A DNA stretch of 64,000 bases, taken from contig NZ_QEKT01000006.1 in NCBI RefSeq assembly GCF_003096575.1, forward strand, positions 1-64,000, given 5' to 3'. Shown one piece after another: positions 1 through 64,000 of this stretch. Both the position numbers and the translations under genes were made by a program. The notes beneath the pieces were generated by a model. The model saw nothing but the letters and a program-made list of their open reading frames with translations. It was not told the DNA's origin and made no database searches. Positions within the stretch are counted from its first letter, which is position 1; each line of letters begins with the position of its first letter. Source of the stretch: Convivina intestini (GTDB lineage: Bacteria; Bacillota; Bacilli; Lactobacillales; Lactobacillaceae).

Positions 1-11
1 CGCAGTATCAA

Positions 12-51
12 AAACAAAAAGTCGCCTAATTACCGTAGTAATTAAGCGACA
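12..51 (-). terminator. Rho-independent terminator of the Rrf2 regulator gene
   Basis: A 13-nt stem (GTCGCCTAATTAC at 21-33 with GTAATTAAGCGAC at 39-51, one mismatch) is followed on the minus strand by a T-rich run. It lies just downstream of the regulator gene ending at 117. Confidence 0.8.
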
Positions 52-116
52 AGATTTATGACATTACTTCTCTCCAATTTGGAGGGCGCACTTCAATAGG
101 CGTCTTTTTATATTGT

Positions 117-527
117 TTATAATTTTGCCATCAAATCAGCCAAAGTCATTTTCGCTAGCTGCTGTTTAACTACTTGATCCAATTGATCATATTCGATGGC
201 CAAGGCCCTTTTAATATTTCTACCAACCGGACATTCTGGATTCGTATTTTCATCAATAGGAATCACCCGTTGCGGTTCATCTAAGGCTTGATAAACCGAC
301 AAAAAAGTAATTTCATCAACTGATTTTGCCAAAGAAGGGTTGGCTACCCCACTCCTCGAACAAATCAAACCGGCCTTTTTTAGTTTTCCCATGATCCGTC
401 TAATCCGAGTTGGATTGGTATTAACACTATCAGCAATTTGTTGACTAGTGATACCTTCATTTTCTTCAAACATTTTTAAATAAACCAAAATATGTAAGGC
501 ATCACTAAACTGTAAAGAATACTTCAT
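117..527 (-). CDS. Rrf2 family transcriptional regulator
   Basis: This 136-residue protein has the size and layout of Rrf2-type winged-helix regulators. An N-terminal helix-turn-helix (about residues 25-60, with ITSQQIADSVNTNPTRIRRI) is followed by a dimerisation helix. It keeps two cysteines (in GLICSRS and NPECPVG) rather than the three-cysteine Fe-S cluster site of IscR, so it resembles the YwnA/thiol-type members. It is divergent from a nitroreductase gene with only 81 bp between them, which suggests that it controls that gene and itself. The family call is firm; the signal sensed is unknown. Confidence 0.85.
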   Translation of the reverse strand: MKYSLQFSDALHILVYLKMFEENEGITSQQIADSVNTNPTRIRRIMGKLKKAGLICSRSGVANPSLAKSVDEITFLSVYQALDEPQRVIPIDENTNPECPVGRNIKRALAIEYDQLDQVVKQQLAKMTLADLMAKL

Positions 528-608
528 TATCTATCCCCTGACTTGACCATTCGTTAAAAAGAGTATAGCATATTAGGTGTATTTTATATAAGCACAAGGA
601 GAAAACAT
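528..608. promoter_or_regulatory. Divergent promoter region between Rrf2 regulator and nitroreductase
   Basis: On the plus strand a TTGACC (543-548) is followed by TATAGC (564-569) or TAGCAT (566-571). On the minus strand TATACT (567-562) can serve the regulator. The promoter elements overlap, as is common for a regulator that controls its divergent neighbour. The ribosome binding site AAGGAG (596-601) precedes the nitroreductase ATG at 609. Confidence 0.5.
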
Positions 609-1208
609 ATGACTTTTCATTCTTTACAACAAAAGCGCCGTTCCATCTATAACTTAGGAAACCAGCTTACTCAAACGCCAGAAGAGATTTTTAACATCGT
701 AAATGGGGCCGTCCGTGAAGCCCCTAGTGCCTTCAACAGTCAATCTGTTCGGGCCGTAACCCTAACTGGCGCTGCTCATGAAAAGTTATGGGATTTAGTC
801 TTGGCCCAATTAAAGACTGTTGCCAAAGACCCCGAAAGTTTTCAAAAGACTCAAAACAAAATCGATCATTCCTTTAAGTCAGGATTTGGCACGGTATTGT
901 TATTTACAGATACCGCAGTTGTGAAAAATTTAGAAGAACGCTTTCCTTTTTACGCCGATAATTTCTATGATTGGTCCGAACAAGCCTTAGGTATTGCTAG
1001 TTATGCCATTTGGGTTACCTTAGCTGAGGCTGGTATTGGTGCTTCTAATCAGCACTACAATCCCTTAATTGACCAAGCACTCCAGGCTGAATTCAACTTT
1101 CCAGCTAATTGGCATTTACGGGCAGAAATGCCCTTTGGCTCAATCCAAGCCCCAGCCGATACTAAAGAATACATGGCCGACGATCAGCGTTTCCGCTTAA
1201 TTCAGTAG
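609..1208 (+). CDS. Nitroreductase family protein (FRM2/HBN1-like)
   Basis: The protein has 199 residues and the compact layout of the FMN-dependent nitroreductases of the FRM2/HBN1 group: an N-terminal RRSIY motif, an APSAFNSQS phosphate-binding segment near residue 38, and a C-terminal half with GIGASNQHYNP. Such enzymes reduce nitro compounds or quinones with NAD(P)H in the cytosol. An AAGGAG ribosome site precedes the ATG. The divergent Rrf2 regulator suggests induction by redox or electrophile stress. The natural substrate cannot be read from sequence. Confidence 0.85.
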   Translation: MTFHSLQQKRRSIYNLGNQLTQTPEEIFNIVNGAVREAPSAFNSQSVRAVTLTGAAHEKLWDLVLAQLKTVAKDPESFQKTQNKIDHSFKSGFGTVLLFTDTAVVKNLEERFPFYADNFYDWSEQALGIASYAIWVTLAEAGIGASNQHYNPLIDQALQAEFNFPANWHLRAEMPFGSIQAPADTKEYMADDQRFRLIQ

Positions 1209-1290
1209 TTTCCTAAATAGTTTTATTCTCTTTTAATGTATTTATAATAAACTGGAAAGAGCAATTTAAAATACTCAAGGAGAATCAACC

Positions 1291-1611
1291 ATGGGATACT
1301 TACTCCTAGCCTTGGCAATTGCTGGCGAAATCATTGCCACCAACCTGTTAAAGGCTTCAGCTGGTTTCACCAGGCTCTGGCCTTCAGTTGGCTCCATGCT
1401 AACTTATGGTTTTTGTTTTTACTGCTTTGCCCTGTCACTCAAAAGTGTTAATTTGAGTATTGCTTATGCCGTATGGGCCGGATTAGGCATTGTTATAACC
1501 ACTCTGATTGCGGTTTTCTTTTGGAAGGAGCCGATCAATTGGCCCATTATCATTGGGATTACTCTAATTGTCATTGGGGTGGTTATCGTTTCTTGGTTTG
1601 AACCATCATAA
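1291..1611 (+). CDS. SMR-family small multidrug/guanidinium transporter
   Basis: The 106-residue protein has four hydrophobic segments. It keeps the SMR hallmarks: the membrane-embedded glutamate near residue 13 (AIAGEIIATNLLK) and the Y-A-V-W-A-G-L-G motif around residues 59-66. SMR proteins act as antiparallel dimers that exchange protons for cationic drugs or guanidinium. An AAGGAG site lies about 8 nt before the ATG, and a strong terminator follows immediately. It stands alone, so there is no partner for a heterodimeric pump. Whether it is a Qac- or Gdx-type transporter is not settled. Confidence 0.88.
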   Translation: MGYLLLALAIAGEIIATNLLKASAGFTRLWPSVGSMLTYGFCFYCFALSLKSVNLSIAYAVWAGLGIVITTLIAVFFWKEPINWPIIIGITLIVIGVVIVSWFEPS

Positions 1612-1612
1612 T

Positions 1613-1642
1613 AAAAACGGATTCCTCACGGAATCCGTTTTT
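1613..1642. terminator. Bidirectional terminator
   Basis: AAAAACGGATTCC, loop TCAC, GGAATCCGTTTTT forms a perfect 13-bp stem with A and T runs on both sides. It can end the SMR gene on the plus strand and the convergent gene ending at 1647 on the minus strand. Confidence 0.9.
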
Positions 1643-1646
1643 ATTA

Positions 1647-2819
1647 TTACTGAACAATCTGGCTAGGAATAGTCACAATGCGATCAATTATTTTAGGATG
1701 TTGTCCCTGTTCACGATACATCTTGGCTCCGCTCTCAAAAATTAAGGAGACATCCTGACTAGTATTATCCAAACTAACTTGCTCAACTGATGATGGTACC
1801 TGAACTTTTTTAGCATCTTTTACATCATCACGATAGTCAAATTTATCGCCCGTCTGGCCATTAGGCTGTACAACCATCAACACTGAATTATCATCCCCAT
1901 TCGACTGGGTAATTAATGCCAAATTAGACTTAGTAATCGCTAATCCCTGCATGCGGTCAAAGCCGGAAGCTAAGGCACTAATTTTCTTTTCTTTGAATAA
2001 GGTTTCAACATATTCTTTAAAGCTCGTTCCTTGATAAACCACCTCAACTCGTTGATTATCCGTTGGTAAGCCCGTATTGGCGTCAAAAGGCATAACGGCA
2101 ATCGTCCGTGTAGCAGCATTTAAACCATATTTAACAATAAACATTTCGTGGTTATGATAAGCAATGCCCGACGTTCGACTAGCCCATGGAATGGCAATCC
2201 GCTCACTTTTTAAAATAGGCCGATCTTTTGTTGGTTGATACTGCTTAATATTGGTGACATCCGTATAGGATAGACCCGCAAATTGCGTCCCATCATTTGA
2301 CCACCATAGTCGCTGGTATTGTGGATCATAGGCTAAACCACCGACGTGTGATTTACTATCTAAAATTAAACTTTTTACATATTTTTGGCTAGCTTTATCA
2401 ATCACCATAATGAGTGAATTACGCTGATGATCACCATCGTAAAGGCTGACAAAAATATACTGATTATTCTGGGTAATCCCCTGTGGTACCCAATTATTAC
2501 CAAAACTAGCTTTGCGACTGCGGTGATCAACTGACCAAGCTCCTCGTAGTCCTGGTAATACAATTCCAGACAAATCATCAGGGCTTAGCTGGGTTGCTAA
2601 CTTGCCTTGATGATTGGCTTCGATAAAATTATGTTTGAATTCATTTTCACTGACTAATGGTTGTGTATCCGCCTGCCACATTGGTACATCTTTGGCGGCA
2701 ACAATCATTTTTTTATATTTATCGGTTCGATTAACGTGACTGATACTTAGCGCCGTGCCACAAAATAATAGTACGACGATTCCCACATAAATCACACAAT
2801 CCCAATTTTTACGCTTCAT
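1647..2819 (-). CDS. Membrane-anchored or secreted hypothetical protein, beta-propeller-like
   Basis: The protein has 390 residues. A basic start (MKRKNWD) and one hydrophobic segment (about residues 8-27) look like an uncleaved anchor or signal peptide. The rest is extracellular in character, with repeating patterns such as IFVSLYDGD, LIMVIDKAS, GGLAYDPQYQRLWWSND and GIAYHNHEMFIVKY that resemble blades of a beta-propeller. No catalytic motif is recognised. It is transcribed alone, convergent with the SMR gene. The fold is my inference from the repeat pattern; the function is unknown. Confidence 0.6.
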   Translation of the reverse strand: MKRKNWDCVIYVGIVVLLFCGTALSISHVNRTDKYKKMIVAAKDVPMWQADTQPLVSENEFKHNFIEANHQGKLATQLSPDDLSGIVLPGLRGAWSVDHRSRKASFGNNWVPQGITQNNQYIFVSLYDGDHQRNSLIMVIDKASQKYVKSLILDSKSHVGGLAYDPQYQRLWWSNDGTQFAGLSYTDVTNIKQYQPTKDRPILKSERIAIPWASRTSGIAYHNHEMFIVKYGLNAATRTIAVMPFDANTGLPTDNQRVEVVYQGTSFKEYVETLFKEKKISALASGFDRMQGLAITKSNLALITQSNGDDNSVLMVVQPNGQTGDKFDYRDDVKDAKKVQVPSSVEQVSLDNTSQDVSLIFESGAKMYREQGQHPKIIDRIVTIPSQIVQ

Positions 2820-2971
2820 TATTTATATATCCTCTATTAATTAAATTATAAAATATTTTTTAAAAAAAGGCTTATAAATACTACAATCCACTCACCATGC
2901 TAGAATGGAATAAGGGGGAAAGGTTATTAGGCTTAGTTATCACAACGGACATTACAAGGAGTTTCAATGTT

Positions 2972-3472
2972 ATGAAAACTACAGACCGCATCACACAAAA
3001 AACTGATAAGTTACTCAACAATACAAATGCTAAATGGGTAGCCTTCCGGCAATTTATTTTTGCGCCTAACCTACTCACCTTTGTTATTTCGGTGGTTGTT
3101 GGTAACAGTTTTGGATCGGCCATTAAGGATTTAATTTCCACCGTCTCTGGTACAGTTAACTTTTTAATCAAATGGTCGCTATACAAGGATCATCCACTTG
3201 ATTTTGATTTAATTGCCTCTCCTTTTGGCGACTTTTTTAATAGTTTTTTGACAATGCTCTTTATCGCTGTAACAGTCTTTTACACGATTCAATTTATTAA
3301 TAAGTCCCTGATTCGTACTAAAGAAGAACAATGGGGCTTTGACCAAGCACATGAAGATGCCCTTGTATTCCAAAAGATGCAGGCGGAAAACAATAAATTG
3401 CAAGCGGAAAATGCCCAGTTACAAAAGCAAATGTTAGCTAAGCTAGATGCTCTAACCTCCCAGAAAAATTAA
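2972..3472 (+). CDS. MscL-like large-conductance mechanosensitive channel protein
   Basis: From the ATG at 2972 (AAGGAG at 2956-2961, 10 nt before) the protein has 166 residues. It matches the MscL plan: an N-terminal amphipathic segment (FRQFIFAPNLLTF), a first helix with VVVGNSFGSAIKDL like the MscL pore helix, a periplasmic loop, a second helix (FLTMLFIAVTVFYTIQFIN), and a C-terminal coiled coil with Q-A-E-N-x-x-L-Q heptads. An upstream in-frame start at 2897 lacks a good ribosome site. MscL releases solutes under osmotic downshock. The family is divergent from canonical MscL, so confidence is moderate. Confidence 0.7.
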   Translation: MKTTDRITQKTDKLLNNTNAKWVAFRQFIFAPNLLTFVISVVVGNSFGSAIKDLISTVSGTVNFLIKWSLYKDHPLDFDLIASPFGDFFNSFLTMLFIAVTVFYTIQFINKSLIRTKEEQWGFDQAHEDALVFQKMQAENNKLQAENAQLQKQMLAKLDALTSQKN

Positions 3473-3494
3473 TTTATTAAGGAGAGAGTAAGAC

Positions 3495-3851
3495 ATGAAT
3501 GAAAATAGTAAAGAAGTACCACAAGAAGTCAAGGGCTGGAACTGGGGAGCCTTTATGTATGGTATCTTTTGGGGAATTGGAAATAAAACCTATCTGCCTT
3601 TGTTAAGTTTAATTCCAATCTTTAACTTTGTCTGGATTTTTGTCTGTGGCTTTAAAGGCAACGAATGGGCCTGGCAAAAAGGTGATTACCAAGATATCGA
3701 GACTTTCCAAGCCGTTCAAGCGACTTGGAATCGTGCCGGTCTAGCTCAATTTATTATCGGCATTGCCGGATTAGTACTTTATGTCATTTTTATCTTCTTT
3801 ATTTTATCGATGGCTACCACCCATGGACATGTCCAAACTCAAATTGGCTAA
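3495..3851 (+). CDS. Small membrane protein of the WNWGAF type
   Basis: The 118-residue protein starts with a short acidic tail, then GWNWGAFMYGIFWGI, a motif shared by small LAB membrane proteins often mislabelled as ribonuclease G. Three hydrophobic stretches follow (about residues 20-30, 36-52 and 84-107). The ribosome site AAGGAGAG (3479-3486) is strong. It lies 22 bp after the MscL-like gene and probably shares its transcript. A terminator follows at 3884. No enzymatic motif is visible; the function is unknown. Confidence 0.65.
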   Translation: MNENSKEVPQEVKGWNWGAFMYGIFWGIGNKTYLPLLSLIPIFNFVWIFVCGFKGNEWAWQKGDYQDIETFQAVQATWNRAGLAQFIIGIAGLVLYVIFIFFILSMATTHGHVQTQIG

Positions 3852-3883
3852 TAAACAGTGAAAATAGCTACTCTGAATTAATG

Positions 3884-3910
3884 AAAAGCCCCAATTTAGG
3901 GGCTTTTTTA
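3884..3910 (+). terminator. Rho-independent terminator after the MscL-like operon
   Basis: AAAAGCCCC (3884-3892), loop AATTTA, GGGGCTTTTTT forms a perfect 9-bp stem with a T run on the plus strand. Confidence 0.9.
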
Positions 3911-3913
3911 CGT

Positions 3914-3919
3914 TATAAT
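3914..3919 (+). promoter_or_regulatory. TATAAT -10 element before the GIY-YIG gene
   Basis: A perfect TATAAT lies 25 bp before the chosen ATG at 3945. The matching -35 region falls inside the preceding terminator and is poor. The predicted 5' leader is very short and has no clear ribosome site, so translation may be close to leaderless. Confidence 0.45.
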
Positions 3920-3944
3920 TTATTTAGCAGATTTATTGAAAGCG

Positions 3945-4781
3945 ATGAACTATATGCCCCGTCACATTTTTATTAGTCAAGAATCAACTAATGACCATAT
4001 TTCTATTTTCTACAATGAACCAATCTTTATTGTCACTGCCGATAAAAATGATTTAGCTAAACTTAGTCTTTTAGATGAAGCCCATAAACCCGGTATATAC
4101 ATCCTCATTGGCCACCAACGCCGCTATATCGGACAAGCTTCTAGTGCAACATTTACTCGGTTACAGCAACATAATCTTCATAAGGATTGGTGGAATAAGG
4201 TCATTTTCTTTGGTCGTGAAGATGGTCACCTCTCCAAAGCCCAACTAGATTACCTAGAATCTGAACTTATTGAAGAGTTTGCACAAACAAGCCTAGTACT
4301 TGATAATAATACTCAAGGTAATATTAGTTATATTGATAAATTAGGCAAAATAACTGCCAAAGCACTCCTAGTTCAAGTTAAGGATACACTAGCTAATATC
4401 GCCAATATTGATTTACTAGAAGAAAATCCGATTGAAGAAAATGAACCAGAAGAAAATAACGATACCGATCAAAAATTTGTTAACTATAATGGTAAAAAAT
4501 ACACAGGCCCTTCCGCCCGCCAAATCTTTATCACTGTAATCACTGATGTCTTAAAATTCGAATCATTAGCGTTACTAACACCATTAATCAGCGATAATGA
4601 ACCGAATACAGTCAAATTCATTGGGACAACAGCTCGCATTTCTAAATCCGGTACTGAGTTAACAAAAAAAGTCAACGGAACACCTTATCATATATATATT
4701 AATTATTCCAAAGATATGTTACGTAAACGCTTAGAGGTCGTGGCTAAAGCTACTGAAAAGCCCATTGATATCCAACTTTAA
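3945..4781 (+). CDS. GIY-YIG nuclease-domain protein
   Basis: The N-terminal half carries the GIY-YIG signature: PGIYILIG, RRYIGQA about ten residues later, the conserved arginine in FTRLQQH, and the metal-binding glutamate in the helix YLESELIEEF. After an acidic linker (about residues 160-185) comes a C-terminal domain of about 95 residues without a recognised name. GIY-YIG domains cut DNA in repair, restriction and homing enzymes. I chose the ATG at 3945; a TTG at 3936 and an ATG at 3954 are alternatives, and none has a good ribosome site. The physiological role is unknown. Confidence 0.75.
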   Translation: MNYMPRHIFISQESTNDHISIFYNEPIFIVTADKNDLAKLSLLDEAHKPGIYILIGHQRRYIGQASSATFTRLQQHNLHKDWWNKVIFFGREDGHLSKAQLDYLESELIEEFAQTSLVLDNNTQGNISYIDKLGKITAKALLVQVKDTLANIANIDLLEENPIEENEPEENNDTDQKFVNYNGKKYTGPSARQIFITVITDVLKFESLALLTPLISDNEPNTVKFIGTTARISKSGTELTKKVNGTPYHIYINYSKDMLRKRLEVVAKATEKPIDIQL

Positions 4782-4868
4782 TTTTATACATACTAAAAGA
4801 TTAAATAGTGGGATAAAATAATTAGAAACCTGTTAAACACAGCTACAGTATTAGATAAGGGGATAAAT

Positions 4869-5006
4869 ATGAAAGAACAAGATCAGAAGCAAAATAACGA
4901 AGGGCAACCAACGGTAGATAGTCCCTATAAACAACCCTGGTTCATTGCCATCGGCGTGATTGCCGTACTTAGTATGGTTGGTTCCGTTTTACTTTGGTTA
5001 TGGTAA
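4869..5006 (+). CDS. 45-residue single-pass membrane peptide
   Basis: An ATG at 4869 opens 45 codons after a strong AAGGGG ribosome site (4857-4862). The peptide has a charged, Gln-rich N-terminus (MKEQDQKQNNEGQ) and one C-terminal transmembrane helix (WFIAIGVIAVLSMVGSVLL). A terminator follows 10 bp later. It is unlike known toxins, which are usually shorter and more basic. The gene looks real from its signals; the function is unknown. Confidence 0.65.
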   Translation: MKEQDQKQNNEGQPTVDSPYKQPWFIAIGVIAVLSMVGSVLLWLW

Positions 5007-5015
5007 AACCAAAAT

Positions 5016-5048
5016 AAGCGCTCGTGATTAGGAATCACGGGCGCTTTT
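5016..5048. terminator. Bidirectional terminator
   Basis: AAGCGCTCGTGATT, loop AGG, AATCACGGGCGCTT is a long, nearly perfect hairpin with a T run on the plus strand. It separates the small membrane peptide gene from the convergent TMEM175-like gene. Confidence 0.85.
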
Positions 5049-5071
5049 TATCACTATATTTTTAATAAATA

Positions 5072-5653
5072 TCAATGTCGAACAATCTGTTTACAAAATT
5101 TTACTATCGTTGGGCTAATGAGCGACAGCATAACACAGAAAAAGGCCGCCGGAGTATAAATTGTGAGCGTCAATAAAATTCCGATCGCTTTTAGTACCAA
5201 ATCAAACCGGATTGTTTTCAACCTAATATCCAGTTGTTTTAAGGTCTGGCGATCATCTCGATGTAGTTTCTTTAATTCATCATAGATATAAGCATTGATG
5301 ACATTGGTCAGCAGTACTACCACCCCATAAATCATCTGCGCAATCTTATTGTTAAAATTTTCTGCGACCATAGTCGTTGCGTATGGAAACAAGGTCAGCA
5401 TAAACAATGATATAAAATTAATCCAAATGACACGGTTACTTATCTTTTGCACATACTGCCAACCACTATGAATATATACCCAAAGCCTAGCTAATACTAA
5501 AAATGACAGCAAATAGGCGACAAAATGTACACTAACTGTAGAAAAACTATTCAGCATTAAAGGCTGGTTAGGTTGCGGTAAATCTAATACCAGTAAGGTC
5601 ATAATCACTGCATAAACACCATCGGTTAAGGTATTCAATCGTTCTTTATCCAT
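5072..5653 (-). CDS. TMEM175 family (DUF1211) potassium-channel-like membrane protein
   Basis: The 193-residue protein begins with RLNTLTDGVYAVIMTLLVLDL, the helix-1 signature of bacterial TMEM175 proteins (consensus RxxxFSDGVxAIxxTLLVL). Here F-S-D-G is changed to L-T-D-G. About five to six hydrophobic helices follow. Family members form tetrameric K+ channels. An AGAGGAT stretch lies upstream of the ATG at 5653. It stands alone, next to the left edge of the accessory island. Ion selectivity is not established by sequence. Confidence 0.8.
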   Translation of the reverse strand: MDKERLNTLTDGVYAVIMTLLVLDLPQPNQPLMLNSFSTVSVHFVAYLLSFLVLARLWVYIHSGWQYVQKISNRVIWINFISLFMLTLFPYATTMVAENFNNKIAQMIYGVVVLLTNVINAYIYDELKKLHRDDRQTLKQLDIRLKTIRFDLVLKAIGILLTLTIYTPAAFFCVMLSLISPTIVKFCKQIVRH

Positions 5654-5980
5654 CTAATATCCTCTGCCAAAATTATACCTCGATAGATAATAATTAAGTA
5701 TAGGTATCGTATTCCATAGTTCCTAACATTTTTATAGCCTCCCTGTTTCACAAAGGCCCCATTTTGTTGTCTTTTTAATCTATAATTTAAAGTATAAATG
5801 TGGAGCACGTGAATCTAAATTTGCTACTTGGGAAAAGTTTTAATATTCCAGTTTGTTATGTAAAAGGGCCTAAGCTTCTCAACTATAATGACTTACAGAT
5901 ATCTCCAATGGCCTACAAATCTATTACAGTGCTGTTGTCTTTTTTAAGTCATTAAACAATGAGGATGAGGAGTAAATATT
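5654..5980 (+). other. Gene-poor left edge of the island, with one doubtful 51-codon frame
   Basis: No recognisable gene lies here. A plus-strand frame opens with GTG at 5800 and runs 51 codons to TAA at 5953-5955, but its only GGAG sits three bases from a second GTG at 5809 and the peptide matches no family I know. The segment before the frame contains TATAAT (5782-5787). It may be a leader or decayed DNA. Confidence 0.35.
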
Positions 5981-6129
5981 ATGCAAGTAAAGATTATTGA
6001 TGCTAATACCCAAAATGGTCTAGAAAAAAACTAAATCAGGCTATTAATGACTTGGAGGCGCAAAATCGTGAAATTATTAGCGTTACCCCTTGGTCTATAA
6101 CGTACCGGGCACTCATTTTGTATAAATAA
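5981..6129 (+). pseudogene. Frameshifted Cse60-like small protein gene
   Basis: The ATG at 5981 follows GAGGAG and reads MQVKIIDANTQNGLEKN before a stop. If one base is added to the run of seven A (6024-6030), the frame continues as LNQAINDLEAQNREI and ends ALILYK-TAA at 6129. This is 149 nt against 150 nt for the intact paralogue at 6665, and it has the same ribosome site and the same downstream motif (TAATAGACCTAAAA). It is therefore a one-base-deleted copy of the Cse60-like gene. Slippage in the A run could also restore the frame. Confidence 0.7.
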
Positions 6130-6167
6130 TAGACCTAAAAACAGGCTGAGTTTAGAGGTAAAGAAAA

Positions 6168-6414
6168 ATGAAAAAAAGCATTATTTGTGCTACTGGATGA
6201 GTATGCAGATTGGGAAGGTGCCTATCTATCCAGCATGCTCAATAAAACTTATGAATGGTGCGTCGAAATTGCCTCCAATACCGACACTGTGACGTCTATT
6301 GGGGGATTTAAAACGTTAGTCGATAGACAATTCACTAACTTAATCAATGATATGGATTTTTATGAAATGGGTTTCTATGAATTTTCTGCTAAGTATAGCA
6401 ATCCATATCAATAA
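6168..6414 (+). pseudogene. Remnant of a DJ-1/PfpI family (class I amidotransferase-like) gene
   Basis: Reading from ATG 6168 with one A removed from the run of seven (6171-6177) gives MKKALFVLLDEYADWEGAYL, the typical start of LAB DJ-1/PfpI proteins. As it stands the frame is broken, and only the part from GTG 6187 is open. The family is normally about 190 residues. Here about 50 N-terminal residues (through SIGGFKTLVD) join a tail reading MGFYEFSAKYSNPY, which resembles the usual C-terminus, so the nucleophile-elbow cysteine region is missing. This suggests an internal deletion plus a frameshift. Confidence 0.6.
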
Positions 6415-6452
6415 AAAAACGCCCCCAATTAGGACGGTAGAAAGTAAGTTTT

Positions 6453-6623
6453 ATGTACGAAATTTTACTAAAAACATTTAAAATTTTATTACTTGCGAGC
6501 CTGTTTTATCAAATTTTACTAATATCTAAATACAGAAAAAATCGAACAGAAGTCTCTAAGAAGCAAAAACTAATTTTGGTTTCTACAATTACAATGTTCA
6601 TTATCAGCACAACCTTAAAATAA
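6453..6623 (+). CDS. 56-residue hydrophobic peptide, doubtful gene
   Basis: An ATG at 6453 opens 56 codons. The peptide has two hydrophobic stretches (EILLKTFKILLLASLFYQ and LILVSTITMFIISTT) around a basic loop (KYRKNRTEVSKKQK). The ribosome site is weak (GAAAGTAAG). It lies in the decayed region right after a truncated terminator-like sequence (ACGCCCCCAATTAGGA at 6419). No family is recognised. Confidence 0.4.
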   Translation: MYEILLKTFKILLLASLFYQILLISKYRKNRTEVSKKQKLILVSTITMFIISTTLK

Positions 6624-6664
6624 AACCCAAACAGAGAAATTCCCAATGGTAAGGAGTGAATATT

Positions 6665-6814
6665 ATGCAAACTAAAGTAGTATCAGCCGTGACAGATAAC
6701 GGGCTAGAAAAGAAGTTAAACAGCGCTATCAATGATATTGAACAGCAAGGCCATGAGGTCATTAATCTTAAGGGTATTTCTAGTGGTTATTGCGTGATTA
6801 TCATGTACAAATAA
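6665..6814 (+). CDS. Cse60-like small protein
   Basis: The 49-residue protein follows AAGGAG (6650-6655) and reads MQTKVVSAVTDNGLEKKLNS, with a middle helix (INDIEQQGHEVINLK) and the ending YCVIIMYK. Length and layout match the small Bacillota proteins annotated as sporulation protein Cse60, which also occur in non-sporulating lactic acid bacteria and phages. Its role there is unknown. It is the intact paralogue of the broken copy at 5981 and shares flanks with it, so the unit was duplicated. Confidence 0.65.
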   Translation: MQTKVVSAVTDNGLEKKLNSAINDIEQQGHEVINLKGISSGYCVIIMYK

Positions 6815-6843
6815 TAGACCTAAAACAGGGATGAGAGAAGTGT

Positions 6844-7308
6844 ATGAAAAAGAGAACATATAAATACGTCATTGTGGCAGTAGGTGTGCTTGCTATAGCT
6901 AATATAGGATTTGTACTTAACAGCAGTTTTCATAATAGATTAACAAATAAAACACATAAGGCCACTAAGGGTAGCAGCATAAAGATCAGCTCTAGTAGCC
7001 CCGTTAGCTCTTCTAGTAGTCAGCAAGAACAAAGTAATAGCTCTAGTCAGACAGTTCAGAGCAATGCTGACAATAACCAAGTAGCTAGTCAAGAGCAACA
7101 AAGCCAGCCAACAGAGCAGCAATCAGATACTCCAGATAGCTCAATGACATTAGCTGAATACCTAAAAACACACACCGAAACACCTACAGCTACCAAGATT
7201 AAGAACGGTATGAGTGTTAAGGACGCTTTAAACGATACATACGCTACCACCCCTAACCTAATGAGTAGTGGTGAAATACAGAAAATGCACCAATTAGACG
7301 GGAATTAA
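6844..7308 (+). CDS. Ser/Gln-rich membrane-anchored protein
   Basis: The 154-residue protein has a basic N-terminus and one hydrophobic segment (about residues 8-27) typical of a signal anchor. A low-complexity linker of Ser, Gln and Asn follows (about 40-100), then a short C-terminal domain (MTLAEYLKTHTETPTATKI and GMSVKDALNDTYATTP). Such proteins usually display a small domain outside the membrane across the wall. It lies 30 bp after the Cse60-like gene and is probably co-transcribed. No function can be assigned; it may be an accessory or phage-derived lipoprotein-like factor. Confidence 0.6.
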   Translation: MKKRTYKYVIVAVGVLAIANIGFVLNSSFHNRLTNKTHKATKGSSIKISSSSPVSSSSSQQEQSNSSSQTVQSNADNNQVASQEQQSQPTEQQSDTPDSSMTLAEYLKTHTETPTATKIKNGMSVKDALNDTYATTPNLMSSGEIQKMHQLDGN

Positions 7309-7406
7309 TATTGTCTATTTGAGTATCAAATCAGATAAAAACACCCCCGATGATAGGGATGAATAGTCAATAATTTGGTTATAAGAGATAATACAAAGGT
7401 TGAGAA

Positions 7407-8996
7407 ATGAATTTTTTAGAAAACTTAGTAAAAGAAAATAAATACCCAATAATATTTATAGGGTCTGGGATAACTAAAAGGTACTTTGAAAATGCTCCTA
7501 CATGGGAAGATTTATTACGTACACTGCTTATTAAAAGTGGCCAAGAGGAAGATGAGTATTACGCTAAATTTGCTGAGTTGTCTTCAAAATACAATCAAGA
7601 TTCTTTTAAAGTATTGACAGAGCTAGCTTTGATAATTGAAAAGGACTATAACAACTCTTTCTGGAGTAAGAAAATATCCATGGATACTTTAACGTTACGG
7701 GAAGCTCATGAACAAGAAATATCCCCATTCAGAGCAGCGATTGCCGAAATATTTTCCAACTTAAAACCCAGATCTGGAGTAGAAGACGAGGTTGAGGACT
7801 TTTCAAAAATGCTGTCAAAGGCACGTATGATTATTACTACAAACTACGATAATCTTATTGAAACATCTTTACAGAAGAATAAGATCAATATCAATGTCCA
7901 TGTTGGAAACGGTGGCCTTTTTGATAGCTCAACTAGTTGGAATGATCTTTATAAGATACATGGCTCTATATCTGAACCAAATTCCATTATGATTACTGAT
8001 AAAGACTATGAAAAAATGAAACGTAGTTCAGTTCTGGTCAATGCTAAAATACTTTCTAGTCTCACTGAGTCTCCCATCATTTTCTTAGGGTACTCTCTAA
8101 CAGATAAAAATGTGCAATCGTTATTGTCAGATTTTAGCGATAATTTACCATACTCCATTGCACAGGCAGCCAATTTAGTTGGTGTTGTTGAATATAAACC
8201 TGGATTATCCGAAATAACTCAGGTAATTAGTCAACAATCCGAGTCAAAGTTATACTATACGAGCATTACTACTGACAATTTCACATCAATTTATCAACAA
8301 ATATATAAAGTTAATCAAGGATATTCACCAAACGAAATATCAAAATTCAAAAATGCATTTAAAGAAATTATCGCAACAAAAGGTCAGGAAGGAAATTTAG
8401 ATACAGTATTAACATCATTTTCGGATCTCAACAACTTGTCAGAAGACATAAAAAATAAAAACATTGTTGTTGCATTTGGTGATAAACGGGTTATTGTAAA
8501 AATCCCAACTGTTATAGAATACTTACTTGATTATTTCTTTAAAGAAAATAACTATCCTATTGAGGCAATGTTGTCCTGTATTACTAATGAAACAAAGCAA
8601 TCCCAATTACCTGTTTCAAAAATTTATAATTCCATTCAACAGAGTGGTTATCGAAAGGAGCTAGTTTCAAACCAAGAAAGACTAGATAGAAATCTACAGT
8701 ACAAATTGAACAATCCAAAAGATATGAACGAATTAACATCTAAAATTCAAAAAATTGGAGTCAAAACAAGCCACCTTCTAGATAATTTAAATACTGACGA
8801 TCCGATGGAAATATTTACTTGTGCTAATACAGAGGTACCATTCGGGGTTAAGATAAGCTACATATCTCTTCATATAAACAACTTTAATCGCGAGAAATTA
8901 GATGCATTTATGAAATATATTTTAAAAGACTATTTAGGTACTAATCACTTAACAACTAATATCAGACGTATGTTCTTGGCTTATGATTTCTTATAA
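7407..8996 (+). CDS. SIR2-like domain protein, probable anti-phage NADase
   Basis: The 529-residue protein has an N-terminal SIR2 fold: PIIFIGSGITKRYF (residues 14-27, nucleotide-binding loop), TWEDLL, IITTNYDNLIE (142-152), the catalytic-type histidine in KIHGSISEP (183-191), and IIFLGYSLTDKNVQSLL (224-240). The C-terminal half (about 280-529) has no domain I can name and would be the sensor or effector-control part. SIR2 domains of this bacterial type deplete NAD+ on phage infection (DSR, Thoeris ThsA and Argonaute-associated systems). No Argonaute, TIR or other partner is adjacent, so it would act alone. It sits in the ssrA island, a usual place for defence cargo. Confidence 0.78.
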   Translation: MNFLENLVKENKYPIIFIGSGITKRYFENAPTWEDLLRTLLIKSGQEEDEYYAKFAELSSKYNQDSFKVLTELALIIEKDYNNSFWSKKISMDTLTLREAHEQEISPFRAAIAEIFSNLKPRSGVEDEVEDFSKMLSKARMIITTNYDNLIETSLQKNKININVHVGNGGLFDSSTSWNDLYKIHGSISEPNSIMITDKDYEKMKRSSVLVNAKILSSLTESPIIFLGYSLTDKNVQSLLSDFSDNLPYSIAQAANLVGVVEYKPGLSEITQVISQQSESKLYYTSITTDNFTSIYQQIYKVNQGYSPNEISKFKNAFKEIIATKGQEGNLDTVLTSFSDLNNLSEDIKNKNIVVAFGDKRVIVKIPTVIEYLLDYFFKENNYPIEAMLSCITNETKQSQLPVSKIYNSIQQSGYRKELVSNQERLDRNLQYKLNNPKDMNELTSKIQKIGVKTSHLLDNLNTDDPMEIFTCANTEVPFGVKISYISLHINNFNREKLDAFMKYILKDYLGTNHLTTNIRRMFLAYDFL

Positions 8997-9006
8997 AAAA
9001 ACAAAT

Positions 9007-9045
9007 AAAAAATCCCGAACAGCAGTGTGCCGATCAGGATTTTTT
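9007..9045 (+). terminator. Terminator of the SIR2-like gene
   Basis: AAAAAATCC (9007-9015) pairs with GGATTTTTT (9037-9045), with further pairing of CAGCA and TGC inside. It starts 10 bp after the stop codon. Confidence 0.75.
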
Positions 9046-9198
9046 ATAATGTGCGAAAAACAAGCTAGTCTAGCTATACCGTATTTTCTGTAACTCCATA
9101 TTACCATTCAACACACATTAATTGCAATAATTCATAAATCAAAGTTTAGTTACAACTACATTAATTATTTTTTACACATTTATTTATATTGTTTATAT

Positions 9199-9321
9199 CT
9201 ACTCCCATTGTTCCTTAATGGCCTTGTCGTGTGCTTCTCTGGCCTCTTTGTAGATTTGATAGAGCTTAAATAGTTGCATACTGATACGGTCAATCTGCTC
9301 CAGCTTTCTAGCGTAGGTAGT
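9199..9321 (-). pseudogene. Helical C-terminal remnant of an unknown phage-type gene
   Basis: On the minus strand the frame ending at TAG 9199-9201 reads ARKLEQIDRISMQLFKLYQ, then IYKEAREAHDKAIKEQWE. This amphipathic helical sequence looks like real protein. It is closed upstream by a stop and has no start with a ribosome site. It is probably the 3' end of a deleted gene. Confidence 0.4.
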
Positions 9322-9563
9322 CTAGTGCATTCCCTTTGGCCGTTTGGGTGTGACTGCTAGCAAACTTTAAGACTCCAACTAGTGCAAAAATTGCACGAAC
9401 CACAGCCTAGATTTAGGGATCTATTTTGTGACTTTTTAAGTGTAACCTTATCCCCTTTTTTGTATGCAACCTTTTGCAACAAAGTTGCACACTTTTTCGA
9501 CTTTGTGTGCACAACTTTTTTACCACGGGGATGTACCTTTTTACCGCCTTAAAGCAGTCACAG

Positions 9564-9688
9564 AATGCTGGAAAATGCTGGAATAAATCGCAACAGATAC
9601 CCTAACATTTACTAACATTTTTCTATCTAACAATGTTGCCATTTGTTGCAATTTTATTGGCTTAAAATCCTAGTATTTCCTAGTATTC
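9564..9688. repeat. Cluster 1 of short direct repeats with 10-bp period
   Basis: Four different words each occur twice at a 10-bp step: AATGCTGGAA at 9564 and 9574 (perfect), CTAACATTT at 9602 and 9612, TGTTGC at 9634 and 9644, and CCTAGTATT at 9669 and 9679. The words are unrelated but the spacing is constant. Confidence 0.8.
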
Positions 9689-9864
9689 ATCCCCAGTAGC
9701 TCGGCTTAGTTAGGCGCTACACCACAGGCCTCAACCACTGTAACCATGTAACTTTTTAGGTGTAACCTTTTATCCTTTGGTTACACTTTTTTGTTGCAAC
9801 GCTTTTAACAGCCTGTATTCACTGCTCAGGACGGCTGTATATTGCCCTTATAGACTGCGATGAT

Positions 9865-10000
9865 ATGCTAGTATTTATGCTAAGAATTGCTAAGGTTACA
9901 TGTTGGAATAAAATGTTGCCATTTGTTGCAATTGGATGATGGTATTTGTTGGTATAAAATATACTAACTTTTACTAACCTGATTGATAACAAATGATAAC
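9865..10000. repeat. Cluster 2 of short direct repeats with 10-bp period
   Basis: TGCTAAG occurs at 9878 and 9888, TGTTGC at 9914 and 9924, GGTAT at 9941 and 9951, TACTAAC at 9962 and 9972, and TGATAAC at 9984 and 9994. One word pair is shared with cluster 1 (TGTTGCCATTTGTTGCAATT), so the clusters are partly duplicated. Confidence 0.8.
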
Positions 10001-10093
10001 GTTTTATCTCAGTGTTTCTTGGGTGTTATTGCAACCATCAGCAAGCTACCTCATTCCCTTTCTGCCAGATAATCTGGTTTAAACACAAACAAA

Positions 10094-10126
10094 AAGACCC
10101 CGTGAGCTGAACTCATGAGGTCTTAT
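10094..10126 (-). terminator. Terminator-like hairpin after the GNAT operon
   Basis: AAGACC (10094-10099) pairs with GGTCTT (10119-10124) and TGAG with CTCA inside. On the minus strand the stem is followed by TTTTTGTTTGTG. It lies about 160 bp beyond the stop of the GNAT gene. Confidence 0.6.
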
Positions 10127-10285
10127 TTATGTAGTTGCCTGTGAGTGGTCAGGCGTTACCACTGAAACATACGCCGTTATTCTTATGCCCGCGGCAGGCG
10201 ATATATAACAGGCCGTATATATCTTAGTTAGCGTAACTAATTACGCCATTATTATCAAATAGTGATGATATTTAGCAAATATAGT
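10127..10285. other. Palindrome-rich 3' region of the GNAT transcript
   Basis: The segment holds several inverted repeats: GGCGT with ACGCC (about 10151-10174), TGCCCGCGGCA near 10186, ATATAT pairs flanking AACAGGCCGT near 10200-10225, and TTAGTT with AACTAA near 10227-10243. No gene is visible. It may be the structured 3' end of the minus-strand transcript. Confidence 0.35.
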
Positions 10286-10864
10286 TTAGTGAATAAAGCT
10301 ACTACTCTTCTCTAACTCTTCATAACCAATGACTAACGTATAACTTTCTTTATAGCTATTTTCTTCAAAGTTATTTAAAAAATCAAACCCATTTTTGATA
10401 TAAAAATCAACTGGATCAGGAAGACTGTCAACGGTTACCCCAGCAATAGCGACATTATACTTGACACGTAAATCAACTACTATGCCGAAAATAAATTGAA
10501 GAATGGCTGTTCCTATATGTGGGCTGTCATCGCTCCCATCATACTGATACAGTTTGTTTACAGATAAATGGTCAATGCTTAATAATGGTAATTGATTATA
10601 CAAACTACTAGCCACACCAAAGGCTTCATTCCCGTGTTTATCCTCTTGATAAGTAACTGTACTAGTAGTGGATAAAGCAAACATCCCCACAACGGTTTTA
10701 CCTATAAGGACAGCACTCAGTGCTGTCTTGTTATATTCTTCCATCTCTCTTGAATATATTTTTATAAAGTCATCAAGGCCAGGGACACCACAGGTATAAC
10801 TTTCTAGCTGACTTGAATCTATTAAAGAATCTGCCGGTACAACCTCAAAAATATCACTCTTCAT
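10286..10864 (-). CDS. GNAT-fold acetyltransferase, probable toxin of a toxin-antitoxin-like pair
   Basis: The 192-residue protein has a GNAT plan: a beta strand VVGMFALSTT, then PLLSIDHLSVNK (strand beta-4), the acetyl-CoA loop in degenerate form (SPHIGTAILQFIFG), and the C-terminal FYIKNGFDFL motif typical of GNAT enzymes. The small gene upstream overlaps it by 11 bp, a usual layout for GNAT toxins such as TacT/AtaT that acetylate aminoacyl-tRNA. The partner is not a clear ribbon-helix-helix protein, so the pair could instead be an ordinary phage acetyltransferase unit. Confidence 0.65.
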   Translation of the reverse strand: MKSDIFEVVPADSLIDSSQLESYTCGVPGLDDFIKIYSREMEEYNKTALSAVLIGKTVVGMFALSTTSTVTYQEDKHGNEAFGVASSLYNQLPLLSIDHLSVNKLYQYDGSDDSPHIGTAILQFIFGIVVDLRVKYNVAIAGVTVDSLPDPVDFYIKNGFDFLNNFEENSYKESYTLVIGYEELEKSSSFIH

Positions 10865-11039
10865 GCTCTAAACTACTTTTAAAGCGCAACACGCTCGTAT
10901 GAGCATTACGAAAACGCTCCCCAACTCGCTTAGCTTTTTCGTTTGCCTCGGTCTTAGTTGGTTTAAAAATCTTACGCAAGCGCTCTACTTGGTTAGTGCT
11001 GTCTATTTTAATTACTACATTATCATTTCTAACTACCAT
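10854..11039 (-). CDS. Small protein overlapping the GNAT gene, possible antitoxin
   Basis: The 61-residue protein starts at an ATG preceded by AAGGAG. It begins with a beta-strand-like NVVIKIDS followed by a helix (NQVERLRKIF) and a basic C-terminal helix. That layout would fit a short DNA-binding antitoxin, but no family motif is certain. Its promoter (TATAAT, 11109-11104 on the minus strand) is straddled by three 10-bp-spaced TTAGTT words, a plausible operator for autoregulation. Function is inferred from context only. Confidence 0.5.
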   Translation of the reverse strand: MVVRNDNVVIKIDSTNQVERLRKIFKPTKTEANEKAKRVGERFRNAHTSVLRFKSSLEHEE

Positions 11040-11103
11040 AGCACGCCACTCCTTCTTCTGTTTATTATCATCTAAAGTCTAACATAAAAAAGTAATATTT
11101 TAG

Positions 11104-11136
11104 ATTATATTAGTTCCTATTAGTTGTTCTTAGTTA
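11104..11136 (-). promoter_or_regulatory. Promoter with three phased repeats before the GNAT pair
   Basis: A TATAAT lies on the minus strand at 11109-11104, about 65 bp upstream of the small gene. TTAGTT occurs at 11110, 11120 and 11130, exactly one DNA turn apart and inside the -10/-35 interval. A bound dimer array here would block the promoter. Confidence 0.5.
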
Positions 11137-11169
11137 TTTATGATACCAAAACTAATGCACTCAAAACAA

Positions 11170-11650
11170 TATTCCACCATGATATTTAACTAAGGCTATC
11201 CAAGGTTGGCACTCCCTTACATGAGGCCTCGTTTCAGGGCGTCATCTTAAATATCTTCGCCACTTCTGGCGAAAGTTACTCTAATGCCATTGATCTAACG
11301 CACTAATTCCGTGCGTCAGGTTGTCTGTGCTAAAGTCGAAAAGCACGACCTTAGGTTATTAATTTATATTGTCCGTTGGTGTCCCTAAGGGGGTCGTGAT
11401 TCGCTACCCCCTTCACCTACTTCATGTCGGTATAGATTGGACTCTCTTTCTAACCTGACTCGGTAGATCACAGTAGCAGGTCTAAGGTGGCAATTTACCA
11501 CCCCAGCTTACTCCACGTCGGGCTAGGTTTAAGCTAGGCCGTTACGTTTCGTTACTCCCTTTCCCCAGACGTGGGGCATATTCATACCCACTTTTGGGCA
11601 CAGTGTTCCCGTTTGTTTCTAAATTGTCCAGTTTAGGACAACAAAGGCCT
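11170..11650 (-). ncRNA. Candidate large structured RNA, class not identified
   Basis: This gene-free segment is full of exact complementary pairs. GATATTTAA (11181-11189) pairs with TTAAATATC (11247-11255), which abuts hairpin TTCGCCA/TGGCGAA (11256-11273). ACGCAC pairs with GTGCGT (11298-11316). GTCAGGTT (11315-11322) pairs at long range with AACCTGAC (11452-11459), overlapping that hairpin by two bases. AAGGGGGT (11387-11394) pairs with ACCCCCTT (11406-11413). CACGACC (11344-11350) can pair with GGTCGTG (11392-11398) as an alternative. GGTGG pairs with CCACC (11486-11502), and CCACGTC (11513-11519) with GACGTGG (11568-11574). Loops are purine-rich when read on the minus strand (GAAAC, GGGAA), which favours that strand. 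Large ornate RNAs (GOLLD, ROOL) are known from LAB prophages and would fit the setting, but I cannot match a consensus. Ends are approximate. Confidence 0.55.
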
Positions 11651-11734
11651 AATAGATTCTAAAATACTGACAAGGTTCTCACACTTTGAGGCGGTATCTA
11701 ATCCTCTGTTTCTTTGTTGACCAGTTTTGGTCAA
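11624..11734. promoter_or_regulatory. Two matched palindromes, possible operators
   Basis: TTGTCCAGTTTAGGACAA (11624-11641) and TTGACCAGTTTTGGTCAA (11717-11734) are 6-bp inverted repeats with nearly the same six-base centre, 93 bp apart. They may bind a dimeric phage-type repressor or be hairpins at the 5' side of the candidate RNA. Confidence 0.5.
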
Positions 11735-12197
11735 TCTGTACCAAATGCGAAGACTAAGAGACCTAAAACACCAATAAAGTTCCCACGATAACAACCAAAA
11801 CAGCCACAAACGCTTATGTATCAACGCTTAAAGTGCCGTCAACTTATTATTTTTTTAGAATATAGCTACTTACTCTAAAATGCGCACGTTTTTAGTTTAA
11901 TAATCGCTAAATCATTGCCATCAATAGATTTATAGCTATCCTAAACATGCAGAAAGCACTCAATAATCGCCCTATTTAGCGCCTTTTTCTGCCAAAAGTG
12001 GCAAAAACACAAATCACTTAACACTGGGCTTTGTCAAGGGTACCCCCCTACCTAAAATTTTCAAAAACTGAACTTTTTTATACGATGACGATATATGAGC
12101 GCTCTCTTCGTCAGAAAAACAAGGGCGGGGGTATCTAGCTTTTTATGTCTGCGTTCGTGTAAATACACCACTGCAAAATAAAAACGCTTAAATCGAA
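11735..12197. other. Gene-free stretch upstream of the candidate RNA
   Basis: No intact gene is seen. On the minus strand TTGACG (11843-11838) with a weak -10 about 16-17 bp on could start the candidate RNA. TGCCA-AAAG-TGGCA lies near 11990-12003. TACCCCCC (12041-12048) and GGGGGTA (12127-12133) are complementary and enclose GACGA (12087-12091) with TCGTC (12108-12112) and the palindrome GAGCGCTC (12097-12104). G-tract regions like this occur near phage cos sites, but nothing here proves that. Confidence 0.4.
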
Positions 12198-12560
12198 TTA
12201 TAAGCGTTCAAACGTTATTAATAGAATTGTTAACATTGCTAATCCCGCCTGCTTAAAGACAAGAGTCTTATCACCACTCGATAGACTTCCGTATAGTGCT
12301 ACTAATACAATATAAATCATAATTGGTAACAGCATTTCAGGCATAAAAAGCACGGCATATAGAATTCCAACACCAATCAAACCATTGTAGATGCCCTGAT
12401 TTTTAAATAGCGTTTGAATATCGTTATCTGCTAATACCTCACTCGATAAATTAAACACCCTACTAGTCGCTTTTGACTGGGTAGCAAACGTCTCTAAATA
12501 CATGATGTAAAAGAATTCTAACGCAACCAAAGTACTAAAAATATTTACTAAATATGTCAT
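12198..12560 (-). CDS. DUF1304 family membrane protein
   Basis: The 120-residue protein matches the DUF1304 plan: VALEFFYIMYLETF near the start, NQGIYNGLIGVGILY in the middle, and a final helix after YGSLSSGDKTLVFKQAG. It has four hydrophobic helices, and the ATG is preceded by GGAGG. DUF1304 proteins are common small membrane proteins of unknown function in lactic acid bacteria. It is an ordinary chromosomal-type gene inside the island, so it is either cargo or a surviving host gene. Confidence 0.8.
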   Translation of the reverse strand: MTYLVNIFSTLVALEFFYIMYLETFATQSKATSRVFNLSSEVLADNDIQTLFKNQGIYNGLIGVGILYAVLFMPEMLLPIMIYIVLVALYGSLSSGDKTLVFKQAGLAMLTILLITFERL

Positions 12561-12664
12561 ATTTCCTCCAACAGATATATGTAATTCTACCAGAGAATAC
12601 TTTTTACTACATGGCTACTACCTCATAAAACCTCAACCCTATTATAGGGATTTGGTTCGTATAT

Positions 12665-12738
12665 GTTGGGTTTTGTTAGGTTCTTAGCTCTGCAAATTGT
12701 CGGATTTTGTCGGTATGGATAGCAGGTTTTGGCAGGTT
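12665..12738. repeat. Cluster 3 of short direct repeats with 10-bp period
   Basis: GTTGGGTT (12665) and GTTAGGTT (12675), TTGTCGG (12697 and 12707), and GCAGGTT (12722 and 12732) are three different word pairs, each at a 10-bp step. They lie directly downstream of the RinA/ArpU-like gene, and the last one runs into its stop codon. Confidence 0.75.
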
Positions 12739-12739
12739 C

Positions 12740-13150
12740 TTACGACCTTATCCCTAGCAAGTAAGTATCATCTAACACTAGCCAGCTCTTAGCCTCCTTG
12801 AGGTGTCTGTTACCTGTCCTGTTACCAAGGGCTAGCCGATACTCAATGTTTATCCAGCTATGGCCTGTGTATCTTAGTTTAATAATCTGTTGATCTAACT
12901 CATCAAACACCTCAAGCCATTCACTAATATACTCCATGACCTCTTTAGTTGTGTTTATGTATGGGTCTTGTTCTAAGACTGCTAAGGTTGTCTCAGTAGT
13001 ATGGCTTTGTTTATTCTTAGCTCTAATGTTACGGTTTACGTCGTCAACATGATTGTGCCCGTGACGTATTTCTAACTCTCGCTGTTTAATCGCTAAGGCC
13101 ATCTTACCCGTGAAGTATGCTTTGAGTATCTTGTCTTTATAATCTGCCAT
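12740..13150 (-). CDS. RinA/ArpU-like phage transcriptional regulator
   Basis: The 136-residue protein has the plan of the small phage late-gene activators. A basic helical N-terminus (residues 1-50) is followed by DQQIIKLRYTGHSWINIEYRL (about 89-109), which has the sigma-70 region-4-like helix-turn-helix typical of RinA and ArpU proteins, and NRTGNRHLKEAKSWL as the recognition part. In phages this gene stands between the early region and the terminase genes. Here no terminase follows, which supports a decayed prophage or satellite. The exact subfamily is uncertain. Confidence 0.65.
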   Translation of the reverse strand: MADYKDKILKAYFTGKMALAIKQRELEIRHGHNHVDDVNRNIRAKNKQSHTTETTLAVLEQDPYINTTKEVMEYISEWLEVFDELDQQIIKLRYTGHSWINIEYRLALGNRTGNRHLKEAKSWLVLDDTYLLGIRS

Positions 13151-13450
13151 TCATCCCCCATAACTTAGCTATGTACTGTCTATCTCTGAGCCTGCGTAGT
13201 TGTAACTACGGTGGTCTCACAACCGTGCTTGTAGGCACCCTTGTAACAAGCGTAGCTCTAACTACTCTTGTACCTTAACTGCTTGCTACGTGGATATAAC
13301 CACATACCAACAACAATGAAAGGGAGCCCCAATTTAGGGCGTCCTACTACCTGTGTACTTCCATGCACGGTGGTTCATTGATAACAGGCGTACCTTAGGT
13401 ACACCCGTTTAAAACCGTGGACACATCGACAATATACTAACAAAGTATTT
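13151..13450. other. Gene-free stretch with a chain of small hairpins
   Basis: A row of inverted repeats: CGTAGT/ACTACG (13195-13210), GTGC/GCAC (13225-13238), CTT/AAG around GTAAC (13240-13250), GTGG/CCAC (13290-13303), GGA-GCCC/GGGC-G-TCC (13323-13343) and GTACC/GGTAC (13390-13402). On the minus strand a weak frame of about 35 codons overlaps part of it. It could be a structured leader of the RinA-like gene or a second small RNA. Confidence 0.4.
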
Positions 13451-13460
13451 TACTATTTAT

Positions 13461-13658
13461 CTGTTATTTTCTGTTATTTTCTGTTATTTCAAGACGAATA
13501 AAAAACAGCTTAAACGCCGTTACATTGCTAGGAAGCTAGGTTATTTTATCTGTTACTTTTTCTGTTATTTTACGTAATTTCTAATGATTTCTCTTGATTG
13601 TCGAAAATCACTAAATCGCATAACAGCAACGTTTTTCAATGCTCTTGACTTCTCTTGA
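13461..13658. repeat. Cluster 4 of 10-bp-period repeats beside the ssrA end
   Basis: CTGTTATTTT occurs at 13461 and 13471, with CTGTTATTTC at 13481. GTTATTT/GTAATTT (13564/13574), TGATT (13585/13595) and CTCTTGA (13642/13652) follow at the same 10-bp step. This cluster ends 10 bp from the tmRNA 3' end, where arm-type sites of an integrase would be expected. Confidence 0.75.
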
Positions 13659-13667
13659 ACACTACAA

Positions 13668-14022
13668 TGGATCTGAGGGGAGTCGAACCCCTGTCCAAAC
13701 CGCCCGATACACCAGCGTCTACATTCTTAGGGCTATCATTTAATTTCATGATGCTGTCCGCCATAGCTCACGGCCCATCAACACCACTAACCTGATTGAT
13801 TTAACCAATTCTTATCAGGTGGGTAAGAATTAGCGGTCTAGCCATTTATTAAACCTAAATTCAAATGCTAGCCTTCAAATTCAGGCTACGGATCACTGGT
13901 TTTTAGGCAGCGATTGCGTAAGAATTATTGTTTTTTGCAGTTAAATGTCTGCCCGTTTTACGCCCGGACGGCGGAATGCAGCCAATGCTCTAAACAGCCT
14001 GTCGAATTCCATAAACAGACCC
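13668..14022 (-). ncRNA. ssrA: Transfer-messenger RNA (tmRNA)
   Basis: The 5' end GGGTCTG (14022-14016) pairs with the 3' acceptor strand CAGATCC (13675-13669), followed by the discriminator A at 13668. CCA is not encoded. The 5' part carries the TTCGACAGG motif and the 3' part a T-arm with GGTTCGACTCCCC. The tag frame (13938-13903) reads AKNNNSYAIAA and TAA. tmRNA rescues stalled ribosomes with SmpB. A TATAAT on the minus strand (14063-14058) can start it inside the end of the accA operon, so the precursor 5' end would be trimmed by RNase P. Its 3' end borders the island. Confidence 0.95.
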
Positions 14023-14024
14023 AA

Positions 14025-14060
14025 AATAAAAGCTACTAGGATATCCTAGTAGCTTTTATT
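14025..14060 (-). terminator. Terminator of the fab/acc operon
   Basis: A perfect palindrome with 18-nt arms (AATAAAAGCTACTAGGAT and its complement) lies between the accA stop and the tmRNA 5' end. The T-rich arm gives a terminator on the minus strand; the symmetry makes it work in both directions. Confidence 0.85.
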
Positions 14061-14080
14061 ATAACAAAGATTAGCTAAGG

Positions 14081-14881
14081 CTAAAAGGCACGAAAACGGG
14101 CACGACGCATTTTAACTAATTCTTGTCCACCAACTTGTTCTAGTTGGTTAATTTCAGTTGTTAACTTAGCTGATAAAGCGCTAAATACTTTGGCATGATG
14201 ACGATTTTCCGGAATAACATACTCAATAACGTGCTTTTCCAACAAATCTTTTGGTGTAAGCCCCATGATACCGGCTGCTTCATCACTACGCTTACTATCT
14301 TTCCACAAGATAGAAGCAAATCCTTCTGGTGAAAGGATTGAATAGGTCGCATTTTCAAACATCCAGACCTGATCAGCAGTAGCCAAGGCTAAGGCTCCAC
14401 CAGAGCCCCCTTCACCGTAGATAATCGCAATCATTGGCACGGTCAATTTCATTGATTCTAAAATTGACTGAGCAATAGCATCTCCCTGTCCTTGGGCTTC
14501 GGCCTCTTTACCAGGGAAAGCACCTGGAGTATTGATAAAGGTAATAATTGGACGATGAAATTTTTCGGCCTGTTTCATCAAACGTTGGGCCTTACGATAA
14601 CCCCAAGGTTGGGGTGAACCATTCCGCTTGGATAACTTATCATTAATATCGATTCCCTTATCAATGGCAATGACCGTTACCGGGCGATTCCCCAGCATGG
14701 CAATACCGCCAATGACGGATTCATCATCCCCACCGCCAAGACGGTCTCCATGAAGCTCAATAAAGTCGGTAAACAAACCGTCAATTAATTCTCGGGCAAA
14801 AAAACGGTCCTCACGGGAACGCTTCACAACTTCTGCTGGAGCTACATCATGTTTAAATAAAAATCCTAATAAATCAGCCAT
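14081..14881 (-). CDS. accA: Acetyl-CoA carboxylase carboxyltransferase subunit alpha
   Basis: The 266-residue protein moves the carboxyl group from carboxy-biotin to acetyl-CoA together with AccD. It shows the crotonase-type core (FIELHGDRLGGGDD, PIITFINTPGAFPGKEAE, and the oxyanion-type glycines in YGEGGSGGALALA). I chose the ATG at 14881, one base after the accD stop and behind AGGGGAGG in the end of accD. It is somewhat shorter than the E. coli protein, as usual in lactic acid bacteria. It is the last gene of the fab/acc operon. Confidence 0.95.
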   Translation of the reverse strand: MADLLGFLFKHDVAPAEVVKRSREDRFFARELIDGLFTDFIELHGDRLGGGDDESVIGGIAMLGNRPVTVIAIDKGIDINDKLSKRNGSPQPWGYRKAQRLMKQAEKFHRPIITFINTPGAFPGKEAEAQGQGDAIAQSILESMKLTVPMIAIIYGEGGSGGALALATADQVWMFENATYSILSPEGFASILWKDSKRSDEAAGIMGLTPKDLLEKHVIEYVIPENRHHAKVFSALSAKLTTEINQLEQVGGQELVKMRRARFRAF

Positions 14882-14882
14882 T

Positions 14883-15722
14883 TTATGCCTCCCCTGAATG
14901 CATTTGAACAATCTTAGCAATGACAGCAGCTAAATCAGGACGAGGAACAATTTCATCAACAAAACCGTTAGCTAGTAAGGTTTCTGCTCGTTGAAAATCT
15001 TTCGGTAGCTTTTCATGGATTGTTGATTCAATAACGCGGGCACCGGCAAAACCAACTAAGGCGTGAGGTTCAGCTAGCGTAATATCACCCTGCATGGCAA
15101 AACTAGCCGTTACACCACCGGTGGTTGGATCAGTTAAGACAACTAGATATAACAAACCAGCTTCTTGATGGGCAGCCACGGCACCCGAAATCTTAGCCAT
15201 TTGCATTAAGGAATTAATTCCTTCTTGCATTCGAGCGCCACCAGAAGCAGTAAACATCACAAGTGGCAATCGATTAGCAGTAGCATACTCAAACAACCGT
15301 GTAATTTTTTCACCAGTTTTTGACCCTAAAGAACCCATCATAAAGTATGAATCCATGATTCCCAAAGCAACCGTTTGGCCCTTAATCAACGCCTTTCCAG
15401 TTAAAACTGACTCGCCCATATCGGTTTGTTTCTTTGCTCGAGCTAGTTTATCAGCGTAACCGGGAAAATCCGGATTATGCATTGATACATCTTCATCGAA
15501 TTCTTCAAATTCGTCGGCTAATAAAGCAACTCGTTCACGTGCTTGCAAACGGAAACCGTAACCACAATTAGCACAAACTCGGTACTCGCCCAATTGCTTA
15601 TTGTACATTTGGCTACCACAGTATGGGCAGGCCAAAAAGAGGCCATCGGGAATCCGATTTTTGGCCGCTTCATCAACCACAATATTAGCAATGTCATTTT
15701 TGTGTGAATTAAATAAATCCAT
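14883..15722 (-). CDS. accD: Acetyl-CoA carboxylase carboxyltransferase subunit beta
   Basis: The 279-residue protein has the N-terminal zinc ribbon ([12 protein letters not shown] and CANCGYGF, about residues 31-57) and the carboxyltransferase core with [23 protein letters not shown] and [12 protein letters not shown]. It forms the alpha2-beta2 carboxyltransferase with AccA. I chose the ATG at 15722 behind GGAGAAGG; a TTG at 15758 would add 12 residues. Gene order accC-accD-accA matches the LAB fab operon. Confidence 0.95.
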
Positions 15723-15774
15723 AGTCTTTGACGCCTTCTCCTCTAATTCTCCGACCAAGAATCAAACAGACAAA

Positions 15775-17163
15775 TTAATCATCTTGAGCTGCTAATTCAG
15801 CTTTTTGCTTTTCCCAATTTGGTAGAAAACCATCTTCCAAATACTTAGTATCAAAACGATCATTTTGAACATTTTCATCTAACAAAAGTGCTTTTTGGAA
15901 CTTTCGACTAGTAGAAACCCCTACCACAACAGTCTCATCAACAATCCGTTCCAATTTTGTTAGTGCTTCTGCTCGCGTATTATCATGTGCAATTAACTTG
16001 GCAATCATCGAATCATAGAAAGGTTGAATAGTGTCTCCGGTATAAAGAGCTGAATCAATTCGAACACCTGGTCCACCAGTCGGTAAGAAAACAAATTCAA
16101 TCTTTCCAGCACTGGGCGCAAAGTCTTGTTCTGGCTTTTCAGCTGTTAATCGCATTTCAACCGCATGGCCTTTAATTTGAATATCTTCTTGTTGAAGAGG
16201 TAAATCCATACCAGCAGCCACTTGTACCTGTAAACGAACCAAGTCCAAGCCAGTGACCATCTCAGTTACAGGGTGTTCAACTTGAATTCGCGTGTTCATT
16301 TCCATGAAATAGAACTTACCATCATGGTCCTGCAAAAATTCAATCGTTCCGGTATTTTCATAATCAATGGCATTAACCGCCTTGGTCACAATATCAGCTA
16401 ATTCAGCTCGCATCGTTGGCGTAACTGAAGCTGCTGGTGATTCTTCCATAACCTTTTGATTACGACGTTGTAGGGAACAGTTTCGTTCCGGCAAGCATAA
16501 AACATGACCATTCTGATCACGAACTACTTGCATCTCGATGTGACGAACATGGGTCATCACTTTTTCAATGTACATGTGCTCGTCACCATAAGAAACTCGC
16601 GCTTCACTTTGAGCACTGTCAAACTTTTCAGCTAGTTCCTCTTCATGATAAACGAAACGCATTCCCTTACCACCACCACCAGCAGCAGCTTTCAATAGTA
16701 GAGGATAGCCAATTTCTTGCGCAACAACTTTAGCTTCATCGACATTGTGGATAAAGCCTTCTGATCCTGGAATCACAGGCACCTTAGCCTTACGCATTTC
16801 TTCACGCGCATGAGCTTTGTTACCCATCAAGTCAATGGTTTCTGGTCGAGGACCAATCCACTTAATACCAACTTCACCGACCATTTCAGCAAACAAACTA
16901 TTCTCTGATAAGAAACCGTAACCGGGATGAATTGCCTCAGAACCAGTCAACACAGCGGCACTTATCACATTTTTCATGTTTAAGTAGGAGTCAGTAGGTT
17001 TAGGGCCACCAACACAAATGGCCTCATCAGCTATCTGCACGTGTAAACTGTCGCGGTCTACCGTAGAATAAATTGCTACTGCAGCGATTCCCATTTCCTG
17101 AAGGGTGCGGATAATGCGCACGGCCACCTCACCCCGATTGGCTACCAATACTTTTTTAAACAT
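15775..17163 (-). CDS. accC: Biotin carboxylase subunit of acetyl-CoA carboxylase
   Basis: The 462-residue enzyme carboxylates biotin on AccB using ATP and bicarbonate. Visible are the N-terminal KVLVANRGEVAVRIIRT, the glycine-rich ATP loop (KAAAGGGGKGMRFV), the metal and ATP residues in FYFMEMNTRIQVEHPVTE, and the C-terminal domain. The ATG at 17163 follows GGAGAA, 1 bp after the fabZ stop. An upstream in-frame start (17175) overlaps fabZ and is less likely. Confidence 0.96.
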   Translation of the reverse strand: MFKKVLVANRGEVAVRIIRTLQEMGIAAVAIYSTVDRDSLHVQIADEAICVGGPKPTDSYLNMKNVISAAVLTGSEAIHPGYGFLSENSLFAEMVGEVGIKWIGPRPETIDLMGNKAHAREEMRKAKVPVIPGSEGFIHNVDEAKVVAQEIGYPLLLKAAAGGGGKGMRFVYHEEELAEKFDSAQSEARVSYGDEHMYIEKVMTHVRHIEMQVVRDQNGHVLCLPERNCSLQRRNQKVMEESPAASVTPTMRAELADIVTKAVNAIDYENTGTIEFLQDHDGKFYFMEMNTRIQVEHPVTEMVTGLDLVRLQVQVAAGMDLPLQQEDIQIKGHAVEMRLTAEKPEQDFAPSAGKIEFVFLPTGGPGVRIDSALYTGDTIQPFYDSMIAKLIAHDNTRAEALTKLERIVDETVVVGVSTSRKFQKALLLDENVQNDRFDTKYLEDGFLPNWEKQKAELAAQDD

Positions 17164-17164
17164 T

Positions 17165-17596
17165 TTATTCTCCAATAATAAAGGTTAGTTCAGCAGTTGT
17201 GGCCTTCTTCCCATTAACCCAGGCAATTCCCTTACCTGTTCCAATAGGGCCGCGCAAACGATCCAAAGTCACTTCTAGGCGAACTTGATCGCCGGGACGA
17301 ACCATCTTACGATAACGCGCCTTTTTGATACCACCAAAATAGGCAGTCTTACCTTTGAATTCTGGCATCGACAACAAGGCCACGGCACCAGTTTGAGCGA
17401 GTGCTTCAACTGTTAATGCTCCAGGAAAAGTCGGATTACCAGGAAAATGTCCTTGAAAAATTTCTTCGTTAATACTGATATTTTTCAAAGCCACGGCCCG
17501 CTTGCCGGGCTCTAATTCCTCGACTGTATCCAACATCAACATAGGATAACGATGTGGCAAAATCTCTTGAATTTCCTGGGTATTTAAAATAGTCAT
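17165..17596 (-). CDS. fabZ: 3-hydroxyacyl-ACP dehydratase FabZ (second copy)
   Basis: The 143-residue hotdog-fold protein dehydrates 3-hydroxyacyl-ACP in chain elongation. It keeps LPHRYPMLMLD, the catalytic histidine in FQGHFPGNP (about residue 50) and the catalytic glutamate in GALTVEALAQ (about 64). It lies between accB and accC. The other paralogue heads the operon. This copy looks like the general dehydratase because it follows the canonical motif. Confidence 0.93.
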   Translation of the reverse strand: MTILNTQEIQEILPHRYPMLMLDTVEELEPGKRAVALKNISINEEIFQGHFPGNPTFPGALTVEALAQTGAVALLSMPEFKGKTAYFGGIKKARYRKMVRPGDQVRLEVTLDRLRGPIGTGKGIAWVNGKKATTAELTFIIGE

Positions 17597-17654
17597 TTAC
17601 ACTCTCTCCTTTTGTTTTGACTTATGTACGTTTGGCCGAAACCAAACATGTAAT

Positions 17655-18125
17655 TTAATCAACGGTCACAAGATAAAGTGGCTTATCGTAATCAACCACT
17701 TCTTCATTTTTAACTAGCACTTGCGCAATGGTACCAGTGACATCACTCTTGATATCTGTCATTAGCTTCATTGCTTCAATAATGGCAACCGTTTCACCAG
17801 TCTCAACATGATCCCCAACTTGCTTAAAATCGGGCATATCTGGCTTAGGCTTCAAGTAAACTGTTCCCACCATCGGTGCCTTAATTTCTTCACCTGACAC
17901 TGGTGCTGCTTGACTAGCAACTGGCGCAGCTTCTGTAGCTGTTACCGGCGTAGCAGGCACTGCCGTGGCTGGAGCCGTAGCAACTGGCGCAACTACTGGA
18001 GCCGCAACATTTTCATTTTTGGAAAGATGCAAAGCAAAGTCACCCTCTTGGATGTTTACTTCTCGTAGTGAACCCTTCTCAAGATCCGCCATCAATTCTC
18101 GGATTTCTTTAATATTCAGGTCCAT
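17655..18125 (-). CDS. accB: Biotin carboxyl carrier protein of acetyl-CoA carboxylase
   Basis: The 156-residue protein has an N-terminal helical part, a linker rich in Ala, Pro, Thr and Val (about residues 40-75), and a C-terminal biotinyl domain with EAMKLM, whose lysine is biotinylated. Its ATG overlaps the fabF stop by one base (TAATG), which implies coupled translation. It carries carboxy-biotin between AccC and AccAD. Confidence 0.95.
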   Translation of the reverse strand: MDLNIKEIRELMADLEKGSLREVNIQEGDFALHLSKNENVAAPVVAPVATAPATAVPATPVTATEAAPVASQAAPVSGEEIKAPMVGTVYLKPKPDMPDFKQVGDHVETGETVAIIEAMKLMTDIKSDVTGTIAQVLVKNEEVVDYDKPLYLVTVD

Positions 18126-19390
18126 TACTTATTATCTCCCGCCCATTTTTTAAAGACTACAGCGGCATTATGTCCACCAAATCCATAGTTAGCACTCATA
18201 ACATATTCAGGAGCAGTATTTTTACTACTCTCATCAACTAGGTTAACCAACTTAGTATGTTCGTCTGGTTCCTCAAAACCAACGTTTACTGGTACTTGAC
18301 CACGTAGCAAACTACCGATTGAAGCAACTGCTTCAATGGCTCCGGCTGCACCAAGTAAGTGACCAGTCATTCCCTTAGTCGATGATACTAAGACTGAGTC
18401 AGGACCAAAGATTGAAGCAATGGCTTCTGATTCAGCTGAATCATTGGCGCCCGTAGCAGTTCCGTGAGCATTAATATAACTTACTTGTTCGGGTGTAATT
18501 TGCGCATCAGTCAAAGCAGCCTTCATGGCCCGAGCAGCACCTTCCCCATCAGGAGCAGGGCTAGTCATGTGATAAGCATCGGATGAAACACCGTAACCAA
18601 CTACTTCAGCCAAAATATTAGCACCACGTGCTTGGGCATGTTCTAAGCTCTCAAGAACCATAACACCTGATCCCTCACCTAAGACGAAACCATGACGGTT
18701 TTTATCAAAAGGCTTAGAAGCCTTGGCCGGATCAGTTTCCTTAGAAAGAGCAGTCAAAGCGGCGAAACCAGCAATTCCAATTTCGTTAACCGTAGCTTCA
18801 GCACCACCAGTTAACATCACATCTTCCTTACCAGATTGAATCCGCCAAAAGGCTTCCCCAACAGCGTTCGTAGCTGAGGCACAAGCTGTTACAACAGTAA
18901 AGTTAACACCCTTAGCGCCAAAACGAAGAGATACATTTCCTGATACCATGTTCGGAATCGATTCAGGCACGAACAAAGGACTTACTCGTTGAGGCCCCTT
19001 ATCGTGCATCTTAATCACTTGTTCTTGGATGGTTGTCAAACCACCTATTCCGTTTCCTAAAATAACACCAAATCGAGTTGGATCAGCTACAGTGGTTGGC
19101 TCTTCCGATCCTTCAGGAGCCTTTAAACCAGCTTGTTCCATTGCTTGATCAGCAGCATCAATGGCATACTGTGAAAACAAATCAAGCTTACGGGCATCAC
19201 GCTTCCCAACGCGTTGAGCAGGATCAAAACCATCAACCTGCCCCGCAACGGTAATACCAGTCTCACTTGCATCAAACTTAGTAATTGGCTTGATACCTAT
19301 CTTTTCATTAAAAATACCATCTAAAAAGGTCTTGGTATCATTCCCAAGGGGTGTAACTGCCCCAATTCCAGTAATTACTACTCGTGTCAT
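18125..19390 (-). CDS. fabF: 3-oxoacyl-ACP synthase II
   Basis: The 421-residue condensing enzyme extends acyl-ACP with malonyl-ACP. Its Cys-His-His triad is visible: VTACASATNA (nucleophile, about residue 169), INAHGTATGAND, and KGMTGHLLGAAG. FGFGGHNAAVVF closes the protein (as YGFGGHNAAVVF here). It is the only FabF/FabB-type synthase in the window, so it probably handles both saturated and unsaturated chains. Confidence 0.96.
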   Translation of the reverse strand: MTRVVITGIGAVTPLGNDTKTFLDGIFNEKIGIKPITKFDASETGITVAGQVDGFDPAQRVGKRDARKLDLFSQYAIDAADQAMEQAGLKAPEGSEEPTTVADPTRFGVILGNGIGGLTTIQEQVIKMHDKGPQRVSPLFVPESIPNMVSGNVSLRFGAKGVNFTVVTACASATNAVGEAFWRIQSGKEDVMLTGGAEATVNEIGIAGFAALTALSKETDPAKASKPFDKNRHGFVLGEGSGVMVLESLEHAQARGANILAEVVGYGVSSDAYHMTSPAPDGEGAARAMKAALTDAQITPEQVSYINAHGTATGANDSAESEAIASIFGPDSVLVSSTKGMTGHLLGAAGAIEAVASIGSLLRGQVPVNVGFEEPDEHTKLVNLVDESSKNTAPEYVMSANYGFGGHNAAVVFKKWAGDNK

Positions 19391-19416
19391 CTTCTATCCT
19401 TTCTCTATCCAACGGT

Positions 19417-20145
19417 TTAAATATGTAAACCGCCATCAACTGTAATTGTTTGTCCAGTAATATAGTTATTACCAGCTAGAAAAACAGCAACATCAGCAAC
19501 ATCTTCTGCTGAACCAAATCGGCTCAAAGGGATACTTTCCAAAAGTGATTCACGCGCCTTATCTGATAATTGATCAGTCATATCAGAAACAATCATCCCT
19601 GGTGCAATTGCATTGACTTGAATTTGACGTCGAGCACCTTCTTTGGCCAAGGTCTTAGTCATACCAATTAATCCAGCCTTAGCAGCTGAATAATTAACCT
19701 GTCCAACATTACCCATTTGCCCAACAACGGAACTAATATTGATAATTGAACCGTGCTTTTGGCGAATCATTTTCTTAAAAATAGGTTGTGTGACGTTAAA
19801 AGTACCATTTAAATTGACATTAACGACTTGGGCAAAATCAGCTGGTGACATACCAATAGTGATTTGGTCCTTAGTGATACCGGCATTATTAACTAAAATG
19901 TCAATCCCTTCAAAACCATCTTGCTTGTACAAAGCCTTCAACGCTTCTTCAGCAGCCTCAGCATCAGCAATATCAAATTGCAAAGTCAACGGCTCTTGAT
20001 GAAAACTAGCAATTACCTCTGGTTTGATAGCTGAGCGTGCATGTAAGACTAACCGAGCCCCTAGATTATCAAAGGCATGCGCAATTGCCAAACCAATACC
20101 TCGTGAGGATCCGGTCACTAATACAGTTTTATCGGTAAAATTCAT
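19417..20145 (-). CDS. fabG: 3-oxoacyl-ACP reductase
   Basis: The 242-residue short-chain dehydrogenase reduces 3-oxoacyl-ACP with NADPH. It shows the cofactor loop TGSSRGIGLAIA (residues 11-22), NNAG (about 89-92), the catalytic Ser in IINISSVVGQMGN, and YSAAKAG with catalytic Tyr and Lys. The C-terminus YITGQTITVDGGLHI is typical of FabG. It lies 3 bp after fabD. Confidence 0.95.
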   Translation of the reverse strand: MNFTDKTVLVTGSSRGIGLAIAHAFDNLGARLVLHARSAIKPEVIASFHQEPLTLQFDIADAEAAEEALKALYKQDGFEGIDILVNNAGITKDQITIGMSPADFAQVVNVNLNGTFNVTQPIFKKMIRQKHGSIINISSVVGQMGNVGQVNYSAAKAGLIGMTKTLAKEGARRQIQVNAIAPGMIVSDMTDQLSDKARESLLESIPLSRFGSAEDVADVAVFLAGNNYITGQTITVDGGLHI

Positions 20146-20148
20146 TGT

Positions 20149-21087
20149 CTATTCCTTTCCAGCACTTAGCATTTCCTGTACTTCTTGGAAACTGTCTAAG
20201 TCGGTGATTGAATAACGCGCCACTTCCTTGGGTGCAATTTTTTTAGCAAATTTAACCAAAGTTGCTGCAGGACCAATCTCAATCAGAGTGTCCACTCCCT
20301 GGTCCAACATGGCCTGTAAGTCTTGTGAAAAATACGTTGGTGAAACAATTTGTTTCTTCAACGTGTCTTTTAATTGATCAATAATAAATGGTTGTTTCGT
20401 AGTATTAGAATAAACCGGATAAAGCAAAGGCTGGAAAGTCTCATCAGCCAAACGATTTTGCAAACGAAGAGCAGCCTCATTTAAGAGTGGCGTGTGGAAG
20501 GCACCCACCACTGGTAATTCAACCATTCGTTTGATACCAGCAGCGGTTAATTCGCCCACTGCTTGATCAACATCAGCAGCCACACCACCAATCACTAACT
20601 GGGCAAAAGTATTAAAATTAGCAGGATAAACTTGGAGACCACGCTCTTGCAACTTTTTTAACGTAGTCACAATTAAATCTTGGTCATCACCCATTACCGC
20701 AACCATTTTACCTGGATTTTGGTCCCCAACTTCTTGCATATAGCGACCGCGATCTTTGATAATAGCCAGTGCTTGATCAAAAGTCATTGCTCCAGCTGCT
20801 GCTAGAGCGGAATACTCTCCCAGACTAAGACCGACACTAGCCACTGGCTTTGGTAAATCAGCTCCTAAAGCCTGAACAATAGCTAAACTCATAGCTACAA
20901 TCGCAGGTTGAGCAAATTCAGTTTGCTTAATTTTACTTTCATCTTGCACCACTTCAGTTAAATCATAGCCAAGTTGCTGAGAGGCTTGATCAATTAGGGT
21001 GCGATAGGCTGGTAGTGATTGGTAGAAATCCATCCCCATATCAACTTGCTGAGCTCCCTGCCCTGAAAACATTAATCCGATTTTCAT
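20149..21087 (-). CDS. fabD: Malonyl-CoA:ACP transacylase
   Basis: The 312-residue protein loads malonyl groups on ACP. It starts with MFSGQGAQ, has the nucleophile serine in VGLSLGEYSALAAAG (about residue 92) and the catalytic histidine in VVGAFHTPLL (about 200). Spacing to fabK (17 bp) and fabG (3 bp) indicates one transcript. Confidence 0.95.
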   Translation of the reverse strand: MKIGLMFSGQGAQQVDMGMDFYQSLPAYRTLIDQASQQLGYDLTEVVQDESKIKQTEFAQPAIVAMSLAIVQALGADLPKPVASVGLSLGEYSALAAAGAMTFDQALAIIKDRGRYMQEVGDQNPGKMVAVMGDDQDLIVTTLKKLQERGLQVYPANFNTFAQLVIGGVAADVDQAVGELTAAGIKRMVELPVVGAFHTPLLNEAALRLQNRLADETFQPLLYPVYSNTTKQPFIIDQLKDTLKKQIVSPTYFSQDLQAMLDQGVDTLIEIGPAATLVKFAKKIAPKEVARYSITDLDSFQEVQEMLSAGKE

Positions 21088-21104
21088 GGTTTTATTCTAC
21101 TTCC

Positions 21105-22070
21105 TTACTTGGTTGTATCTGGAATACCCATTAAGTCTGTTGCTTGTGCCCAGATATCAGATAAAATATCTGCAACTGGCTTTTCATCTTTGATCAAACC
21201 AGAAATTTGACCAGCCATGAAGGCGCCATGATCCTTATCTCCCTCTTGAACAGCAGCTCTTAAGGTACCAGACTCTAATTTTTCAATGGTTTCATAATCA
21301 GGCTTTGGCTTTTGTAATTCATTCACTTCATTCTTTACAAATTCCTTCGCCATCTTGTTTTTAAGCACACGCGCACGGCTTCCTAGCAAATTACCAGTAA
21401 CAATCGTGTCAATATCACGCGCTTTTAAAATCTTTTTCTTAAAGTTCTCATGAACTTCTGATTCAGTTGCCGTTAGGAATCGAGTGCCCATTTGTACTCC
21501 TGAAGCTCCTAACATAAAGGCAGCAGCCACTCCACGACCATCGCCAATACCACCTGCGGCAATAACTGGGATGGAAACAGCATCAACTACTTGTGGAATC
21601 AAGGTCATAGTTGTCATTTGACCAATATGACCACCAGATTCCATACCTTCAGCAATGACCGCATCCACACCTTTACGTTCCATCATCTTTGCTAAAGAAA
21701 CGGAAGGTACAACTGGCATAACAGTAATACCAGCAGCGTGTAATTCATCTAAGAATGGTGAAGGATCCCCTGCACCAGTGGCCACAACCTTGACACCCTC
21801 TTCTAAAATAACGTCGAAGACTTCACGGATATGACGACTCATAAGCATGACATTGACACCAAATGGCTTATCGGTCAATGCTTTAGCGCGCTTAATTTCA
21901 CGGCGGACATCATCCCCGTGCCAATAACCAGTCCCAATAAAGCCTAGTCCACCGGCTTCTGAAACAGCAGCAGCTAAGGCCCCGGTCCCGGCCCAAGTCA
22001 TACCACCTTCAACAATCGGATATTTCATTCCTAATTTTTCAAAGATTGGGTTATTAATTTCTACAGTCAT
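21105..22070 (-). CDS. fabK: Enoyl-ACP reductase II (FMN-dependent)
   Basis: The 321-residue TIM-barrel flavoprotein reduces enoyl-ACP with NAD(P)H. It begins PIVEGGMTWAGTGALAAAVSEAGGLGFIG and carries PVIAAGGIGDGRGVAAA and GVQMGTRFLTATES for FMN binding. Use of FabK instead of FabI is typical of streptococci and many lactobacilli and gives natural triclosan resistance. It lies between acpP and fabD. Confidence 0.95.
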   Translation of the reverse strand: MTVEINNPIFEKLGMKYPIVEGGMTWAGTGALAAAVSEAGGLGFIGTGYWHGDDVRREIKRAKALTDKPFGVNVMLMSRHIREVFDVILEEGVKVVATGAGDPSPFLDELHAAGITVMPVVPSVSLAKMMERKGVDAVIAEGMESGGHIGQMTTMTLIPQVVDAVSIPVIAAGGIGDGRGVAAAFMLGASGVQMGTRFLTATESEVHENFKKKILKARDIDTIVTGNLLGSRARVLKNKMAKEFVKNEVNELQKPKPDYETIEKLESGTLRAAVQEGDKDHGAFMAGQISGLIKDEKPVADILSDIWAQATDLMGIPDTTK

Positions 22071-22103
22071 CTGCTTATCCTCTTATTATCAATCCTATGT
22101 ACG

Positions 22104-22123
22104 CGGTATAACGTACCGCTTGT
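22104..22123 (-). other. Hairpin in the acpP-fabK spacer
   Basis: GCGGTA and TACCGC pair around TAACG between acpP and fabK. It has no T run, so it is more likely an RNA-processing or stability element than a terminator. Confidence 0.4.
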
Positions 22124-22127
22124 GATA

Positions 22128-22370
22128 TTACTTCTTGTCAGTTTGTTCCTTGATCTTGTTAACCAAGTCTTGGACAGTCTTAATGTCTTCAGCAACTTCC
22201 AACTTGATGTCAAAGTCATCTTCCACACGGTTCAAAACTTCAAACAAGTCTAATGAATCAGCATCGATATCATCAGTCAAGTTAGTTTCCAACTTAACTT
22301 CGCCTTCTTCCAAATCAAATTGGTCAACCAAAATCTCGTCTACCTTGTTAAAAATCTCTTCGTTAGTCAT
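22128..22370 (-). CDS. acpP: Acyl carrier protein
   Basis: The 80-residue acidic protein has the phosphopantetheine site DADSLDLFEVL (Ser near residue 39) and the four-helix ACP pattern. A strong AGGAG site precedes the ATG. The 77-bp spacer after fabH holds a hairpin (ACGGTG 22414-22419 with CACCGT 22430-22435) that could adjust the high ACP level needed relative to the enzymes. Confidence 0.96.
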   Translation of the reverse strand: MTNEEIFNKVDEILVDQFDLEEGEVKLETNLTDDIDADSLDLFEVLNRVEDDFDIKLEVAEDIKTVQDLVNKIKEQTDKK

Positions 22371-22447
22371 GTTTTTTCTCCTATATATAAACCGAAAAAT
22401 ACGTTTGATTTTTACGGTGCAGCCTACTACACCGTGTTACTAAAATT

Positions 22448-23449
22448 TTATAGTTGCCAAATTTGCACGCCAATAGCTAAACCACCACCAAAGCCGACAA
22501 AGGCAATTTTCATACCGGGATGAACCTGGCCTGATTCAACCAATTCATCCAATAAAATAGCGGTTGATCCGGCGGATGTATTGCCATATTCGGCCATGTT
22601 GGTCGGAAACTTAGCCAAATCTTGGCCAAAGTTCTTCGCCATTGAACGAATAATTCGCTCATTAGCTTGATGAGCCAAATACAGATCAATATCATCAGCA
22701 GCTAAACCAGCCTTATCAAGAGCCTTATTCATAATCTTAGGTACTTCACGAGTAGCAAAGCCATACACACTACGACCATCCTGATGGAAATAAGGATCTA
22801 ACGGTGAAATTTCACCGGAAAAGGCATTTTGATTGGCAAAACGTCCGGTTAAAATGGCATTCCCCATTTCACCATAAGACTGTAATTCTTCAGCAATTAA
22901 GCCAACAGATTCATTAGTTTGCTCTAGCAATACACCACCAGCACCATCACCAAACAACACGGAAACCGTTCGATCTTTCCAATCTACTAACTTGGAAAGC
23001 ACCTCGGCCCCGATAAACATTCCCTTGCGATAACGGCCAGAAGATAGTAGGGCTGAAGCAGCTGATAGCCCGTAAACGAATCCAGAACAGGCCGCATTAA
23101 GGTCAAAAGCAAAAGCCTTGCTAGCCTTAATATTTCCTTGAACAATCGCTGCAGTATGAGGGGATAAGGAATCAGGTGACATGGTTGAAACGATAATAAA
23201 ATCTAACTCATCAGCTGACCAACCCGATTTCTCTAATAACCGTTGTGCCACATGGGTAGCTAAATCAGAAGTGTTTTCATCAGTGACTACATGGCGATTA
23301 TGAATACCAGTCCGGGGATAAATCCACTCGTCACTAGTGTCCATGATAGTACTGAGTTCATTATTGGAGACCACTCGTTCAGGAATATAACGGGCAGTAG
23401 CTGCAATTTTCAAGTTTTCCAAAATTTCTATCCGGTCCTTAACAATCAC
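22448..23449 (-). CDS. fabH: 3-oxoacyl-ACP synthase III
   Basis: The 333-residue protein starts fatty acid synthesis by condensing acetyl-CoA with malonyl-ACP. The triad is clear: Cys in NAACSGFVYGL, His in YLAHQANERI, and Asn in YGNTSAGSTA. The GTG at 23449 lies 5 bp after the fabT stop but has no clear ribosome site. TTG codons 10 and 13 codons in would give a start closer to the usual FabH N-terminus, so the exact start is open. Confidence 0.94.
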   Translation of the reverse strand: MIVKDRIEILENLKIAATARYIPERVVSNNELSTIMDTSDEWIYPRTGIHNRHVVTDENTSDLATHVAQRLLEKSGWSADELDFIIVSTMSPDSLSPHTAAIVQGNIKASKAFAFDLNAACSGFVYGLSAASALLSSGRYRKGMFIGAEVLSKLVDWKDRTVSVLFGDGAGGVLLEQTNESVGLIAEELQSYGEMGNAILTGRFANQNAFSGEISPLDPYFHQDGRSVYGFATREVPKIMNKALDKAGLAADDIDLYLAHQANERIIRSMAKNFGQDLAKFPTNMAEYGNTSAGSTAILLDELVESGQVHPGMKIAFVGFGGGLAIGVQIWQL

Positions 23450-23454
23450 TATTT

Positions 23455-23910
23455 TTAAATCAACGAAATTAAGTAATGCTTCAAATTATGAATAGCCCGT
23501 TGAAGGGTGCTAATTTCATGGGTGGACATATTTTCAAAGAGGCTGTGTGTTAAGCCTCGATGAAATTCTTGATGGGCACGATAAACGACACGGCCGACGT
23601 GCGTTAACGCTAATTCAACTACCCGACGATCTCGTTTTGAACGACAGCGCTCAACATAGCCTTTTTCAACTAACCGATCAATAGCCGTTGTCATGGCGCT
23701 TGGCGTAAGGTGAATTAATTTAGCTACTTCTGAAGCGCTTTTGTGTTCATACATTGAAATAGCATCAATGGTATGCACTTCCTTAACTGATAAATCAAAA
23801 AAAGGTCCCTTACGAATAGCACTCTCTTCTACCCACATGACATTGGTAAACACTTCAACTAGTTCGCGATTAGTTTCTTCAAAGTTAAATGTTGTAACTG
23901 GTTCATTCAT
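23455..23910 (-). CDS. fabT: MarR-type regulator of fatty acid synthesis
   Basis: The 151-residue winged-helix protein has the MarR core (SASEVAKLIHLTPSAMTTAIDRLVEKGYVER, wing KRDRRVVELALT). In streptococci and lactic acid bacteria FabT in this position represses the fab operon with long-chain acyl-ACP as corepressor. The ATG at 23910 overlaps the fabZ1 stop (ATGAATGA). Two palindromes like the FabT site lie upstream of the operon, which supports autoregulation. Confidence 0.9.
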   Translation of the reverse strand: MNEPVTTFNFEETNRELVEVFTNVMWVEESAIRKGPFFDLSVKEVHTIDAISMYEHKSASEVAKLIHLTPSAMTTAIDRLVEKGYVERCRSKRDRRVVELALTHVGRVVYRAHQEFHRGLTHSLFENMSTHEISTLQRAIHNLKHYLISLI

Positions 23911-24352
23911 TCTCTTTTTCATCTGGAGCAACCACAAACATCAACTCTGCTGAAGTGGCTACCTTCCCATCAACCTTCGCTGTCACGAGGACGCTACCCA
24001 TGTTCTCGCGCACTTTACCAAAGGTTACGTGTAACTTCAAAACATCACCAGGTACAACCATCTTTTTAAACTTAGCATCATTGATACCAGTCATATAGGC
24101 TGTCTTCCCTTTAAACTGTGGCGAGGATAAAATCAAAATCGAAGCTGCTTGAGCCAACGATTCAATAATTAAAACGCCGGGCATGACTGGATTTCCAGGG
24201 AAATGACCTTGGAAATATTGTTCGTTAATCGTTACATTTTTGACCGCCAAAATTGACTCATCTGGCACCATTTCCTCAACATAATCCATATAAAGAATTG
24301 GGTAACGATTTGGAATTAATTCCATAATTTCCGTAGTAGTCAAAACTGGCAT
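23903..24352 (-). CDS. FabZ-family dehydratase heading the operon (FabZ1 or FabN-like)
   Basis: The 149-residue hotdog protein keeps the catalytic His in FQGHFPGNP and Glu in VLIIESLAQ. However, the conserved HRYP motif near the start is changed to NRYP (LIPNRYPILYMD). It is the first gene of the operon and a paralogue of the copy at 17165. In enterococci one FabZ paralogue (FabN) is a dehydratase/isomerase that makes unsaturated chains, and since no FabA is seen this copy is a candidate. Sequence alone does not decide this. Confidence 0.88.
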   Translation of the reverse strand: MPVLTTTEIMELIPNRYPILYMDYVEEMVPDESILAVKNVTINEQYFQGHFPGNPVMPGVLIIESLAQAASILILSSPQFKGKTAYMTGINDAKFKKMVVPGDVLKLHVTFGKVRENMGSVLVTAKVDGKVATSAELMFVVAPDEKENE

Positions 24353-24387
24353 AATAGTCCTCTCTAAATCACAAATCTTATAAATAC

Positions 24388-24400
24388 TTCGATTATCGAA
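24388..24400. promoter_or_regulatory. FabT-like operator 1
   Basis: TTCGATTATCGAA is a perfect palindrome around ATTAT-type core, close to the known FabT site TTTGATTATCAAA (two changes that keep the symmetry). It lies 36 bp before the fabZ1 start, in the likely promoter. Confidence 0.65.
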
Positions 24401-24435
24401 ATAATCTTATAACGTAACTAGCCTAACATGCTATA

Positions 24436-24450
24436 TTTTGATTGTCAAAC
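24436..24450. promoter_or_regulatory. FabT-like operator 2
   Basis: TTTTGATTGTCAAAC resembles the FabT consensus TTTGATTATCAAA with one core change. It lies about 85 bp before fabZ1 and touches the stop of the YdcF-like gene. Two sites suggest cooperative repression of the operon. Confidence 0.6.
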
Positions 24451-25286
24451 TATCGCCAAGCCTCTAATAACAGCAAAACGCCGTAGATTAATGGCAAGCT
24501 AAGTATCAAACAGAAACGGTATTGATTAAGTAAAGCAATAAATTCACGACCAACGCCCTGCCAAAAATTTCTAGTACTACTTTTACTGGTACTAATCACA
24601 AAATTAATGTTTAACTGGCGCGCTAAAAGCCAAGTTCGCAAACAGTGATAATCGCTGGTGAAAATGACCAGTCGCCCTGGCCAATCAGGTTGGTATTGAT
24701 AAATAACCCTAAGGGTATTTAATAGATTCTCCTGTGTACTATGACTAGCATCTTCAATCCACAAATTCTTAGCTGGATAGGCAAAATGCTCCTGGGCAAA
24801 ATCTCGCATAGCCAGACCCTCTGGAAGCTGTTCATCGATTCCCTGGCCCCCTGAGAAAATAACGACTGGCAATGAGGAGTTTTTTTTAGCAGCCAACATT
24901 GCTGTTGTAATCCGTCCGCCTAGCAAAGGGCCAACTTGTTTTCCATGAGCTAAATAGGCCCCCAATACTACATAATAAGTAGCCTGATTGACTTTTAACC
25001 AAGGCTCCGGCTCATTCAAAAAACGATGAAACATTAATAAGAAGATAAAAATACCAAATAAACTATTTAACAGTATGATACTGCCTAAACTAGCAACTCT
25101 CTCAAAGTAGCCAAGTGGCGCAATCACGGTACCCCAACAAGTGCCAAAGGCAATTACGATAAAAAAGATAGCTAATAATAAGCTCATCCGATTTTTTGAC
25201 TCCTGTCGACCAATTTTAAAGGCTAAAAGTATCCACAAAAAATCACAAATCAAGGCTGGTAATGATAGAAAAAACAAATAACTCAT
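24450..25286 (-). CDS. YdcF/SanA-like (DUF218) membrane protein
   Basis: The 278-residue protein has four hydrophobic helices (residues 1-90), then a DUF218 domain with VVLGAYLAHGKQVGPLLGGRI, VIFSGGQGIDEQLPEG, and FTSDYHCLRTWLLAR, and a final hydrophobic helix. Members bind nucleotide cofactors or act in envelope maintenance. In Lactobacillaceae this multi-spanning form is common and uncharacterised. It lies 16 bp after the phosphoesterase gene and shares its transcript. Confidence 0.82.
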   Translation of the reverse strand: MSYLFFLSLPALICDFLWILLAFKIGRQESKNRMSLLLAIFFIVIAFGTCWGTVIAPLGYFERVASLGSIILLNSLFGIFIFLLMFHRFLNEPEPWLKVNQATYYVVLGAYLAHGKQVGPLLGGRITTAMLAAKKNSSLPVVIFSGGQGIDEQLPEGLAMRDFAQEHFAYPAKNLWIEDASHSTQENLLNTLRVIYQYQPDWPGRLVIFTSDYHCLRTWLLARQLNINFVISTSKSSTRNFWQGVGREFIALLNQYRFCLILSLPLIYGVLLLLEAWR

Positions 25287-25302
25287 CTACACCTCATGTA
25301 AC

Positions 25303-26112
25303 TTAAACTGTCAGAAATACCATACTTTGCTGCCATTCAGTCATAAAATTATCACTCTGCCATTCGTGAATTCGACGAGTTTGGTAGCCGACCGCCGAAT
25401 TATAATAGGTATTTTTTCCATGATTAATGGGCGATAAATGCAAGTGTAAATGACCACTAATCGTAGCAACTACCGGTGATTGATCAGCTAGTTCCCCTAA
25501 TTTAGGACTTCCTAAGAAAGCATTCAAAATTTTTAAACGGGGATTGCGATAAGGCAGCTGATCAACAAAATCGACAATGGGCACAAAGTGATCGACTAAA
25601 ATTAATTTGCGCCCATCAGCCTGTTTAATTTGATTTTCAATCTGCTGTAAATTAATCAAACAGCGTTCTGGGTCACTCATCGGCTGTTGAATCCGCCGGT
25701 CATACCAAAGCTCATGTTTGAAATGTTCGATTTCTGCTTTAGGATGATTTTGATTATCAAAACCATAGTCATACCAACCATTATTACCAATTAATCGGTA
25801 GCTATCACCTATATCTAAAGATTTATTATGAAAATATAATGGATCTATATCGCTCTCTAATTCTTCATAAGTAACACCACTGGCCATGTCATGATTGCCT
25901 GCCAGAAAGCGAACTGCAAAACTCCCCTGACCAATTTCGGATAAACGGCGGCAATAGGCTAAAGATTTTGAAAAATCATTAAATAAATCACCCGCAATGA
26001 TATATAAATCAATTTGATTTTGGACTAAATACTCCGCTTGACGTGGCAACAGTTCATCCACCGACAAACGGTTCACATCAAAATGATTATCAGAAGAAAA
26101 AGCTAATTTCAC
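25303..26112 (-). CDS. Calcineurin-like metallophosphoesterase
   Basis: The 269-residue protein shows the two-metal phosphoesterase motifs: SSDNHFDVN (D-x-H), AGDLFND (GDxxD), LAGNHDMA (GNHD), VDHFVP and GHLHLHLSP (GHxH). It lacks a signal peptide and acts in the cytosol. It is similar in layout to LAB phosphohydrolases of unknown substrate, not to SbcD, which is longer. Confidence 0.85.
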   Translation of the reverse strand: MKLAFSSDNHFDVNRLSVDELLPRQAEYLVQNQIDLYIIAGDLFNDFSKSLAYCRRLSEIGQGSFAVRFLAGNHDMASGVTYEELESDIDPLYFHNKSLDIGDSYRLIGNNGWYDYGFDNQNHPKAEIEHFKHELWYDRRIQQPMSDPERCLINLQQIENQIKQADGRKLILVDHFVPIVDFVDQLPYRNPRLKILNAFLGSPKLGELADQSPVVATISGHLHLHLSPINHGKNTYYNSAVGYQTRRIHEWQSDNFMTEWQQSMVFLTV

Positions 26113-26184
26113 TCAAACATTCCTACGTTTCCATAAATTTCGACTCAGTATACCATATAATCCCATCAGTCATTGAATACAAAA

Positions 26185-26205
26185 AAGAGTGCCAAAGGCA
26201 CTCTT
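26185..26205 (-). terminator. Terminator of gap
   Basis: AAGAGTGCC (26185-26193), loop, GGCACTCTT (26197-26205) with a T run on the minus strand, 15 bp after the gap stop codon. Confidence 0.9.
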
Positions 26206-26219
26206 CAAATGTTTAATTA

Positions 26220-27233
26220 TTAACCGATGTGAGCAAAGTGCAACAATGTACGGATCATGTTTGAAGTGAAACCGTATTCGTTGTCATACCATGAAACAGT
26301 CTTAACCAATTGCTTGTCGCCTGCTTCAACGATTTGAGTTTGCGTTGCATCGAAAGTAGCACCGTGAGTGTCACCAATAATATCTGATGAAACAATCTCA
26401 TCTTCGTTGTAACCGAATGAATCAGAAGCAGCAGCCTTCATAGCAGCGTTAACTTCGTCAGCAGTTACCTTCTTGTTCAAAATTGAAGTCAATTCAGTAA
26501 CTGAACCATCAATAACGGCAACACGTTGTGCATGTCCGTCAACCTTACCCTTCAAATCAGGAACAACAAGACCGATAGCCTTAGCCGCACCAGTTGAGTG
26601 AGGGATAGTGTTTACTGAAGCAGTACGGTTTGAACGGAACTTCTTACCCTTAGGTCCATCCAAAATCATTTGTGTTGAAGTGAAGGCGTGGATGGTAGTC
26701 ATCGTAGCAACTTCAACACCAAATTGGTCTTGCAATACACGAGCCATTGGTGCCAATGACTGTGTAGTACATGAACCAGCAGAAACAATCTTGTCGTCAG
26801 CCTTCAAGATATCTTGGTTTACACCATAAACAACAGTTGGTACATCACCAGCTGGGGCAGAAATCAAAACCTTCTTAGCACCGGCATCCAAGTGAGCTTG
26901 TGACTTTTCGGCTGAAGTATAGAAACCAGTAGCTTCCAATACGTATTCAACGCCATCGTTTTTAACCCATGGAATATTGCGAGCATCACGTTCAGCGTAA
27001 ACAGTATAGTGCTTACCATCAACGATGATACCAGTTTCGTCAGCTGAAACTTCAGCATCCAAAGTACCGTGAGTTGAATCATACTTTAGCAAGTATGCCA
27101 ACATTGATGGGCTAGTCAAGTCGTTGATTGCTGCAACTTCAACATCAGCGGCTGAAGCACCCAACTCCAAAATACGGCGGAATGCCAAACGACCAATACG
27201 ACCGAATCCGTTAATACCAATCTTTACAGTCAT
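26220..27233 (-). CDS. gap: Glyceraldehyde-3-phosphate dehydrogenase
   Basis: The 337-residue enzyme oxidises glyceraldehyde-3-phosphate with NAD+ in glycolysis. It has [17 protein letters not shown], the nucleophile cysteine in [12 protein letters not shown], His in [10 protein letters not shown], and [12 protein letters not shown] near the end. The usual SCTTNCLAP is SCTTQSLAP here. The ATG at 27233 was chosen; the frame extends to 27251 without a ribosome site. Codon choice is that of a highly expressed gene. It is monocistronic, not in a cggR-gap-pgk operon. Confidence 0.96.
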
Positions 27234-27280
27234 GTGTGTAGAGACCTCCAATTCATTTTTTGACTTTTGTCAACGCATTT

Positions 27281-27316
27281 ATTATAACACAAAGCACTCT
27301 TTTGGGCGAAGTGCTA
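27281..27316 (-). promoter_or_regulatory. gap promoter with an upstream inverted repeat
   Basis: TATAAT lies on the minus strand at 27286-27281, 48 bp before the gap ATG. Just upstream AGCACT (27293-27298) and AGTGCT (27310-27315) form an inverted repeat over the -35 zone, possibly an operator. Confidence 0.5.
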
Positions 27317-27480
27317 AGCCGACTTAGTGAAATTGTTTCAAAAGTAATCCAGGTGTATTCCAGTAGAAAAACAATAAAGATTTAGGCACATTTTCATCTC
27401 AAAATTAGAATAATTTAATGCTAAAATAGAAATTAATATTTTAGATAATTGTGGAGAAAAAAAGAGAGGTTTAATCAACT

Positions 27481-27981
27481 ATGGCTAATAACCATACTCG
27501 TAGAATTGCTGTTTTAAGTGTCATCATCGCTGCTAATGTCGCCCTATCCTATATTGTTAAAATCCCTATCCCCGCTACTTCTGGTTTTGTAAATCTAGTC
27601 GAAGCCGGCATTTTTCTAGTAGCACTACTAGGTGGGGCTCGCAGTGGTTTAATTGTCGGTGGCATGAGTGGCTTTTTACTAGATATTCTAGCGGGTTATC
27701 CGCAATGGATGTTCTTTTCGCTAATTATTCATGGTTTGGAAGGCTGGTTAGTCGGCTATCTTGGTTACAATAAAAAATGGCCTCAGCAAACTTTAGCTAT
27801 CATCCTTGGTGCAGTAGTCATGCTGATTGGCTATGTTATTGCCGGTGCCATCTTGGTTAATTGGCCCGCCGGTTGGGCTTCTATTCCTGGTAATATTGCC
27901 CAAAATATTATGGGCTTAATTGTCGCCTTAATTCTAATGCCCGCCCTAAAGCGCGTACCAGCAATCACTTCCTACCTATAA
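27481..27981 (+). CDS. ECF transporter substrate-binding (S) component
   Basis: The 166-residue protein has six hydrophobic segments and the S-component pattern: a basic N-terminus (RRIAVLSVIIAANVAL), a PIPATSGFVNLVEAG loop, GGARSGLIVGGMSGFLLDILAG, and a last helix with LMPALKRVP. It would work with the shared EcfA/A'/T module encoded elsewhere. The substrate (a vitamin or precursor) cannot be told, and no riboswitch is evident in the 150 bp upstream. GAGAGG precedes the ATG. Confidence 0.82.
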   Translation: MANNHTRRIAVLSVIIAANVALSYIVKIPIPATSGFVNLVEAGIFLVALLGGARSGLIVGGMSGFLLDILAGYPQWMFFSLIIHGLEGWLVGYLGYNKKWPQQTLAIILGAVVMLIGYVIAGAILVNWPAGWASIPGNIAQNIMGLIVALILMPALKRVPAITSYL

Positions 27982-27983
27982 CG

Positions 27984-28009
27984 AAAAGCAGAGAAAACTC
28001 TGTTTTTTT
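27984..28009 (+). terminator. Terminator of the ECF S-component gene
   Basis: CAGAG (27989-27993), loop AAAA, CTCTG (27998-28002) with flanking A and T runs, directly after the stop codon. Confidence 0.8.
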
Positions 28010-28112
28010 ATTGTAAATATTTTCATTTGGTATAGCTTATATTTTCATTTAATCTAGTTTGCCCTGTAAGGGAGTATAATAGTAGGTGGTATACCTGTAA
28101 GGAGGATTGAAA

Positions 28113-29450
28113 ATGACTGAAAACTATGATTATGATGTGCTTTATCTCGGAAGTGGTCACGCGGCCTTTGATGGGGCCGGCATTTTAACTGCAGCAGGTA
28201 AGCGAGTAGCCTTTGTTGAAGAGGATAAAATTGGTGGCACCTGCCCCAACTGGGGATGTAATGCTAAAATCCTACTAGAATATCCGGTGGCCTTAGCACG
28301 CCAAATTAAAGATTCCAATGGCATTCTAGATGGGAACGGTAAAATCGATTGGGTAAAAAACCAGGCTCATAAACGTCAAGTATTGGACGATTTACCTGAT
28401 ATTTTACAAAATATTTTTGAAGGATTAGGCGTAACCTACCTATTTGGACAGGGTAAGTTTGTTGATGCCCACACGATTCAAATCAATAACCAGCAAGTAA
28501 CGGCTGATAAAATTGTCATTGCCACTGGTGAACATTCACACCGCTTGGACATTGAGGGGCGTGAGCTATTACATGATTCCAAAGACTTTTTGGCCATGGC
28601 CCAGATGCCGGAAGAAATGGTCATTATTGGTGGTGGATACATCGCCATGGAAAGTGCCAGTATGGCCGTAGCCGCTGGTGCTAAAGTTACCGTTATTTTG
28701 CATAACGATCGGCCATTGAGCGCCTTTTACGCAAAATTTGTTAAAAAATTAATGGCCGACTTAGAAGCTCAAGGGGTCAATTTCATCGTTAACGCCAATA
28801 CCCAGTCCGTTCAAGAAACTGCAAATGGTTTGTTGGTCAAAACCGATATCGGTGAATTAAAAACTGAATGGGTTTTGGATGCTACCGGCCGAGTGCCCAA
28901 TACGCAAAATATTGGCCTCGATGAAATTGGTGTGGCCTACAGTAAGCACGGTATTATTGTAAATGATCATCTCCAAACATCGGTTGATAACGTTTATGCT
29001 GCTGGGGATGTTGTGGATAAGGTCGTACCAAAGTTAACCCCAACAGCAACCTTTGAATCACAGTATCTAAGTCAACTATTCATTGGTCAAACCCAAGAAG
29101 CAATTGATTACCCCGCCATTGCAACCAATCTCTTTACCAGTCCACGAATTGCTCAAGCTGGCATTAGTGTGGAAAAGGCGCAAGCAGAACCAGACAAATA
29201 CACAGTCGTCGAAAAAGATGTAATGGGTGATTGGTACCGACATGTCGATTATGAAAAGGCCGGTGAAATTGCCTTGGTCTATGATCAAGATCATCGTTTA
29301 GTAGGAGCCACCGAAATTTCTGAACGCGCTGAAGATATTATTAACAGCTTACTTCCAGCAATTGAATTCGGCTACACACCAGAACAACTGGCTCGTTTGG
29401 TTACCATTTTCCCCACCATTGGTTATTCTGCCTTTGGGGAATTGGGTTAA
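28113..29450 (+). CDS. FAD-dependent pyridine nucleotide-disulfide oxidoreductase
   Basis: The 445-residue flavoprotein has an N-terminal FAD loop (YLGSGHAAFDGA), the redox pair in GGTCPNWGCNAKI (C-x4-C), an NAD(P) loop (VIIGGGYIAMESAS), and NVYAAGDVVDK. The C-terminal dimer domain ends with TIFPTIGYSAFGEL in place of the HxH-PT-E ending of glutathione reductase. It belongs with the glutathione reductase or mercuric reductase-like group of LAB with unknown substrate. The ATG at 28113 sits 7 nt after a perfect AAGGAGG. Confidence 0.85.
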   Translation: MTENYDYDVLYLGSGHAAFDGAGILTAAGKRVAFVEEDKIGGTCPNWGCNAKILLEYPVALARQIKDSNGILDGNGKIDWVKNQAHKRQVLDDLPDILQNIFEGLGVTYLFGQGKFVDAHTIQINNQQVTADKIVIATGEHSHRLDIEGRELLHDSKDFLAMAQMPEEMVIIGGGYIAMESASMAVAAGAKVTVILHNDRPLSAFYAKFVKKLMADLEAQGVNFIVNANTQSVQETANGLLVKTDIGELKTEWVLDATGRVPNTQNIGLDEIGVAYSKHGIIVNDHLQTSVDNVYAAGDVVDKVVPKLTPTATFESQYLSQLFIGQTQEAIDYPAIATNLFTSPRIAQAGISVEKAQAEPDKYTVVEKDVMGDWYRHVDYEKAGEIALVYDQDHRLVGATEISERAEDIINSLLPAIEFGYTPEQLARLVTIFPTIGYSAFGELG

Positions 29451-29470
29451 TTATTAGTCTTGATACCATC

Positions 29471-29505
29471 AAAAAAACACTTTGCTCACGCAAAGTGTTT
29501 TTTAA
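29471..29505. terminator. Bidirectional terminator between the oxidoreductase gene and metG
   Basis: ACACTTTGC, loop TCAC, GCAAAGTGT with long A and T flanks forms a strong hairpin for both convergent genes. Confidence 0.9.
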
Positions 29506-29509
29506 TTAG

Positions 29510-31549
29510 TTATTCAATTCCTGAACCCGGTTCAATCGAGTCGGGCAAAATCGTAACCGTGACAATATCATGCTTTTCAGCAGATAAAATCATCCCCTGA
29601 CTTAATTCACCAGCCATCTTCCGTGGTTTCATGTTGGCCACAATCACCACCATTTTACCTAGCAAAACTTCTGGTTCTGGATACCACTGACGAATACCAG
29701 AAAGAATTTGACGATCATTACCGGAACCGTCATCCAAAGTAAATTTAATTAGCTTCTTAGATTTAGGCAACAATTCAGCCCCTGTGATTTTTGCCGCAAC
29801 TAACTGAATTTTATCAAAGTCATCATATTCAATTGGCGCCTTAACATCAACTGCTAATTCTTGAGCTTCTTGCTTCTTGGCCGCTTCTTTGACAGCCCGT
29901 CCTTTTCCCTTAGTATCCTTAGAAACCAAGCCCGAAATAAACTTAACTTCGGCTTCCATATCCAAACGAGGGAAAATTGGCTCACCCTTAGCGACAACCT
30001 TACCACCAGCAGGAAGTTGGTCAAAGGCCAAGCCTTCTAATTTTATGCCTTCTTCAGGATAATCCAAACCTAATTGAGCAAAAATTTGTTTAGGTGCCTG
30101 GGTCATAACGGGTTGAATCAATACGGCAATAACCCGCAAGGCACCCGCCAAATGCGCCATAACATCAGTTAACTCAGTAATCTTAGTATTGGTATTATCA
30201 TGTTGAGCTTCCTTGGCCAAAACCCAAGGCTGAGTTTCATCAATGTACTTGTTAGCCCGACGAACAATCGCCCAAACATCCTCAATGGCATCAGCAGTCC
30301 GAATATCTTTAAAGTGCTTTTGGTAATCAGCAATGCTTTGGGTAATGGTGGTAACTAGCTCTTGATCAAAGGGGGTTTTACCCGTATCTAAGGCTGGCAC
30401 AACGCCATCAACGTACTTGTTAATCATCGCCACAGTCCGGTTTAACAAGTTACCCAAGTCATTGGCTAAATCATAGTTAATTCGGGAAACAAAGTCTTCT
30501 GGTGTAAAGACACCGTCATTACCAAATGGCATCGAGCGAAGCAAGTAGTAACGAACGGCATCCAAACCGTAACGTTCTTCTAAGACTTCTGGGTAAATGA
30601 CATTTCCCTTAGACTTAGACATCTTGCCGTCCTTCATGACTAACCAACCATGACCAATAATCTCTTCAGGCAATTCCAAACCTAAAGCATGGAGCATAAT
30701 TGGCCAATAAATCGTGTGGAAGCGGACAATTTCTTTTCCAACTAATTGAACATTAGCTGGCCAGAACTTTTGGAAAAGTTCATCTTGATCACTGCCATAG
30801 CCAAGAGCCGTAATATAGTTGGCTAGCGCATCGATCCAGACATAAATGACGTGCTTTTCATCACCAGGAACAGGCACTCCCCAGTTAAAGGAAGTCCGAG
30901 TAACCGCTAAGTCTTCTAAACCAGGTTCGATGAAATTGTGAATCATTTCATTCATCCGTGATTCTGGTTGAATAAAATCTGGATGACTATGGTAATAATC
31001 AACCAACCAGTCAGCATATTTACTCATCTTGAAGAAGTAAGTTTCTTCTTGAACTCGCTCCACTTCATGGCCTGAAGGGGCAATTCCACCGGTTACCTGT
31101 CCCTCGCTATTGCGGAACACTTCGGCTAACTGTGACTCAGTAAAGTATTCTTCATCAGAAACTGAGTACCAGCCTTCATATTTACCCTTGTAAATATCAC
31201 CTTTTTCTAACAAGGTCTCAAAGATTTTTTGAACTGCTTTTTCATGATCTGCTTCAGTTGTTCGGATAAAACGATCATAAGAAATATCCATCAATTGCCA
31301 CAAATCTTTAATTTGCTTGGCCATACCGTCTAAATAAGCCATCTCAGTGGTACCGGCCGCTTCGGCCTTTTGTTGGATTTTCAAACCGTGCTCGTCGGTT
31401 CCGGTGAGGAAGAAAACATCATCCCCTAATAAACGATGATAACGGGCAGCCGCATCGGCCAACACCGTCGTATAAGTATTACCCAATTGTAATTTACCGG
31501 ATGGGTAATAAATTGGGGTGGTGATATAAAAAGTATTTTTCGCTGACAT
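29510..31549 (-). CDS. metG: Methionyl-tRNA synthetase
   Basis: The 679-residue enzyme charges tRNA-Met. It shows TPIYYPSGKLQLGN (the HIGH-type motif), the KMSKS loop (DGKMSKSKGN, about residue 300), and a C-terminal tRNA-binding domain (about 575-679) with KIQLVAAKITGAELLP. I chose the ATG at 31549 after GAAAGAGAG; the frame is open upstream without a protein-like sequence. TATAAT (31598-31593, minus strand) lies 44 bp upstream. No T-box precedes it. Confidence 0.96.
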   Translation of the reverse strand: MSAKNTFYITTPIYYPSGKLQLGNTYTTVLADAAARYHRLLGDDVFFLTGTDEHGLKIQQKAEAAGTTEMAYLDGMAKQIKDLWQLMDISYDRFIRTTEADHEKAVQKIFETLLEKGDIYKGKYEGWYSVSDEEYFTESQLAEVFRNSEGQVTGGIAPSGHEVERVQEETYFFKMSKYADWLVDYYHSHPDFIQPESRMNEMIHNFIEPGLEDLAVTRTSFNWGVPVPGDEKHVIYVWIDALANYITALGYGSDQDELFQKFWPANVQLVGKEIVRFHTIYWPIMLHALGLELPEEIIGHGWLVMKDGKMSKSKGNVIYPEVLEERYGLDAVRYYLLRSMPFGNDGVFTPEDFVSRINYDLANDLGNLLNRTVAMINKYVDGVVPALDTGKTPFDQELVTTITQSIADYQKHFKDIRTADAIEDVWAIVRRANKYIDETQPWVLAKEAQHDNTNTKITELTDVMAHLAGALRVIAVLIQPVMTQAPKQIFAQLGLDYPEEGIKLEGLAFDQLPAGGKVVAKGEPIFPRLDMEAEVKFISGLVSKDTKGKGRAVKEAAKKQEAQELAVDVKAPIEYDDFDKIQLVAAKITGAELLPKSKKLIKFTLDDGSGNDRQILSGIRQWYPEPEVLLGKMVVIVANMKPRKMAGELSQGMILSAEKHDIVTVTILPDSIEPGSGIE

Positions 31550-31776
31550 ATGAGTCTCTCTTTCTAGCCCTAATGGCGGGCCAATTAGCTTTATTATATC
31601 AAATTTTAATAGACCAGGAAGTCTGATAAGCCATCCTAAGGATAGTAATGACAAAGCTAATTAGTAACTAGGCCAATCTTATAAATAATATAAAACAAAC
31701 AGACAAAGTCCTCGAAAATAATCGATACAATAGAAAAACAGAGTTAAACCAATTACAAGTATAACAATAGTTACAG
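31550..31776. other. Intergenic region between metG and the cystine-type ABC operon
   Basis: It holds the metG promoter near 31593-31600 and otherwise AT-rich sequence with no gene. The plus-strand promoter of the ABC operon starts at 31777. Confidence 0.6.
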
Positions 31777-31805
31777 TTGACAAAGGATGATAAGACCGCT
31801 AAACT
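31777..31805 (+). promoter_or_regulatory. Promoter of the leader peptide and ABC operon
   Basis: TTGACA (31777-31782) and TAAACT (31800-31805) are separated by 17 bp. The start point would be near 31812, just before the leader peptide ribosome site. Confidence 0.75.
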
Positions 31806-31827
31806 GATGGATATGTTGGAGGATATT

Positions 31828-31881
31828 ATGTCATTATTGAACACGACTAACTCAGTTTGTTTAACGCCGGGCGCTTGTTAG
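31828..31881 (+). CDS. 17-residue leader peptide with two cysteine codons
   Basis: A good ribosome site (GGAGG, 31818-31822) precedes ATG 31828. The frame reads MSLLNTTNSVCLTPGAC and TAG (31879-31881). Cysteine is codon 11 and the last codon 17. The peptide ends within RNA that can form either a hairpin of its own or an antiterminator with the downstream terminator. It precedes a cystine-type ABC transporter, so it looks like a cysteine-sensing leader. This is inferred from layout and codons. Confidence 0.65.
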   Translation: MSLLNTTNSVCLTPGAC

Positions 31882-31967
31882 CACCGGTATTTTGACGTAT
31901 ATTTTCTACACTTCAAAATCATCGTAACTAGCAAACCGCCCTAGCCTTTATCTGGGGCGGTTTTTTT
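31865..31967 (+). promoter_or_regulatory. Putative transcription attenuator of the cystine-type ABC operon
   Basis: The terminator is AAACCGCCC (31933-31941) with GGGCGGTTT (31955-31963) and a T run. The competing antiterminator pairs GGGCG and TTGTTAG (31869-31873, 31875-31881) with CGCCC and CTAGCAA (31937-31941, 31928-31934), 12 pairs with one small internal loop. A third hairpin (CCGG 31867-31870 with CCGG 31884-31887, and GCT with AGC inside) sequesters the antiterminator's 5' strand. The three states are mutually exclusive, as in leader-peptide attenuators. Confidence 0.65.
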
Positions 31968-31987
31968 ATGTACAGGGGGATTCGGAT

Positions 31988-32776
31988 ATGAAAAAAGTTA
32001 TTATTCTATTAGTTGGTATATTGGTCGTAATCGGTGGTATCGTTGGAATTACCCAGTATTACAGCCAAAGTCGTCAATCTGAAACAATCACCAAAGGGAC
32101 TTTAACCGTCGGTTTAGAGGGAACTTATGCCCCGTTTTCCTATCGTGAAAATGGTAAGTTAACTGGTTATGAAGTCGATGTCGCCCAAGCCGTCGGCGAT
32201 AAACTACACCTAAAAACAAAATTTGTCCAAACGAAATGGGATTCCTTAATTGCTGGTTTAGGCAGTAATCGTTACGATGTTGTCATGAACAATGTTGGGA
32301 TTACCCCTGAACGTAAAAAAACTTACCGCTTAGCAACACCTTATATTTATCCTAAAACAGTACTAATCAAGCGTAGTGATGATCAGAACCTGACCAATCT
32401 AGAGAGTATCAAGGGTAAGAAGATGGCCCAATCAACGACTTCTAATTATGGTCAAATTGCCCGCGATCATGGCGCCGAGATTGTCGCTGTTCCAGGCATT
32501 GTTGAAGCCATGAATTTAATTAATACTAACCGAGCTGAAGGTTCGCTAAACGACTTAGGGGCCTTTGCCGCTTGGCAAAAGCAAAATGCTAACGCTGATT
32601 TAACAACAGTTGATATTTCTAGTGAAGTTAAGTCACAACCGTCCGGTCCACTTCTTAAAAAAGACAACATCAAACTAGAAAAAGATATCAGTAAGGCAAT
32701 TGAAGAGTTAGAAAAAGATGGTACTTTAACTAAGTTATCAATGAAATACTTTGGTACTGACTTATCCCATGAATAA
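31988..32776 (+). CDS. Amino acid ABC transporter substrate-binding protein, cystine-type
   Basis: The 262-residue protein has an N-terminal hydrophobic segment (residues 3-24) and the family 3 binding fold: LTVGLEGTYAPFSYRENGKLTGYEVDVAQAV, then SNRYDVVMNNVGITPERKKTY. The YAPFSY and GYEVDV elements are like cystine-binding proteins (TcyA/TcyJ, FliY). It lacks a lipobox cysteine and is probably anchored by the uncleaved helix. It is the first structural gene of a four-gene operon behind the leader peptide attenuator. Confidence 0.82.
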   Translation: MKKVIILLVGILVVIGGIVGITQYYSQSRQSETITKGTLTVGLEGTYAPFSYRENGKLTGYEVDVAQAVGDKLHLKTKFVQTKWDSLIAGLGSNRYDVVMNNVGITPERKKTYRLATPYIYPKTVLIKRSDDQNLTNLESIKGKKMAQSTTSNYGQIARDHGAEIVAVPGIVEAMNLINTNRAEGSLNDLGAFAAWQKQNANADLTTVDISSEVKSQPSGPLLKKDNIKLEKDISKAIEELEKDGTLTKLSMKYFGTDLSHE

Positions 32777-32790
32777 ATAGCAAAGGAATA

Positions 32791-33498
32791 ATGCCTACTA
32801 TGTCGGAATTTTTTGAATTAGCAGTCAAATATCTACCCAGCCTACTCCAAGCAGCGCTACAGTATACGATTCCCTTGACAATAATGTCCTTTAGCTTAGG
32901 ACTAGTATTTGCCTTAGTGACTGCTTTAATTCGTCTCAGCCAATCACCCAAGAATGAATGGGCAGCCGCCTTTTTAAAAATATTAAAGGGGTTTGCGGCC
33001 TTTTATGTCTGGACTTTTCGTTCCACCCCCCTCATTGTGCAGTTATTCATTGTTTTTTACGGGCTCCCCAATGCTCATATTAGTTTTTTTGCCAATGCAT
33101 GGGTATCGGCAATCACTGTTTTCTCACTTAATACTGGTGCCTATGCTTCCGAAACCATTCGAGCGGCGATTTTATCAGTACCGCACGTTCAAAAGGAAGC
33201 CGGTCTTTCGTTAGGCATGTCTAACTGGGAAGTTTATCTTTATGTCGTTTTGCCACAAGCAGCTCGGATTTCAATTCCACCGCTAAGTAACTCCCTAATT
33301 TCTTTACTAAAGGATACTTCCTTAGCCAGCGTCATTACCATCGTGGAAATGTTTTATCTTAGTCAGCAAATTGCAGCCCAAAACTATCGTATTTTATCTA
33401 TGTATATTTTAGTCGCTATCGTTTATGCCTTTTTAACTTCGATTTTGTCAATCGGACAGCACTATTTAGAAATTTATACGTCGAGGTTTGCTCAATGA
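32791..33498 (+). CDS. Amino acid ABC transporter permease
   Basis: The 235-residue permease has about five membrane helices and the His/Glu/Gln/Arg/cystine family motifs: FRSTPLIVQLFIVFYGLP and the EAA loop QKEAGLSLGMSNWEVYLYVVLPQA. The start could be ATG 32791 or ATG 32800; the second is better spaced from AAAGGA. Its stop overlaps the ATPase start by 4 bp. Confidence 0.9.
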   Translation: MPTMSEFFELAVKYLPSLLQAALQYTIPLTIMSFSLGLVFALVTALIRLSQSPKNEWAAAFLKILKGFAAFYVWTFRSTPLIVQLFIVFYGLPNAHISFFANAWVSAITVFSLNTGAYASETIRAAILSVPHVQKEAGLSLGMSNWEVYLYVVLPQAARISIPPLSNSLISLLKDTSLASVITIVEMFYLSQQIAAQNYRILSMYILVAIVYAFLTSILSIGQHYLEIYTSRFAQ

Positions 33499-34229
33499 TT
33501 ACAGTCAATAATTTAACAAAAAAATATCCAGACCAAGTCGCGCTAGATAATATTACAACAACCTTTCCAGTCCATCAGACTACTGCTATCTTAGGACCTT
33601 CTGGTTCCGGAAAATCTACGCTACTAAGGTCACTAAATTTATTAGAACAACCCACTAGTGGCGAAATGATTTTAGATGATTTACAAGTAGATTTTAGCCA
33701 GGTCATCAGTAACCCAACAATTTTAAAAGTACGTCAACAGTTTGGCATGGTTTTTCAAGAAAAAGCTTTGTTTACCCACTTAGATGTGTTGCATAATTTA
33801 ACTGAGGGATTAATTCACGTTAAGAAATTAACCAAAACCGAGGCTAACCAGCAAGCTTTAGATCTTTTAGAACAATTTGAGATGACCGAATTAGCTGATC
33901 GCTTTCCCTATCAACTCTCCGGTGGCCAACAACAGCGAATCGCAATTATTCGTGCCTTAGCCATGCACCCCCAATATCTACTCTTAGACGAACCAACCAG
34001 TGCCTTGGATCCTGAATTAGAAGCACAAGTGTTGCGCATTCTCAGGAATTTAGCTGAGCAAAATACTTCCATGATTATTGTGACTCATAATATGTCCTTT
34101 GCCCGTCAGGTTGCCGATCGCATTTTATTTATCGATCATGGTCACTTAGGCTATCAAGGTGACACAGAAAAATTCTTTACTTCTGACAACCAACGGATTC
34201 AACAATTCTTAGGAGCAATGACTTTCTAA
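33495..34229 (+). CDS. Amino acid ABC transporter ATP-binding protein
   Basis: The 244-residue ATPase shows Walker A GPSGSGKST (about residues 34-42), the signature LSGGQQQR, Walker B YLLLDEPTSALD and the switch histidine in IIVTHNM. It powers the permease and binding protein of the same operon. Its ATG overlaps the permease stop (ATGA). Confidence 0.95.
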   Translation: MITVNNLTKKYPDQVALDNITTTFPVHQTTAILGPSGSGKSTLLRSLNLLEQPTSGEMILDDLQVDFSQVISNPTILKVRQQFGMVFQEKALFTHLDVLHNLTEGLIHVKKLTKTEANQQALDLLEQFEMTELADRFPYQLSGGQQQRIAIIRALAMHPQYLLLDEPTSALDPELEAQVLRILRNLAEQNTSMIIVTHNMSFARQVADRILFIDHGHLGYQGDTEKFFTSDNQRIQQFLGAMTF

Positions 34230-35080
34230 TGGCCCGTAAAAAAAATATCAAATCAAACTATCGCCGCTGGGTGGCCCTAGGTCTGTTATTAGTTTTATTA
34301 GCGCTAGCTTTTTTTTGGAAACAGCCTAGTTCTCATAAAGCCCCCACTGGAAATTTCAGCAGCGCCCAAATCCGTTCCAACCAAGATTTATTAGCCCTAA
34401 AATGGGACGGCACCCTAGATGGGGATGTCGTCCACATCAATGACAATCAGGCCACTTTTTCACAAAGCGAACTAACCGAACAATTCCCTAGTGAAAATAA
34501 TCGTCTACGACCAACTGACGGCTTAGCCTTATCCCCTCTAGATAGTTTGGGGCGGTCTCAACAGGCTAACTTTGTCGTTAACCAAGCGGCCCTTCAAAAA
34601 GTTACTAAACGGCCAGCGCGGATTCCCAGCGATGTCCGACCTTCTGGCTGGTATATAAATGATCATTATAACGGTCAAAAATGGGTCGGTGGTACCCACG
34701 TTAATCCGCAGGCCGAATTAGGTGGCAGTAAACAGGCCCTTTGGAATAAATCCCATATCGTCGGTTACCAATTCTTTGGCATGCCGACCATGGTTACTGA
34801 AAATATGACCACTGGTACCCGAGTTGAAAATGCCTACCCAGGTCAATTAGTACCAGAAGATGACATCCGGAATGCTTTGAAACAACATCCCAATATTTCC
34901 ATCCGTGGTCAGGTCACTCCCCTCTATCAGGGAACCGATCGGCTCGCCCGAGGCGTTCATTATATGGCTAAATCAGTCGAAGATAATGGCCAAAGTCTCA
35001 ATCTTAATTACTGGATTTTTAACGTTCAACCCGGCGTGACCATCAATTATCAAACAGGTGAAGCTCAACTTCAATCTTAA
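34229..35080 (+). CDS. Membrane-anchored DNA/RNA non-specific endonuclease
   Basis: The 283-residue protein has a basic start, one membrane helix (about residues 13-29) and an extracellular beta-beta-alpha metal nuclease domain of the EndA/NucA type. The catalytic histidine is in LWNKSHIVGYQFFG, where the family DRGH motif reads NKSH, as in LAB and streptococcal relatives. The asparagine helix is MTTGTRVENAYPGQL. It overlaps the ATPase stop by one base. Such nucleases degrade external DNA for uptake or nutrition. Confidence 0.85.
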   Translation: MARKKNIKSNYRRWVALGLLLVLLALAFFWKQPSSHKAPTGNFSSAQIRSNQDLLALKWDGTLDGDVVHINDNQATFSQSELTEQFPSENNRLRPTDGLALSPLDSLGRSQQANFVVNQAALQKVTKRPARIPSDVRPSGWYINDHYNGQKWVGGTHVNPQAELGGSKQALWNKSHIVGYQFFGMPTMVTENMTTGTRVENAYPGQLVPEDDIRNALKQHPNISIRGQVTPLYQGTDRLARGVHYMAKSVEDNGQSLNLNYWIFNVQPGVTINYQTGEAQLQS

Positions 35081-35107
35081 AAACAGCATCCTTAGGGATG
35101 CTGTTTT
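35081..35107. terminator. Terminator between the nuclease gene and the reductase gene
   Basis: AACAGCATCC (35082-35091) pairs with GGATGCTGTT (35096-35105), with a T run on the plus strand. Confidence 0.9.
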
Positions 35108-36102
35108 TATTCAATAATTAGACTACTAGAGTGTCCTGGCCCACCCCGGTCAGGATCAAAACAGCGAATCGCCGCATTAACGGCTTCTGGCGCCTGGCCA
35201 AAGCCGATGGCAATCAAATCTGCCTGGCCTGGATAGGAATTAACATCCCCAATGGCAAATAATCCTGGTTGGGAAGTAACAAAATTTTCTTTCACCAAGA
35301 CCCCGTAAAGATCTCGGTCTGGGGCTATGGCCCACTCCCGTACCACTTGATCTTGTGAAATAAAGCCATATTGAACAATCAACTGGTCAACTACCAACTT
35401 TTCATTTTTTTCGAACTCTTTAACATGAGTCAAATTAACCTGTAATTGTCCATTAGCAAGCCGCTTTAGCCCAGTTACTTTTTTGGGCGTTAAAACTTCA
35501 ACTGGACTATGTTCTAGCTGCTTGACACTTTGTTCCAAAGCCCGGAATCGATCTCGGCGATGAATTAGATATGTTTTTTTTGCATAAGGTTCAATAGCTA
35601 AGGCAAGCTCAACTGCTGAATCACCCCCACCCACAATGGCAACAACTTGTTGCGCTAATGTTTCTGGTTGGGACAAAAAATAAGATAAACCAGCCCCTTC
35701 GAACTTCGATGCCTCCTCAATTTGAAGCCGTCGTGGTTCAAAAGAACCCTTACCGGTCGCCATTATGACCGTTTTAGCTAGTAAGGTCTTCTCTTTATCA
35801 GTGGTTAATGTAAATAAAGCATCCGTCTGCCTAACATCAATAATTGTCGTATCAGTAAAAATATCAACTTTAAACAGTCCCATTTGTTTTTTTAAATTAG
35901 TAACCAAATCCCGACCGGTGACCCCTAACAATCCCGGTACATCATATATTTTTTTATCAGGATATAGGGCTAACGGCTGCCCGCCTAATTCAGGAAGGGC
36001 TTCAATTAGGGCAACTTTTACATCTCGTAAACTAGCATAAAAAGCAGCAAACATTCCCACCGGGCCACCACCAATGATGACAATATCATAGACTTCCGTC
36101 AT
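35107..36102 (-). CDS. Ferredoxin-NADP+ reductase, thioredoxin reductase-like
   Basis: The 331-residue flavoprotein starts at ATG 36102 after AAGGAT. It has the FAD loop IIGGGPVGMFAAFYA, the NADPH loop VAIVGGGDSAVELAL and GLFAIGDVNSYPGQ. It has no CxxC redox pair, which separates it from thioredoxin reductase and places it with the YumC-type ferredoxin (flavodoxin)-NADP reductases. The frame stays open 78 codons upstream, but that stretch is not protein-like and overlaps the divergent gene. Confidence 0.9.
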   Translation of the reverse strand: MTEVYDIVIIGGGPVGMFAAFYASLRDVKVALIEALPELGGQPLALYPDKKIYDVPGLLGVTGRDLVTNLKKQMGLFKVDIFTDTTIIDVRQTDALFTLTTDKEKTLLAKTVIMATGKGSFEPRRLQIEEASKFEGAGLSYFLSQPETLAQQVVAIVGGGDSAVELALAIEPYAKKTYLIHRRDRFRALEQSVKQLEHSPVEVLTPKKVTGLKRLANGQLQVNLTHVKEFEKNEKLVVDQLIVQYGFISQDQVVREWAIAPDRDLYGVLVKENFVTSQPGLFAIGDVNSYPGQADLIAIGFGQAPEAVNAAIRCFDPDRGGPGHSSSLIIE

Positions 36103-36194
36103 AAGATCCTTCTTCCTAAAATTAAATGAACTCACGTTATTTTTTAGCAATGCACTTGTTATAATGAAAGTAACGAAAAAATGGAGAAATAGCA

Positions 36195-37151
36195 ATGGCA
36201 GAGAAAAAAATGATTCTTGATTTGGACACTGGTATTGACGATGCTTTGGCTTTAGCCTATGCCATCGGCAATCCTGATGTTGATTTAATTGGGGTAATTG
36301 CCAGTTATGGTAATACAACCAACCAAATAGCGGCACAAAACACCTTAAACTTATTGCACCTATTAGGTGCCGATGATGTACCAGTTTTCATCGGCGAGGG
36401 ACATTCAAGTACGACCAACCATTTTGATGTCATGCCCATTTCACAACAAATTCACGGAAAAAATGGTATCGGCGATGTCGAGTTAACCACTGCTAATCAT
36501 CAAGTTAGCAATCAAAGTGGCGTTGACTTCTTAATTGAAGTTGCCCATAAGTATCAAGACCAGCTAATCATGCTGCCAACCGGACCACTTACTAACCTAG
36601 CCAAAGCACTCGAAATTGATCCAGCAGTTGGCCAATTAATTGGTCAAACAACCTTAATGGGTGGTGCCTTGAGTGTTCCTGGTAATGTAACGCCATTTTC
36701 AGAAGCTAATATTCATCAAGACCCTGAAGCAGCCGATGTTGTTTTCCGCCATCAAGAAAACCTAACCATGGTTGGTTTAGATGTTACCTTACGAACACTA
36801 CTCACTAAAGCCCACACCGCTGAGTGGCGTGAATTAGGTACAGTAGCAGGACAAAAATATGCTGATATCGTTGATTACTACATCGATGCTTACCATGATC
36901 TTGGTATCAACGAAAATGGCGCAGCCTTGCATGATCCTCTTGCCGTGGCCGTCAGCATTGACCCCTCTTACATGACGACCCTACCATTAAACATGAAAGT
37001 CACTTACGACAACCAAACTGGTGATTACGGTCGTACCATTGGTGACACTGCCCGTTTGTTAGATCCAACAACTGCTCAAGCAGCTGTCTTGGTTGATCAA
37101 AAGCGTTTCGTACCTGATTTCCAAAAACAAATGCTAGCTGTCCTAAAGTAA
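36195..37151 (+). CDS. Nucleoside hydrolase
   Basis: The 318-residue protein has the family signature DLDTGIDDALALAYA near the start (Asp cluster for Ca2+ and ribose), and later LPTGPLTNLAKAL, EANIHQDPEAAD and ALHDPLAVAV (last metal aspartate). These enzymes split ribonucleosides into base and ribose for salvage. It is divergent from the reductase gene; TATAAT at 36160-36165 fits its promoter. Confidence 0.9.
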   Translation: MAEKKMILDLDTGIDDALALAYAIGNPDVDLIGVIASYGNTTNQIAAQNTLNLLHLLGADDVPVFIGEGHSSTTNHFDVMPISQQIHGKNGIGDVELTTANHQVSNQSGVDFLIEVAHKYQDQLIMLPTGPLTNLAKALEIDPAVGQLIGQTTLMGGALSVPGNVTPFSEANIHQDPEAADVVFRHQENLTMVGLDVTLRTLLTKAHTAEWRELGTVAGQKYADIVDYYIDAYHDLGINENGAALHDPLAVAVSIDPSYMTTLPLNMKVTYDNQTGDYGRTIGDTARLLDPTTAQAAVLVDQKRFVPDFQKQMLAVLK

Positions 37152-37156
37152 ACTAA

Positions 37157-37189
37157 AACCTCTGCCATACATGTGGCAGAGGTCTTTTT
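37157..37189. terminator. Terminator after the nucleoside hydrolase gene
   Basis: ACCTCTGCC and GGCAGAGGT pair around ATACATGT, followed by CTTTTTT on the plus strand. Confidence 0.9.
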
Positions 37190-37205
37190 TATGCAAAATT
37201 TTTAA

Positions 37206-37856
37206 TTACTTAGTGGATAAAGCGCCAACATCAGCTAACTTATCCTCAATCATTTGTAAGACAACTTGCCGATCAGCTTCGTTTTCAACAAAATTATAAC
37301 GATCACCATCAATTTGAATTTTAGGCGAGCGGTTATAGTTAGCAAACCACTGGTCGTACCTTTGATTAAGGTCTTGATAATACTGATAAAGATCAGGGTC
37401 TTGCTGAACTTGTTCAAAAGGTCGTCCGCGCTTTTTAATCCGTGCTAACATGGTATCCAAACTTACCCGAACATGTACCAATAAATCGGGTTTCTGAACT
37501 AAATTATCACTATTTGAATCATCCAGCATGTTATCAACCAAATCTTGGTAAATATCAACTTCAGTTTGAGTGGCGCGTCCTAAGTCCGCATTTAATTGGA
37601 ATAAAAGTGCATCCTCAAAAATTGAACGGTCAGACACATTTAGCCGGCCCTCTTGAGCTTTTACAATTTGAGCTAATCTCGTATTTAAAAAATAGATTTG
37701 CAAAAGAAATCCATATTTTTGTGGTTCCTGATAAAACAACGGCAAGATTGGATTATCATCCACACTTTCATAAAAGGCTTGACTACCCAAGCGTTGCGCC
37801 AACAATTCAGTTAAACTAGTTTTCCCAGCACCAATTGTCCCTGATAAAACAATCAT
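37206..37856 (-). CDS. Deoxynucleoside kinase (deoxyadenosine/deoxyguanosine kinase type)
   Basis: The 216-residue kinase has the P-loop SGTIGAGKTSL (residues 5-15), the ESVDDNPILPLFY substrate segment, DRSIFEDALLF (the DRS motif) and the LID arginines in IKKRGRPFEQ. It phosphorylates purine deoxynucleosides for dNTP salvage. In Lactobacillus paired dAK/dGK genes are known; here only one copy is seen. Exact base preference is open. Confidence 0.9.
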   Translation of the reverse strand: MIVLSGTIGAGKTSLTELLAQRLGSQAFYESVDDNPILPLFYQEPQKYGFLLQIYFLNTRLAQIVKAQEGRLNVSDRSIFEDALLFQLNADLGRATQTEVDIYQDLVDNMLDDSNSDNLVQKPDLLVHVRVSLDTMLARIKKRGRPFEQVQQDPDLYQYYQDLNQRYDQWFANYNRSPKIQIDGDRYNFVENEADRQVVLQMIEDKLADVGALSTK

Positions 37857-37909
37857 TTAGCTACCCCCTGTATCATTCCATCTTAGTATATCAAACATAA
37901 CTAATATTT

Positions 37910-38677
37910 TTATGCTTGACCGGCGTCTTTTAAATAAGTTAAATATTGTTCCAAGGTTAAATGGTGTTTAGTCATATACTGCGCATTGGTATACCCAACA
38001 TAGCGAAAATGCCAAGATTCATAGTCAATACCGGTTTGTGCTTGGGATTTTTTATCGGGTAAAAATCGTAAAACAAAGCCATATTCAGGGGCATGCTTAA
38101 TCAACCACTGCTGTGAAGGAAATTGATCCATATTAGCTTCTAAATTAGGACATTTTGCTAAGGCATCATTTCCTGCCAAATCAACAGCCAAACCGGTTTG
38201 ATGCTCCGATGAGCCTGGGGTTTGCACGACTGCTTCAGTCGCTGCTTTAGCATCTTGCGGAGCAAGACCATTCCGCTCGTTTTGAGCGGTTACGTTAGCA
38301 AAAACATTCCGCTGATCGGCAATCGAACGATACCCGGATACCAAGGTAGTCGGATATCCAGCTGCTAAAGCCGCTTTCCGAAAATCTGCCAAAGGCTTAA
38401 CAATCCGCGTATCGACCTGCTTATCATCAACAGTGGCCTTGGTAAAGTTTAGCTCTTGATTTTGAGGATGTTGCTTATTGACTAAAACTAGTTGCCAATC
38501 ACTAGCCCGACTATTTTTAGGTAAACCATCAGTCTTGATTGACTGAGAATTCGTCGCTTTTCCCTTTGCCAAATGAGGCTGGCTGGATAACCAATAACTG
38601 GTTCCCACCAACAGAACTAATAGACAGCCTAAACTAATCCATAGCCATCGTAAATTATTTTTAGGTTTTTTAAGCAT
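37910..38677 (-). CDS. VanY-type D-alanyl-D-alanine carboxypeptidase
   Basis: The 255-residue protein has an N-terminal membrane helix (about residues 11-30) and a zinc peptidase domain with VSGYRSIADQ, SSEHQTGLAVDL (zinc His and Asp) and WHFRYVGYTNA (zinc His with catalytic Glu region in YESWHFR). It trims D-Ala from peptidoglycan stem peptides outside the membrane. It has no vancomycin-resistance cluster around it, so a cell-wall maturation role is more likely. Confidence 0.9.
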   Translation of the reverse strand: MLKKPKNNLRWLWISLGCLLVLLVGTSYWLSSQPHLAKGKATNSQSIKTDGLPKNSRASDWQLVLVNKQHPQNQELNFTKATVDDKQVDTRIVKPLADFRKAALAAGYPTTLVSGYRSIADQRNVFANVTAQNERNGLAPQDAKAATEAVVQTPGSSEHQTGLAVDLAGNDALAKCPNLEANMDQFPSQQWLIKHAPEYGFVLRFLPDKKSQAQTGIDYESWHFRYVGYTNAQYMTKHHLTLEQYLTYLKDAGQA

Positions 38678-38702
38678 GAATTACTCCTCCCCTTTGGAAA
38701 AT

Positions 38703-38728
38703 AAAAAAAGCGGACCAAAGTCCACTTT
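38703..38728 (-). terminator. Terminator of the tRNA-Lys gene
   Basis: AAAGCGGAC (38707-38715) pairs with GTCCACTTT (38720-38728), one mismatch, with seven T on the minus strand. Confidence 0.85.
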
Positions 38729-38733
38729 CATTA

Positions 38734-38806
38734 TGGTCAGCCAGGGGCTCGAACCCTGGACCCACGGATTAAGAGTCCGTTGCTCTACCAACTGAGCTAG
38801 CTGACC
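38734..38806 (-). tRNA. tRNA-Lys (CTT anticodon)
   Basis: The minus strand folds into a standard 73-nt cloverleaf: acceptor GGTCAGC with GCTGACC, D-loop AGTTGGTA, anticodon stem ACGGA/TCCGT with loop CTCTTAA (anticodon CTT), and T-arm CAGGGTTCGAGCCCTG. CCA is not encoded. Confidence 0.96.
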
Positions 38807-38890
38807 GCTGTGCTATTTCACAACAGAATATATTTTACCATAGCAATCAGCTAGCTTCAAGAATTTAACACCAAAATACCTGTTTTTCTT

Positions 38891-40297
38891 TTATTTAGTT
38901 ACCGAACGATTTTCCAACTTCGTAATCAGGGTAATCACCAACGGCAAGACAACAAAGCCAAAGACGGCCATCCCAATTGCATACCAATTAATACCAATAA
39001 CTTGACCATTTTCTACAATGCCAAATTGCAATTTCCAGTTATAGTTAATCAATAGAAAGACTACCAGTAAAATTGATACAATCGGGGCGCATACATCCGT
39101 GATAAAGTTTTTAGGAGCTGGTAAGACTGCTACTTGGCTTTTATTAAAGTAAAAGAAAATAACCGCTAGCGGCACCATAATAAAACCTAAGAACCGTACA
39201 AGCGCACTGAGGGTGATCAAGTTAGTCATATTGTAATTAAAGGCTAGTGGAATAAGTACGGCCAATAAAATTGAAGTCACAAAAGAACGCAATGGAAAAT
39301 TATTTTTAGTTCGCCGAGTTAGCTTACTAGAAATCTGGCCTTGTTTGGCCATCGCTTCTAAAATTCGCGGCGCATGAAAACTAGACGCAACATTGATGCC
39401 AAACATAGAAACCAAAGCACCAATTAAAATTATATCCCGCAAAATAACGTTATTAAAAATAGCCGTTACTGCTACCACTTGATTGGTGGTCATAATTACT
39501 TCAGGATTGACTAGCAAGGTCACAGCGACTACCCCAATATAAATCGCCGCAATAATTAAAATGGCTAACGGAATCGCTCGTGGAAGATTCTTGGATGGAT
39601 TTTGCATATCTTCTGAACCCGATGCTACCGCTTCAAAACCAGTGAAAGCATAAAAAGCTGAAACCACCGCCATGGTAAAAGTAGCCGTCGTTAGTGTTGG
39701 TACAATCACTTTACCATTTTGCGTAACCTGATCAACCTGAGATAAATTACCAGTCGCCCCGGTCGTCAATAGTAAAAGCAGGCCAGCTACAATAATCAAA
39801 AGTAGTACGGCCACCTTAACGATGGTCGACAAATTCATGACGTATTTAACAACCCTTTGCCCCAACGCATTAATTAGGCTAATAATTCCCATTAAAATCA
39901 GGATTCCTAAGATAACCCGGCCATTGTCGTTTGGATTCATGCCAAAGATGGCCAAAGTTGATTTAATCACCCCAACAGCCATCACTCCCCAAGCCGTCGT
40001 GGCCGAAAAATAACGCAAAATACCAATGTAAAAACCAACTTTATCACCAAAAGCAGCTTTAGCATAAGCGTAGGCTGCGCCCGATTGCGTGACATACTTA
40101 GCAGCCGCAGCAAAAGAAATGGCGATAATTGATGCTAGAATAGCTGCCAGCAAATAGGCTATTAAAGCCTGACTACCAACCTGGCGAACCACACTACCAG
40201 GAGTTAAAAAAATTCCAGAACCAATAATCGAATTAATGGCTAAAAAGACGATAGACCAAAAGCCCAGCTTATCCTTGAGATTTATTTGTTGCTTCAT
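38891..40297 (-). CDS. APC-family amino acid permease
   Basis: The 468-residue permease has about 12 membrane helices. The first carries the APC substrate-site motif AINSIIGSGIFLTPG, and AFTGFEAVASGSEDM is typical of helix 6. It lies 8 bp after the hydrolase gene and so falls under the same Met T-box. The regulation suggests uptake of methionine or a methionine-containing compound, but family members move many amino acids and polyamines. Confidence 0.88.
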   Translation of the reverse strand: MKQQINLKDKLGFWSIVFLAINSIIGSGIFLTPGSVVRQVGSQALIAYLLAAILASIIAISFAAAAKYVTQSGAAYAYAKAAFGDKVGFYIGILRYFSATTAWGVMAVGVIKSTLAIFGMNPNDNGRVILGILILMGIISLINALGQRVVKYVMNLSTIVKVAVLLLIIVAGLLLLLTTGATGNLSQVDQVTQNGKVIVPTLTTATFTMAVVSAFYAFTGFEAVASGSEDMQNPSKNLPRAIPLAILIIAAIYIGVVAVTLLVNPEVIMTTNQVVAVTAIFNNVILRDIILIGALVSMFGINVASSFHAPRILEAMAKQGQISSKLTRRTKNNFPLRSFVTSILLAVLIPLAFNYNMTNLITLSALVRFLGFIMVPLAVIFFYFNKSQVAVLPAPKNFITDVCAPIVSILLVVFLLINYNWKLQFGIVENGQVIGINWYAIGMAVFGFVVLPLVITLITKLENRSVTK

Positions 40298-40305
40298 ACC
40301 TACTC

Positions 40306-41034
40306 CTATTTCGCTTGTTCAATCACATACCGGAACAGATTATTCATGAAAGCCGTATCCGGATTACTGCACATCATCTCCGGATGCCACTGAACGCCAA
40401 TCACAGTGCCCGAAGCATTTTCAAACCCTTCACAAATACCATCGTTAGCATAGGCGCAAGGTTTTAATCCGGTACCAATTTCTTTAAGAATTTGATGGTG
40501 GAAAGTATTGACATCAAAAGTAGTTTTCCCCAGAATTGCGGCTAACTTACTATCTTTATCCACACGCATCCCATGGGTCGGTTGACTAGCAACAATATCT
40601 TGTACGTGCTCTTGGGTTTCTTGGTCACGATAAGATTGATCTTGGAAACAACTGCCCCCATGGGCAACGTTAATTAACTGAGCCCCACGACAAATACCCA
40701 ATACAGGAATACCACGTTTTTCGGCTAATTTTAACAATAGCTCATCAAAATGGTCTCGTTTAGGCCAAATATCTCCCAAAGCTGGTTGTGGCTTTTCATT
40801 ATATAAGGTTGGATCTACATCATGACCACCAGACAAAATCAATCCCTGAACATGGGCTAACTGGGCTTCAATCACCTCGTCATTGTCACTAACCGGCATG
40901 ATAAAGGGTACCCCACCATTTTTAATAACAGCTTCAACATAATTTTCATTTACATAACTACGATTTGAGCCATAAAAAGCCTTATCGTGATCAATAATTA
41001 CTGAACCAGAAATGCCGATGATTGGTTTATCCAT
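40306..41034 (-). CDS. Class I glutamine amidotransferase-like hydrolase (peptidase C26)
   Basis: The 242-residue protein has the nucleophile cysteine in LGICRGAQLINVA (about residue 115), GLILSGGHDVDP, and the His-Glu pair in GVQWHPEMM. This is the gamma-glutamyl-gamma-aminobutyrate hydrolase (PuuD) family. The gene is first behind a T-box with an ATG specifier and is followed by a permease. A role in releasing methionine from a gamma-glutamyl compound would fit, but that is inference. Confidence 0.88.
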   Translation of the reverse strand: MDKPIIGISGSVIIDHDKAFYGSNRSYVNENYVEAVIKNGGVPFIMPVSDNDEVIEAQLAHVQGLILSGGHDVDPTLYNEKPQPALGDIWPKRDHFDELLLKLAEKRGIPVLGICRGAQLINVAHGGSCFQDQSYRDQETQEHVQDIVASQPTHGMRVDKDSKLAAILGKTTFDVNTFHHQILKEIGTGLKPCAYANDGICEGFENASGTVIGVQWHPEMMCSNPDTAFMNNLFRYVIEQAK

Positions 41035-41059
41035 TTAAATCTCCTTTTTTAATATACAA

Positions 41060-41331
41060 AACGCCTCATAGCTCTAAAGCTACGAGGCGTTAATAACGCG
41101 GTACCACTCGTTTTAATAGTTTCCCAAACTACTCTACCGACAGAATCATCCTTAAATAAGAGAATTCTTAGCGCGATAACGGGCGTACCCAAAATTGACT
41201 TATCATCGGGACTCGTCAATTTAACTAACTCTGAGACCATTTTCAATAATATGACGACGCTAACTTACACCAATTGTTAGCTCTCTAAGGACGTCAGGGA
41301 AAATCTACTCATCTCTTCAACGTTTGGATTG
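41060..41331 (-). promoter_or_regulatory. T-box riboswitch, specifier ATG (methionine)
   Basis: The minus strand carries the T-box motif TGGTACCGCG (41106-41097), a terminator (AACGCCTC to GAGGCGTT, 41091-41060), and a Stem I with AGTAGAT, AGAGAG and GGTGTAAG. The specifier loop GAAAATGGTCTCAGAG aligns with the known GAAA-NNN pattern and gives ATG (41240-41238). A promoter TTGACA (41366-41361), 17 bp, TACCAT (41343-41338) precedes it. Uncharged tRNA-Met would stabilise the antiterminator and turn on the hydrolase and permease. Confidence 0.88.
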
Positions 41332-41406
41332 ACATTTATGGTAACGATAAAAATGATATTTGTCAACTTGAGGTTCCATTTATTTTTAATAATCTTATAT
41401 TAAAAG

Positions 41407-42282
41407 TTAATCTTTGTTTAGCAAGTCCTTACATAGATAGAAGCAACCTAAAATTCCAGCATTATCACCGTTTTCAACTGGAACAATGTATTCATCCAAC
41501 GGTGGCACAGCCAAGTAATCACTCATTTGTTCGGCAAAGCTTTGACGAATCAATGGGAATAGACTTTCTCGATGAGGAACCCCACCACCAAAAATAATTT
41601 TTTCTGGCCGTAAAATCATGGTGTAATCCAAAGCTGCTTGGGCCAAGTAAAAGGCTTCGATTTCCCAAGCCAAATCGCCATCAGGAATATCCTTAGCACT
41701 CTTGTTCCAACGTTCTTCAATTGCTGGACCGGCAGCCAAACCTTCCAAACAGTTAGCACCGTGGAAAGGACAATGTCCTTGATAAGAATCTTGCGGGTGC
41801 TTTTGTAAGAAAATGTGGCCGGCTTCTGGGTGCCCTAGGCCACTAAGCAAATGACCGTTAGTCACGATTCCAGCACCAATACCAGTTCCAACAGTTAAAT
41901 AAACCATATTTTGGACGTCACGGGCTGCTCCGGTCTTAAATTCGGCCCAGCCAGCACCGTTAACATCAGTCGTCCAAAAGTATGGAATATCACGCCAAGC
42001 CTTCATTCGACCCAAGAAATCATAACCCGACCAGCCCCGCTTTGGTGTGTCTAGAACACGACCATAAGTTTTTGATCCTTCAACAATGTCAATGGGCCCA
42101 AAGGCAGCAATCCCAATAGCATCAATATTGTCATATTGATCAAAAAAAGCAATTACTTGATCTAAAGTTTTCTCACCGTCTAAAGTAGGAAAAGCTTCCC
42201 GCTTAATAATATTAAAATCATGATCAGCAACTGCAACGACAAACTTAGTTCCACCTGCTTCAATTGCTCCTAGTAGTCCCAT
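41407..42282 (-). CDS. ROK family fructokinase
   Basis: The 291-residue kinase starts LLGAIEAGGTKFVVAVA (ATP motif), has DVNGAGWAEF, TVGTGIGAGIV, and the zinc site C/H residues in GHPEAGHIFLQKH and GHCPFHGANCLEGLAAG. This is the fructokinase (ScrK/GmuE) branch of ROK. The ATG at 42282 follows AAAGGAGA. It is monocistronic rather than in a sucrose PTS operon, so it likely feeds general fructose use. Confidence 0.9.
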   Translation of the reverse strand: MGLLGAIEAGGTKFVVAVADHDFNIIKREAFPTLDGEKTLDQVIAFFDQYDNIDAIGIAAFGPIDIVEGSKTYGRVLDTPKRGWSGYDFLGRMKAWRDIPYFWTTDVNGAGWAEFKTGAARDVQNMVYLTVGTGIGAGIVTNGHLLSGLGHPEAGHIFLQKHPQDSYQGHCPFHGANCLEGLAAGPAIEERWNKSAKDIPDGDLAWEIEAFYLAQAALDYTMILRPEKIIFGGGVPHRESLFPLIRQSFAEQMSDYLAVPPLDEYIVPVENGDNAGILGCFYLCKDLLNKD

Positions 42283-42469
42283 CAACTGTCTCCTTTAAAC
42301 TTTTTCATTTATACAAGCCAACTATACCACACCTGAAGTGCTATACGATTGGCCCTCTTATACAGTCATTGTAACCGCTCTCAAAAAATAATGCAAAACG
42401 GTTTCATAAAATTTAATTTTCACTTTATTTTGACTTTATGAATATTTAACTTAAACCCCTTATTATAAG

Positions 42470-42712
42470 AATCATCAACAACGCGAGTTAGTCTCAAGCA
42501 ACAAGCCAAGTTGAAATTATCCTTTAATTAAACGGAGGTTCCCCATATAAGCGGAATAACTAGTGCTTCCCACTAGGACCACGAAACCCCAAGCCCAGGG
42601 ACTAAAAACTTATCGTTTCTCCCAACGATGACATTCATATTCTTTTCCCTCTCCCAAATATTCTCAATTATTTCCCCGATTACCACGCTAGGTAATCGGG
42701 GTTTCGTGTTTT
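42470..42712 (+). ncRNA. Candidate structured noncoding RNA
   Basis: No gene lies between the fructokinase start and the CPBP gene (458 bp). The plus strand holds CTAGTG/CACTAG (42560-42576), ATCGTT/AACGAT (42612-42629), and a strong 3' hairpin CCCCGATTACC/GGTAATCGGGG (42674-42701) followed by TTTCGTGTTTT. CACGAAACCCC (42580-42590) is exactly complementary to GGGGTTTCGTG (42698-42708), so the 3' arm has two possible partners. A 6S-like or regulatory RNA is possible. The promoter is not clear, and the 5' end is a guess. Confidence 0.5.
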
Positions 42713-42723
42713 ATAGAAACTAA

Positions 42724-42762
42724 ATAAAAACACCTTACTCCTAAAAAGAGGAGAAGGCGTTC
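42724..42762 (-). terminator. Terminator overlapping the end of the CPBP gene
   Basis: AACACCTTACTCC and GGAGAAGGCGTT pair around TAAAAAGA, with T-rich sequence following on the minus strand. It starts inside the last codons of the gene. Confidence 0.7.
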
Positions 42763-43373
42763 CAGATAATATGGGCAAACATTGGGTATTGAACTTTTTT
42801 AGTATAAAAACGAATTATCATTAACAGGGTGGCTAAGCTACCATAGGTCAACCAATCAGCTAGACGGCTCGGTCCATGAACTAAGGTAAAAAGTAAGGTT
42901 GGCAGGATAAACTGAATTATTTTACCCCAACCGGCCAGACCCCATACCAGCCAACCTCGAAAGAGTAATTCTTCAAATAAAGGGGCCAAAAAGATTAGCG
43001 TAAATTTAAAAAATAGTTGGTTAATGGCGCCAATGTGCGTATTTATATAATTAATTTCGGCTTGATTATCACTCACTGGGCTGGGATAAAGCTGGCTAAT
43101 CACAATGATGGTCAAATACATCAAGAAAAAGACCATTAGCGTAAAGATCAATTTATATCCTTGTGGCCGCTCCCAGACACTCCCATTAGTGGCTTGTAAA
43201 AAATAAGCTGTTCCTGCAATTATTAGCATGACAATCACCGAACCAATGGCCATCGATCCGGGAAAAAAGCCTCTAAATAGGAGTGGTAACAAGTTAATAT
43301 ACCCAATTTGAAAAGTAATAAAAATCAACACTATTAAACTCGGAATATGCAGATCATTTAATTTCTTCATCAT
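42741..43373 (-). CDS. CPBP family intramembrane metalloprotease
   Basis: The 210-residue membrane protein has about six to seven helices and the CPBP motifs: FEELLFRGWLV (EExxxR), FTLVHGPS (FxxxH) and HIIWNAF (HxxxN). In LAB such proteins are often linked to bacteriocin immunity or processing, but no bacteriocin gene is adjacent. Two ATG codons at the start are in frame. Confidence 0.88.
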   Translation of the reverse strand: MMKKLNDLHIPSLIVLIFITFQIGYINLLPLLFRGFFPGSMAIGSVIVMLIIAGTAYFLQATNGSVWERPQGYKLIFTLMVFFLMYLTIIVISQLYPSPVSDNQAEINYINTHIGAINQLFFKFTLIFLAPLFEELLFRGWLVWGLAGWGKIIQFILPTLLFTLVHGPSRLADWLTYGSLATLLMIIRFYTKKVQYPMFAHIIWNAFSSF

Positions 43374-43433
43374 TTGTTTAGATTAACATAGAAAGCCAAA
43401 AAGACACAATAAGGCCCTATCTTATGCAATCAA

Positions 43434-43462
43434 AAACAGCGCCCATTGAGCGCTGTTTTTAT
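43434..43462 (-). terminator. Terminator of galE
   Basis: AAAACAGCGC and GCGCTGTTTT pair around CCATTGA, just after the galE stop. Confidence 0.9.
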
Positions 43463-43464
43463 CA

Positions 43465-44454
43465 TCAATCGTTATAACCAGTGGGATGGCTTTGAGTCCA
43501 ATGCCAAGCAGTTTTAATAATATCTTGCACATTATCGTACTTAGGTTGCCAATGTAAAATATCCCGAGCCTTGCTAGAGTCGGCAATCAAAATATCTGGA
43601 TCGCCTGGCCGGCGAGGTCCCACTTTGGCCTCAATATCGACTCCAGTTGCCTGGCGAGCAGCTTCAACCATTTCCTTGACGGAAAAGCCAGTAGCTGACC
43701 CCAAATTAAACTGATTAGATGGTTGTTCATCAGCCAAATACTTTAAAGCTAAAATATGGGCATCAACTAGATCCAAAACATGGACATAATCGCGAACATT
43801 GAAGCCATCTGGGGTTTGATAATCATCCCCAAACATCTCAATATATGGTCGCTGTCCAGCAGCAGCCTGTAAGATAATTGGTACCAAATGGGTTTCTGGG
43901 TGATGATCTTCACCAATAGTACCATCTTCAGCTGCCCCGGCTACATTAAAGTAGCGTAAAGCAACCCATTTAATCCCATCGGCCTGATCGGACCAATCCA
44001 TGATTTTTTCCATCATTAACTTGGATTCCCCGTAGGGATTGATTGGTCGTTGCGGATCAGTTTCCTTAATAGGAATTTGAACCGGATTACCGTAAGTAGC
44101 GGCAGTAGAAGAAAAGACAATTTGTTTAACGTTATGTTCCTTCATGACTTCCAACAAGGTAATCATGCCACCAGTATTGTTGTCAAAATACTTTAGTGGT
44201 TGCGCTACTGACTCAGGCACAATTGAAAAGGCTGCAAAATGCACCACTTGACTGATATTTTCTTGATCAAATACTTCACTTAATGCCGCTTTATCACGGA
44301 TATCAACTTCATAAAACTTAGCCTTAGGATCAACAGCTTCCCGGTGACCGGTAACCAAGGAATCAACTACAACTACTTCAGCGTTTTTTTCAACTAAACG
44401 CTTAACCATATGAGAGCCAATATAACCGGCTCCACCTAAAACTAGAACTGCCAT
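43465..44454 (-). CDS. galE: UDP-glucose 4-epimerase
   Basis: The 329-residue SDR enzyme interconverts UDP-glucose and UDP-galactose. It has the NAD loop [13 protein letters not shown], catalytic SSTAATYG and YGESKLMME (Y-x3-K), and the nucleotide-sugar segment near [15 protein letters not shown]. It is not in a gal operon here; it follows the thioesterase gene by 21 bp and may serve exopolysaccharide or wall precursors. Confidence 0.95.
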
Positions 44455-44475
44455 TTTAGTACCTTCTTTTTAATT

Positions 44476-45222
44476 TTATTGATCAATGGATCGCCATTCA
44501 AATTCGGCTTCGGCACTGACGGTATTATCCGTTTGAATACGATGCCTAGAGTAATTATCACCCTTAACGACTTGAGATACCACTGTTTGATTCAAATGAA
44601 CCTCGTTTTCAAACTTTAAATTAATCCGTGTAACCTCATGGGTCTCCAAAAAGTCGGCGCCCATCACATCTTCCATCCACTCAAAATATTTAGAATTATT
44701 AACATGCTGATTGGCATCAATATCTAAATAACGTACTCGATACCTTTGCTCTTGTACTGTTTCATCCGCTTTAATTTTGCTTGGATTGGGAATTCGATTT
44801 AATCGCTTAGCTGCTACAGCACCATAAGGTTCAACTAAATCAAGGGGCAAACGAACCATATGGCGCTTTTCAATATCAATCAGCGCCCAAAGGGAATTAA
44901 TGTTTACTAACTCCTCCCCCTGTTCATCTAAAATCTTAAAGGAGCGCTGGGCAAAAAATGGATTGAAATGACCAACAGTTGTTTGCAATCGGATTGATTC
45001 ATTAACTTCTGGCCGACGATAAACATGTAAATCGTACTGTAATATGACCCAACCTAAACCACGCGCTTGCGTAGTTGCCTGTCCGATATTTAGGATATCG
45101 CCTTGTTTTTTAGAAGCTAGGACTGCTAAATTAACAATCATTGGCAGCGATAAACGACCATGACGATCCGCCTCGTAATACTCAACACAGCGTTCAATTT
45201 CAAAGACACTTTCATCAACCAT
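44476..45222 (-). CDS. Acyl-ACP thioesterase
   Basis: The 248-residue protein has two hotdog domains: the first with YYEADRHGRLSLPMIVNL, the second with VRYLDIDANQHVNNSKYFEW, which holds the Asp-Asn-His catalytic set. It releases fatty acids from ACP and may limit chain length or recycle ACP. It overlaps the rsmI stop by one base, so it belongs to the rsmI transcript and not to the fab operon. Confidence 0.92.
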   Translation of the reverse strand: MVDESVFEIERCVEYYEADRHGRLSLPMIVNLAVLASKKQGDILNIGQATTQARGLGWVILQYDLHVYRRPEVNESIRLQTTVGHFNPFFAQRSFKILDEQGEELVNINSLWALIDIEKRHMVRLPLDLVEPYGAVAAKRLNRIPNPSKIKADETVQEQRYRVRYLDIDANQHVNNSKYFEWMEDVMGADFLETHEVTRINLKFENEVHLNQTVVSQVVKGDNYSRHRIQTDNTVSAEAEFEWRSIDQ

Positions 45223-46103
45223 TACGATTCCTCCTCTAATTGATGATAAGCACGATAAACACTTTGACGTTCTAATTGGCGTTCTCGGGCAATTTGTTTA
45301 ATCGCTGCATTGGGCTTTAATCCCTGCGCAACTAATTGCTCCACTGCCTCAACCACGGGTAATATTTCTTCTTCTGATTCAGTTACATCAGGAGCTGAAT
45401 TACCAGCAATCATAATCACAAATTCACCTCGAACTGGATGGCTTTGCACCCAGCCCAAAATTTCACCAGCCGTTCCGCGTAAAAATTCTTCGTAGCGCTT
45501 GGTTAATTCCCGTGCTACCACTAGTGATCGGTCTGACCCTATGACTTTAACAAGGTTGGATAAAGTAAAAATTAAACGGTGGGGGGCTTCATATAAGATA
45601 ACCGTTTCCCGTCGTTCTTTTAATTTAGCTAATTCAGCCACCTGCTCATTTTTTTTGCGGGGTAAAAAGCCATGGAAGTAAAACGGCTGTGGTACTAAAC
45701 CACTGGCAATCAAAGCAACAATCCCCGCACTAGGTCCCGGAAGAGGTACCACCGGAATATCAGCAGCAATTGCCGCAGCAACTAATTCTTTACCCGGATC
45801 AGAAATTGAAGGCATTCCGGCATCACTCACCTGCCCAATTGATTGTCCAGCTTGCAAAATGCCAATCAATTCTGGAATTTTATGCTGCCAATTATGTTCG
45901 TGAAAACTAGTTTGTTTAGTTGTGATTTCAAAATGATTCAACAATTGCTGCGTATGGCGAGTATCCTCAGCTGCAATTAAATCAACCTCAGCTAATGCAG
46001 CTAAAGCCCGTTGACTAATATCTTGTAAATTCCCAATTGGAGTTGGAATGAGATACAAAGTGCCAGTCTGATGTTGTTCAAAACTTTTTTGTACTTGCAT
46101 CAT
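45222..46103 (-). CDS. rsmI: 16S rRNA 2'-O-ribose C1402 methyltransferase
   Basis: The 293-residue protein of the tetrapyrrole-methylase fold has LYLIPTPIGNLQDISQRAL, AAEDTRHTQQLLNHF, VSDAGMPSISDPG and FHGFLPRKK. The C-terminal helical domain ends YRAYHQL. It methylates C1402 in the decoding centre of 16S rRNA. Its start overlaps the holB end by 26 bp. Confidence 0.95.
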   Translation of the reverse strand: MMQVQKSFEQHQTGTLYLIPTPIGNLQDISQRALAALAEVDLIAAEDTRHTQQLLNHFEITTKQTSFHEHNWQHKIPELIGILQAGQSIGQVSDAGMPSISDPGKELVAAAIAADIPVVPLPGPSAGIVALIASGLVPQPFYFHGFLPRKKNEQVAELAKLKERRETVILYEAPHRLIFTLSNLVKVIGSDRSLVVARELTKRYEEFLRGTAGEILGWVQSHPVRGEFVIMIAGNSAPDVTESEEEILPVVEAVEQLVAQGLKPNAAIKQIARERQLERQSVYRAYHQLEEES

Positions 46104-47013
46104 TTACTCCTAATTCTAAGGATAGGTCTAACGTTATTTTTTCCAAACGACTTTGCCAAGATAAATTGATTTTACGTAAATCGTCATCTGCTAACACACT
46201 ATCGCCAGCAGCCATGAGCTGATCCAAGGTATATTGACGATGCAAACTAGTATAAAATCCCCGTAACTGTGGGAAAAACAAACGTTGATCACCAATCTGA
46301 TTAAAAACAATCATATCGCGCGTTAACTGATGTAGCCATTCTAACAATAAATTTTGTTGTTGTTTTTCAGTTGCTACCGGTACCAGCTGCGTTTGAACTA
46401 AGCTAAAGGCCGATAAATCACGCTGCATCGCTTTTTCAAACCACTTAAACAAAATCGGTTGCGCCTTATCAACCCAATCCTCGTCTAATCCAGTGGTTTG
46501 ATCACCAAGTTCTTCCCCTTTTAGGGTATGTAAGTGCACCACTTGAGCTCGAGAGCGAATCGTCGGTAAAACCTCTGCAACACTATCAGTTAATAACAAA
46601 ATCAACTGCGGTCCTGCCGGTTCCTCAATAAATTTCAAAAGTGAATTAGCCGCACTGGTGGTCATCGTTTGAACTTGATCAATGATAAAAATTTTACGTG
46701 AACTCTCCAAACTAGTTGTCGTAAACTCTGGCATCAAAGCCCGAATTTGTCCCACCTTCAGAGCATCGCTGCCGGCCTCAGGGGTCACAATAAAAATATC
46801 AGGATGATCGTTTTGTTCAATTCTAAGGGCATTTCTCTCTGTTGGTCCAGCAACTAACCATGCCAACGAGCGGGCAAAAGCTAATTTAGCCTGGGGGTTG
46901 CTCCCAGCCAATAGGTATAGATGACTTAAATGATCATCTGTAATCAATTGCTCAAAGCGGGCTAGCTGCTTTGGGTAAGTTTTTTGCGCTAATTCAATAA
47001 AATCTGCTGTCAT
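46078..47013 (-). CDS. holB: DNA polymerase III delta' subunit
   Basis: The 311-residue AAA+ protein has the clamp-loader helix SLAWLVAG, DALKVGQIRAL, KIFIIDQVQTMTTSAANSLLKFIEEP and SRAQVVHL. It lacks a working P-loop, as expected of delta'. It works with DnaX and HolA in the clamp loader; the dnaX gene lies in the same cluster. The stop of darA touches its start. Confidence 0.92.
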   Translation of the reverse strand: MTADFIELAQKTYPKQLARFEQLITDDHLSHLYLLAGSNPQAKLAFARSLAWLVAGPTERNALRIEQNDHPDIFIVTPEAGSDALKVGQIRALMPEFTTTSLESSRKIFIIDQVQTMTTSAANSLLKFIEEPAGPQLILLLTDSVAEVLPTIRSRAQVVHLHTLKGEELGDQTTGLDEDWVDKAQPILFKWFEKAMQRDLSAFSLVQTQLVPVATEKQQQNLLLEWLHQLTRDMIVFNQIGDQRLFFPQLRGFYTSLHRQYTLDQLMAAGDSVLADDDLRKINLSWQSRLEKITLDLSLELGVNDASTKKF

Positions 47014-47336
47014 TAGAAACGATAGAAATCATCAATAGCTTGCGTAAAGACCGTGGCACCACCAACTTCAACCTCGACTGGATAAGAACCGGCATGATCG
47101 GCATCCATCCCCAATGGCGGTACCATAAACTGCTTACGTTTTTGTGAAACAGTCTTGATAATCTCCAAGACTTCCGTCACGCGTTCATCCTCAATCGCCA
47201 TCATATAGGTGGTATTTCCTGAACGCAAAAATCCGCCCGTTGTCGATAAACGTGTTGCCCGAATATTAGCTTTGACAAAGGCATTGCTTAATTTTGTTGC
47301 ATCTTTGTCTTGAATAATTGCTGTTACTAATTTCAT
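47013..47336 (-). CDS. darA: Cyclic-di-AMP receptor, PII-like
   Basis: The 107-residue protein has the DarA/PstA pattern: VTAIIQDKDATKLSNAFVKA, RLSTTGGFLRSGNTTYMMA and the C-terminal GGATVFTQAIDDFYRF. It binds c-di-AMP as a trimer. The position between tmk and holB is conserved in Firmicutes (yaaQ). Confidence 0.93.
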   Translation of the reverse strand: MKLVTAIIQDKDATKLSNAFVKANIRATRLSTTGGFLRSGNTTYMMAIEDERVTEVLEIIKTVSQKRKQFMVPPLGMDADHAGSYPVEVEVGGATVFTQAIDDFYRF

Positions 47337-47977
47337 GATTCTACCTCCAAAACTTTACTAAGCTCTACTCGAGCCGCTTGAATAACTTGTTCAAGTGGTT
47401 GATTAGCATCTATTTTGACGATTCGGTCTGGAAAACGCTCTAACAAGCTTAGGTAAGTTTCCCGAACCCGCTGATGAAAATCTAATTTTTCACGATCCAA
47501 ACGATCAATTTTACTTTGACGCTGTTGGTTAATTCGCTCTAAACCAATTTCAACGGGTAAATCCAGATAAAGGGTTAAATCGGGTAAGACATGATCAATC
47601 GCAAATTCATTAAGAGCTAAAACATCATCAACGCCGAGCCGACGACCTCCACCTTGATAAGCTAGAGAACTATCTAAATAACGATCAGACAGAACAATTT
47701 CATCTTTAGCCAGGGCTGGCAAAATTGTTTCCACTAAATGTTGTCGTCGAGCTGCTGCAAACAGCAAAGCTTCGGTGCGAGCATCCATATTCACGGATGT
47801 ATCGGCCGCTAGCATATTGCGAATTCCTTCAGCAATTGGGTTCCCACCTGGTTCTCTAGTGGTCAGTACTGGTCGTTTTAAATTTTGTCTTAATTCAGGT
47901 GCTAGGGCATTAATCAAGCTTGTCTTTCCAGCCCCTTCGGGTCCTTCAATTGAAATAAACACTGATTGGTCTACCAC
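47333..47977 (-). CDS. tmk: Thymidylate kinase
   Basis: The 214-residue kinase has ISIEGPEGAGKTSL (P-loop), TREPGGNPIAEGIR, DRYLDSSLAYQG and the LID region INQQRQSKIDRLD. I chose the GTG at 47977, seven bases after AAGGAG and 1 bp after the yaaL stop; the open frame upstream overlaps yaaL. It makes dTDP for DNA synthesis. Confidence 0.95.
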   Translation of the reverse strand: MVDQSVFISIEGPEGAGKTSLINALAPELRQNLKRPVLTTREPGGNPIAEGIRNMLAADTSVNMDARTEALLFAAARRQHLVETILPALAKDEIVLSDRYLDSSLAYQGGGRRLGVDDVLALNEFAIDHVLPDLTLYLDLPVEIGLERINQQRQSKIDRLDREKLDFHQRVRETYLSLLERFPDRIVKIDANQPLEQVIQAARVELSKVLEVES

Positions 47978-47978
47978 G

Positions 47979-48236
47979 TTACTCTCCTTGGAACCACATA
48001 TTTTGCATATCTTCGACCGTTTGACGATGACGAGCTTCGCGATAAACATAATTAAATTTAGCGCGTTTTAAGGCCGTTTGTGCCTCAATTAGATGGCCAT
48101 TAACACGACTATCTACCAGGGCAGTTTCCGATTCTTGGGCTAATAACAAGGCCCGTTTTAAATAGCGAACCTGATAAAGCAAAATTTGGTCGTACTCATT
48201 TTTAATGTCAATTTTTTTATTTTTCTTAAACATCAT
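47979..48236 (-). CDS. YaaL family protein (DUF2508)
   Basis: The 85-residue, charged helical protein matches the small YaaL/DUF2508 proteins always found between recR and tmk in Firmicutes. Its function is unknown. Its start overlaps the recR stop by 4 bp. Confidence 0.85.
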
Positions 48237-48838
48237 AGTTCGTTACGCCCCTCCACCGCCTTAATTAGGGTTAACTGATCCGCATAATCAATATCAGAGC
48301 CAACTGCCAAACCATGGGCTAACCGTGTAACTTTAATGTTCGCTGGCTTTAGCAACCGCGCTATATACATGGCCGTTGCCTCGCCATCAGCATTAGCATT
48401 CGTTCCCACAATCACTTCTTGAATTTGATCGTTACTAGATAAACGACGGATTAAACTTGGCAAATTGATATCTTCTGGTCCCGTTCCTGCACTAGGAGAA
48501 ATGACACCATTTAACACATGATAAAGGCCGTGATATTCTCGAGTATTTTCCATGGCCATCACATCTCGTGAATTTTGAACCACTAAGACAGTTGACTGAT
48601 CGCGACTCTTATCCTGACAAATCATACATGGATTCACATCCTTACTGGTGATATTGCCACAAATTTCGCAAAAAGCAATATCAGCTTTAACGGCCTGGAG
48701 AGATTTAGCAAAGGCGATTACGTCTGCTTCTTCCATACCTAGCGTGTAAAAAGCTAACCGAGTAGCTGTTTTGGGGCCGATTCCAGGTAGCTTAGTATAG
48801 CTATCAATTAATCTAGCAATCGGTTCTGGATACTGCAT
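48233..48838 (-). CDS. recR: Recombination mediator RecR
   Basis: The 201-residue protein has the helix-hairpin-helix [14 protein letters not shown], a zinc finger (CEICGNIT and CMICQD), and a Toprim domain with [14 protein letters not shown] and PSLIRRL. With RecO and RecF it loads RecA on gaps. It overlaps the dnaX stop by one base. Confidence 0.96.
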
Positions 48839-50643
48839 TAAGAAGATCCTTTCCTGGGTTGGTTAACCACTTTAACTAGCTCTTCACCAAACATTTGTTG
48901 CGCTGCATCAACAATGTCAGGAATTTGTTGATCATTTTCAATGATTTCTGGAGCATTTTCATGCTCGTTAGTAGTCATTTGAAGTGGCTCTAGCTGATCA
49001 AAGCGCTCATGTGGTTCTTGACCTAGCTTTAATTTAGTCACATAATCACCACGATCCTTAGTCCATTGATCTTGACTAATTAACACCAACTTGATTGGGA
49101 AATTATTTTGTTGGAAGGTCGCTTGAACCTTACTTTGAAAATTACCATCGTGTAAAGCCTGCTCCAACAAAGCTGGGTACTCAAAGGCCAGTACAACCCC
49201 TTCACTACTTGCGGCTACTGGATTCGCGGTCTGTAACAAGGCCTGCACCTGAACTGGTAAAGTGTCTTGCAACTGTGACCAAGCCTGCTGAATCGTGGTT
49301 AACATTTTACGCTGGGCTTGAGCCAACACCGCAAATACCGCTGATTGGCCGGTATAAGCCACTGGTTGGCTGCTTGGCGTCACTGGTGTTGAAACTGATG
49401 GCGTTGCTTCTGAAGTTGCCATTGCCGAAGTACTGGTTGCTTGACTGGACTCTGAAATAGGTGAATCAACTGGGGCTGCCTGAGATTCAATAATTGGTGT
49501 GGACTTATTTACCACGACAGCATCATTTGTCGCAACTGGACTGTTTTCACGCGCCTTAGGTGCTGCAACTGATTCCTTAACGCCAGGATGAGTATCCTGC
49601 TGTTTGTTTTGCAACAAAACCAATTTAACAGTCAGCATCTCCAAATACACATCAGTCTGGAGGGACTGAGCAATTTGTTTTTGCATATCATCAATTGCTA
49701 ACATCATGGTTTGTAAATTATCTAAACTAAACGATTGGGCTAACTCTTGTAGCTGCTGAATGGAAGTCGTACTACGAACCAAGTCTGGGACAACATTGCT
49801 CAGCATAATATCCCGTAACAATCCCATTAAATCAGCTAAAAACCGATAGGCATCTTTACCATCGGCGATAATCGCACTTAGCAATTCTAAAGCAGTGGGC
49901 GTATCTTGATGGCCAATTGCTTGTAAATAATCAATTAATTGATTAACCGCAACGGTACCAGTTACCGTTCGAGCCGTTTCGACAGTCACTCGTTGCGGTT
50001 GGTAGGCAATAACTTGATCTAAAATTGACAAAGCATCTCGCATACCACCTTCAGCAGCAGTAGCGATTAATCTGAGACCTTCAAAATCATAGGCAACTTT
50101 TTGTTGGTCTAAAATCTTAGCTAACTGGTTTTGAATTGTTTGATCACTAATCCGCTTAAATTCAAAACGCTGAGTTCGCGATAAAATTGTCGCTGGCATT
50201 TTTTGTGGTTCCGTCGTTGCTAATATAAATTTAACGTTAGCCGGTGGCTCTTCTAACGTTTTTAATAAAGCATTGAAAGCACCCGTTGATAACATATGCG
50301 CTTCATCAATAATGTAAACCTTATAAGGCGCCTTGATTGGGGCATAGTTAGCGCTATCGCGAATATTTCGGATTTCATCCACACCGTTATTAGAAGCTGC
50401 ATCGATTTCAACAATATCTGGAATTTGACTGTCATTAACGCTGGCATCAATGCCATTGATCTCACGTGCAAATATTTTTGCTGCTGAAGTTTTACCAGTT
50501 CCACGGGGGCCGCTAAACAAATAAGCATGTCCTGTTTGATTGGCTGCAATGGCATTTTGCAAGGTCTGGGTAATGACGTCTTGTCCAACCATATCTTGAA
50601 ATGTTCGTGGTCGATAAACACGATAAAGTGCTTGATAAGTCAC
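48838..50643 (-). CDS. dnaX: DNA polymerase III gamma/tau subunit
   Basis: The 601-residue AAA+ protein has Walker [10 protein letters not shown] (residues 45-53), Walker [10 protein letters not shown], the sensor motifs [19 protein letters not shown], and a long Ser/Thr/Ala/Val-rich linker (about 395-470) before the tau C-terminus. The four cysteines of the usual zinc module after Walker A are missing: [20 protein letters not shown] joins directly. No strong slippery site for a gamma form is evident. The GTG at 50643 follows GGGGGAG. Confidence 0.94.
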
Positions 50644-50656
50644 AGTACTCCCCCTT

Positions 50657-50685
50657 ACAAAAAAAGCTGCCAATTGGCAGCTTTT
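50657..50685 (-). terminator. Terminator of the SRP RNA gene
   Basis: AAAAGCTGCC and GGCAGCTTTT pair around AATT, with a T run on the minus strand, between the SRP RNA and dnaX. Confidence 0.85.
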
Positions 50686-50689
50686 GCAT

Positions 50690-50771
50690 ATGTACACAAG
50701 CACAACGCTAATCATCCTTAGAGCTGCTACATTCCTGTCCTGACTCGGTTCGGGAGCCAACGTTTGCTCGC
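50690..50771 (-). ncRNA. ffs: Signal recognition particle RNA (4.5S-type)
   Basis: On the minus strand GAGTCAGGACAGGAATGTAG and the following CAGCTCTAAGG match the conserved domain IV (GTCAGG, GGAA, AGCAGC) of SRP RNA. The 5' part (GAGCAAACGTTGG) pairs with the 3' part (GCGTTGTGCTT). TATAAT on the minus strand (50783-50778) places the start near 50771. The gene upstream of dnaX is the usual position in LAB. The 3' end is approximate. Confidence 0.85.
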
Positions 50772-50826
50772 ACAATAATTATATCGAATTTTAAAAGTGA
50801 TGGCAACCGGAGTTATTAAGGATTAG

Positions 50827-51339
50827 TTACTTTTTACGCTGAGCGATTTTACGAGCCTGTTGTCTAAGACGAATAGCTTGGAAAAATTGCTGTAATAGCC
50901 GGCCACTTTCTTGGGCCATAAGCCCGGTGTGTACGTCAACGCGGTGATTTAAACGTGAATCCTCCAACAGTTGATGTAAGGAACGTACAGCGCCACCCTT
51001 AGGGTCATCAGCACCGTAATAAACTTGAGGTATGCGGGCATTAACAATGGCGCCTGCACACATAACACAGGGTTCCAAAGTCACAAATAAAGTAGTATTT
51101 TCTAACCGAAAAGAACCTAAAACTGCATTTGCGGCTTCAATAGCTAACAACTCAGCATGAGCAGTCGCTTTTTGGTCAATTTCTCGATGATTATACCCGC
51201 GGGCGATGATTTGACCACCCTGAACAATCACCGCGCCAATTGGTACTTCCCCAATCGCCTCGGCTTTTCGAGCTTCCACCAAAGCCTCTTTCATAAAATA
51301 ATTGATTTCTTCAGTCGTTAAAACCGGATCAATCCGCAT
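50827..51339 (-). CDS. tadA: tRNA-specific adenosine deaminase
   Basis: The 170-residue enzyme makes inosine at wobble position 34 of tRNA-Arg. The zinc and proton-shuttle motifs are TAHAELLAI (H-x-E) and LEPCVMCAGAIV (P-C-x2-C). The start is ATG 51339 after GGAGAG, overlapping the methyltransferase stop by 11 bp. Confidence 0.95.
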   Translation of the reverse strand: MRIDPVLTTEEINYFMKEALVEARKAEAIGEVPIGAVIVQGGQIIARGYNHREIDQKATAHAELLAIEAANAVLGSFRLENTTLFVTLEPCVMCAGAIVNARIPQVYYGADDPKGGAVRSLHQLLEDSRLNHRVDVHTGLMAQESGRLLQQFFQAIRLRQQARKIAQRKK

Positions 51340-51949
51340 TAATACTCTCCAAAACGTAGTAACCCTTACTTTTCCCAATTACCTTCACATTGCCAAAAGC
51401 AGCAGCCATATTCTTTTGAGCTGAAGGGGCTCCCTGCTTTTTTTGCAATACCGCGATTAACTTTCCTTGCTTAATCAAATGATTTTTAGCCTCGGTTAAC
51501 ATGGCTGTCACAACCGTTTTACCAGCCCGAATTGGCGGATTAACTAAAATCGCTGCGTATTTTTGGTCAATTTGCTGATAAATATCTGATTGGAAAATAT
51601 CGACTAATTCAGACACGCCATTCCGCTGAGCATTTTGTTCTGCTAAAGATAAAGCCCGTTGATTGACATCAACTAAATCGACTTCACGTTGCCAAGCCTT
51701 AGCCATGGCAATCCCCACCGGCCCATAACCAGTACCTAAATCTAAAATTTTTCCTGCTGGCAGTTGCTGGGAACCGACTGCTTCTAGCATGGTACGACTA
51801 CCAAAATCAATCGTTCTTTTAGAAAAGACACCCGCATCGGTAACAAAGTGTAATTCCTGTCCCAAAAGCTGAAAATCAAACTCATGCATTTCATGTTGCG
51901 CTGTTGGCTGTGCTGTAAAATATTGTTCCCCACCCGTTACCTGTGTCAT
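51329..51949 (-). CDS. Class I SAM-dependent methyltransferase (RsmC/YbxB-like)
   Basis: The 206-residue protein has the SAM loop KILDLGTGYGPVGIA, the acidic VDLVDVNQRAL and the NPPIRAGK motif (NPPF/I type) of RsmC-like rRNA guanine-N2 methyltransferases. Single-domain relatives (YbxB) are next to rpoB/rplL in many Firmicutes. ATG 51949 chosen after AAGG. Substrate not proven. Confidence 0.88.
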   Translation of the reverse strand: MTQVTGGEQYFTAQPTAQHEMHEFDFQLLGQELHFVTDAGVFSKRTIDFGSRTMLEAVGSQQLPAGKILDLGTGYGPVGIAMAKAWQREVDLVDVNQRALSLAEQNAQRNGVSELVDIFQSDIYQQIDQKYAAILVNPPIRAGKTVVTAMLTEAKNHLIKQGKLIAVLQKKQGAPSAQKNMAAAFGNVKVIGKSKGYYVLESINAD

Positions 51950-51975
51950 GGAGATACCTTCTTTCCTATGTACAA

Positions 51976-52004
51976 AAAAAGAGCACCGCAGCACTCTTTC
52001 TTTA
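51976..52004 (-). terminator. Terminator after rplL
   Basis: AAAGAG and CTCTTT arms around a GC-rich centre, with seven T on the minus strand, follow the rplL stop within 10 bp. Confidence 0.7.
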
Positions 52005-52010
52005 GAAGAA

Positions 52011-52376
52011 TTACTTCAAAGTAACTGAAGCACCAGTTGCTTCCAAAGCTTCCTTCAATTCGTTAGCTTCGTCTTCTGAAAGACCTTCCTTAATAACTGA
52101 TGGTGCACCATCAACAAGGTCCTTAGCTTCCTTCAAGCCCAAGCCAGTTGCTTCACGAACAGCCTTGATGACCTTAACCTTAGCAGTACCTGCTGAAGTC
52201 AATTCAACATCAAATGAGCTCTTAGCAGCAGCGCCGCCATCAGCAGCACCTGCAGCTGCAACTGGAGCTGCAGCAGAAACGTCAAATTCTTCTTCGATAG
52301 CTGAAACCAAGTCAGCCAAATCCAAGATGGTTGCATCCTTCAATGATGCGATAATCGCGTCTTTATCAAAAGCCAT
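52011..52376 (-). CDS. rplL: Ribosomal protein L7/L12
   Basis: The 121-residue acidic protein has the N-terminal dimer helix ([21 protein letters not shown]), an Ala/Gly hinge (about residues 36-52) and the C-terminal domain with [20 protein letters not shown]-like sequence ([19 protein letters not shown]). It forms the ribosomal stalk with L10. Confidence 0.98.
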
Positions 52377-52418
52377 GATTAAATTCCTCCAAATATTATT
52401 CTTTTTACTAGTTTGTTA

Positions 52419-52940
52419 TTATTCAGCAGCTGCTGTTCCTTCGGACTCAGCTTCCTTCTTTTCTTGCAATGCCTTAACAGCATAAGCAAAGGTACGGATT
52501 GGGTACTGGAACTCGGCCATCAACTGACCCAGCAAACCATCGTGAGATGGCAATGAAGCATACTTGTTGATGTCTTCCAAATTGGCAATGTTACCATCAA
52601 CAACACCACCCTTGATTTCAAGAGTTGCGTTTTCATCAGCAAACTTCTTCAAAATACGGGCAGGTGCCACAGCATCATCGTTTGAAAAAGCAACAGCAGA
52701 TGGACCAGCAAACAAATCATTTAGTTCTGGGTAACCAGCTTTTTCAGCGGCACGAACCAAAATCTTGTTCTTGATAACCTCTAAGGTAACACCTTCTTGA
52801 CGTAGTTGGTGACGCAAATCAGTTGATTCAGCCACAGTCAAACCACGAGCATCGACAACCACAGCTGAAGTAGCGGCGTTAAACTGCTCAACAACTTCTT
52901 CAACCTTCTTGGCCTTAAGTGCAATCGTTTGTTCACTCAT
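52419..52940 (-). CDS. rplJ: Ribosomal protein L10
   Basis: The 173-residue protein has VEEVVEQFNAATSAVVVDARGLTV and the C-terminal stalk helix that binds L7/L12. ATG 52940 (MSEQTIAL) follows AAGGAGAA. The frame is open 18 codons upstream inside the L10 leader, which is not translated. It is co-transcribed with rplL. Confidence 0.97.
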   Translation of the reverse strand: MSEQTIALKAKKVEEVVEQFNAATSAVVVDARGLTVAESTDLRHQLRQEGVTLEVIKNKILVRAAEKAGYPELNDLFAGPSAVAFSNDDAVAPARILKKFADENATLEIKGGVVDGNIANLEDINKYASLPSHDGLLGQLMAEFQYPIRTFAYAVKALQEKKEAESEGTAAAE

Positions 52941-52944
52941 TGTG

Positions 52945-53075
52945 ATTAATTCTCCTTCCTTTGAATTTTTTGCAAAAGAAATCCCGCACGCCAAGAAGAC
53001 ATGCGGGCAAAGTTAAAAATCAACTTCCTCGGCAGGAAATTAAGGTGCAAGCACCACCTGAGTCTTAGGCAAAAT
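52945..53075 (-). promoter_or_regulatory. L10 ribosomal protein leader
   Basis: The 5' UTR of rplJ has CCCGCATGTC and GGCGTGCGGG (hairpin at 52983-53010), TTTCCTGCCGAGGAAG, and GGTGGTGCTTGCACC, the recurring parts of the L10-binding leader in Firmicutes. Excess L10 binds here and lowers expression of rplJL. Confidence 0.8.
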
Positions 53076-53123
53076 GGGTTCAATTACTTTTTAAATTCTA
53101 ACAATTAATAATTAATCTGTCAA

Positions 53124-53816
53124 TTAAAGACTAGCAACATCAACAGTCACAGCAGGACTCATAGTTGATGAAAGTGCTACGTTTTGGACATATGTTCCCT
53201 TAACGGCAGCAGGACGAGACTTCAAAACAGTGTTAGCAATAGTCTTAATGTTTTCAGCTAACTTTTGGTCATCAAAAGATACACGACCAACAGTAACAGA
53301 AACGTTTCCGTCACGATCAGTACGGTATGTTACTTGACCACCCTTGGCATCAGACACAGCCTTAGTAACATCCATTGTCACTGTACCAGTCTTAGGGTTA
53401 GGCATCAAACCTTTAGGTCCCAAAGCACGACCAACACGACCAACCTGAGCCATCATGTCTGGTGTAGCAACGGCAACATCAAAGTCCAACCAACCGTCTT
53501 GGATACGTTGAACCAAGTCAGCAGCACCAACAACGTCAGCGCCAGCAGCTTCAGCTTCCTTTGCCTTATCACCTTGAGCAAAGACAACAACAGTCTTGTC
53601 CTTACCACTTCCATTAGGAAGCACTACGGCACCACGCAATTGTTGGTCAGCTTGACGAGTATCAACGTTCAAATTGAAAACTAATTCAACAGAACCATCG
53701 AACTTAGCATAGCTAACGTCCTTCATTAAAGCAATCGCATCGTCGAGGCTGTATGTCTTTTCGGCATCAACCTTGGCAGCAGCTTCTAAATACTTCTTAC
53801 CATGTTTTTGTGTCAT
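53124..53816 (-). CDS. rplA: Ribosomal protein L1
   Basis: The 230-residue protein has the L1 two-domain pattern with [57 protein letters not shown] and [19 protein letters not shown]. It touches the rplK stop by one base. Confidence 0.98.
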
Positions 53817-54280
53817 TATTCTGCGTCCTCCTTGATTGCTGTACCATCAACAGTCAAGTCAACACCATCAACAGTAACACCCATTGAGCGTGCTGTTCCT
53901 TCAATCATCCGCATTGCTGCAGTGATATCATTGGCGTTCAAATCGTCCATCTTATTTTCAGCAATGGCACGGATTTGGTCAAGAGTAACGTTACCAGCCT
54001 TCTTGGTGTTAGGTTCACCAGAACCCTTACCAACAATCTTACGCAACTGGTCAGCTGCTGGTGGTGTCTTAGTAACGAATTCAAATGAACGGTCATCAAA
54101 GACAGAGATTTCAACCGGGATCATTGATCCCGCTTGATCAGCTGTACGCGCGTTAAATTCCTTTGTGAATTGCGCGATGTTAATACCGGCCTGTCCAAGC
54201 GCTGGTCCAACTGGTGGAGCTGGCGTTGCTTTGGCGGCGGCAATTTGTAGCTTAACTACATTTACGACTTTTTTAGCCAC
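53816..54280 (-). CDS. rplK: Ribosomal protein L11
   Basis: The protein has 154 residues, about 13 more than usual, from a short acidic C-terminal extension ([13 protein letters not shown]). The L11 core is clear: [30 protein letters not shown], and [12 protein letters not shown]. It binds the GTPase centre of 23S rRNA with the L10-L12 stalk. Confidence 0.97.
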
Positions 54281-54367
54281 GATTATTTCCTCCTCGTGTT
54301 GTGGTAAAGCGCAGCTTCAGTGCTGCTTCCACGCATGTCTTTGACATGCCTATTCAGTATACCAAAT

Positions 54368-54400
54368 AAAAAGGATAATTACCAAGTAATTATCCTTTTT
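54368..54400 (-). terminator. Terminator between nusG and rplK
   Basis: AAAAAGGATAATTAC, loop CAA, GTAATTATCCTTTTT is a perfect 15-bp stem. It separates nusG from the L11 operon. Confidence 0.92.
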
Positions 54401-54404
54401 ATTA

Positions 54405-54977
54405 TTAAGCTAGGCTGGTATCAACATCATTAAAAGTCAATTCAGTTGGTGTTTCCCGGCCAAAGACTTCAACTGTCGCTTCAATAGTTTGTTTTTCAGG
54501 GTCAATTGCTGTAACAACCCCTTCCATCCCATTAAATGGCCCAGTGATGATTTTAACTGTTTGGCCAACTTCTACGTCTAAGTCAATAACTTCTTTGGTA
54601 ACCATCCCCATCCGACGCATCAATAGGTCAACTTCTTCAGGCAATAAAGAGTTGGGCTTTGAACCAGCTCCGTGCGATCCCAAGAAACCAGTTACACCTG
54701 GCGTGTTTCGCACAACATACCATGCTTCATCGGTCATATTACCATCTTGAGGAGTAGCTATTTCAACTAAGACATATCCAGGGAAATCATTTTCAACAGT
54801 GGTTTTAACTTCACCATCTTGCACAGTTGAAACTTCTTGCTCTGGTACCAAAATGCGGAAGATTTGTTCCGTCATTCCCATTGTCTGTGTTCGTGACTCC
54901 AAATTAGCCTTAACTTTATGTTCGTAACCCGAATAGGTGTGGACAACAAACCATGCTTTTTCCATTTCTTCTGTCAT
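54405..54977 (-). CDS. nusG: Transcription termination/antitermination factor NusG
   Basis: The 190-residue protein has the NGN domain (KAWFVVHTYSGYEHKVKANLESR, NDFPGYVLVEI) and the C-terminal KOW (VGQTVKIITGPFNGMEGVV). It binds RNA polymerase and, in Gram-positives, promotes pausing. An internal ATG at codon 5 is also possible. Confidence 0.97.
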   Translation of the reverse strand: MTEEMEKAWFVVHTYSGYEHKVKANLESRTQTMGMTEQIFRILVPEQEVSTVQDGEVKTTVENDFPGYVLVEIATPQDGNMTDEAWYVVRNTPGVTGFLGSHGAGSKPNSLLPEEVDLLMRRMGMVTKEVIDLDVEVGQTVKIITGPFNGMEGVVTAIDPEKQTIEATVEVFGRETPTELTFNDVDTSLA

Positions 54978-55074
54978 ATTACTAAGATGCTCCAGGCACC
55001 ATAACCTCCTAAATGTAAAATAAAAAAGAGCTCCAAGAGCCCTTTGCGCTACTAGTAGTATACTACAGATACTT

Positions 55075-55251
55075 TTAGTGTGCTAGCAACAAGTTAACTA
55101 ACTGCTGTAAAATCCAATCTGAGCTACCGACCACAATTGCGAAGAAAGCAGACACAGCTAAAACAGCAACTGTCTCTTTACTGGTTTGTTCGCCAGTTAA
55201 CCAAGTAACTTTATGCATTTCAGCGGCAACATTTTTAAAATATGTAATCAT
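55075..55251 (-). CDS. secE: Preprotein translocase subunit SecE
   Basis: The 58-residue protein has the short amphipathic KNVAAEMHKVTWLTGEQT and one membrane helix (AVSAFFAIVVGSSDWILQQLV), as in Gram-positive SecE. ATG 55251 chosen; the longer frame overlaps rpmG. It clamps SecY. Confidence 0.93.
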   Translation of the reverse strand: MITYFKNVAAEMHKVTWLTGEQTSKETVAVLAVSAFFAIVVGSSDWILQQLVNLLLAH

Positions 55252-55265
55252 AAGATTTTTTACCT

Positions 55266-55415
55266 TTACTTCGTTTGCTGATGAATTGTGTGCTTTCCAC
55301 AATGGGGACAAAACTTTTTAACAGTCAATCTTTCAGTACGATCTTTTGACAAAACTACGGTGTAATTACGCGAACCGCAAACTGTGCAGGCTAAAGAGCC
55401 CTTTGAACTTGGCAT
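55266..55415 (-). CDS. rpmG: Ribosomal protein L33, zinc-binding form
   Basis: The 49-residue protein has two C-x-x-C pairs (CTVCGSRNY and CPHCGKHTIH) and the L33 core RTERLTVKKFC. Length and position between sigH and secE are normal. Confidence 0.95.
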   Translation of the reverse strand: MPSSKGSLACTVCGSRNYTVVLSKDRTERLTVKKFCPHCGKHTIHQQTK

Positions 55416-55465
55416 ACTAACGCCCTCCACTTTGCTTTCAATTCTAACACCTGCAGCCTTGCAGT

Positions 55466-56011
55466 TCAAATCACCGCTTGAATCGCTCGTTTAAAACGAT
55501 ACTGCATTTGATCAAAGCTACGTCGGTTAATCTCAGTCCCCTGATAAGATTGAGCGCCAACTAACTGACGAACAACTTTACAAAAATCCTCAGTCTGGGC
55601 AAAACTAACGCTTGAAAGAGCTTCTTTTAACAGCGAAATCTGTTCAGGATTATAGGTATCATTCCCTTTCTCTAAGCCCTCTAATTCAGCTTGATCCTGA
55701 CTATACAAGGCCCGTTCGAATTGATTTTTAGCCGTGTAGTGGCTTCTAATTAAATCGGTTGCTCGATTTTGTAAAGCAGAGGCATAATACGTCGAAAATT
55801 TAGCTCGATTACGCTCCATGTTATAACGCTTGATACAACGTAATAGGACTTCCAATGCGTCTGAATACCAATCATCTGGACTAACCCGAGCACTAATTTT
55901 TTGGTGATGCACTTGGTAAATTAGTCCTTTCAAACGACTAATCAATACCGGATAAGCACAATCATGTCCTTTTTTAGCAGCATACACAACTGCTCGTAAT
56001 TCATCTTTCAT
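55466..56011 (-). CDS. SigH/ComX-like sigma factor
   Basis: The 181-residue protein has sigma region 2 features (SPDDWYSDALEVLLRCIKRYN, FSTYYASALQNRATDLIR) and a C-terminal region-4-like part. The position between rlmB and rpmG is that of sigH in lactobacilli. In LAB it resembles the sigma-30/ComX-type factor for competence genes. Whether it is active is not known. ATG 56011 follows GGGGAAAG. Confidence 0.82.
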   Translation of the reverse strand: MKDELRAVVYAAKKGHDCAYPVLISRLKGLIYQVHHQKISARVSPDDWYSDALEVLLRCIKRYNMERNRAKFSTYYASALQNRATDLIRSHYTAKNQFERALYSQDQAELEGLEKGNDTYNPEQISLLKEALSSVSFAQTEDFCKVVRQLVGAQSYQGTEINRRSFDQMQYRFKRAIQAVI

Positions 56012-56040
56012 CACTTTCCCCAATAGGCACCTTTCGGTGT

Positions 56041-56790
56041 TTATAGTGGGTGTCGTGAATTATATCCTTGATACACTAATAAACTAGTAGCCACACTGGC
56101 ATTCAAACTCTGCACATGTCCAACCATCGGAATAGTTAACATGCCATCCATTTTCTTCTTCAGAAGGGGAGAAATACCTTTTCCTTCATTACCAATCACT
56201 AGTGCTACTGGACCAGTAGCATCCCACTGACGGTAATCTTGTCCGGCCATGTCAGTTCCAAAAATCCATAGGCCACGTTTCTTAAGGTCATCAACCAGAT
56301 TAACTAAATTACCAACCCGAACAACGGGCACATGTTCAATGGCCCCCGTGGAAGTTTTAGCAACGGTTGCTGTAAGTTGGACAGCCCGCCGTTTAGGAAT
56401 GATGACACCATGGACACCGGCCGCGTCTGCTGTTCTTAAAATCGATCCCAAATTATGAGGATCTTCAATTTCATCTAAAATCAAGAAGAAGGGATCTTCA
56501 TTAAGTTGGACTGCCTTGGCAAACAAATCATCAAGTTGGGCATATTCAAAAGCGGCTAGGCTCAGTAAGACCCCTTGATGATTACCACCATCAGATAATT
56601 CATCTAATTTACTTTTGGGCACCTGTTGTACGATTAATTGCCGTTTTTTAGCTAATTTACGGACTTGTTGGGCCAAGGTCGGATTTAATCCAGTTTGCAA
56701 CCAGACCTTGTTAATGGCCTGATCGCCCTGTAATGCCGCAATACTGGCATGATGTCCAAAAATAAAATCAGTTGAAGTTCCTTTACTCAT
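56041..56790 (-). CDS. rlmB: 23S rRNA G2251 2'-O-methyltransferase
   Basis: The 249-residue SPOUT enzyme has an N-terminal substrate domain (FIFGHHASIAAL), then LILDEIEDPHNLGSILRTADAAGV, LVIGNEGKGISPLLKKK and VQSLNASVATSLL (motif 3). ATG 56790 after GGGGAGG overlaps the mrnC stop by 8 bp. Confidence 0.94.
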   Translation of the reverse strand: MSKGTSTDFIFGHHASIAALQGDQAINKVWLQTGLNPTLAQQVRKLAKKRQLIVQQVPKSKLDELSDGGNHQGVLLSLAAFEYAQLDDLFAKAVQLNEDPFFLILDEIEDPHNLGSILRTADAAGVHGVIIPKRRAVQLTATVAKTSTGAIEHVPVVRVGNLVNLVDDLKKRGLWIFGTDMAGQDYRQWDATGPVALVIGNEGKGISPLLKKKMDGMLTIPMVGHVQSLNASVATSLLVYQGYNSRHPL

Positions 56791-57211
56791 AACTAGCCTC
56801 CCCAGTTTCAACCTGAATATAAATCCATTCCATCAATTCTTGCAAACGGTCTGACTGGTTAGATAAATACAAGTAACCGAACAAGGCTTCAATCCCAGTT
56901 GAAATCCGATAGGAAACCACGTCGGTGTTTTTAGCCTTGGTATGTGATTTAGCATTACGACCGCGTTTAAAATATAGTAATTCTTGATCTTGGAGAATTT
57001 GCTGTTGATCCATTAACTGGTATAAAGCAGCATGAGCCTTGGCAGAAACATAATGCCGACTGTGCCGTTGTAAGTCGTTGACCTTGGTCAAACCTAGTCC
57101 TAAAAGGTGCTGCCGGACTGCTAGTTCATAGATTGCATCGCCAATATAAGCCAATGACAACCCGTTCATTTGTTCGTAATCTAAATTTTGCATGTCTTTA
57201 ATTATACGCAT
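56783..57211 (-). CDS. mrnC: Mini-ribonuclease III
   Basis: The 142-residue protein has the RNase III fold without the dsRNA-binding domain: SLAYIGDAIYELAVRQHL (catalytic Asp), KAKNTDVVSYRISTGIEALFGYLYL (catalytic Glu). It matures 23S rRNA. The usual upstream cysS is not present. Starts at codon 1 or 7 are both possible. Confidence 0.93.
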   Translation of the reverse strand: MRIIKDMQNLDYEQMNGLSLAYIGDAIYELAVRQHLLGLGLTKVNDLQRHSRHYVSAKAHAALYQLMDQQQILQDQELLYFKRGRNAKSHTKAKNTDVVSYRISTGIEALFGYLYLSNQSDRLQELMEWIYIQVETGEASYE

Positions 57212-57326
57212 TCTGCAATTAATTGCGTAACAAGTTATTAGTTTCCTTAAATGAACAAGTATTACTTTAAATTATTTTCACAAGATTAATAACAGTTTTG
57301 GCATGGACGCCCACTTTTGGGCATAG

Positions 57327-57785
57327 CTAACCTCTATTTATTAAAATTTTAGCTTTGAACCAATAATAAAATTGCACAAGAGAATATCCTAACAAAATAG
57401 CAAATACCATTTGAAAGGACACACTCATTAAACAAGTATCTGCCCAATATAATCGAAAAATGATAAATAATACACCGGTAAAAATTAATGATTGTAGCCA
57501 TTTAGACCAAGTCGCGACTTGATATTGGTAATTAGGCATTTGACGCGGAAAGCGACGGTAACGTAGTTGCGCTTCAATTGGTGTAAATAGCCACATGAAG
57601 TATAACCCCATCGTGATTTGTCTGCCATCTAAGCGGTTTTCGTTCCAATAGCTCAACGGTTTCTGGTAAAAATAGGTCTCTATCATAAATACCATAATTA
57701 ATGGCAGTAACGATATAATCCAAACCTGCCATGGTTTTAGGTTCTTAATCCAAGCTATCCAATTTATCTTAGCTACTTCTCTCAT
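57327..57785 (-). CDS. Four-helix membrane protein, tandem paralogue B
   Basis: The 152-residue protein has four hydrophobic helices and the segment YFMWLFTPIEAQLRYRRFP then YQYQVATWSKWLQSLIF. The neighbour at 57818 has the matching YFLWSFSPAGEQLAYRAFP and FQYQVTTWYQWGQALLF, so the two are tandem duplicates. ATG 57785 after GGAGG chosen. No function known; they may be a hetero-oligomeric pair. Confidence 0.7.
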   Translation of the reverse strand: MREVAKINWIAWIKNLKPWQVWIISLLPLIMVFMIETYFYQKPLSYWNENRLDGRQITMGLYFMWLFTPIEAQLRYRRFPRQMPNYQYQVATWSKWLQSLIFTGVLFIIFRLYWADTCLMSVSFQMVFAILLGYSLVQFYYWFKAKILINRG

Positions 57786-57817
57786 AACTAGTACCTCCAA
57801 ATTGGTCAAAGACATTG

Positions 57818-58264
57818 TTATTCATCTTTTTTATTGATCACTCGGGCTAGTAACCACCGATGAAACCACATAGCTGCAAAGCCAATAATAGTTGCAAAGG
57901 CAATCTTAGATGATATATCAGCCAAATACTGTGGTCGCCATATAAGCAGTGAAGCAACAAAAAATGCACCGGCAAAGAGCAAGGCCTGTCCCCACTGATA
58001 CCAAGTCGTCACTTGATATTGAAATCGAGGTTTATTATACGGAAAAGCGCGGTAGGCCAATTGTTCCCCTGCTGGCGAGAAACTCCAGAGAAAATAAGTG
58101 GCTAATACAATCTGCTGCCAATTAAGTTGGCGATAATCACTGCTATTACCTTGAAACATTATCAATAATACAATCACTAGAAAAGTAACTGAAATCGCTA
58201 AAGCCTGCTGCCGTTTTAGTTTTTTAATCCAACCAATCCAACGAATAGTTACTATCTTATCCAT
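57818..58264 (-). CDS. Four-helix membrane protein, tandem paralogue A
   Basis: The 148-residue protein starts with a basic segment (IRWIGWIKKLKRQQ) and has four helices. It is the paralogue of the protein encoded 32 bp downstream and belongs to the same transcript. It lies between rpoC and mrnC, where conserved housekeeping order is interrupted, so the pair was inserted. No family name can be given. Confidence 0.7.
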   Translation of the reverse strand: MDKIVTIRWIGWIKKLKRQQALAISVTFLVIVLLIMFQGNSSDYRQLNWQQIVLATYFLWSFSPAGEQLAYRAFPYNKPRFQYQVTTWYQWGQALLFAGAFFVASLLIWRPQYLADISSKIAFATIIGFAAMWFHRWLLARVINKKDE

Positions 58265-58315
58265 CTCTCCACCTCTTTTTCTTAAGTCTACTCTCCCCTA
58301 AAAAGAAGAACAATA

Positions 58316-58344
58316 AAAAAATACCAGCTTGCGCTGGTATTTTC
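58316..58344 (-). terminator. Terminator of rpoBC
   Basis: ATACCAGC, loop TTGC, GCTGGTAT with A and T runs on both sides, 5 bp after the rpoC stop. Confidence 0.92.
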
Positions 58345-58348
58345 GAAC

Positions 58349-61300
58349 TTACTGATTAGAATCCATTGATTGGGCAACATCATCCAAACTAGGAATATCC
58401 TCAATGCCTTCTTCCTCTGGGTTGGCAACAACTTCACCAATCACCTTTGGCTTGATACGACGGTATTCAGACATACCAGTTCCGGCTGGGATAATCTTTC
58501 CAATAATAACGTTTTCCTTAAGTCCAACTAACGGATCGTTCTTTCCACGGATAGCTGCATCCGTCAAGACACGAGTTGTTTCCTGGAAGGAAGCCGCAGA
58601 CAAGAATGAATTAGTTTCCAAGGCAGCCTTAGTAATTCCTAACAAGACTGGCCGAGCTGTAGCAGGTACTTTACCAGCAAGTAATGCTGGTTCGTTGGCC
58701 CGCTTAAAGTCAGCAATATCCATCAAAGTACCTGGCAACAAATCAGTTTGACCAGGATCCATGATGCGAATCTTACGCAACATTTGACGAATCATAACTT
58801 CGATATGCTTATCAGAAACTTCAATTCCCTGTAAACGGTAAACTTTTTGGATTTCTGACAACATGTAAGACTCAGTTGTCAAAGTATCAGTTACAGCAAG
58901 CAATTCCTTAGGATCAATTGGTCCTTCGTTGATTGCTTCCCCACGCTTGATTTGGTCCCCTTCACCAAAACGCATCCGAGCAGTCAATGGCAAAGTATAG
59001 GTACGAGTATCCGTTTCCCCTTCGATTGTGACTGACTTAATCCGTTCTGCAGGATTTTCTTCAATTGTGGTAATTTGTCCGGTAACTTCTGAAATTTCAG
59101 CACGTCCCTTAGGAATACGTGCTTCAACAATTTCTTGCACACGAGGCAAACCTTGCGTGATATCGTTTCCACCGGCAACACCACCCGTGTGGAAGTTACG
59201 CATGGTTAGTTGGGTACCAGGTTCTCCAATTGACTGAGCAGCGACTGTTCCAACGGCTTCTCCAACTTCGACTTCTTCACCAGTAGCCAAGTTACGACCG
59301 TAATCAAGAACAGAAACACCGTGTTCAGTTGTTGAAGTAAAGACAGAACGAATAGTTACTTCTTCAATGCCAGCATTCACAATATGACGAGCGGCATCTT
59401 CATGAATCATTTCGTTACGAGCAACAATCTTTTCACCAGTTTCTGGGTCAAAGACAGACTTCATGGCATAACGACCAACAATTCGATCATACAAAGGCTC
59501 AACCACTGAATTGCCATCCATAATGGCGCGAACAGCAACGCCACGGTCAGATCCGTTATCAAACTCACGTACAATAACATCTTGAGCCACATCAACCAAA
59601 CGACGAGTTAAGTAACCTGAGTTGGCTGTCTTTAAGGCCGTATCAGACATTCCCTTACGAGCACCGTGGGTTGAGATAAACATTTCCATAACAGTCAAAC
59701 CATCACGGAAGTTAGAGGTAACTGGCAATTCGATAATCTTACCACCAGGTCCAGCCATCAAACCACGCATTCCAGCCAACTGCACGAAGTTAGAGATGTT
59801 ACCACGAGCACCAGAGTCCTGCATCATAAAGATTGGGTTAGTTGGATCAAAGGTCTCAATCAATTCGTCTTGAATGATGTCCTTAGCCTTACTCCAAATA
59901 TCAATGACCCGCTGATAACGCTCAGCATCGGTAATCAAACCGCGACGGAACTGCTTAGTCACTGTGGCAACTTGATTATGGGCATCCTCTAAGATTTGTG
60001 GCTTATCGGCTAGCTCGGTAACATCCGTCATAGCCACAGTCAAACCAGACTTAGTTGAAATATCATAACCCAAGTCCTTCATCCGATCCAACAATAGGGA
60101 TGTTTCAGTCACCTTATAACGCTTATATACTTCAGCGATAATATCGGACAAGAACCCTTTTCTAAATGGTGCTACAATTTCACGATCTTTAAGGTATTCA
60201 TGAATGTCTTCTCCTGGCTCCATAAAGAAGTCATCGGAGATACCCTTAAAGTTATCATCTGAAGGTTCGTTAATATATGGGAAATCACTTGGCAAAATCT
60301 CGTTAAAGAGTAATTTACCAACTGCAGTTACCATAATCTTACCGCGTTGTTCTTCGGTAAATGGCTTGTCAGCCGGGAATGATGAAGTTTGAATTCCGAC
60401 ACGAGTATGGTAGTGAACAATCTTGTTTTCATAAGCAAGGCGAGCTTCGTCAACCGAGCTAAAGATCATTCCTTCGCCTTCACGACCAGCTTCTTCAGTC
60501 GTTAGATAGTAGTTTCCAATAACCATATCCTGAGATGGGGCCACGATTGGCTTTCCATCCTTAGGCGCCAAAATGTGTCCGGCCGCCAACATGAGCAAGC
60601 GGGCTTCTGCTTGGGCCTCATCAGACAAAGGTACGTGAATAGCCATCTGATCACCATCGAAATCGGCGTTATAGGCCTCGGTAACCAATGGGTGCAGACG
60701 CATTGCCTTACCAGAAACCAAGACTGGCTCAAAGGCCTGAATTCCCAAACGGTGAAGGGTAGGTGCTCGGTTTAGCAAAACCGGGTGTTCCTTGATGACG
60801 TCTTCTAAGACATCCATCACATCTTCGTCAGCACGATCAATCTTACGCTTAGCCGACTTCACATTGCCAGCAAGCTTGCGCTTCGTCAATTCCTTCATGA
60901 TGAAAGGACGGAATAATTCAATCGCCATTGGACGAGGAAGTCCCATTTGGTTCATCTTCAAGAATGGTCCCACATCAATAACTGAACGACCAGAATAATC
61001 AACACGCTTACCCAGCAAGTTTTGACGGAAACGTCCTTGCTTTCCCTTCAGCATGTGTGAAAGAGACTTCAATGGACGATTTCCAGGTCCAGCAACTGGA
61101 CGACCACGGCGCCCGTTATCCATCAAGGCATCAACGGCTTCTTGCAACATCCGCTTTTCGTTTTGAACGATGATACCAGGAGCATTCAAGTCAAACAAAC
61201 GCTTCAAACGGTTGTTTCGGTTAATTACTCGGCGGTACAAATCATTCAAATCAGAAGTCGCAAAACGACCACCTTCCAATTGAACCATTGGCCGTAAGTC

Positions 61301-62011
61301 AGGTGGAATAACTGGAATAACTTCCATAACCATCCACTCCGGCTTGTTATCAGAATGCAAAAAGGCTTCAATAATGTCTAGACGACGAACGGCACGCACA
61401 CGCTTTTGACCAGTCGCTTCTTGTAATTCCTTTTTCAAGGCATCAGCTTCACCGGCCAAGTCAACATCAGCCAAAAGCTCTTTAATTGCTTCAGCTCCCA
61501 TGCCGGCCTTGAACTTAGCACCGTATTCTTTTTTAAGATCACGGTATTCACGTTCCGTTAGTAAACGCTTCTTTTCTACGGGAGCATCCCCAGGATCAAC
61601 GACTACGTATGAGGCAAAATAGATAATTTCTTCCAAAGAACGAGGACTCATATCCAAAACAAGTCCCATTCGAGAAGGAATACCCTTGAAGTACCAAATA
61701 TGCGTAACTGGTGCTGCTAGTTCAATGTGACCCATGCGTTCACGACGAACCTTAGAAGAAGTAACTTCAACGCCACAGCGATCACAAACAATTCCCTTAT
61801 AACGGATTCGCTTGTACTTACCACAGGCACACTCATAATCCTTAGTTGGGCCAAAGATTCGCTCATCAAAGAGCCCATCTTTTTCAGGCTTAAGTGTTCG
61901 ATAGTTAATGGTTTCAGGCTTTTTAACCTCACCATGGGACCAATCATGAATCTGATCCGGTGAAGCCAAACCGATTTGCATACTTTCGAACTTATTTACA
62001 TCGATTGCCAT
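58349..62011 (-). CDS. rpoC: RNA polymerase beta' subunit
   Basis: The 1220-residue subunit has the N-terminal zinc site ([20 protein letters not shown]), the catalytic [12 protein letters not shown] with three Asp for Mg2+, the bridge helix and trigger loop ([28 protein letters not shown]), and [21 protein letters not shown]. It follows rpoB by 21 bp. It has the full length for the family. Confidence 0.98.
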
Positions 62012-62032
62012 CTATTGGGTACCTTTCTTTAA

Positions 62033-64000
62033 TTATTGTTGATCATCATCAGTTAAAGGAGCGGGTTGGTCACTAGCAACTTTGGTGAAGGCTGCCTTAA
62101 CCTCTTCATCTTCCTTGTTTAATAGCTCTGGATTACTCCGGGCCAACTTTTCTAGCGCATCAACTGGCAAAACAGAATCATCTTCATCCATTTGCTTTAA
62201 TTCAACTGCTGATCCTTCTTGATCAAGCACACGCATATCCAAACCAAGAGCTTGCAATTCCTTAACCAACACTCGGAATGACTCTGGCACACCGGGACGT
62301 GGAATTGGCTCACCCTTAATGATTGATTCATAAACCTTAACACGACCAGCAACATCATCTGACTTGTAAGTCAAAATTTCTTGCAAGGTGTAGGCGGCAC
62401 CGTAGGCTTCCAAAGCCCAAACTTCCATTTCACCAAAACGCTGGCCACCAAACTGAGCTTTACCACCCAAAGGCTGTTGCGTAACAAGTGAGTAAGGTCC
62501 AATTGAACGAGCGTGAATCTTATCGTCAACCATGTGGGCCAACTTCATATAGTGCATAACCCCAACGGCCACACGCTTATCAAAGGCTTCTCCAGTCCGG
62601 CCGTCATAAACGACTGACTTTCCATCAGCTGGCAAACCAGCTTCTTGCAAAGCTTCTTCGATTTCATCATCGCTGGCACCATCAAAGACTGGTGAAGCAA
62701 CGTGGATACCTAACTTCTTAGCAGCAAATCCCAAGTGAAGTTCCAAAACCTGCCCAATGTTCATACGAGAAGGGACACCCATGGGTGACAATAGGATGTC
62801 AATTGGGGTTCCATCAGGCATATATGGCATATCTTCTTCTGGCACAACCACAGAAACAGTTCCCTTGTTTCCGTGACGACCGGCCATCTTATCACCGACT
62901 TGAATCTTACGCTTTTGGGCAATATAAACTCGAACCATCATGTTGACACCCGGTGCCAATTCATCTCCATTTTCAGGAGTATAGATCCGAACACTTTGGA
63001 CGACACCGCCACCACCGTGTGGTACATGGAGGGAAGTATCACGAACTTCACGAGCCTTTTCACCAAAGATTGCGTGCAACAAACGTTCTTCAGCAGATAG
63101 ATCAGTAACACCCTTTGGTGTTACTTTACCAACCAAAATATCACCATCGTGAACTTCAGCTCCGACACGGATAATACCATTTTCATCCAAATCCTTAAGC
63201 TGTTCTTCACCAGTGTTAGGAATTTCACGGGTAATTTCTTCCGGTCCTAATTTGGTATCACGCGCCTCTGAATCATATTCTTCGATGTGAATTGATGTAT
63301 AAACATCTTCACGAACTAGACGTTCGTTCAAGATGATGGCATCTTCGAAGTTATATCCTTGCCAAGTCATAAAAGCGATTAATGGGTTTTGACCCAAGGC
63401 TAATTCACCTAATTCCATGGAAGGTCCATCAGCCAATACCTGATCAGCATCAACTTGTTCGCCGACCTTAACAATTGGCTTTTGGTTATAGTTCTTACCA
63501 CCGTTTGAACGGCGGAATTTCATTAATTCATAGGTGTCTAATTGACCATCTTCGCGACGAACACGAATTTGACGAGCATCGACGTACTCAACTTCACCAT
63601 CCGCCTTAGCAATCAAAGCAGCACCAGAATCGTGAGCGGCCTTATATTCAACACCAGTTCCCACAATTGGGGAATGTGGGTCAAGCAAAGGAACGGCCTG
63701 ACGCTGCATGTTGGCACCCATCAAGGCCCGGTTAGAATCATCGTTTTCCAAGAAAGGAATAACGGCAGTACCAACTGAGACAACCTGCTTAGGCGAAACA
63801 TCGACATAATCAATCTTTTCAACTGGCGTTTCGATGTTTTCTTCACCAAAACGAGCCATGGCAGTTGAATGCACGAAACTACCATCATCTTCCAACTCCG
63901 TGTTGGCTTGGGCCACGATGTAGTTATCTTCTTCATCAGCCGTTAGGTAATCAATTCGGTCAGTAACCTTGTGAGTACCCCAATCAACACGACGGTATGG
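62033..64000 (-). CDS. rpoB: RNA polymerase beta subunit (C-terminal 655 residues; 5' end outside the window)
   Basis: The frame is open to the window edge (first codons read [17 protein letters not shown]), so the gene is cut. Motifs include [17 protein letters not shown]-like [45 protein letters not shown] and [24 protein letters not shown]. The acidic tail after the last conserved helix is typical of Lactobacillaceae. Confidence 0.98.

What the first reader, a model, noticed from the sequence alone, without database searches (positions are those of the whole stretch)
11170..11650. A 470-nt gene-free segment with interlocking long-range stems: candidate large structured RNA in the ssrA island
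At least six exact complementary pairs of 5-9 bp occur, several at long range and nested: 11181-11189/11247-11255 (9 bp) abutting 11256-11262/11267-11273, 11315-11322/11452-11459 (8 bp over 130 nt), 11387-11394/11406-11413 (8 bp) with an alternative at 11344-11350/11392-11398, and 11513-11519/11568-11574. GC content is above the flanks, and loops are purine-rich on the minus strand. No protein frame runs through it. Large ornate RNAs (GOLLD, ROOL) are known from LAB prophages, so the setting fits, but I cannot confirm a known class; it may be new.
Basis: partly seen in the sequence, partly recalled or inferred. Interest (0 to 1): 0.78.

Follow-up and report, generated by a model that had tools for sequence, protein, structure and literature searches.

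The report
Satellite array of phage-antirepressor palindromes
The "structured RNA" is better read as a gene-free row of varied DNA palindromes in a degraded phage satellite, and several of those palindromes recur inside the antirepressor genes of other phages, as if the satellite carried a set of binding sites for its rivals' and helpers' regulators.

Summary
The stems reported are exact, but the long-range ones are near chance and are not conserved. The local hairpins are real: 7 perfect ones in 11040-12260 against 1.3 in shuffles. Rfam finds nothing. The segment lies in a decayed cos-type phage satellite at ssrA (genus Convivina): Alt-like activator, cargo gene, a block shared with prophage cos regions, then the hairpin array, a GNAT toxin-like pair and a zinc-ribbon remnant. 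Homologous arrays sit in Convivina and Fructobacillus satellites; related modules occur in Lactococcus satellites. Modules are shuffled and interrupted by genes. The palindromes recur inside phage antirepressor genes (Bro-N), at codons of hypervariable segments: 8 of 28 distinct array palindromes match exactly (30 hits in 126 kb of antirepressor genes, 0 in 334 kb of other genes from the same loci; letter-shuffled arms average 0.5, maximum 3). In the window's own genome TTGTCC-N6-GGACAA occurs only in two arrays and two prophage antirepressor genes. In Fructobacillus a second array precedes the Alt gene, with a palindrome a fixed 14 nt from TATAAT. G-U pairs are not favoured over A-C, so I read these as DNA sites, probably sensor or decoy operators for antirepressors. 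Binding and transcription are untested.

The parts
11100..12010 (.). Gene-free palindrome array (the finding widened from 11170-11650)
   Evidence: homologous copies
11986..12007 (.). Palindrome TTTTTGCCA-CTTT-TGGCAGAAA
   Evidence: core CTGCCA-N4-TGGCAG in 7 antirepressor hits; the 22-mer class recurs in Lactococcus satellites
11717..11734 (.). Palindrome TTGACCA-AAAC-TGGTCAA (same CCA-N4-TGG class; no antirepressor match found)
11624..11641 (.). Palindrome TTGTCC-TAAACT-GGACAA; 6-bp arms identical to those in two prophage antirepressor genes of the same genome
11585..11600 (.). Imperfect palindrome TGCCCA-AAAG-TGGGTA (compare GTGCCCA-GAAG-TGGGCAC in antirepressor genes L536-L539)
11563..11576 (.). 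Palindrome CCCCA-CGTC-TGGGG (compare TCCCCA-N4-TGGGGA in antirepressor genes)
11387..11413 (.). Palindrome AAGGGGGT-AGCGAATCACG-ACCCCCTT; 24 of 25 letters as in Bro-N gene L034 (..KRGSRITTPSG..)
11330..11354 (.). Palindrome CTAAGGTCG-TGCTTTT-CGACTTTAG (no antirepressor match found)
11295..11319 (.). Palindrome CTGACGCAC-GGAATTA-GTGCGTTAG; compare CTGACGCAC-CAAATCA-GTGCATCAG in Bro-N gene L329; followed on the + strand by GTCAGGT, as in the Fructobacillus Alt promoters
11256..11273 (.). Palindrome TTCGCCA-GAAG-TGGCGAA; arms exact in antirepressor genes L502, L507, L516
12043..12231 (-). Block shared with prophage cos regions (between HNH nuclease and terminase small-subunit genes in four prophages)
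   Evidence: L083, L085, L087, L088; gene names from the sequences of the flanking ORFs
12198..12560 (-). DUF1304 cargo gene
   Evidence: PF06993, 1.1e-26
12740..13150 (-). Alt/ArpU-like late transcription activator
   Evidence: DUF722; PHROG 2198 Alt-like
13151..13450 (-). Second, upstream palindrome-rich stretch before the Alt-like gene (GTACC-TAA-GGTAC at 13402-13390, CGTAGT-TACA-ACTACG at 13210-13195)
   Evidence: fold z -3.6
10286..11039 (-). Small ORF (10854-11039) and GNAT acetyltransferase (10286-10864), toxin-antitoxin-like pair; similar pairs sit inside the arrays of L076, L077 and L111
9199..9360 (-). Remnant of the zinc-ribbon satellite gene (2 stops)
   Evidence: E 1.8e-14
13668..14022 (-). 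ssrA (tmRNA), presumed integration site

Best explanation
The segment is part of an array of interrupted DNA palindromes in a decayed cos-type phage satellite. The palindromes are of the same kind as those embedded in the antirepressor genes of temperate phages (Bro-N, in part AntA), where they lie in the codons of the hypervariable segments of the N-terminal domain. The most likely function is a set of binding sites for the antirepressors, or other Bro-network DNA-binding proteins, of helper and competing phages: some act as operators at the promoter of the satellite's late activator (sensing the helper), the rest as decoys that titrate the proteins. Shown: satellite context, palindrome array, sharing with antirepressor genes, fixed placement near -35 upstream of Alt in Fructobacillus satellites. 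Inferred: that antirepressors bind these sites, that binding regulates Alt, and that the downstream array titrates.
For: Array palindromes in antirepressor genes: 8 of 28 match (6+6 bp, same spacing), 30 hits in 126 kb against 0 in 334 kb of other genes of the same loci; letter-shuffled arms give 0.5 on average, maximum 3 of 200. One antirepressor family has a palindrome at one codon site in 45 of 52 genes with 13 different 7-bp arms, in a segment that is hypervariable in protein. Classical Bro-N genes with strong palindromes have them at about nt 134-176. Own genome: TTGTCC-N6-GGACAA only at two arrays and two prophage antirepressor genes. BLAST of the arrays against 50,697 phage records returns antirepressor/BRO genes among its few hits. 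Upstream of Alt in five satellites the last palindrome ends exactly 14 nt before TATAAT with two different sequences; TGACGCCCTAAAACAGGGC and GCACCAAATCAGTGC, from these promoters, are exact in Bro-N genes L326 and L329. A Bro-network protein of a satellite, CapR of PLE, is reported to bind a helper promoter's -35 region (PMC10111431, citing others). G-U is not favoured over A-C.
Against: No binding, transcription or phenotype was measured. Three window palindromes (11717-11734, 11330-11354, 11486-11502) have no antirepressor counterpart in the set searched. Conserved linkers between palindromes (such as CCTAGATTAAACCTAGACCGAC and ACAACC..ACTTGTA) are not explained by binding sites alone. Most matches belong to one antirepressor family that was collected with a family member as query. 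Two Streptococcus satellites examined lack such arrays. The predicted N-domain has no significant structural match, so its DNA-binding mode is not established here. The exact 14-nt promoter spacing is seen in Fructobacillus, not in the window.
Confidence: 0.6

Rival explanations
1. A structured RNA: the array is transcribed (late strand) and its hairpins act as RNA, either as an ornate phage RNA or as a sponge for an RNA-binding antirepressor or for antirepressor mRNA.
For: Excess hairpins and negative fold z-scores. A terminator-like hairpin (AGCCTTACTC-AAAC-GAGTAGGGCT-ATTTTT) closes many Fructobacillus arrays. Conserved linkers. Immunity RNAs inside Bro-network genes are known in P4-like satellites (PMC10111431). 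PLE satellites express abundant noncoding RNA (PMC7567579).
Against: No Rfam match, GOLLD, ROOL, C4 and isrK included. G-U no commoner than A-C in stems: 16 against 23 stems in Convivina/Fructobacillus, 2 against 8 in Lactococcus, 8 against 23 in Bro-N genes. Palindromes occur in both loop orientations, near -35 positions and inside coding sequence. Module order is not kept.
Confidence: 0.2
2. Recombination or homing sites: the palindromes mark places where domain-swapping Bro-network genes, or cargo, are exchanged, and the array has grown by such exchange.
For: Cargo genes sit inside arrays (GNAT pair between modules in L076, L077, L111). Bro-network proteins swap domains and resemble homing endonucleases (PMC10111431). 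Palindromes lie in the hypervariable segment of antirepressor genes.
Against: Cargo is not found between every pair of palindromes, and no recombinase for such sites was found. It does not explain the fixed 14-nt distance to TATAAT.
Confidence: 0.12
3. Ordinary hairpins: intrinsic terminators and chance palindromes in intergenic DNA.
For: Terminator-like hairpins are present at some ends.
Against: Most palindromes lack a T-run. The sharing with antirepressor genes is far above controls, and the own-genome distribution of one palindrome is restricted to arrays and antirepressor genes.
Confidence: 0.04

Closest known systems
GOLLD and ROOL RNAs (large ornate phage RNAs, PMC12286853)
   Same: Long gene-free, hairpin-rich stretch in a phage-related element of Lactobacillales, near a tRNA-like gene
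   Different: No Rfam match, no conserved overall architecture, modules shuffled and interrupted by genes, palindromes shared with antirepressor coding sequences
Phage-inducible chromosomal islands / phage satellites (Streptococcus Javan satellites, Lactococcus bIL310)
   Same: Small integrated element with late activator, a cos block shared with prophages, cargo genes, zinc-ribbon gene related to Streptococcus satellites
   Different: The palindrome array is not known to me as a PICI feature; the window copy is decayed and no integrase was identified in it
CapR of PLE, a Bro-network protein that binds the -35 region of a helper promoter (described in PMC10111431)
   Same: Satellite-helper regulation through Bro-network DNA-binding domains at -35 positions
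   Different: There the satellite makes the protein and the phage holds the site; here the satellite appears to hold many sites matching phage proteins' own genes
P4/P1 immunity RNAs (CI, C4, seqA) in Bro-network or antirepressor genes
   Same: Regulatory elements lying inside antirepressor-type genes of phages and satellites
   Different: Those are RNAs detected by Rfam C4 and isrK; no such match here, and the elements are palindromes without G-U bias

Membership tests
GOLLD / ROOL | Match to the Rfam covariance model | tested here: not met
   no match at gathering score in the array, none up to E 5 in 10900-12300 apart from an unrelated snoRNA at E 0.07
GOLLD / ROOL | Conserved multi-domain fold with covarying long-range helices | tested here: not met
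   long-range stems near chance and absent or unmatched in homologues
GOLLD / ROOL | Abundant transcript, raised in lytic growth | not testable with these tools
   no expression data
C4 / isrK / CI immunity RNA | Match to Rfam C4 or isrK | tested here: not met
RNA anti-CRISPR (CRISPR-repeat mimic) | Hairpins resemble the host's CRISPR repeats | tested here: not met
   Fructobacillus repeats are unrelated; no Cas1 in the two Convivina genomes
cos-type phage satellite (PICI-like) | Integration at the 3' end of a tRNA or tmRNA gene | tested here: inconclusive
   Alt-like gene and island lie directly downstream of ssrA; att repeats not mapped
cos-type phage satellite (PICI-like) | Carries a cos region like that of local prophages, without terminase | tested here: met
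   block shared with the HNH-TerS intergenic region of four prophages; no TerS or TerL seen beside it in the window
cos-type phage satellite (PICI-like) | Integrase and replication genes | not tested
   not searched systematically in the window; the copy is decayed. bIL310 has an annotated integrase
Array of Bro-network (antirepressor) binding sites | Palindromes shared with antirepressor genes | tested here: met
Array of Bro-network (antirepressor) binding sites | Binding by the cognate protein | not testable with these tools
   needs gel shift or DAP-seq

The most novel reading that the evidence does not exclude
Phage antirepressors of the Bro network carry a self-recognition code: the codons of their specificity segment form the palindrome that the protein itself binds, so protein and site change together. 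Phage satellites collect these palindromes into arrays, at the promoter of their late activator and beyond cos, to sense many different helper phages and to titrate their antirepressors.
Probability: 0.4. Interest if true: 0.92.

Novelty: categorically new. Interest (0 to 1): 0.8.

Why it matters
How satellites recognise a changing set of helper phages, and what the very common Bro-N antirepressors bind, are open questions as far as I know. A palindrome that is both coding sequence for a hypervariable segment and apparently the target site would give a readable code for antirepressor specificity, testable gene by gene, and the satellite arrays would be a natural catalogue of it.

Tried and rejected
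Known RNA families: Rfam with both thresholds, nothing. Weak DNA matches in twelve other Lactobacillaceae loci: mostly coding DNA or tRNA and chance, except those in BRO genes, which became the lead. CRISPR-repeat mimicry: rejected. Homologous arrays in Streptococcus satellites: none in the two examined; satellites of other Lactobacillaceae found through the zinc-ribbon gene lack the array. Coding potential of array palindromes: chance resemblance only. RNA-specific pairing (G-U over A-C): not seen. Structural relatives of the antirepressor N-domain in the PDB: none significant. Literature search for palindromes in antirepressor genes or antirepressor decoys in satellites: nothing relevant found in the open-access library.

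Full report
OBSERVATION. Against dinucleotide shuffles, stems of 8 bp or more number 3 where 1.4 are expected, so the long-range pairs carry little weight. Perfect local hairpins are in clear excess: 7 in window 11040-12260 against 1.34 on average in mononucleotide shuffles. No protein frame runs through, and G+C is raised. Rfam has no match with either threshold.

SETTING. The genome belongs to the genus of Convivina praedatoris: relative G001 has contig C2 of 302,822 bases, the length of NZ_CAKOET010000002.1. Read on the minus strand from ssrA (13668-14022), the order is: a palindrome-rich stretch (13151-13450), an Alt/ArpU-like late activator (12740-13150; PHROG 2198), a DUF1304 gene (12198-12560), a block of about 190 bp (12043-12231), the hairpin array (about 11100-12010), a small ORF with a GNAT gene (10286-11039), and a zinc-ribbon remnant (9199-9360). 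In four prophages of Fructobacillus the 190-bp block lies exactly between an HNH nuclease gene and the terminase small-subunit gene (L083, L085, L087, L088; gene names recognised from the ORF sequences): it is the cos region. The zinc-ribbon protein has relatives in Streptococcus satellite phages. The element is therefore best read as a decayed cos-type phage satellite. In Convivina praedatoris contig C1 the satellite still carries the HNH gene beside cos.

HOMOLOGUES. Related arrays occur in a second copy in the same genome (contig C9), in Convivina praedatoris (C1, C2) and in several Fructobacillus genomes, often more than one per genome. Related hairpin modules occur in Lactococcus satellites, including the known small prophage bIL310 with a 1.1-kb gene-free stretch. 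Modules are lost, duplicated, reversed and reordered, and a GNAT toxin-like pair is inserted inside some arrays. That is not how a large RNA with one fold behaves.

THE LINK TO ANTIREPRESSORS. Weak database matches of single hairpins kept falling in antirepressor genes. Window palindrome 11387-11413 matches Bro-N gene L034 in 24 of 25 letters; BLAST of the arrays against all phage records returned antirepressor or BRO genes among few hits; Fructobacillus modules matched palindromes in Bro-N genes L314, L315, L316 and L318. I then collected 309 distinct antirepressor genes (159 clusters) and other genes from the same loci. Of 28 distinct array palindromes (6+6 bp, fixed spacing), 8 occur in antirepressor genes, 30 hits in 126 kb, and none in 334 kb of the other genes. 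Shuffling the arm letters gives 0.5 on average and 3 at most in 200 draws. Overall palindrome density is only slightly higher in antirepressor genes (3.3 against 2.8 per kb), so the match is specific.

THE PALINDROMES IN ANTIREPRESSOR GENES. In one Bro-N family the palindrome sits at one codon site in 45 of 52 genes, with a 4-nt spacer and 13 different 7-bp arms; a second site has one in 19 genes. The protein alignment shows that these sites are hypervariable segments of an otherwise conserved N-domain. In classical Bro-N genes the strong palindromes lie at about nt 134-176, at the DDEKG-to-TPGG segment. AntA genes show the same in part. AlphaFold places one hypervariable segment at a beta-hairpin and the other after a helix; no PDB fold matches significantly.

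OWN GENOME. TTGTCC-N6-GGACAA occurs in the 1.6-Mb genome at four places only: the window array, the C9 array, and two prophage antirepressor genes (C7, C15), with a reversed-pattern control of zero.

PROMOTER PLACEMENT. In Fructobacillus satellites a second array precedes the Alt gene. Its last palindrome ends 14 nt before TATAAT in five satellites with two different sequences, GCACTGATTTAGTGC and GCCCTGTTTTAGGGC. TGACGCCCTAAAACAGGGC is exact in Bro-N gene L326 and GCACCAAATCAGTGC in L329. The window palindrome 11295-11319 is followed on the plus strand by the same GTCAGGT box, with a degenerate -10.

DNA OR RNA. If stems were kept as RNA, G-U pairs should outnumber A-C. They do not: 16 stems against 23 in Convivina and Fructobacillus, 2 against 8 in Lactococcus, 8 against 23 in Bro-N genes; at the main antirepressor site 320 Watson-Crick, 7 A-C, 5 G-U, while the second site has 123 Watson-Crick, 10 G-U and no A-C. 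Together with placement near -35, both loop orientations and coding-sequence copies, DNA sites are favoured. The test has modest power because most stems are perfect and the coding copies are constrained by the protein, and a transcript cannot be excluded.

MECHANISM. Most likely the palindromes are binding sites of Bro-network antirepressors. Bro-network proteins are described as domain-swapping DNA-interacting proteins of phages and satellites, and CapR of the PLE satellite binds a helper promoter at -35 (PMC10111431). Trans-acting antirepressors couple the induction of different prophages (PMC3121763). A satellite with many such sites could sense several helpers at its Alt promoter and titrate their antirepressors with the rest. 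Binding, regulation and titration are inferred.

LIMITS. Three window palindromes have no antirepressor counterpart; conserved linkers are unexplained; many matches come from one antirepressor family; the literature search covered open-access papers only, so novelty is provisional.

Noticed in passing
window 7407-8996 (+): SIR2-like (PF13289) protein of 529 aa beside the island, a likely anti-phage defence gene.
   Followed up: no
window 10096-10140: Strong hairpin with T-run (AAAGACCCCGTGAGCTGAACTCATGAGGTCTT), probable terminator after the GNAT gene; fold z -3.5.
   Followed up: no
L028 (G000 contig C9) 3934-8620: Second satellite in the same genome carries what look like type I restriction-modification genes (HsdM, HsdS) before its cos/array block and a Panacea-domain antitoxin gene after it.
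   Followed up: no
L126 3489-3521, bIL310: Lactococcus arrays also hold a 33-bp stretch found inside the replication-initiator gene (annotated as containing the origin) of P335 phages such as Tuc2009; possible origin mimic.
   Followed up: partly
L031 4820-4870 and homologues: Conserved linkers CCTAGATTAAACCTAGACCGAC and CCTAAGTTGAACTTAGACCG recur between palindromes in Fructobacillus arrays; one stretch matches, antisense, an antirepressor gene of a Porphyromonas phage.
   Followed up: partly
L027 6992-7495, L031 5331-5978: Zinc-ribbon protein family downstream of the arrays, without Pfam match, shared with Streptococcus satellites and small Psychrobacter plasmids.
   Followed up: partly

Follow-up and report, generated by a model that had tools for sequence, protein, structure and literature searches.

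A putative ribosome-mediated, cysteine-responsive attenuator in the leader of a cystine-type ABC operon of Convivina intestini and its relatives

Results

Organization of the leader and proposed mechanism

The leader of a cystine-type ABC operon in the Convivina intestini window (the whole 64,000-nt stretch of DNA analysed) is best explained as a ribosome-mediated transcription attenuator that would sense charged tRNA(Cys), a reading to which we assign a probability of roughly 0.87. Judged from sequence, it carries three of the features by which such an attenuator would be recognised, namely an open reading frame (ORF) led by a Shine-Dalgarno (SD) site, a conserved in-frame Cys codon and an intrinsic terminator before the genes.

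The leader region occupies positions 31777-31967 of the forward strand, and the operon follows on the same strand. A sigma-70-type promoter (31777-31805; -35 TTGACA at 31777-31782, 17-nt spacer, -10 TAAACT at 31800-31805) matches the consensus at 10 of 12 positions, and look-alikes of the form TTGACA...TAAACT/TACACT, judged by eye, lie 5' of the leaders of most relatives. The SD sequence GGAGG (31818-31822) precedes a 17-codon leader ORF, MSLLNTTNSVCLTPGAC (31828-31881; ATG at 31828, TAG at 31879-31881), which has a counterpart in 28 further genomes. Codon 11 (TGT, 31858-31860), the proposed sensing codon, and codon 17 (31876-31878) both specify Cys. The 5' arm of the antiterminator, GGGCGCUUGUUAG (31869-31881), and its 3' arm, CUAGCAAACCGCCC (31928-31941), are complementary over 7 bp, an internal loop and 5 bp as read from the sequence, and the 3' arm overlaps the 5' arm of the intrinsic terminator (31933-31967; stem 31933-31963, then a U-tract to 31967). 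The promoter, the ribosome site, the 17-codon ORF with its two Cys codons and the antiterminator arms that the earlier note had described were all found in the sequence.

Two further hairpins complete the leader. Hairpin 1, the anti-antiterminator (31866-31888), pairs GCCGG (31866-31870) with CCGGU (31884-31888) and 31871-31872 with 31881-31882, while hairpin 2 (AUUUUGA/UCAAAAU, about 31889-31919) is enclosed by the antiterminator and nearly invariant in sequence. The fold of the 140-nt leader was 4.0 sd below that of 200 dinucleotide shuffles, none of which was equally stable. The leader had been said to form three mutually exclusive hairpins, which proved true in part: it is the GGGCG/CGCCC half, together with hairpin 1, that makes antiterminator and terminator exclusive, whereas the lower antiterminator half, UUGUUAG/CUAGCAA, is compatible with the terminator within the minimum free energy fold.

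In the proposed mechanism, the promoter would yield a leader RNA, and ribosomes would translate its ORF in the wake of RNA polymerase. When charged tRNA(Cys) is low, the ribosome would wait with codon 11 in its A site and the P-site codon starting at 31855. The leading edge of a ribosome footprint lies about 15 nt beyond the P-site codon. Here it would fall at 31870 (31855 plus about 15 nt), covering the 5' arm of hairpin 1 (31866-31870) and leaving the antiterminator arm largely free, so that 31871-31881 could pair with 31928-31939 and occupy the foot of the terminator; RNA polymerase would then enter the cystine importer genes. With ample cysteine, the ribosome would reach the stop codon and mask the antiterminator arm, or depart and let hairpin 1 form, and in either case the terminator would end transcription. 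We infer the stalling, the footprint edge and the folding order, as well as cystine as the substrate and cysteine as the signal.

The downstream operon

The first gene (31988-32776) encodes a family-3 substrate-binding protein (SBP; PF00497) of cystine type, followed by an ABC permease (32791-33498) and a TcyN-like ABC ATPase (33495-34229). Their best NCBIfam models are the cystine SBP, the cystine ABC permease and TcyN, respectively, each below its cut-off. By sequence, the closest solved structure to the SBP is 2yln/3zsf (E 1.7e-55), which we take to be the gonococcal cystine-binding protein. Because the cystine models match below their curated cut-offs, we infer cystine as the probable substrate from this homology. 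A DNA/RNA non-specific endonuclease gene (PF13930; 34229-35080, forward strand) adjoins the operon, and its start overlaps the ATPase stop.

Distribution among relatives

Twenty-nine genomes have the same arrangement 5' of the related operon: two of Convivina, seven of Leuconostoc, 13 of Fructobacillus and seven from three further genus groups, namely g39 (1, from Lactobacillaceae bacterium L1_55_11), g18 (5 with a terminator; suspected to be Weissella) and g29 (1). Leaders were gathered by a DNA search, which gave short Leuconostoc matches at the same place, and then by protein and covariance searches. The Convivina genus set comprises 2 genomes, the 95% orthologue belonging to Convivina praedatoris. 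All 13 Fructobacillus species examined have the leader. The Leuconostoc group was assigned by contigs that match the named loci L026 and L027. Among 19 Leuconostoc genomes, seven encode a close SBP orthologue and all seven of these carry the leader, which is absent from four genomes with SBP relatives of 40-45%. An order-wide covariance search of 395 genomes (model R2) recovered family members and gene-end terminators and nothing else, and a plasmid search gave no leader.

Some matches were set aside. The weak covariance matches of model R1 (E above about 1e-5) that were inspected were gene-end terminators, save one real leader (L070). Second matches in Convivina look unrelated to the leader, and one of them lies beside an apparent TPP riboswitch.

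Variation was also seen at individual loci. Lacticaseibacillus orthologues (L028-L042) are without the leader 5' of the SBP gene, and several have a AAAAGTAAGT-like box near the promoter, perhaps a protein operator. In Leuconostoc pseudomesenteroides (L026, 5' of position 3001), a deletion shortens the terminator 5' arm relative to L. falkenbergense. Because that arm is shortened and its hairpin is predicted to be weak (about -5 kcal/mol), attenuation there may be partly broken.

Conservation of the Cys codon

The conservation of a leader frame with Cys, which the earlier note had put forward as a check, was borne out: an SD-led ORF containing Cys lies ahead of the terminator in 29 of 29 leader-bearing genomes. 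In the 16 non-Fructobacillus leaders (five genus groups), Cys is the sole invariant residue after Met1 (16/16), spelled TGT ten times and TGC six times, while the next-best column reaches 12/16 and the remaining peptide and the stop position drift. The invariant Cys stands at codon 11, or at codon 13 in g39 only, where two extra codons keep the frame. The local hairpin starts 6-8 nt past the first base of this codon in most of the 16 leaders. Fructobacillus leaders could not be aligned to the others; they have Cys at codon 17, two Cys, or Cys-Cys-Cys (at codons 18-20 in seven of the 13 species), and these codons lie near the end of the ORF. Outside Fructobacillus there is mostly one Cys codon per leader, fewer than in classical leaders.

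Cys17 was also considered as a co-sensor and is not supported in that role: it occurs only in the two Convivina species, and a ribosome stalled at codon 17 would hide the antiterminator arm.

The same comparison bears on a second explanation, in which the GCACCGGUAUUUUGACGUA stretch would be the aptamer of a metabolite riboswitch or a protein-binding RNA and the ORF incidental. This stretch is indeed nearly invariant across Convivina, Leuconostoc and g39. However, Fructobacillus lacks it and part of g18 has a different sequence in its place, whereas the in-frame Cys stays; the Cys frame also persists while the distance from ATG to Cys ranges from 27 to 57 nt across leaders. In addition, an Rfam scan of the leader, both at gathering scores and with E up to 10, returned only weak matches below the gathering scores. 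An aptamer is thus considered improbable.

Conservation and covariation of the stems

Conservation of the stems had been the other proposed check on the ribosome-mediated attenuator. On a 14-sequence alignment, 96.6% of cells in the structure were paired compared with 84.3% after shuffling, and none of 500 shuffles reached the real value; since the structure guided the alignment, this result is biased towards it. Eleven pairs had changed on both sides, mostly in the terminator, where this applied to 10 of 11 pairs across the 14 sequences. Hairpin 1 contributed one compensatory pair, and hairpin 2 hardly varies, giving covariation no test of its pairing. Among relatives, hairpin 1 stays in place with its stem changed to ACCAG/CUGGU, and in g18 leaders beyond the 14-sequence alignment, for example G318 and G348, an unrelated stem lies at equal distance from the Cys codon.

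The antiterminator was examined by an arm-pairing test, in which an arm paired better with the arm of its own leader than with arms taken from other leaders (p 0.0003 over all 19 sequences; p 0.005 outside Fructobacillus), although these stem and arm p-values overstate independence because the species are related. Within Fructobacillus the preference was not significant (p 0.3), with several arms clipped by the boundaries chosen for them. Covariation is strong for the terminator and modest for hairpin 1 and the antiterminator. Stems are kept with compensatory changes and the antiterminator arms partly co-evolve; with the corrections given above, the conserved leader, Cys codon and stems argue for the ribosome-mediated attenuator that the earlier note had read from the DNA.

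Predicted effect of ribosome position on folding

For the 29 leaders, we folded nascent transcripts ending at the terminator loop, leaving out everything 5' of the ribosome edge. The mean sequestration of the terminator foot was 0.86 with the ribosome at Cys, 0.41 with it at the stop codon and 0.90 without a ribosome. This static folding supports a model in which a stall would free and a stop would mask the antiterminator in 26 of the 29 leaders, and does so weakly in the window, where the contrast between stall and stop is small (0.72 vs 0.60). Three leaders (Leuconostoc G182, the g29 leader and Fructobacillus G411) gave the opposite direction. In nascent untranslated RNA, the predicted preference for the antiterminator is as strong as with a stalled ribosome. 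Default termination without translation is hence unsupported by static folding and would need kinetic folding, in which hairpin 1 would have to form before the other stems.

In full-length RNA at equilibrium, the terminator is favoured in nearly every ribosome state. Such a preference would also be expected if the 5'-UTR terminator were constitutive and unregulated and the short ORF had arisen by chance, and a short ORF with Cys is not unusual for a single sequence: in composition-keeping shuffles of 12 dissimilar leaders, at least one Cys arose with a probability of 0.27-0.64 each. The product of these probabilities is 3e-5, to be taken as a guide only because the leaders share ancestry. However, conservation across genera extends to the Cys codon, to the covarying stems and to the distance between that codon and hairpin 1, and we regard an unregulated terminator as very unlikely.

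The remaining explanation, a T-box leader in which uncharged tRNA(Cys) would bind the RNA directly to control the operon, has a precedent in L. paracasei, where a Cys T-box precedes an ABC operon for amino acids (PMC6004538), and in a T-box-like leader before a 40% SBP relative in Leuconostoc (L053:998-1301; 85.4 bits vs a gathering score of 93), but it is hardly credible here and is refuted at the sequence level, as the T-box covariance model RF00230 gave no match at the leader even to E 10 while the same scan detected a T-box at 41080-41329, and a T-box has no need of an ORF that is SD-led and holds a Cys codon in frame. The T-box at 41080-41329 (reverse strand) scores above the gathering score; it is followed first by a 242-aa ORF resembling a hydrolase of the glutamine-amidotransferase type and next by a permease that looks APC-type.

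Discussion

A cysteine attenuator at this place would give lactic acid bacteria a cysteine sensor besides T-boxes and protein regulators. It also suggests cysteine/cystine as what the ABC operon, annotated only by weak homology, both responds to and transports. Furthermore, the one-, two- and three-codon versions of a single attenuator form a natural comparison; therefore, the number of regulatory codons required becomes a directly testable question.

A broader proposal, which we hold tentatively and at less than even odds, is that a mostly single-Cys leader system spanning Leuconostoc, Fructobacillus and Convivina replaced T-box or protein control, and that its output in g18 switched from transcription termination to translation initiation via very short Arg-Cys-stop ORFs. 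Other SBP relatives in g18 (L089-L093, L095, L097-L099 and L108) are without an obvious terminator 5' of the SBP gene and have short SD-led ORFs ending in Arg-Cys-stop (CGA TGT plus stop) some 50-100 nt ahead of the SBP start. The CGATGTT motif also occurs in L094 and L109, outside a called ORF. These ORFs may form a translational cysteine attenuator.

Several known systems resemble the Convivina leader. The uORFC-8-2 motif, 5' of cysS in Rhodobacterales, has conserved Cys codons (UGC/UGU) and an intrinsic terminator (PMC8632094). Compared by description, that alphaproteobacterial motif has tandem Cys at codons 14-15 and cysS downstream, neither of which is found at the Convivina leader, with its single sensing Cys11 and cystine ABC operon. 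In mycobacteria, cysteine-responsive polycysteine short ORFs attenuate the downstream operon (Canestrari et al. 2020, as described in PMC9094748); in that description, they differ in being leaderless and in having Cys runs. An earlier comparative study of mycobacterial Cys ORFs found no conserved terminator hairpin (PMC1262725). Closer in taxonomy are the leader-peptide attenuators of Firmicutes, namely Listeria Rli60/ilv (PMC5864092) and the His leaders (PMC2965389, PMC9413887). They use ribosome-mediated attenuation rather than a T-box or a repressor, as proposed here, and differ in responding to branched-chain amino acids or His, in the genes controlled and in lying outside Lactobacillaceae.

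The literature searched, mostly non-subscription papers, made no mention of a leader peptide with regulatory Cys codons in Lactobacillaceae, an absence that is weak evidence. The type of switch is textbook, and its cysteine version in lactic acid bacteria is apparently unreported in that literature. With the his/trp-type attenuators of E. coli, the Convivina-type leader shares a leader ORF with regulatory codons, a predicted antiterminator as alternative to an intrinsic terminator, and a biosynthetic or transport operon on the 3' side; unlike them, it uses Cys, usually as one codon rather than a run (up to three in Fructobacillus), and belongs to lactic acid bacteria.
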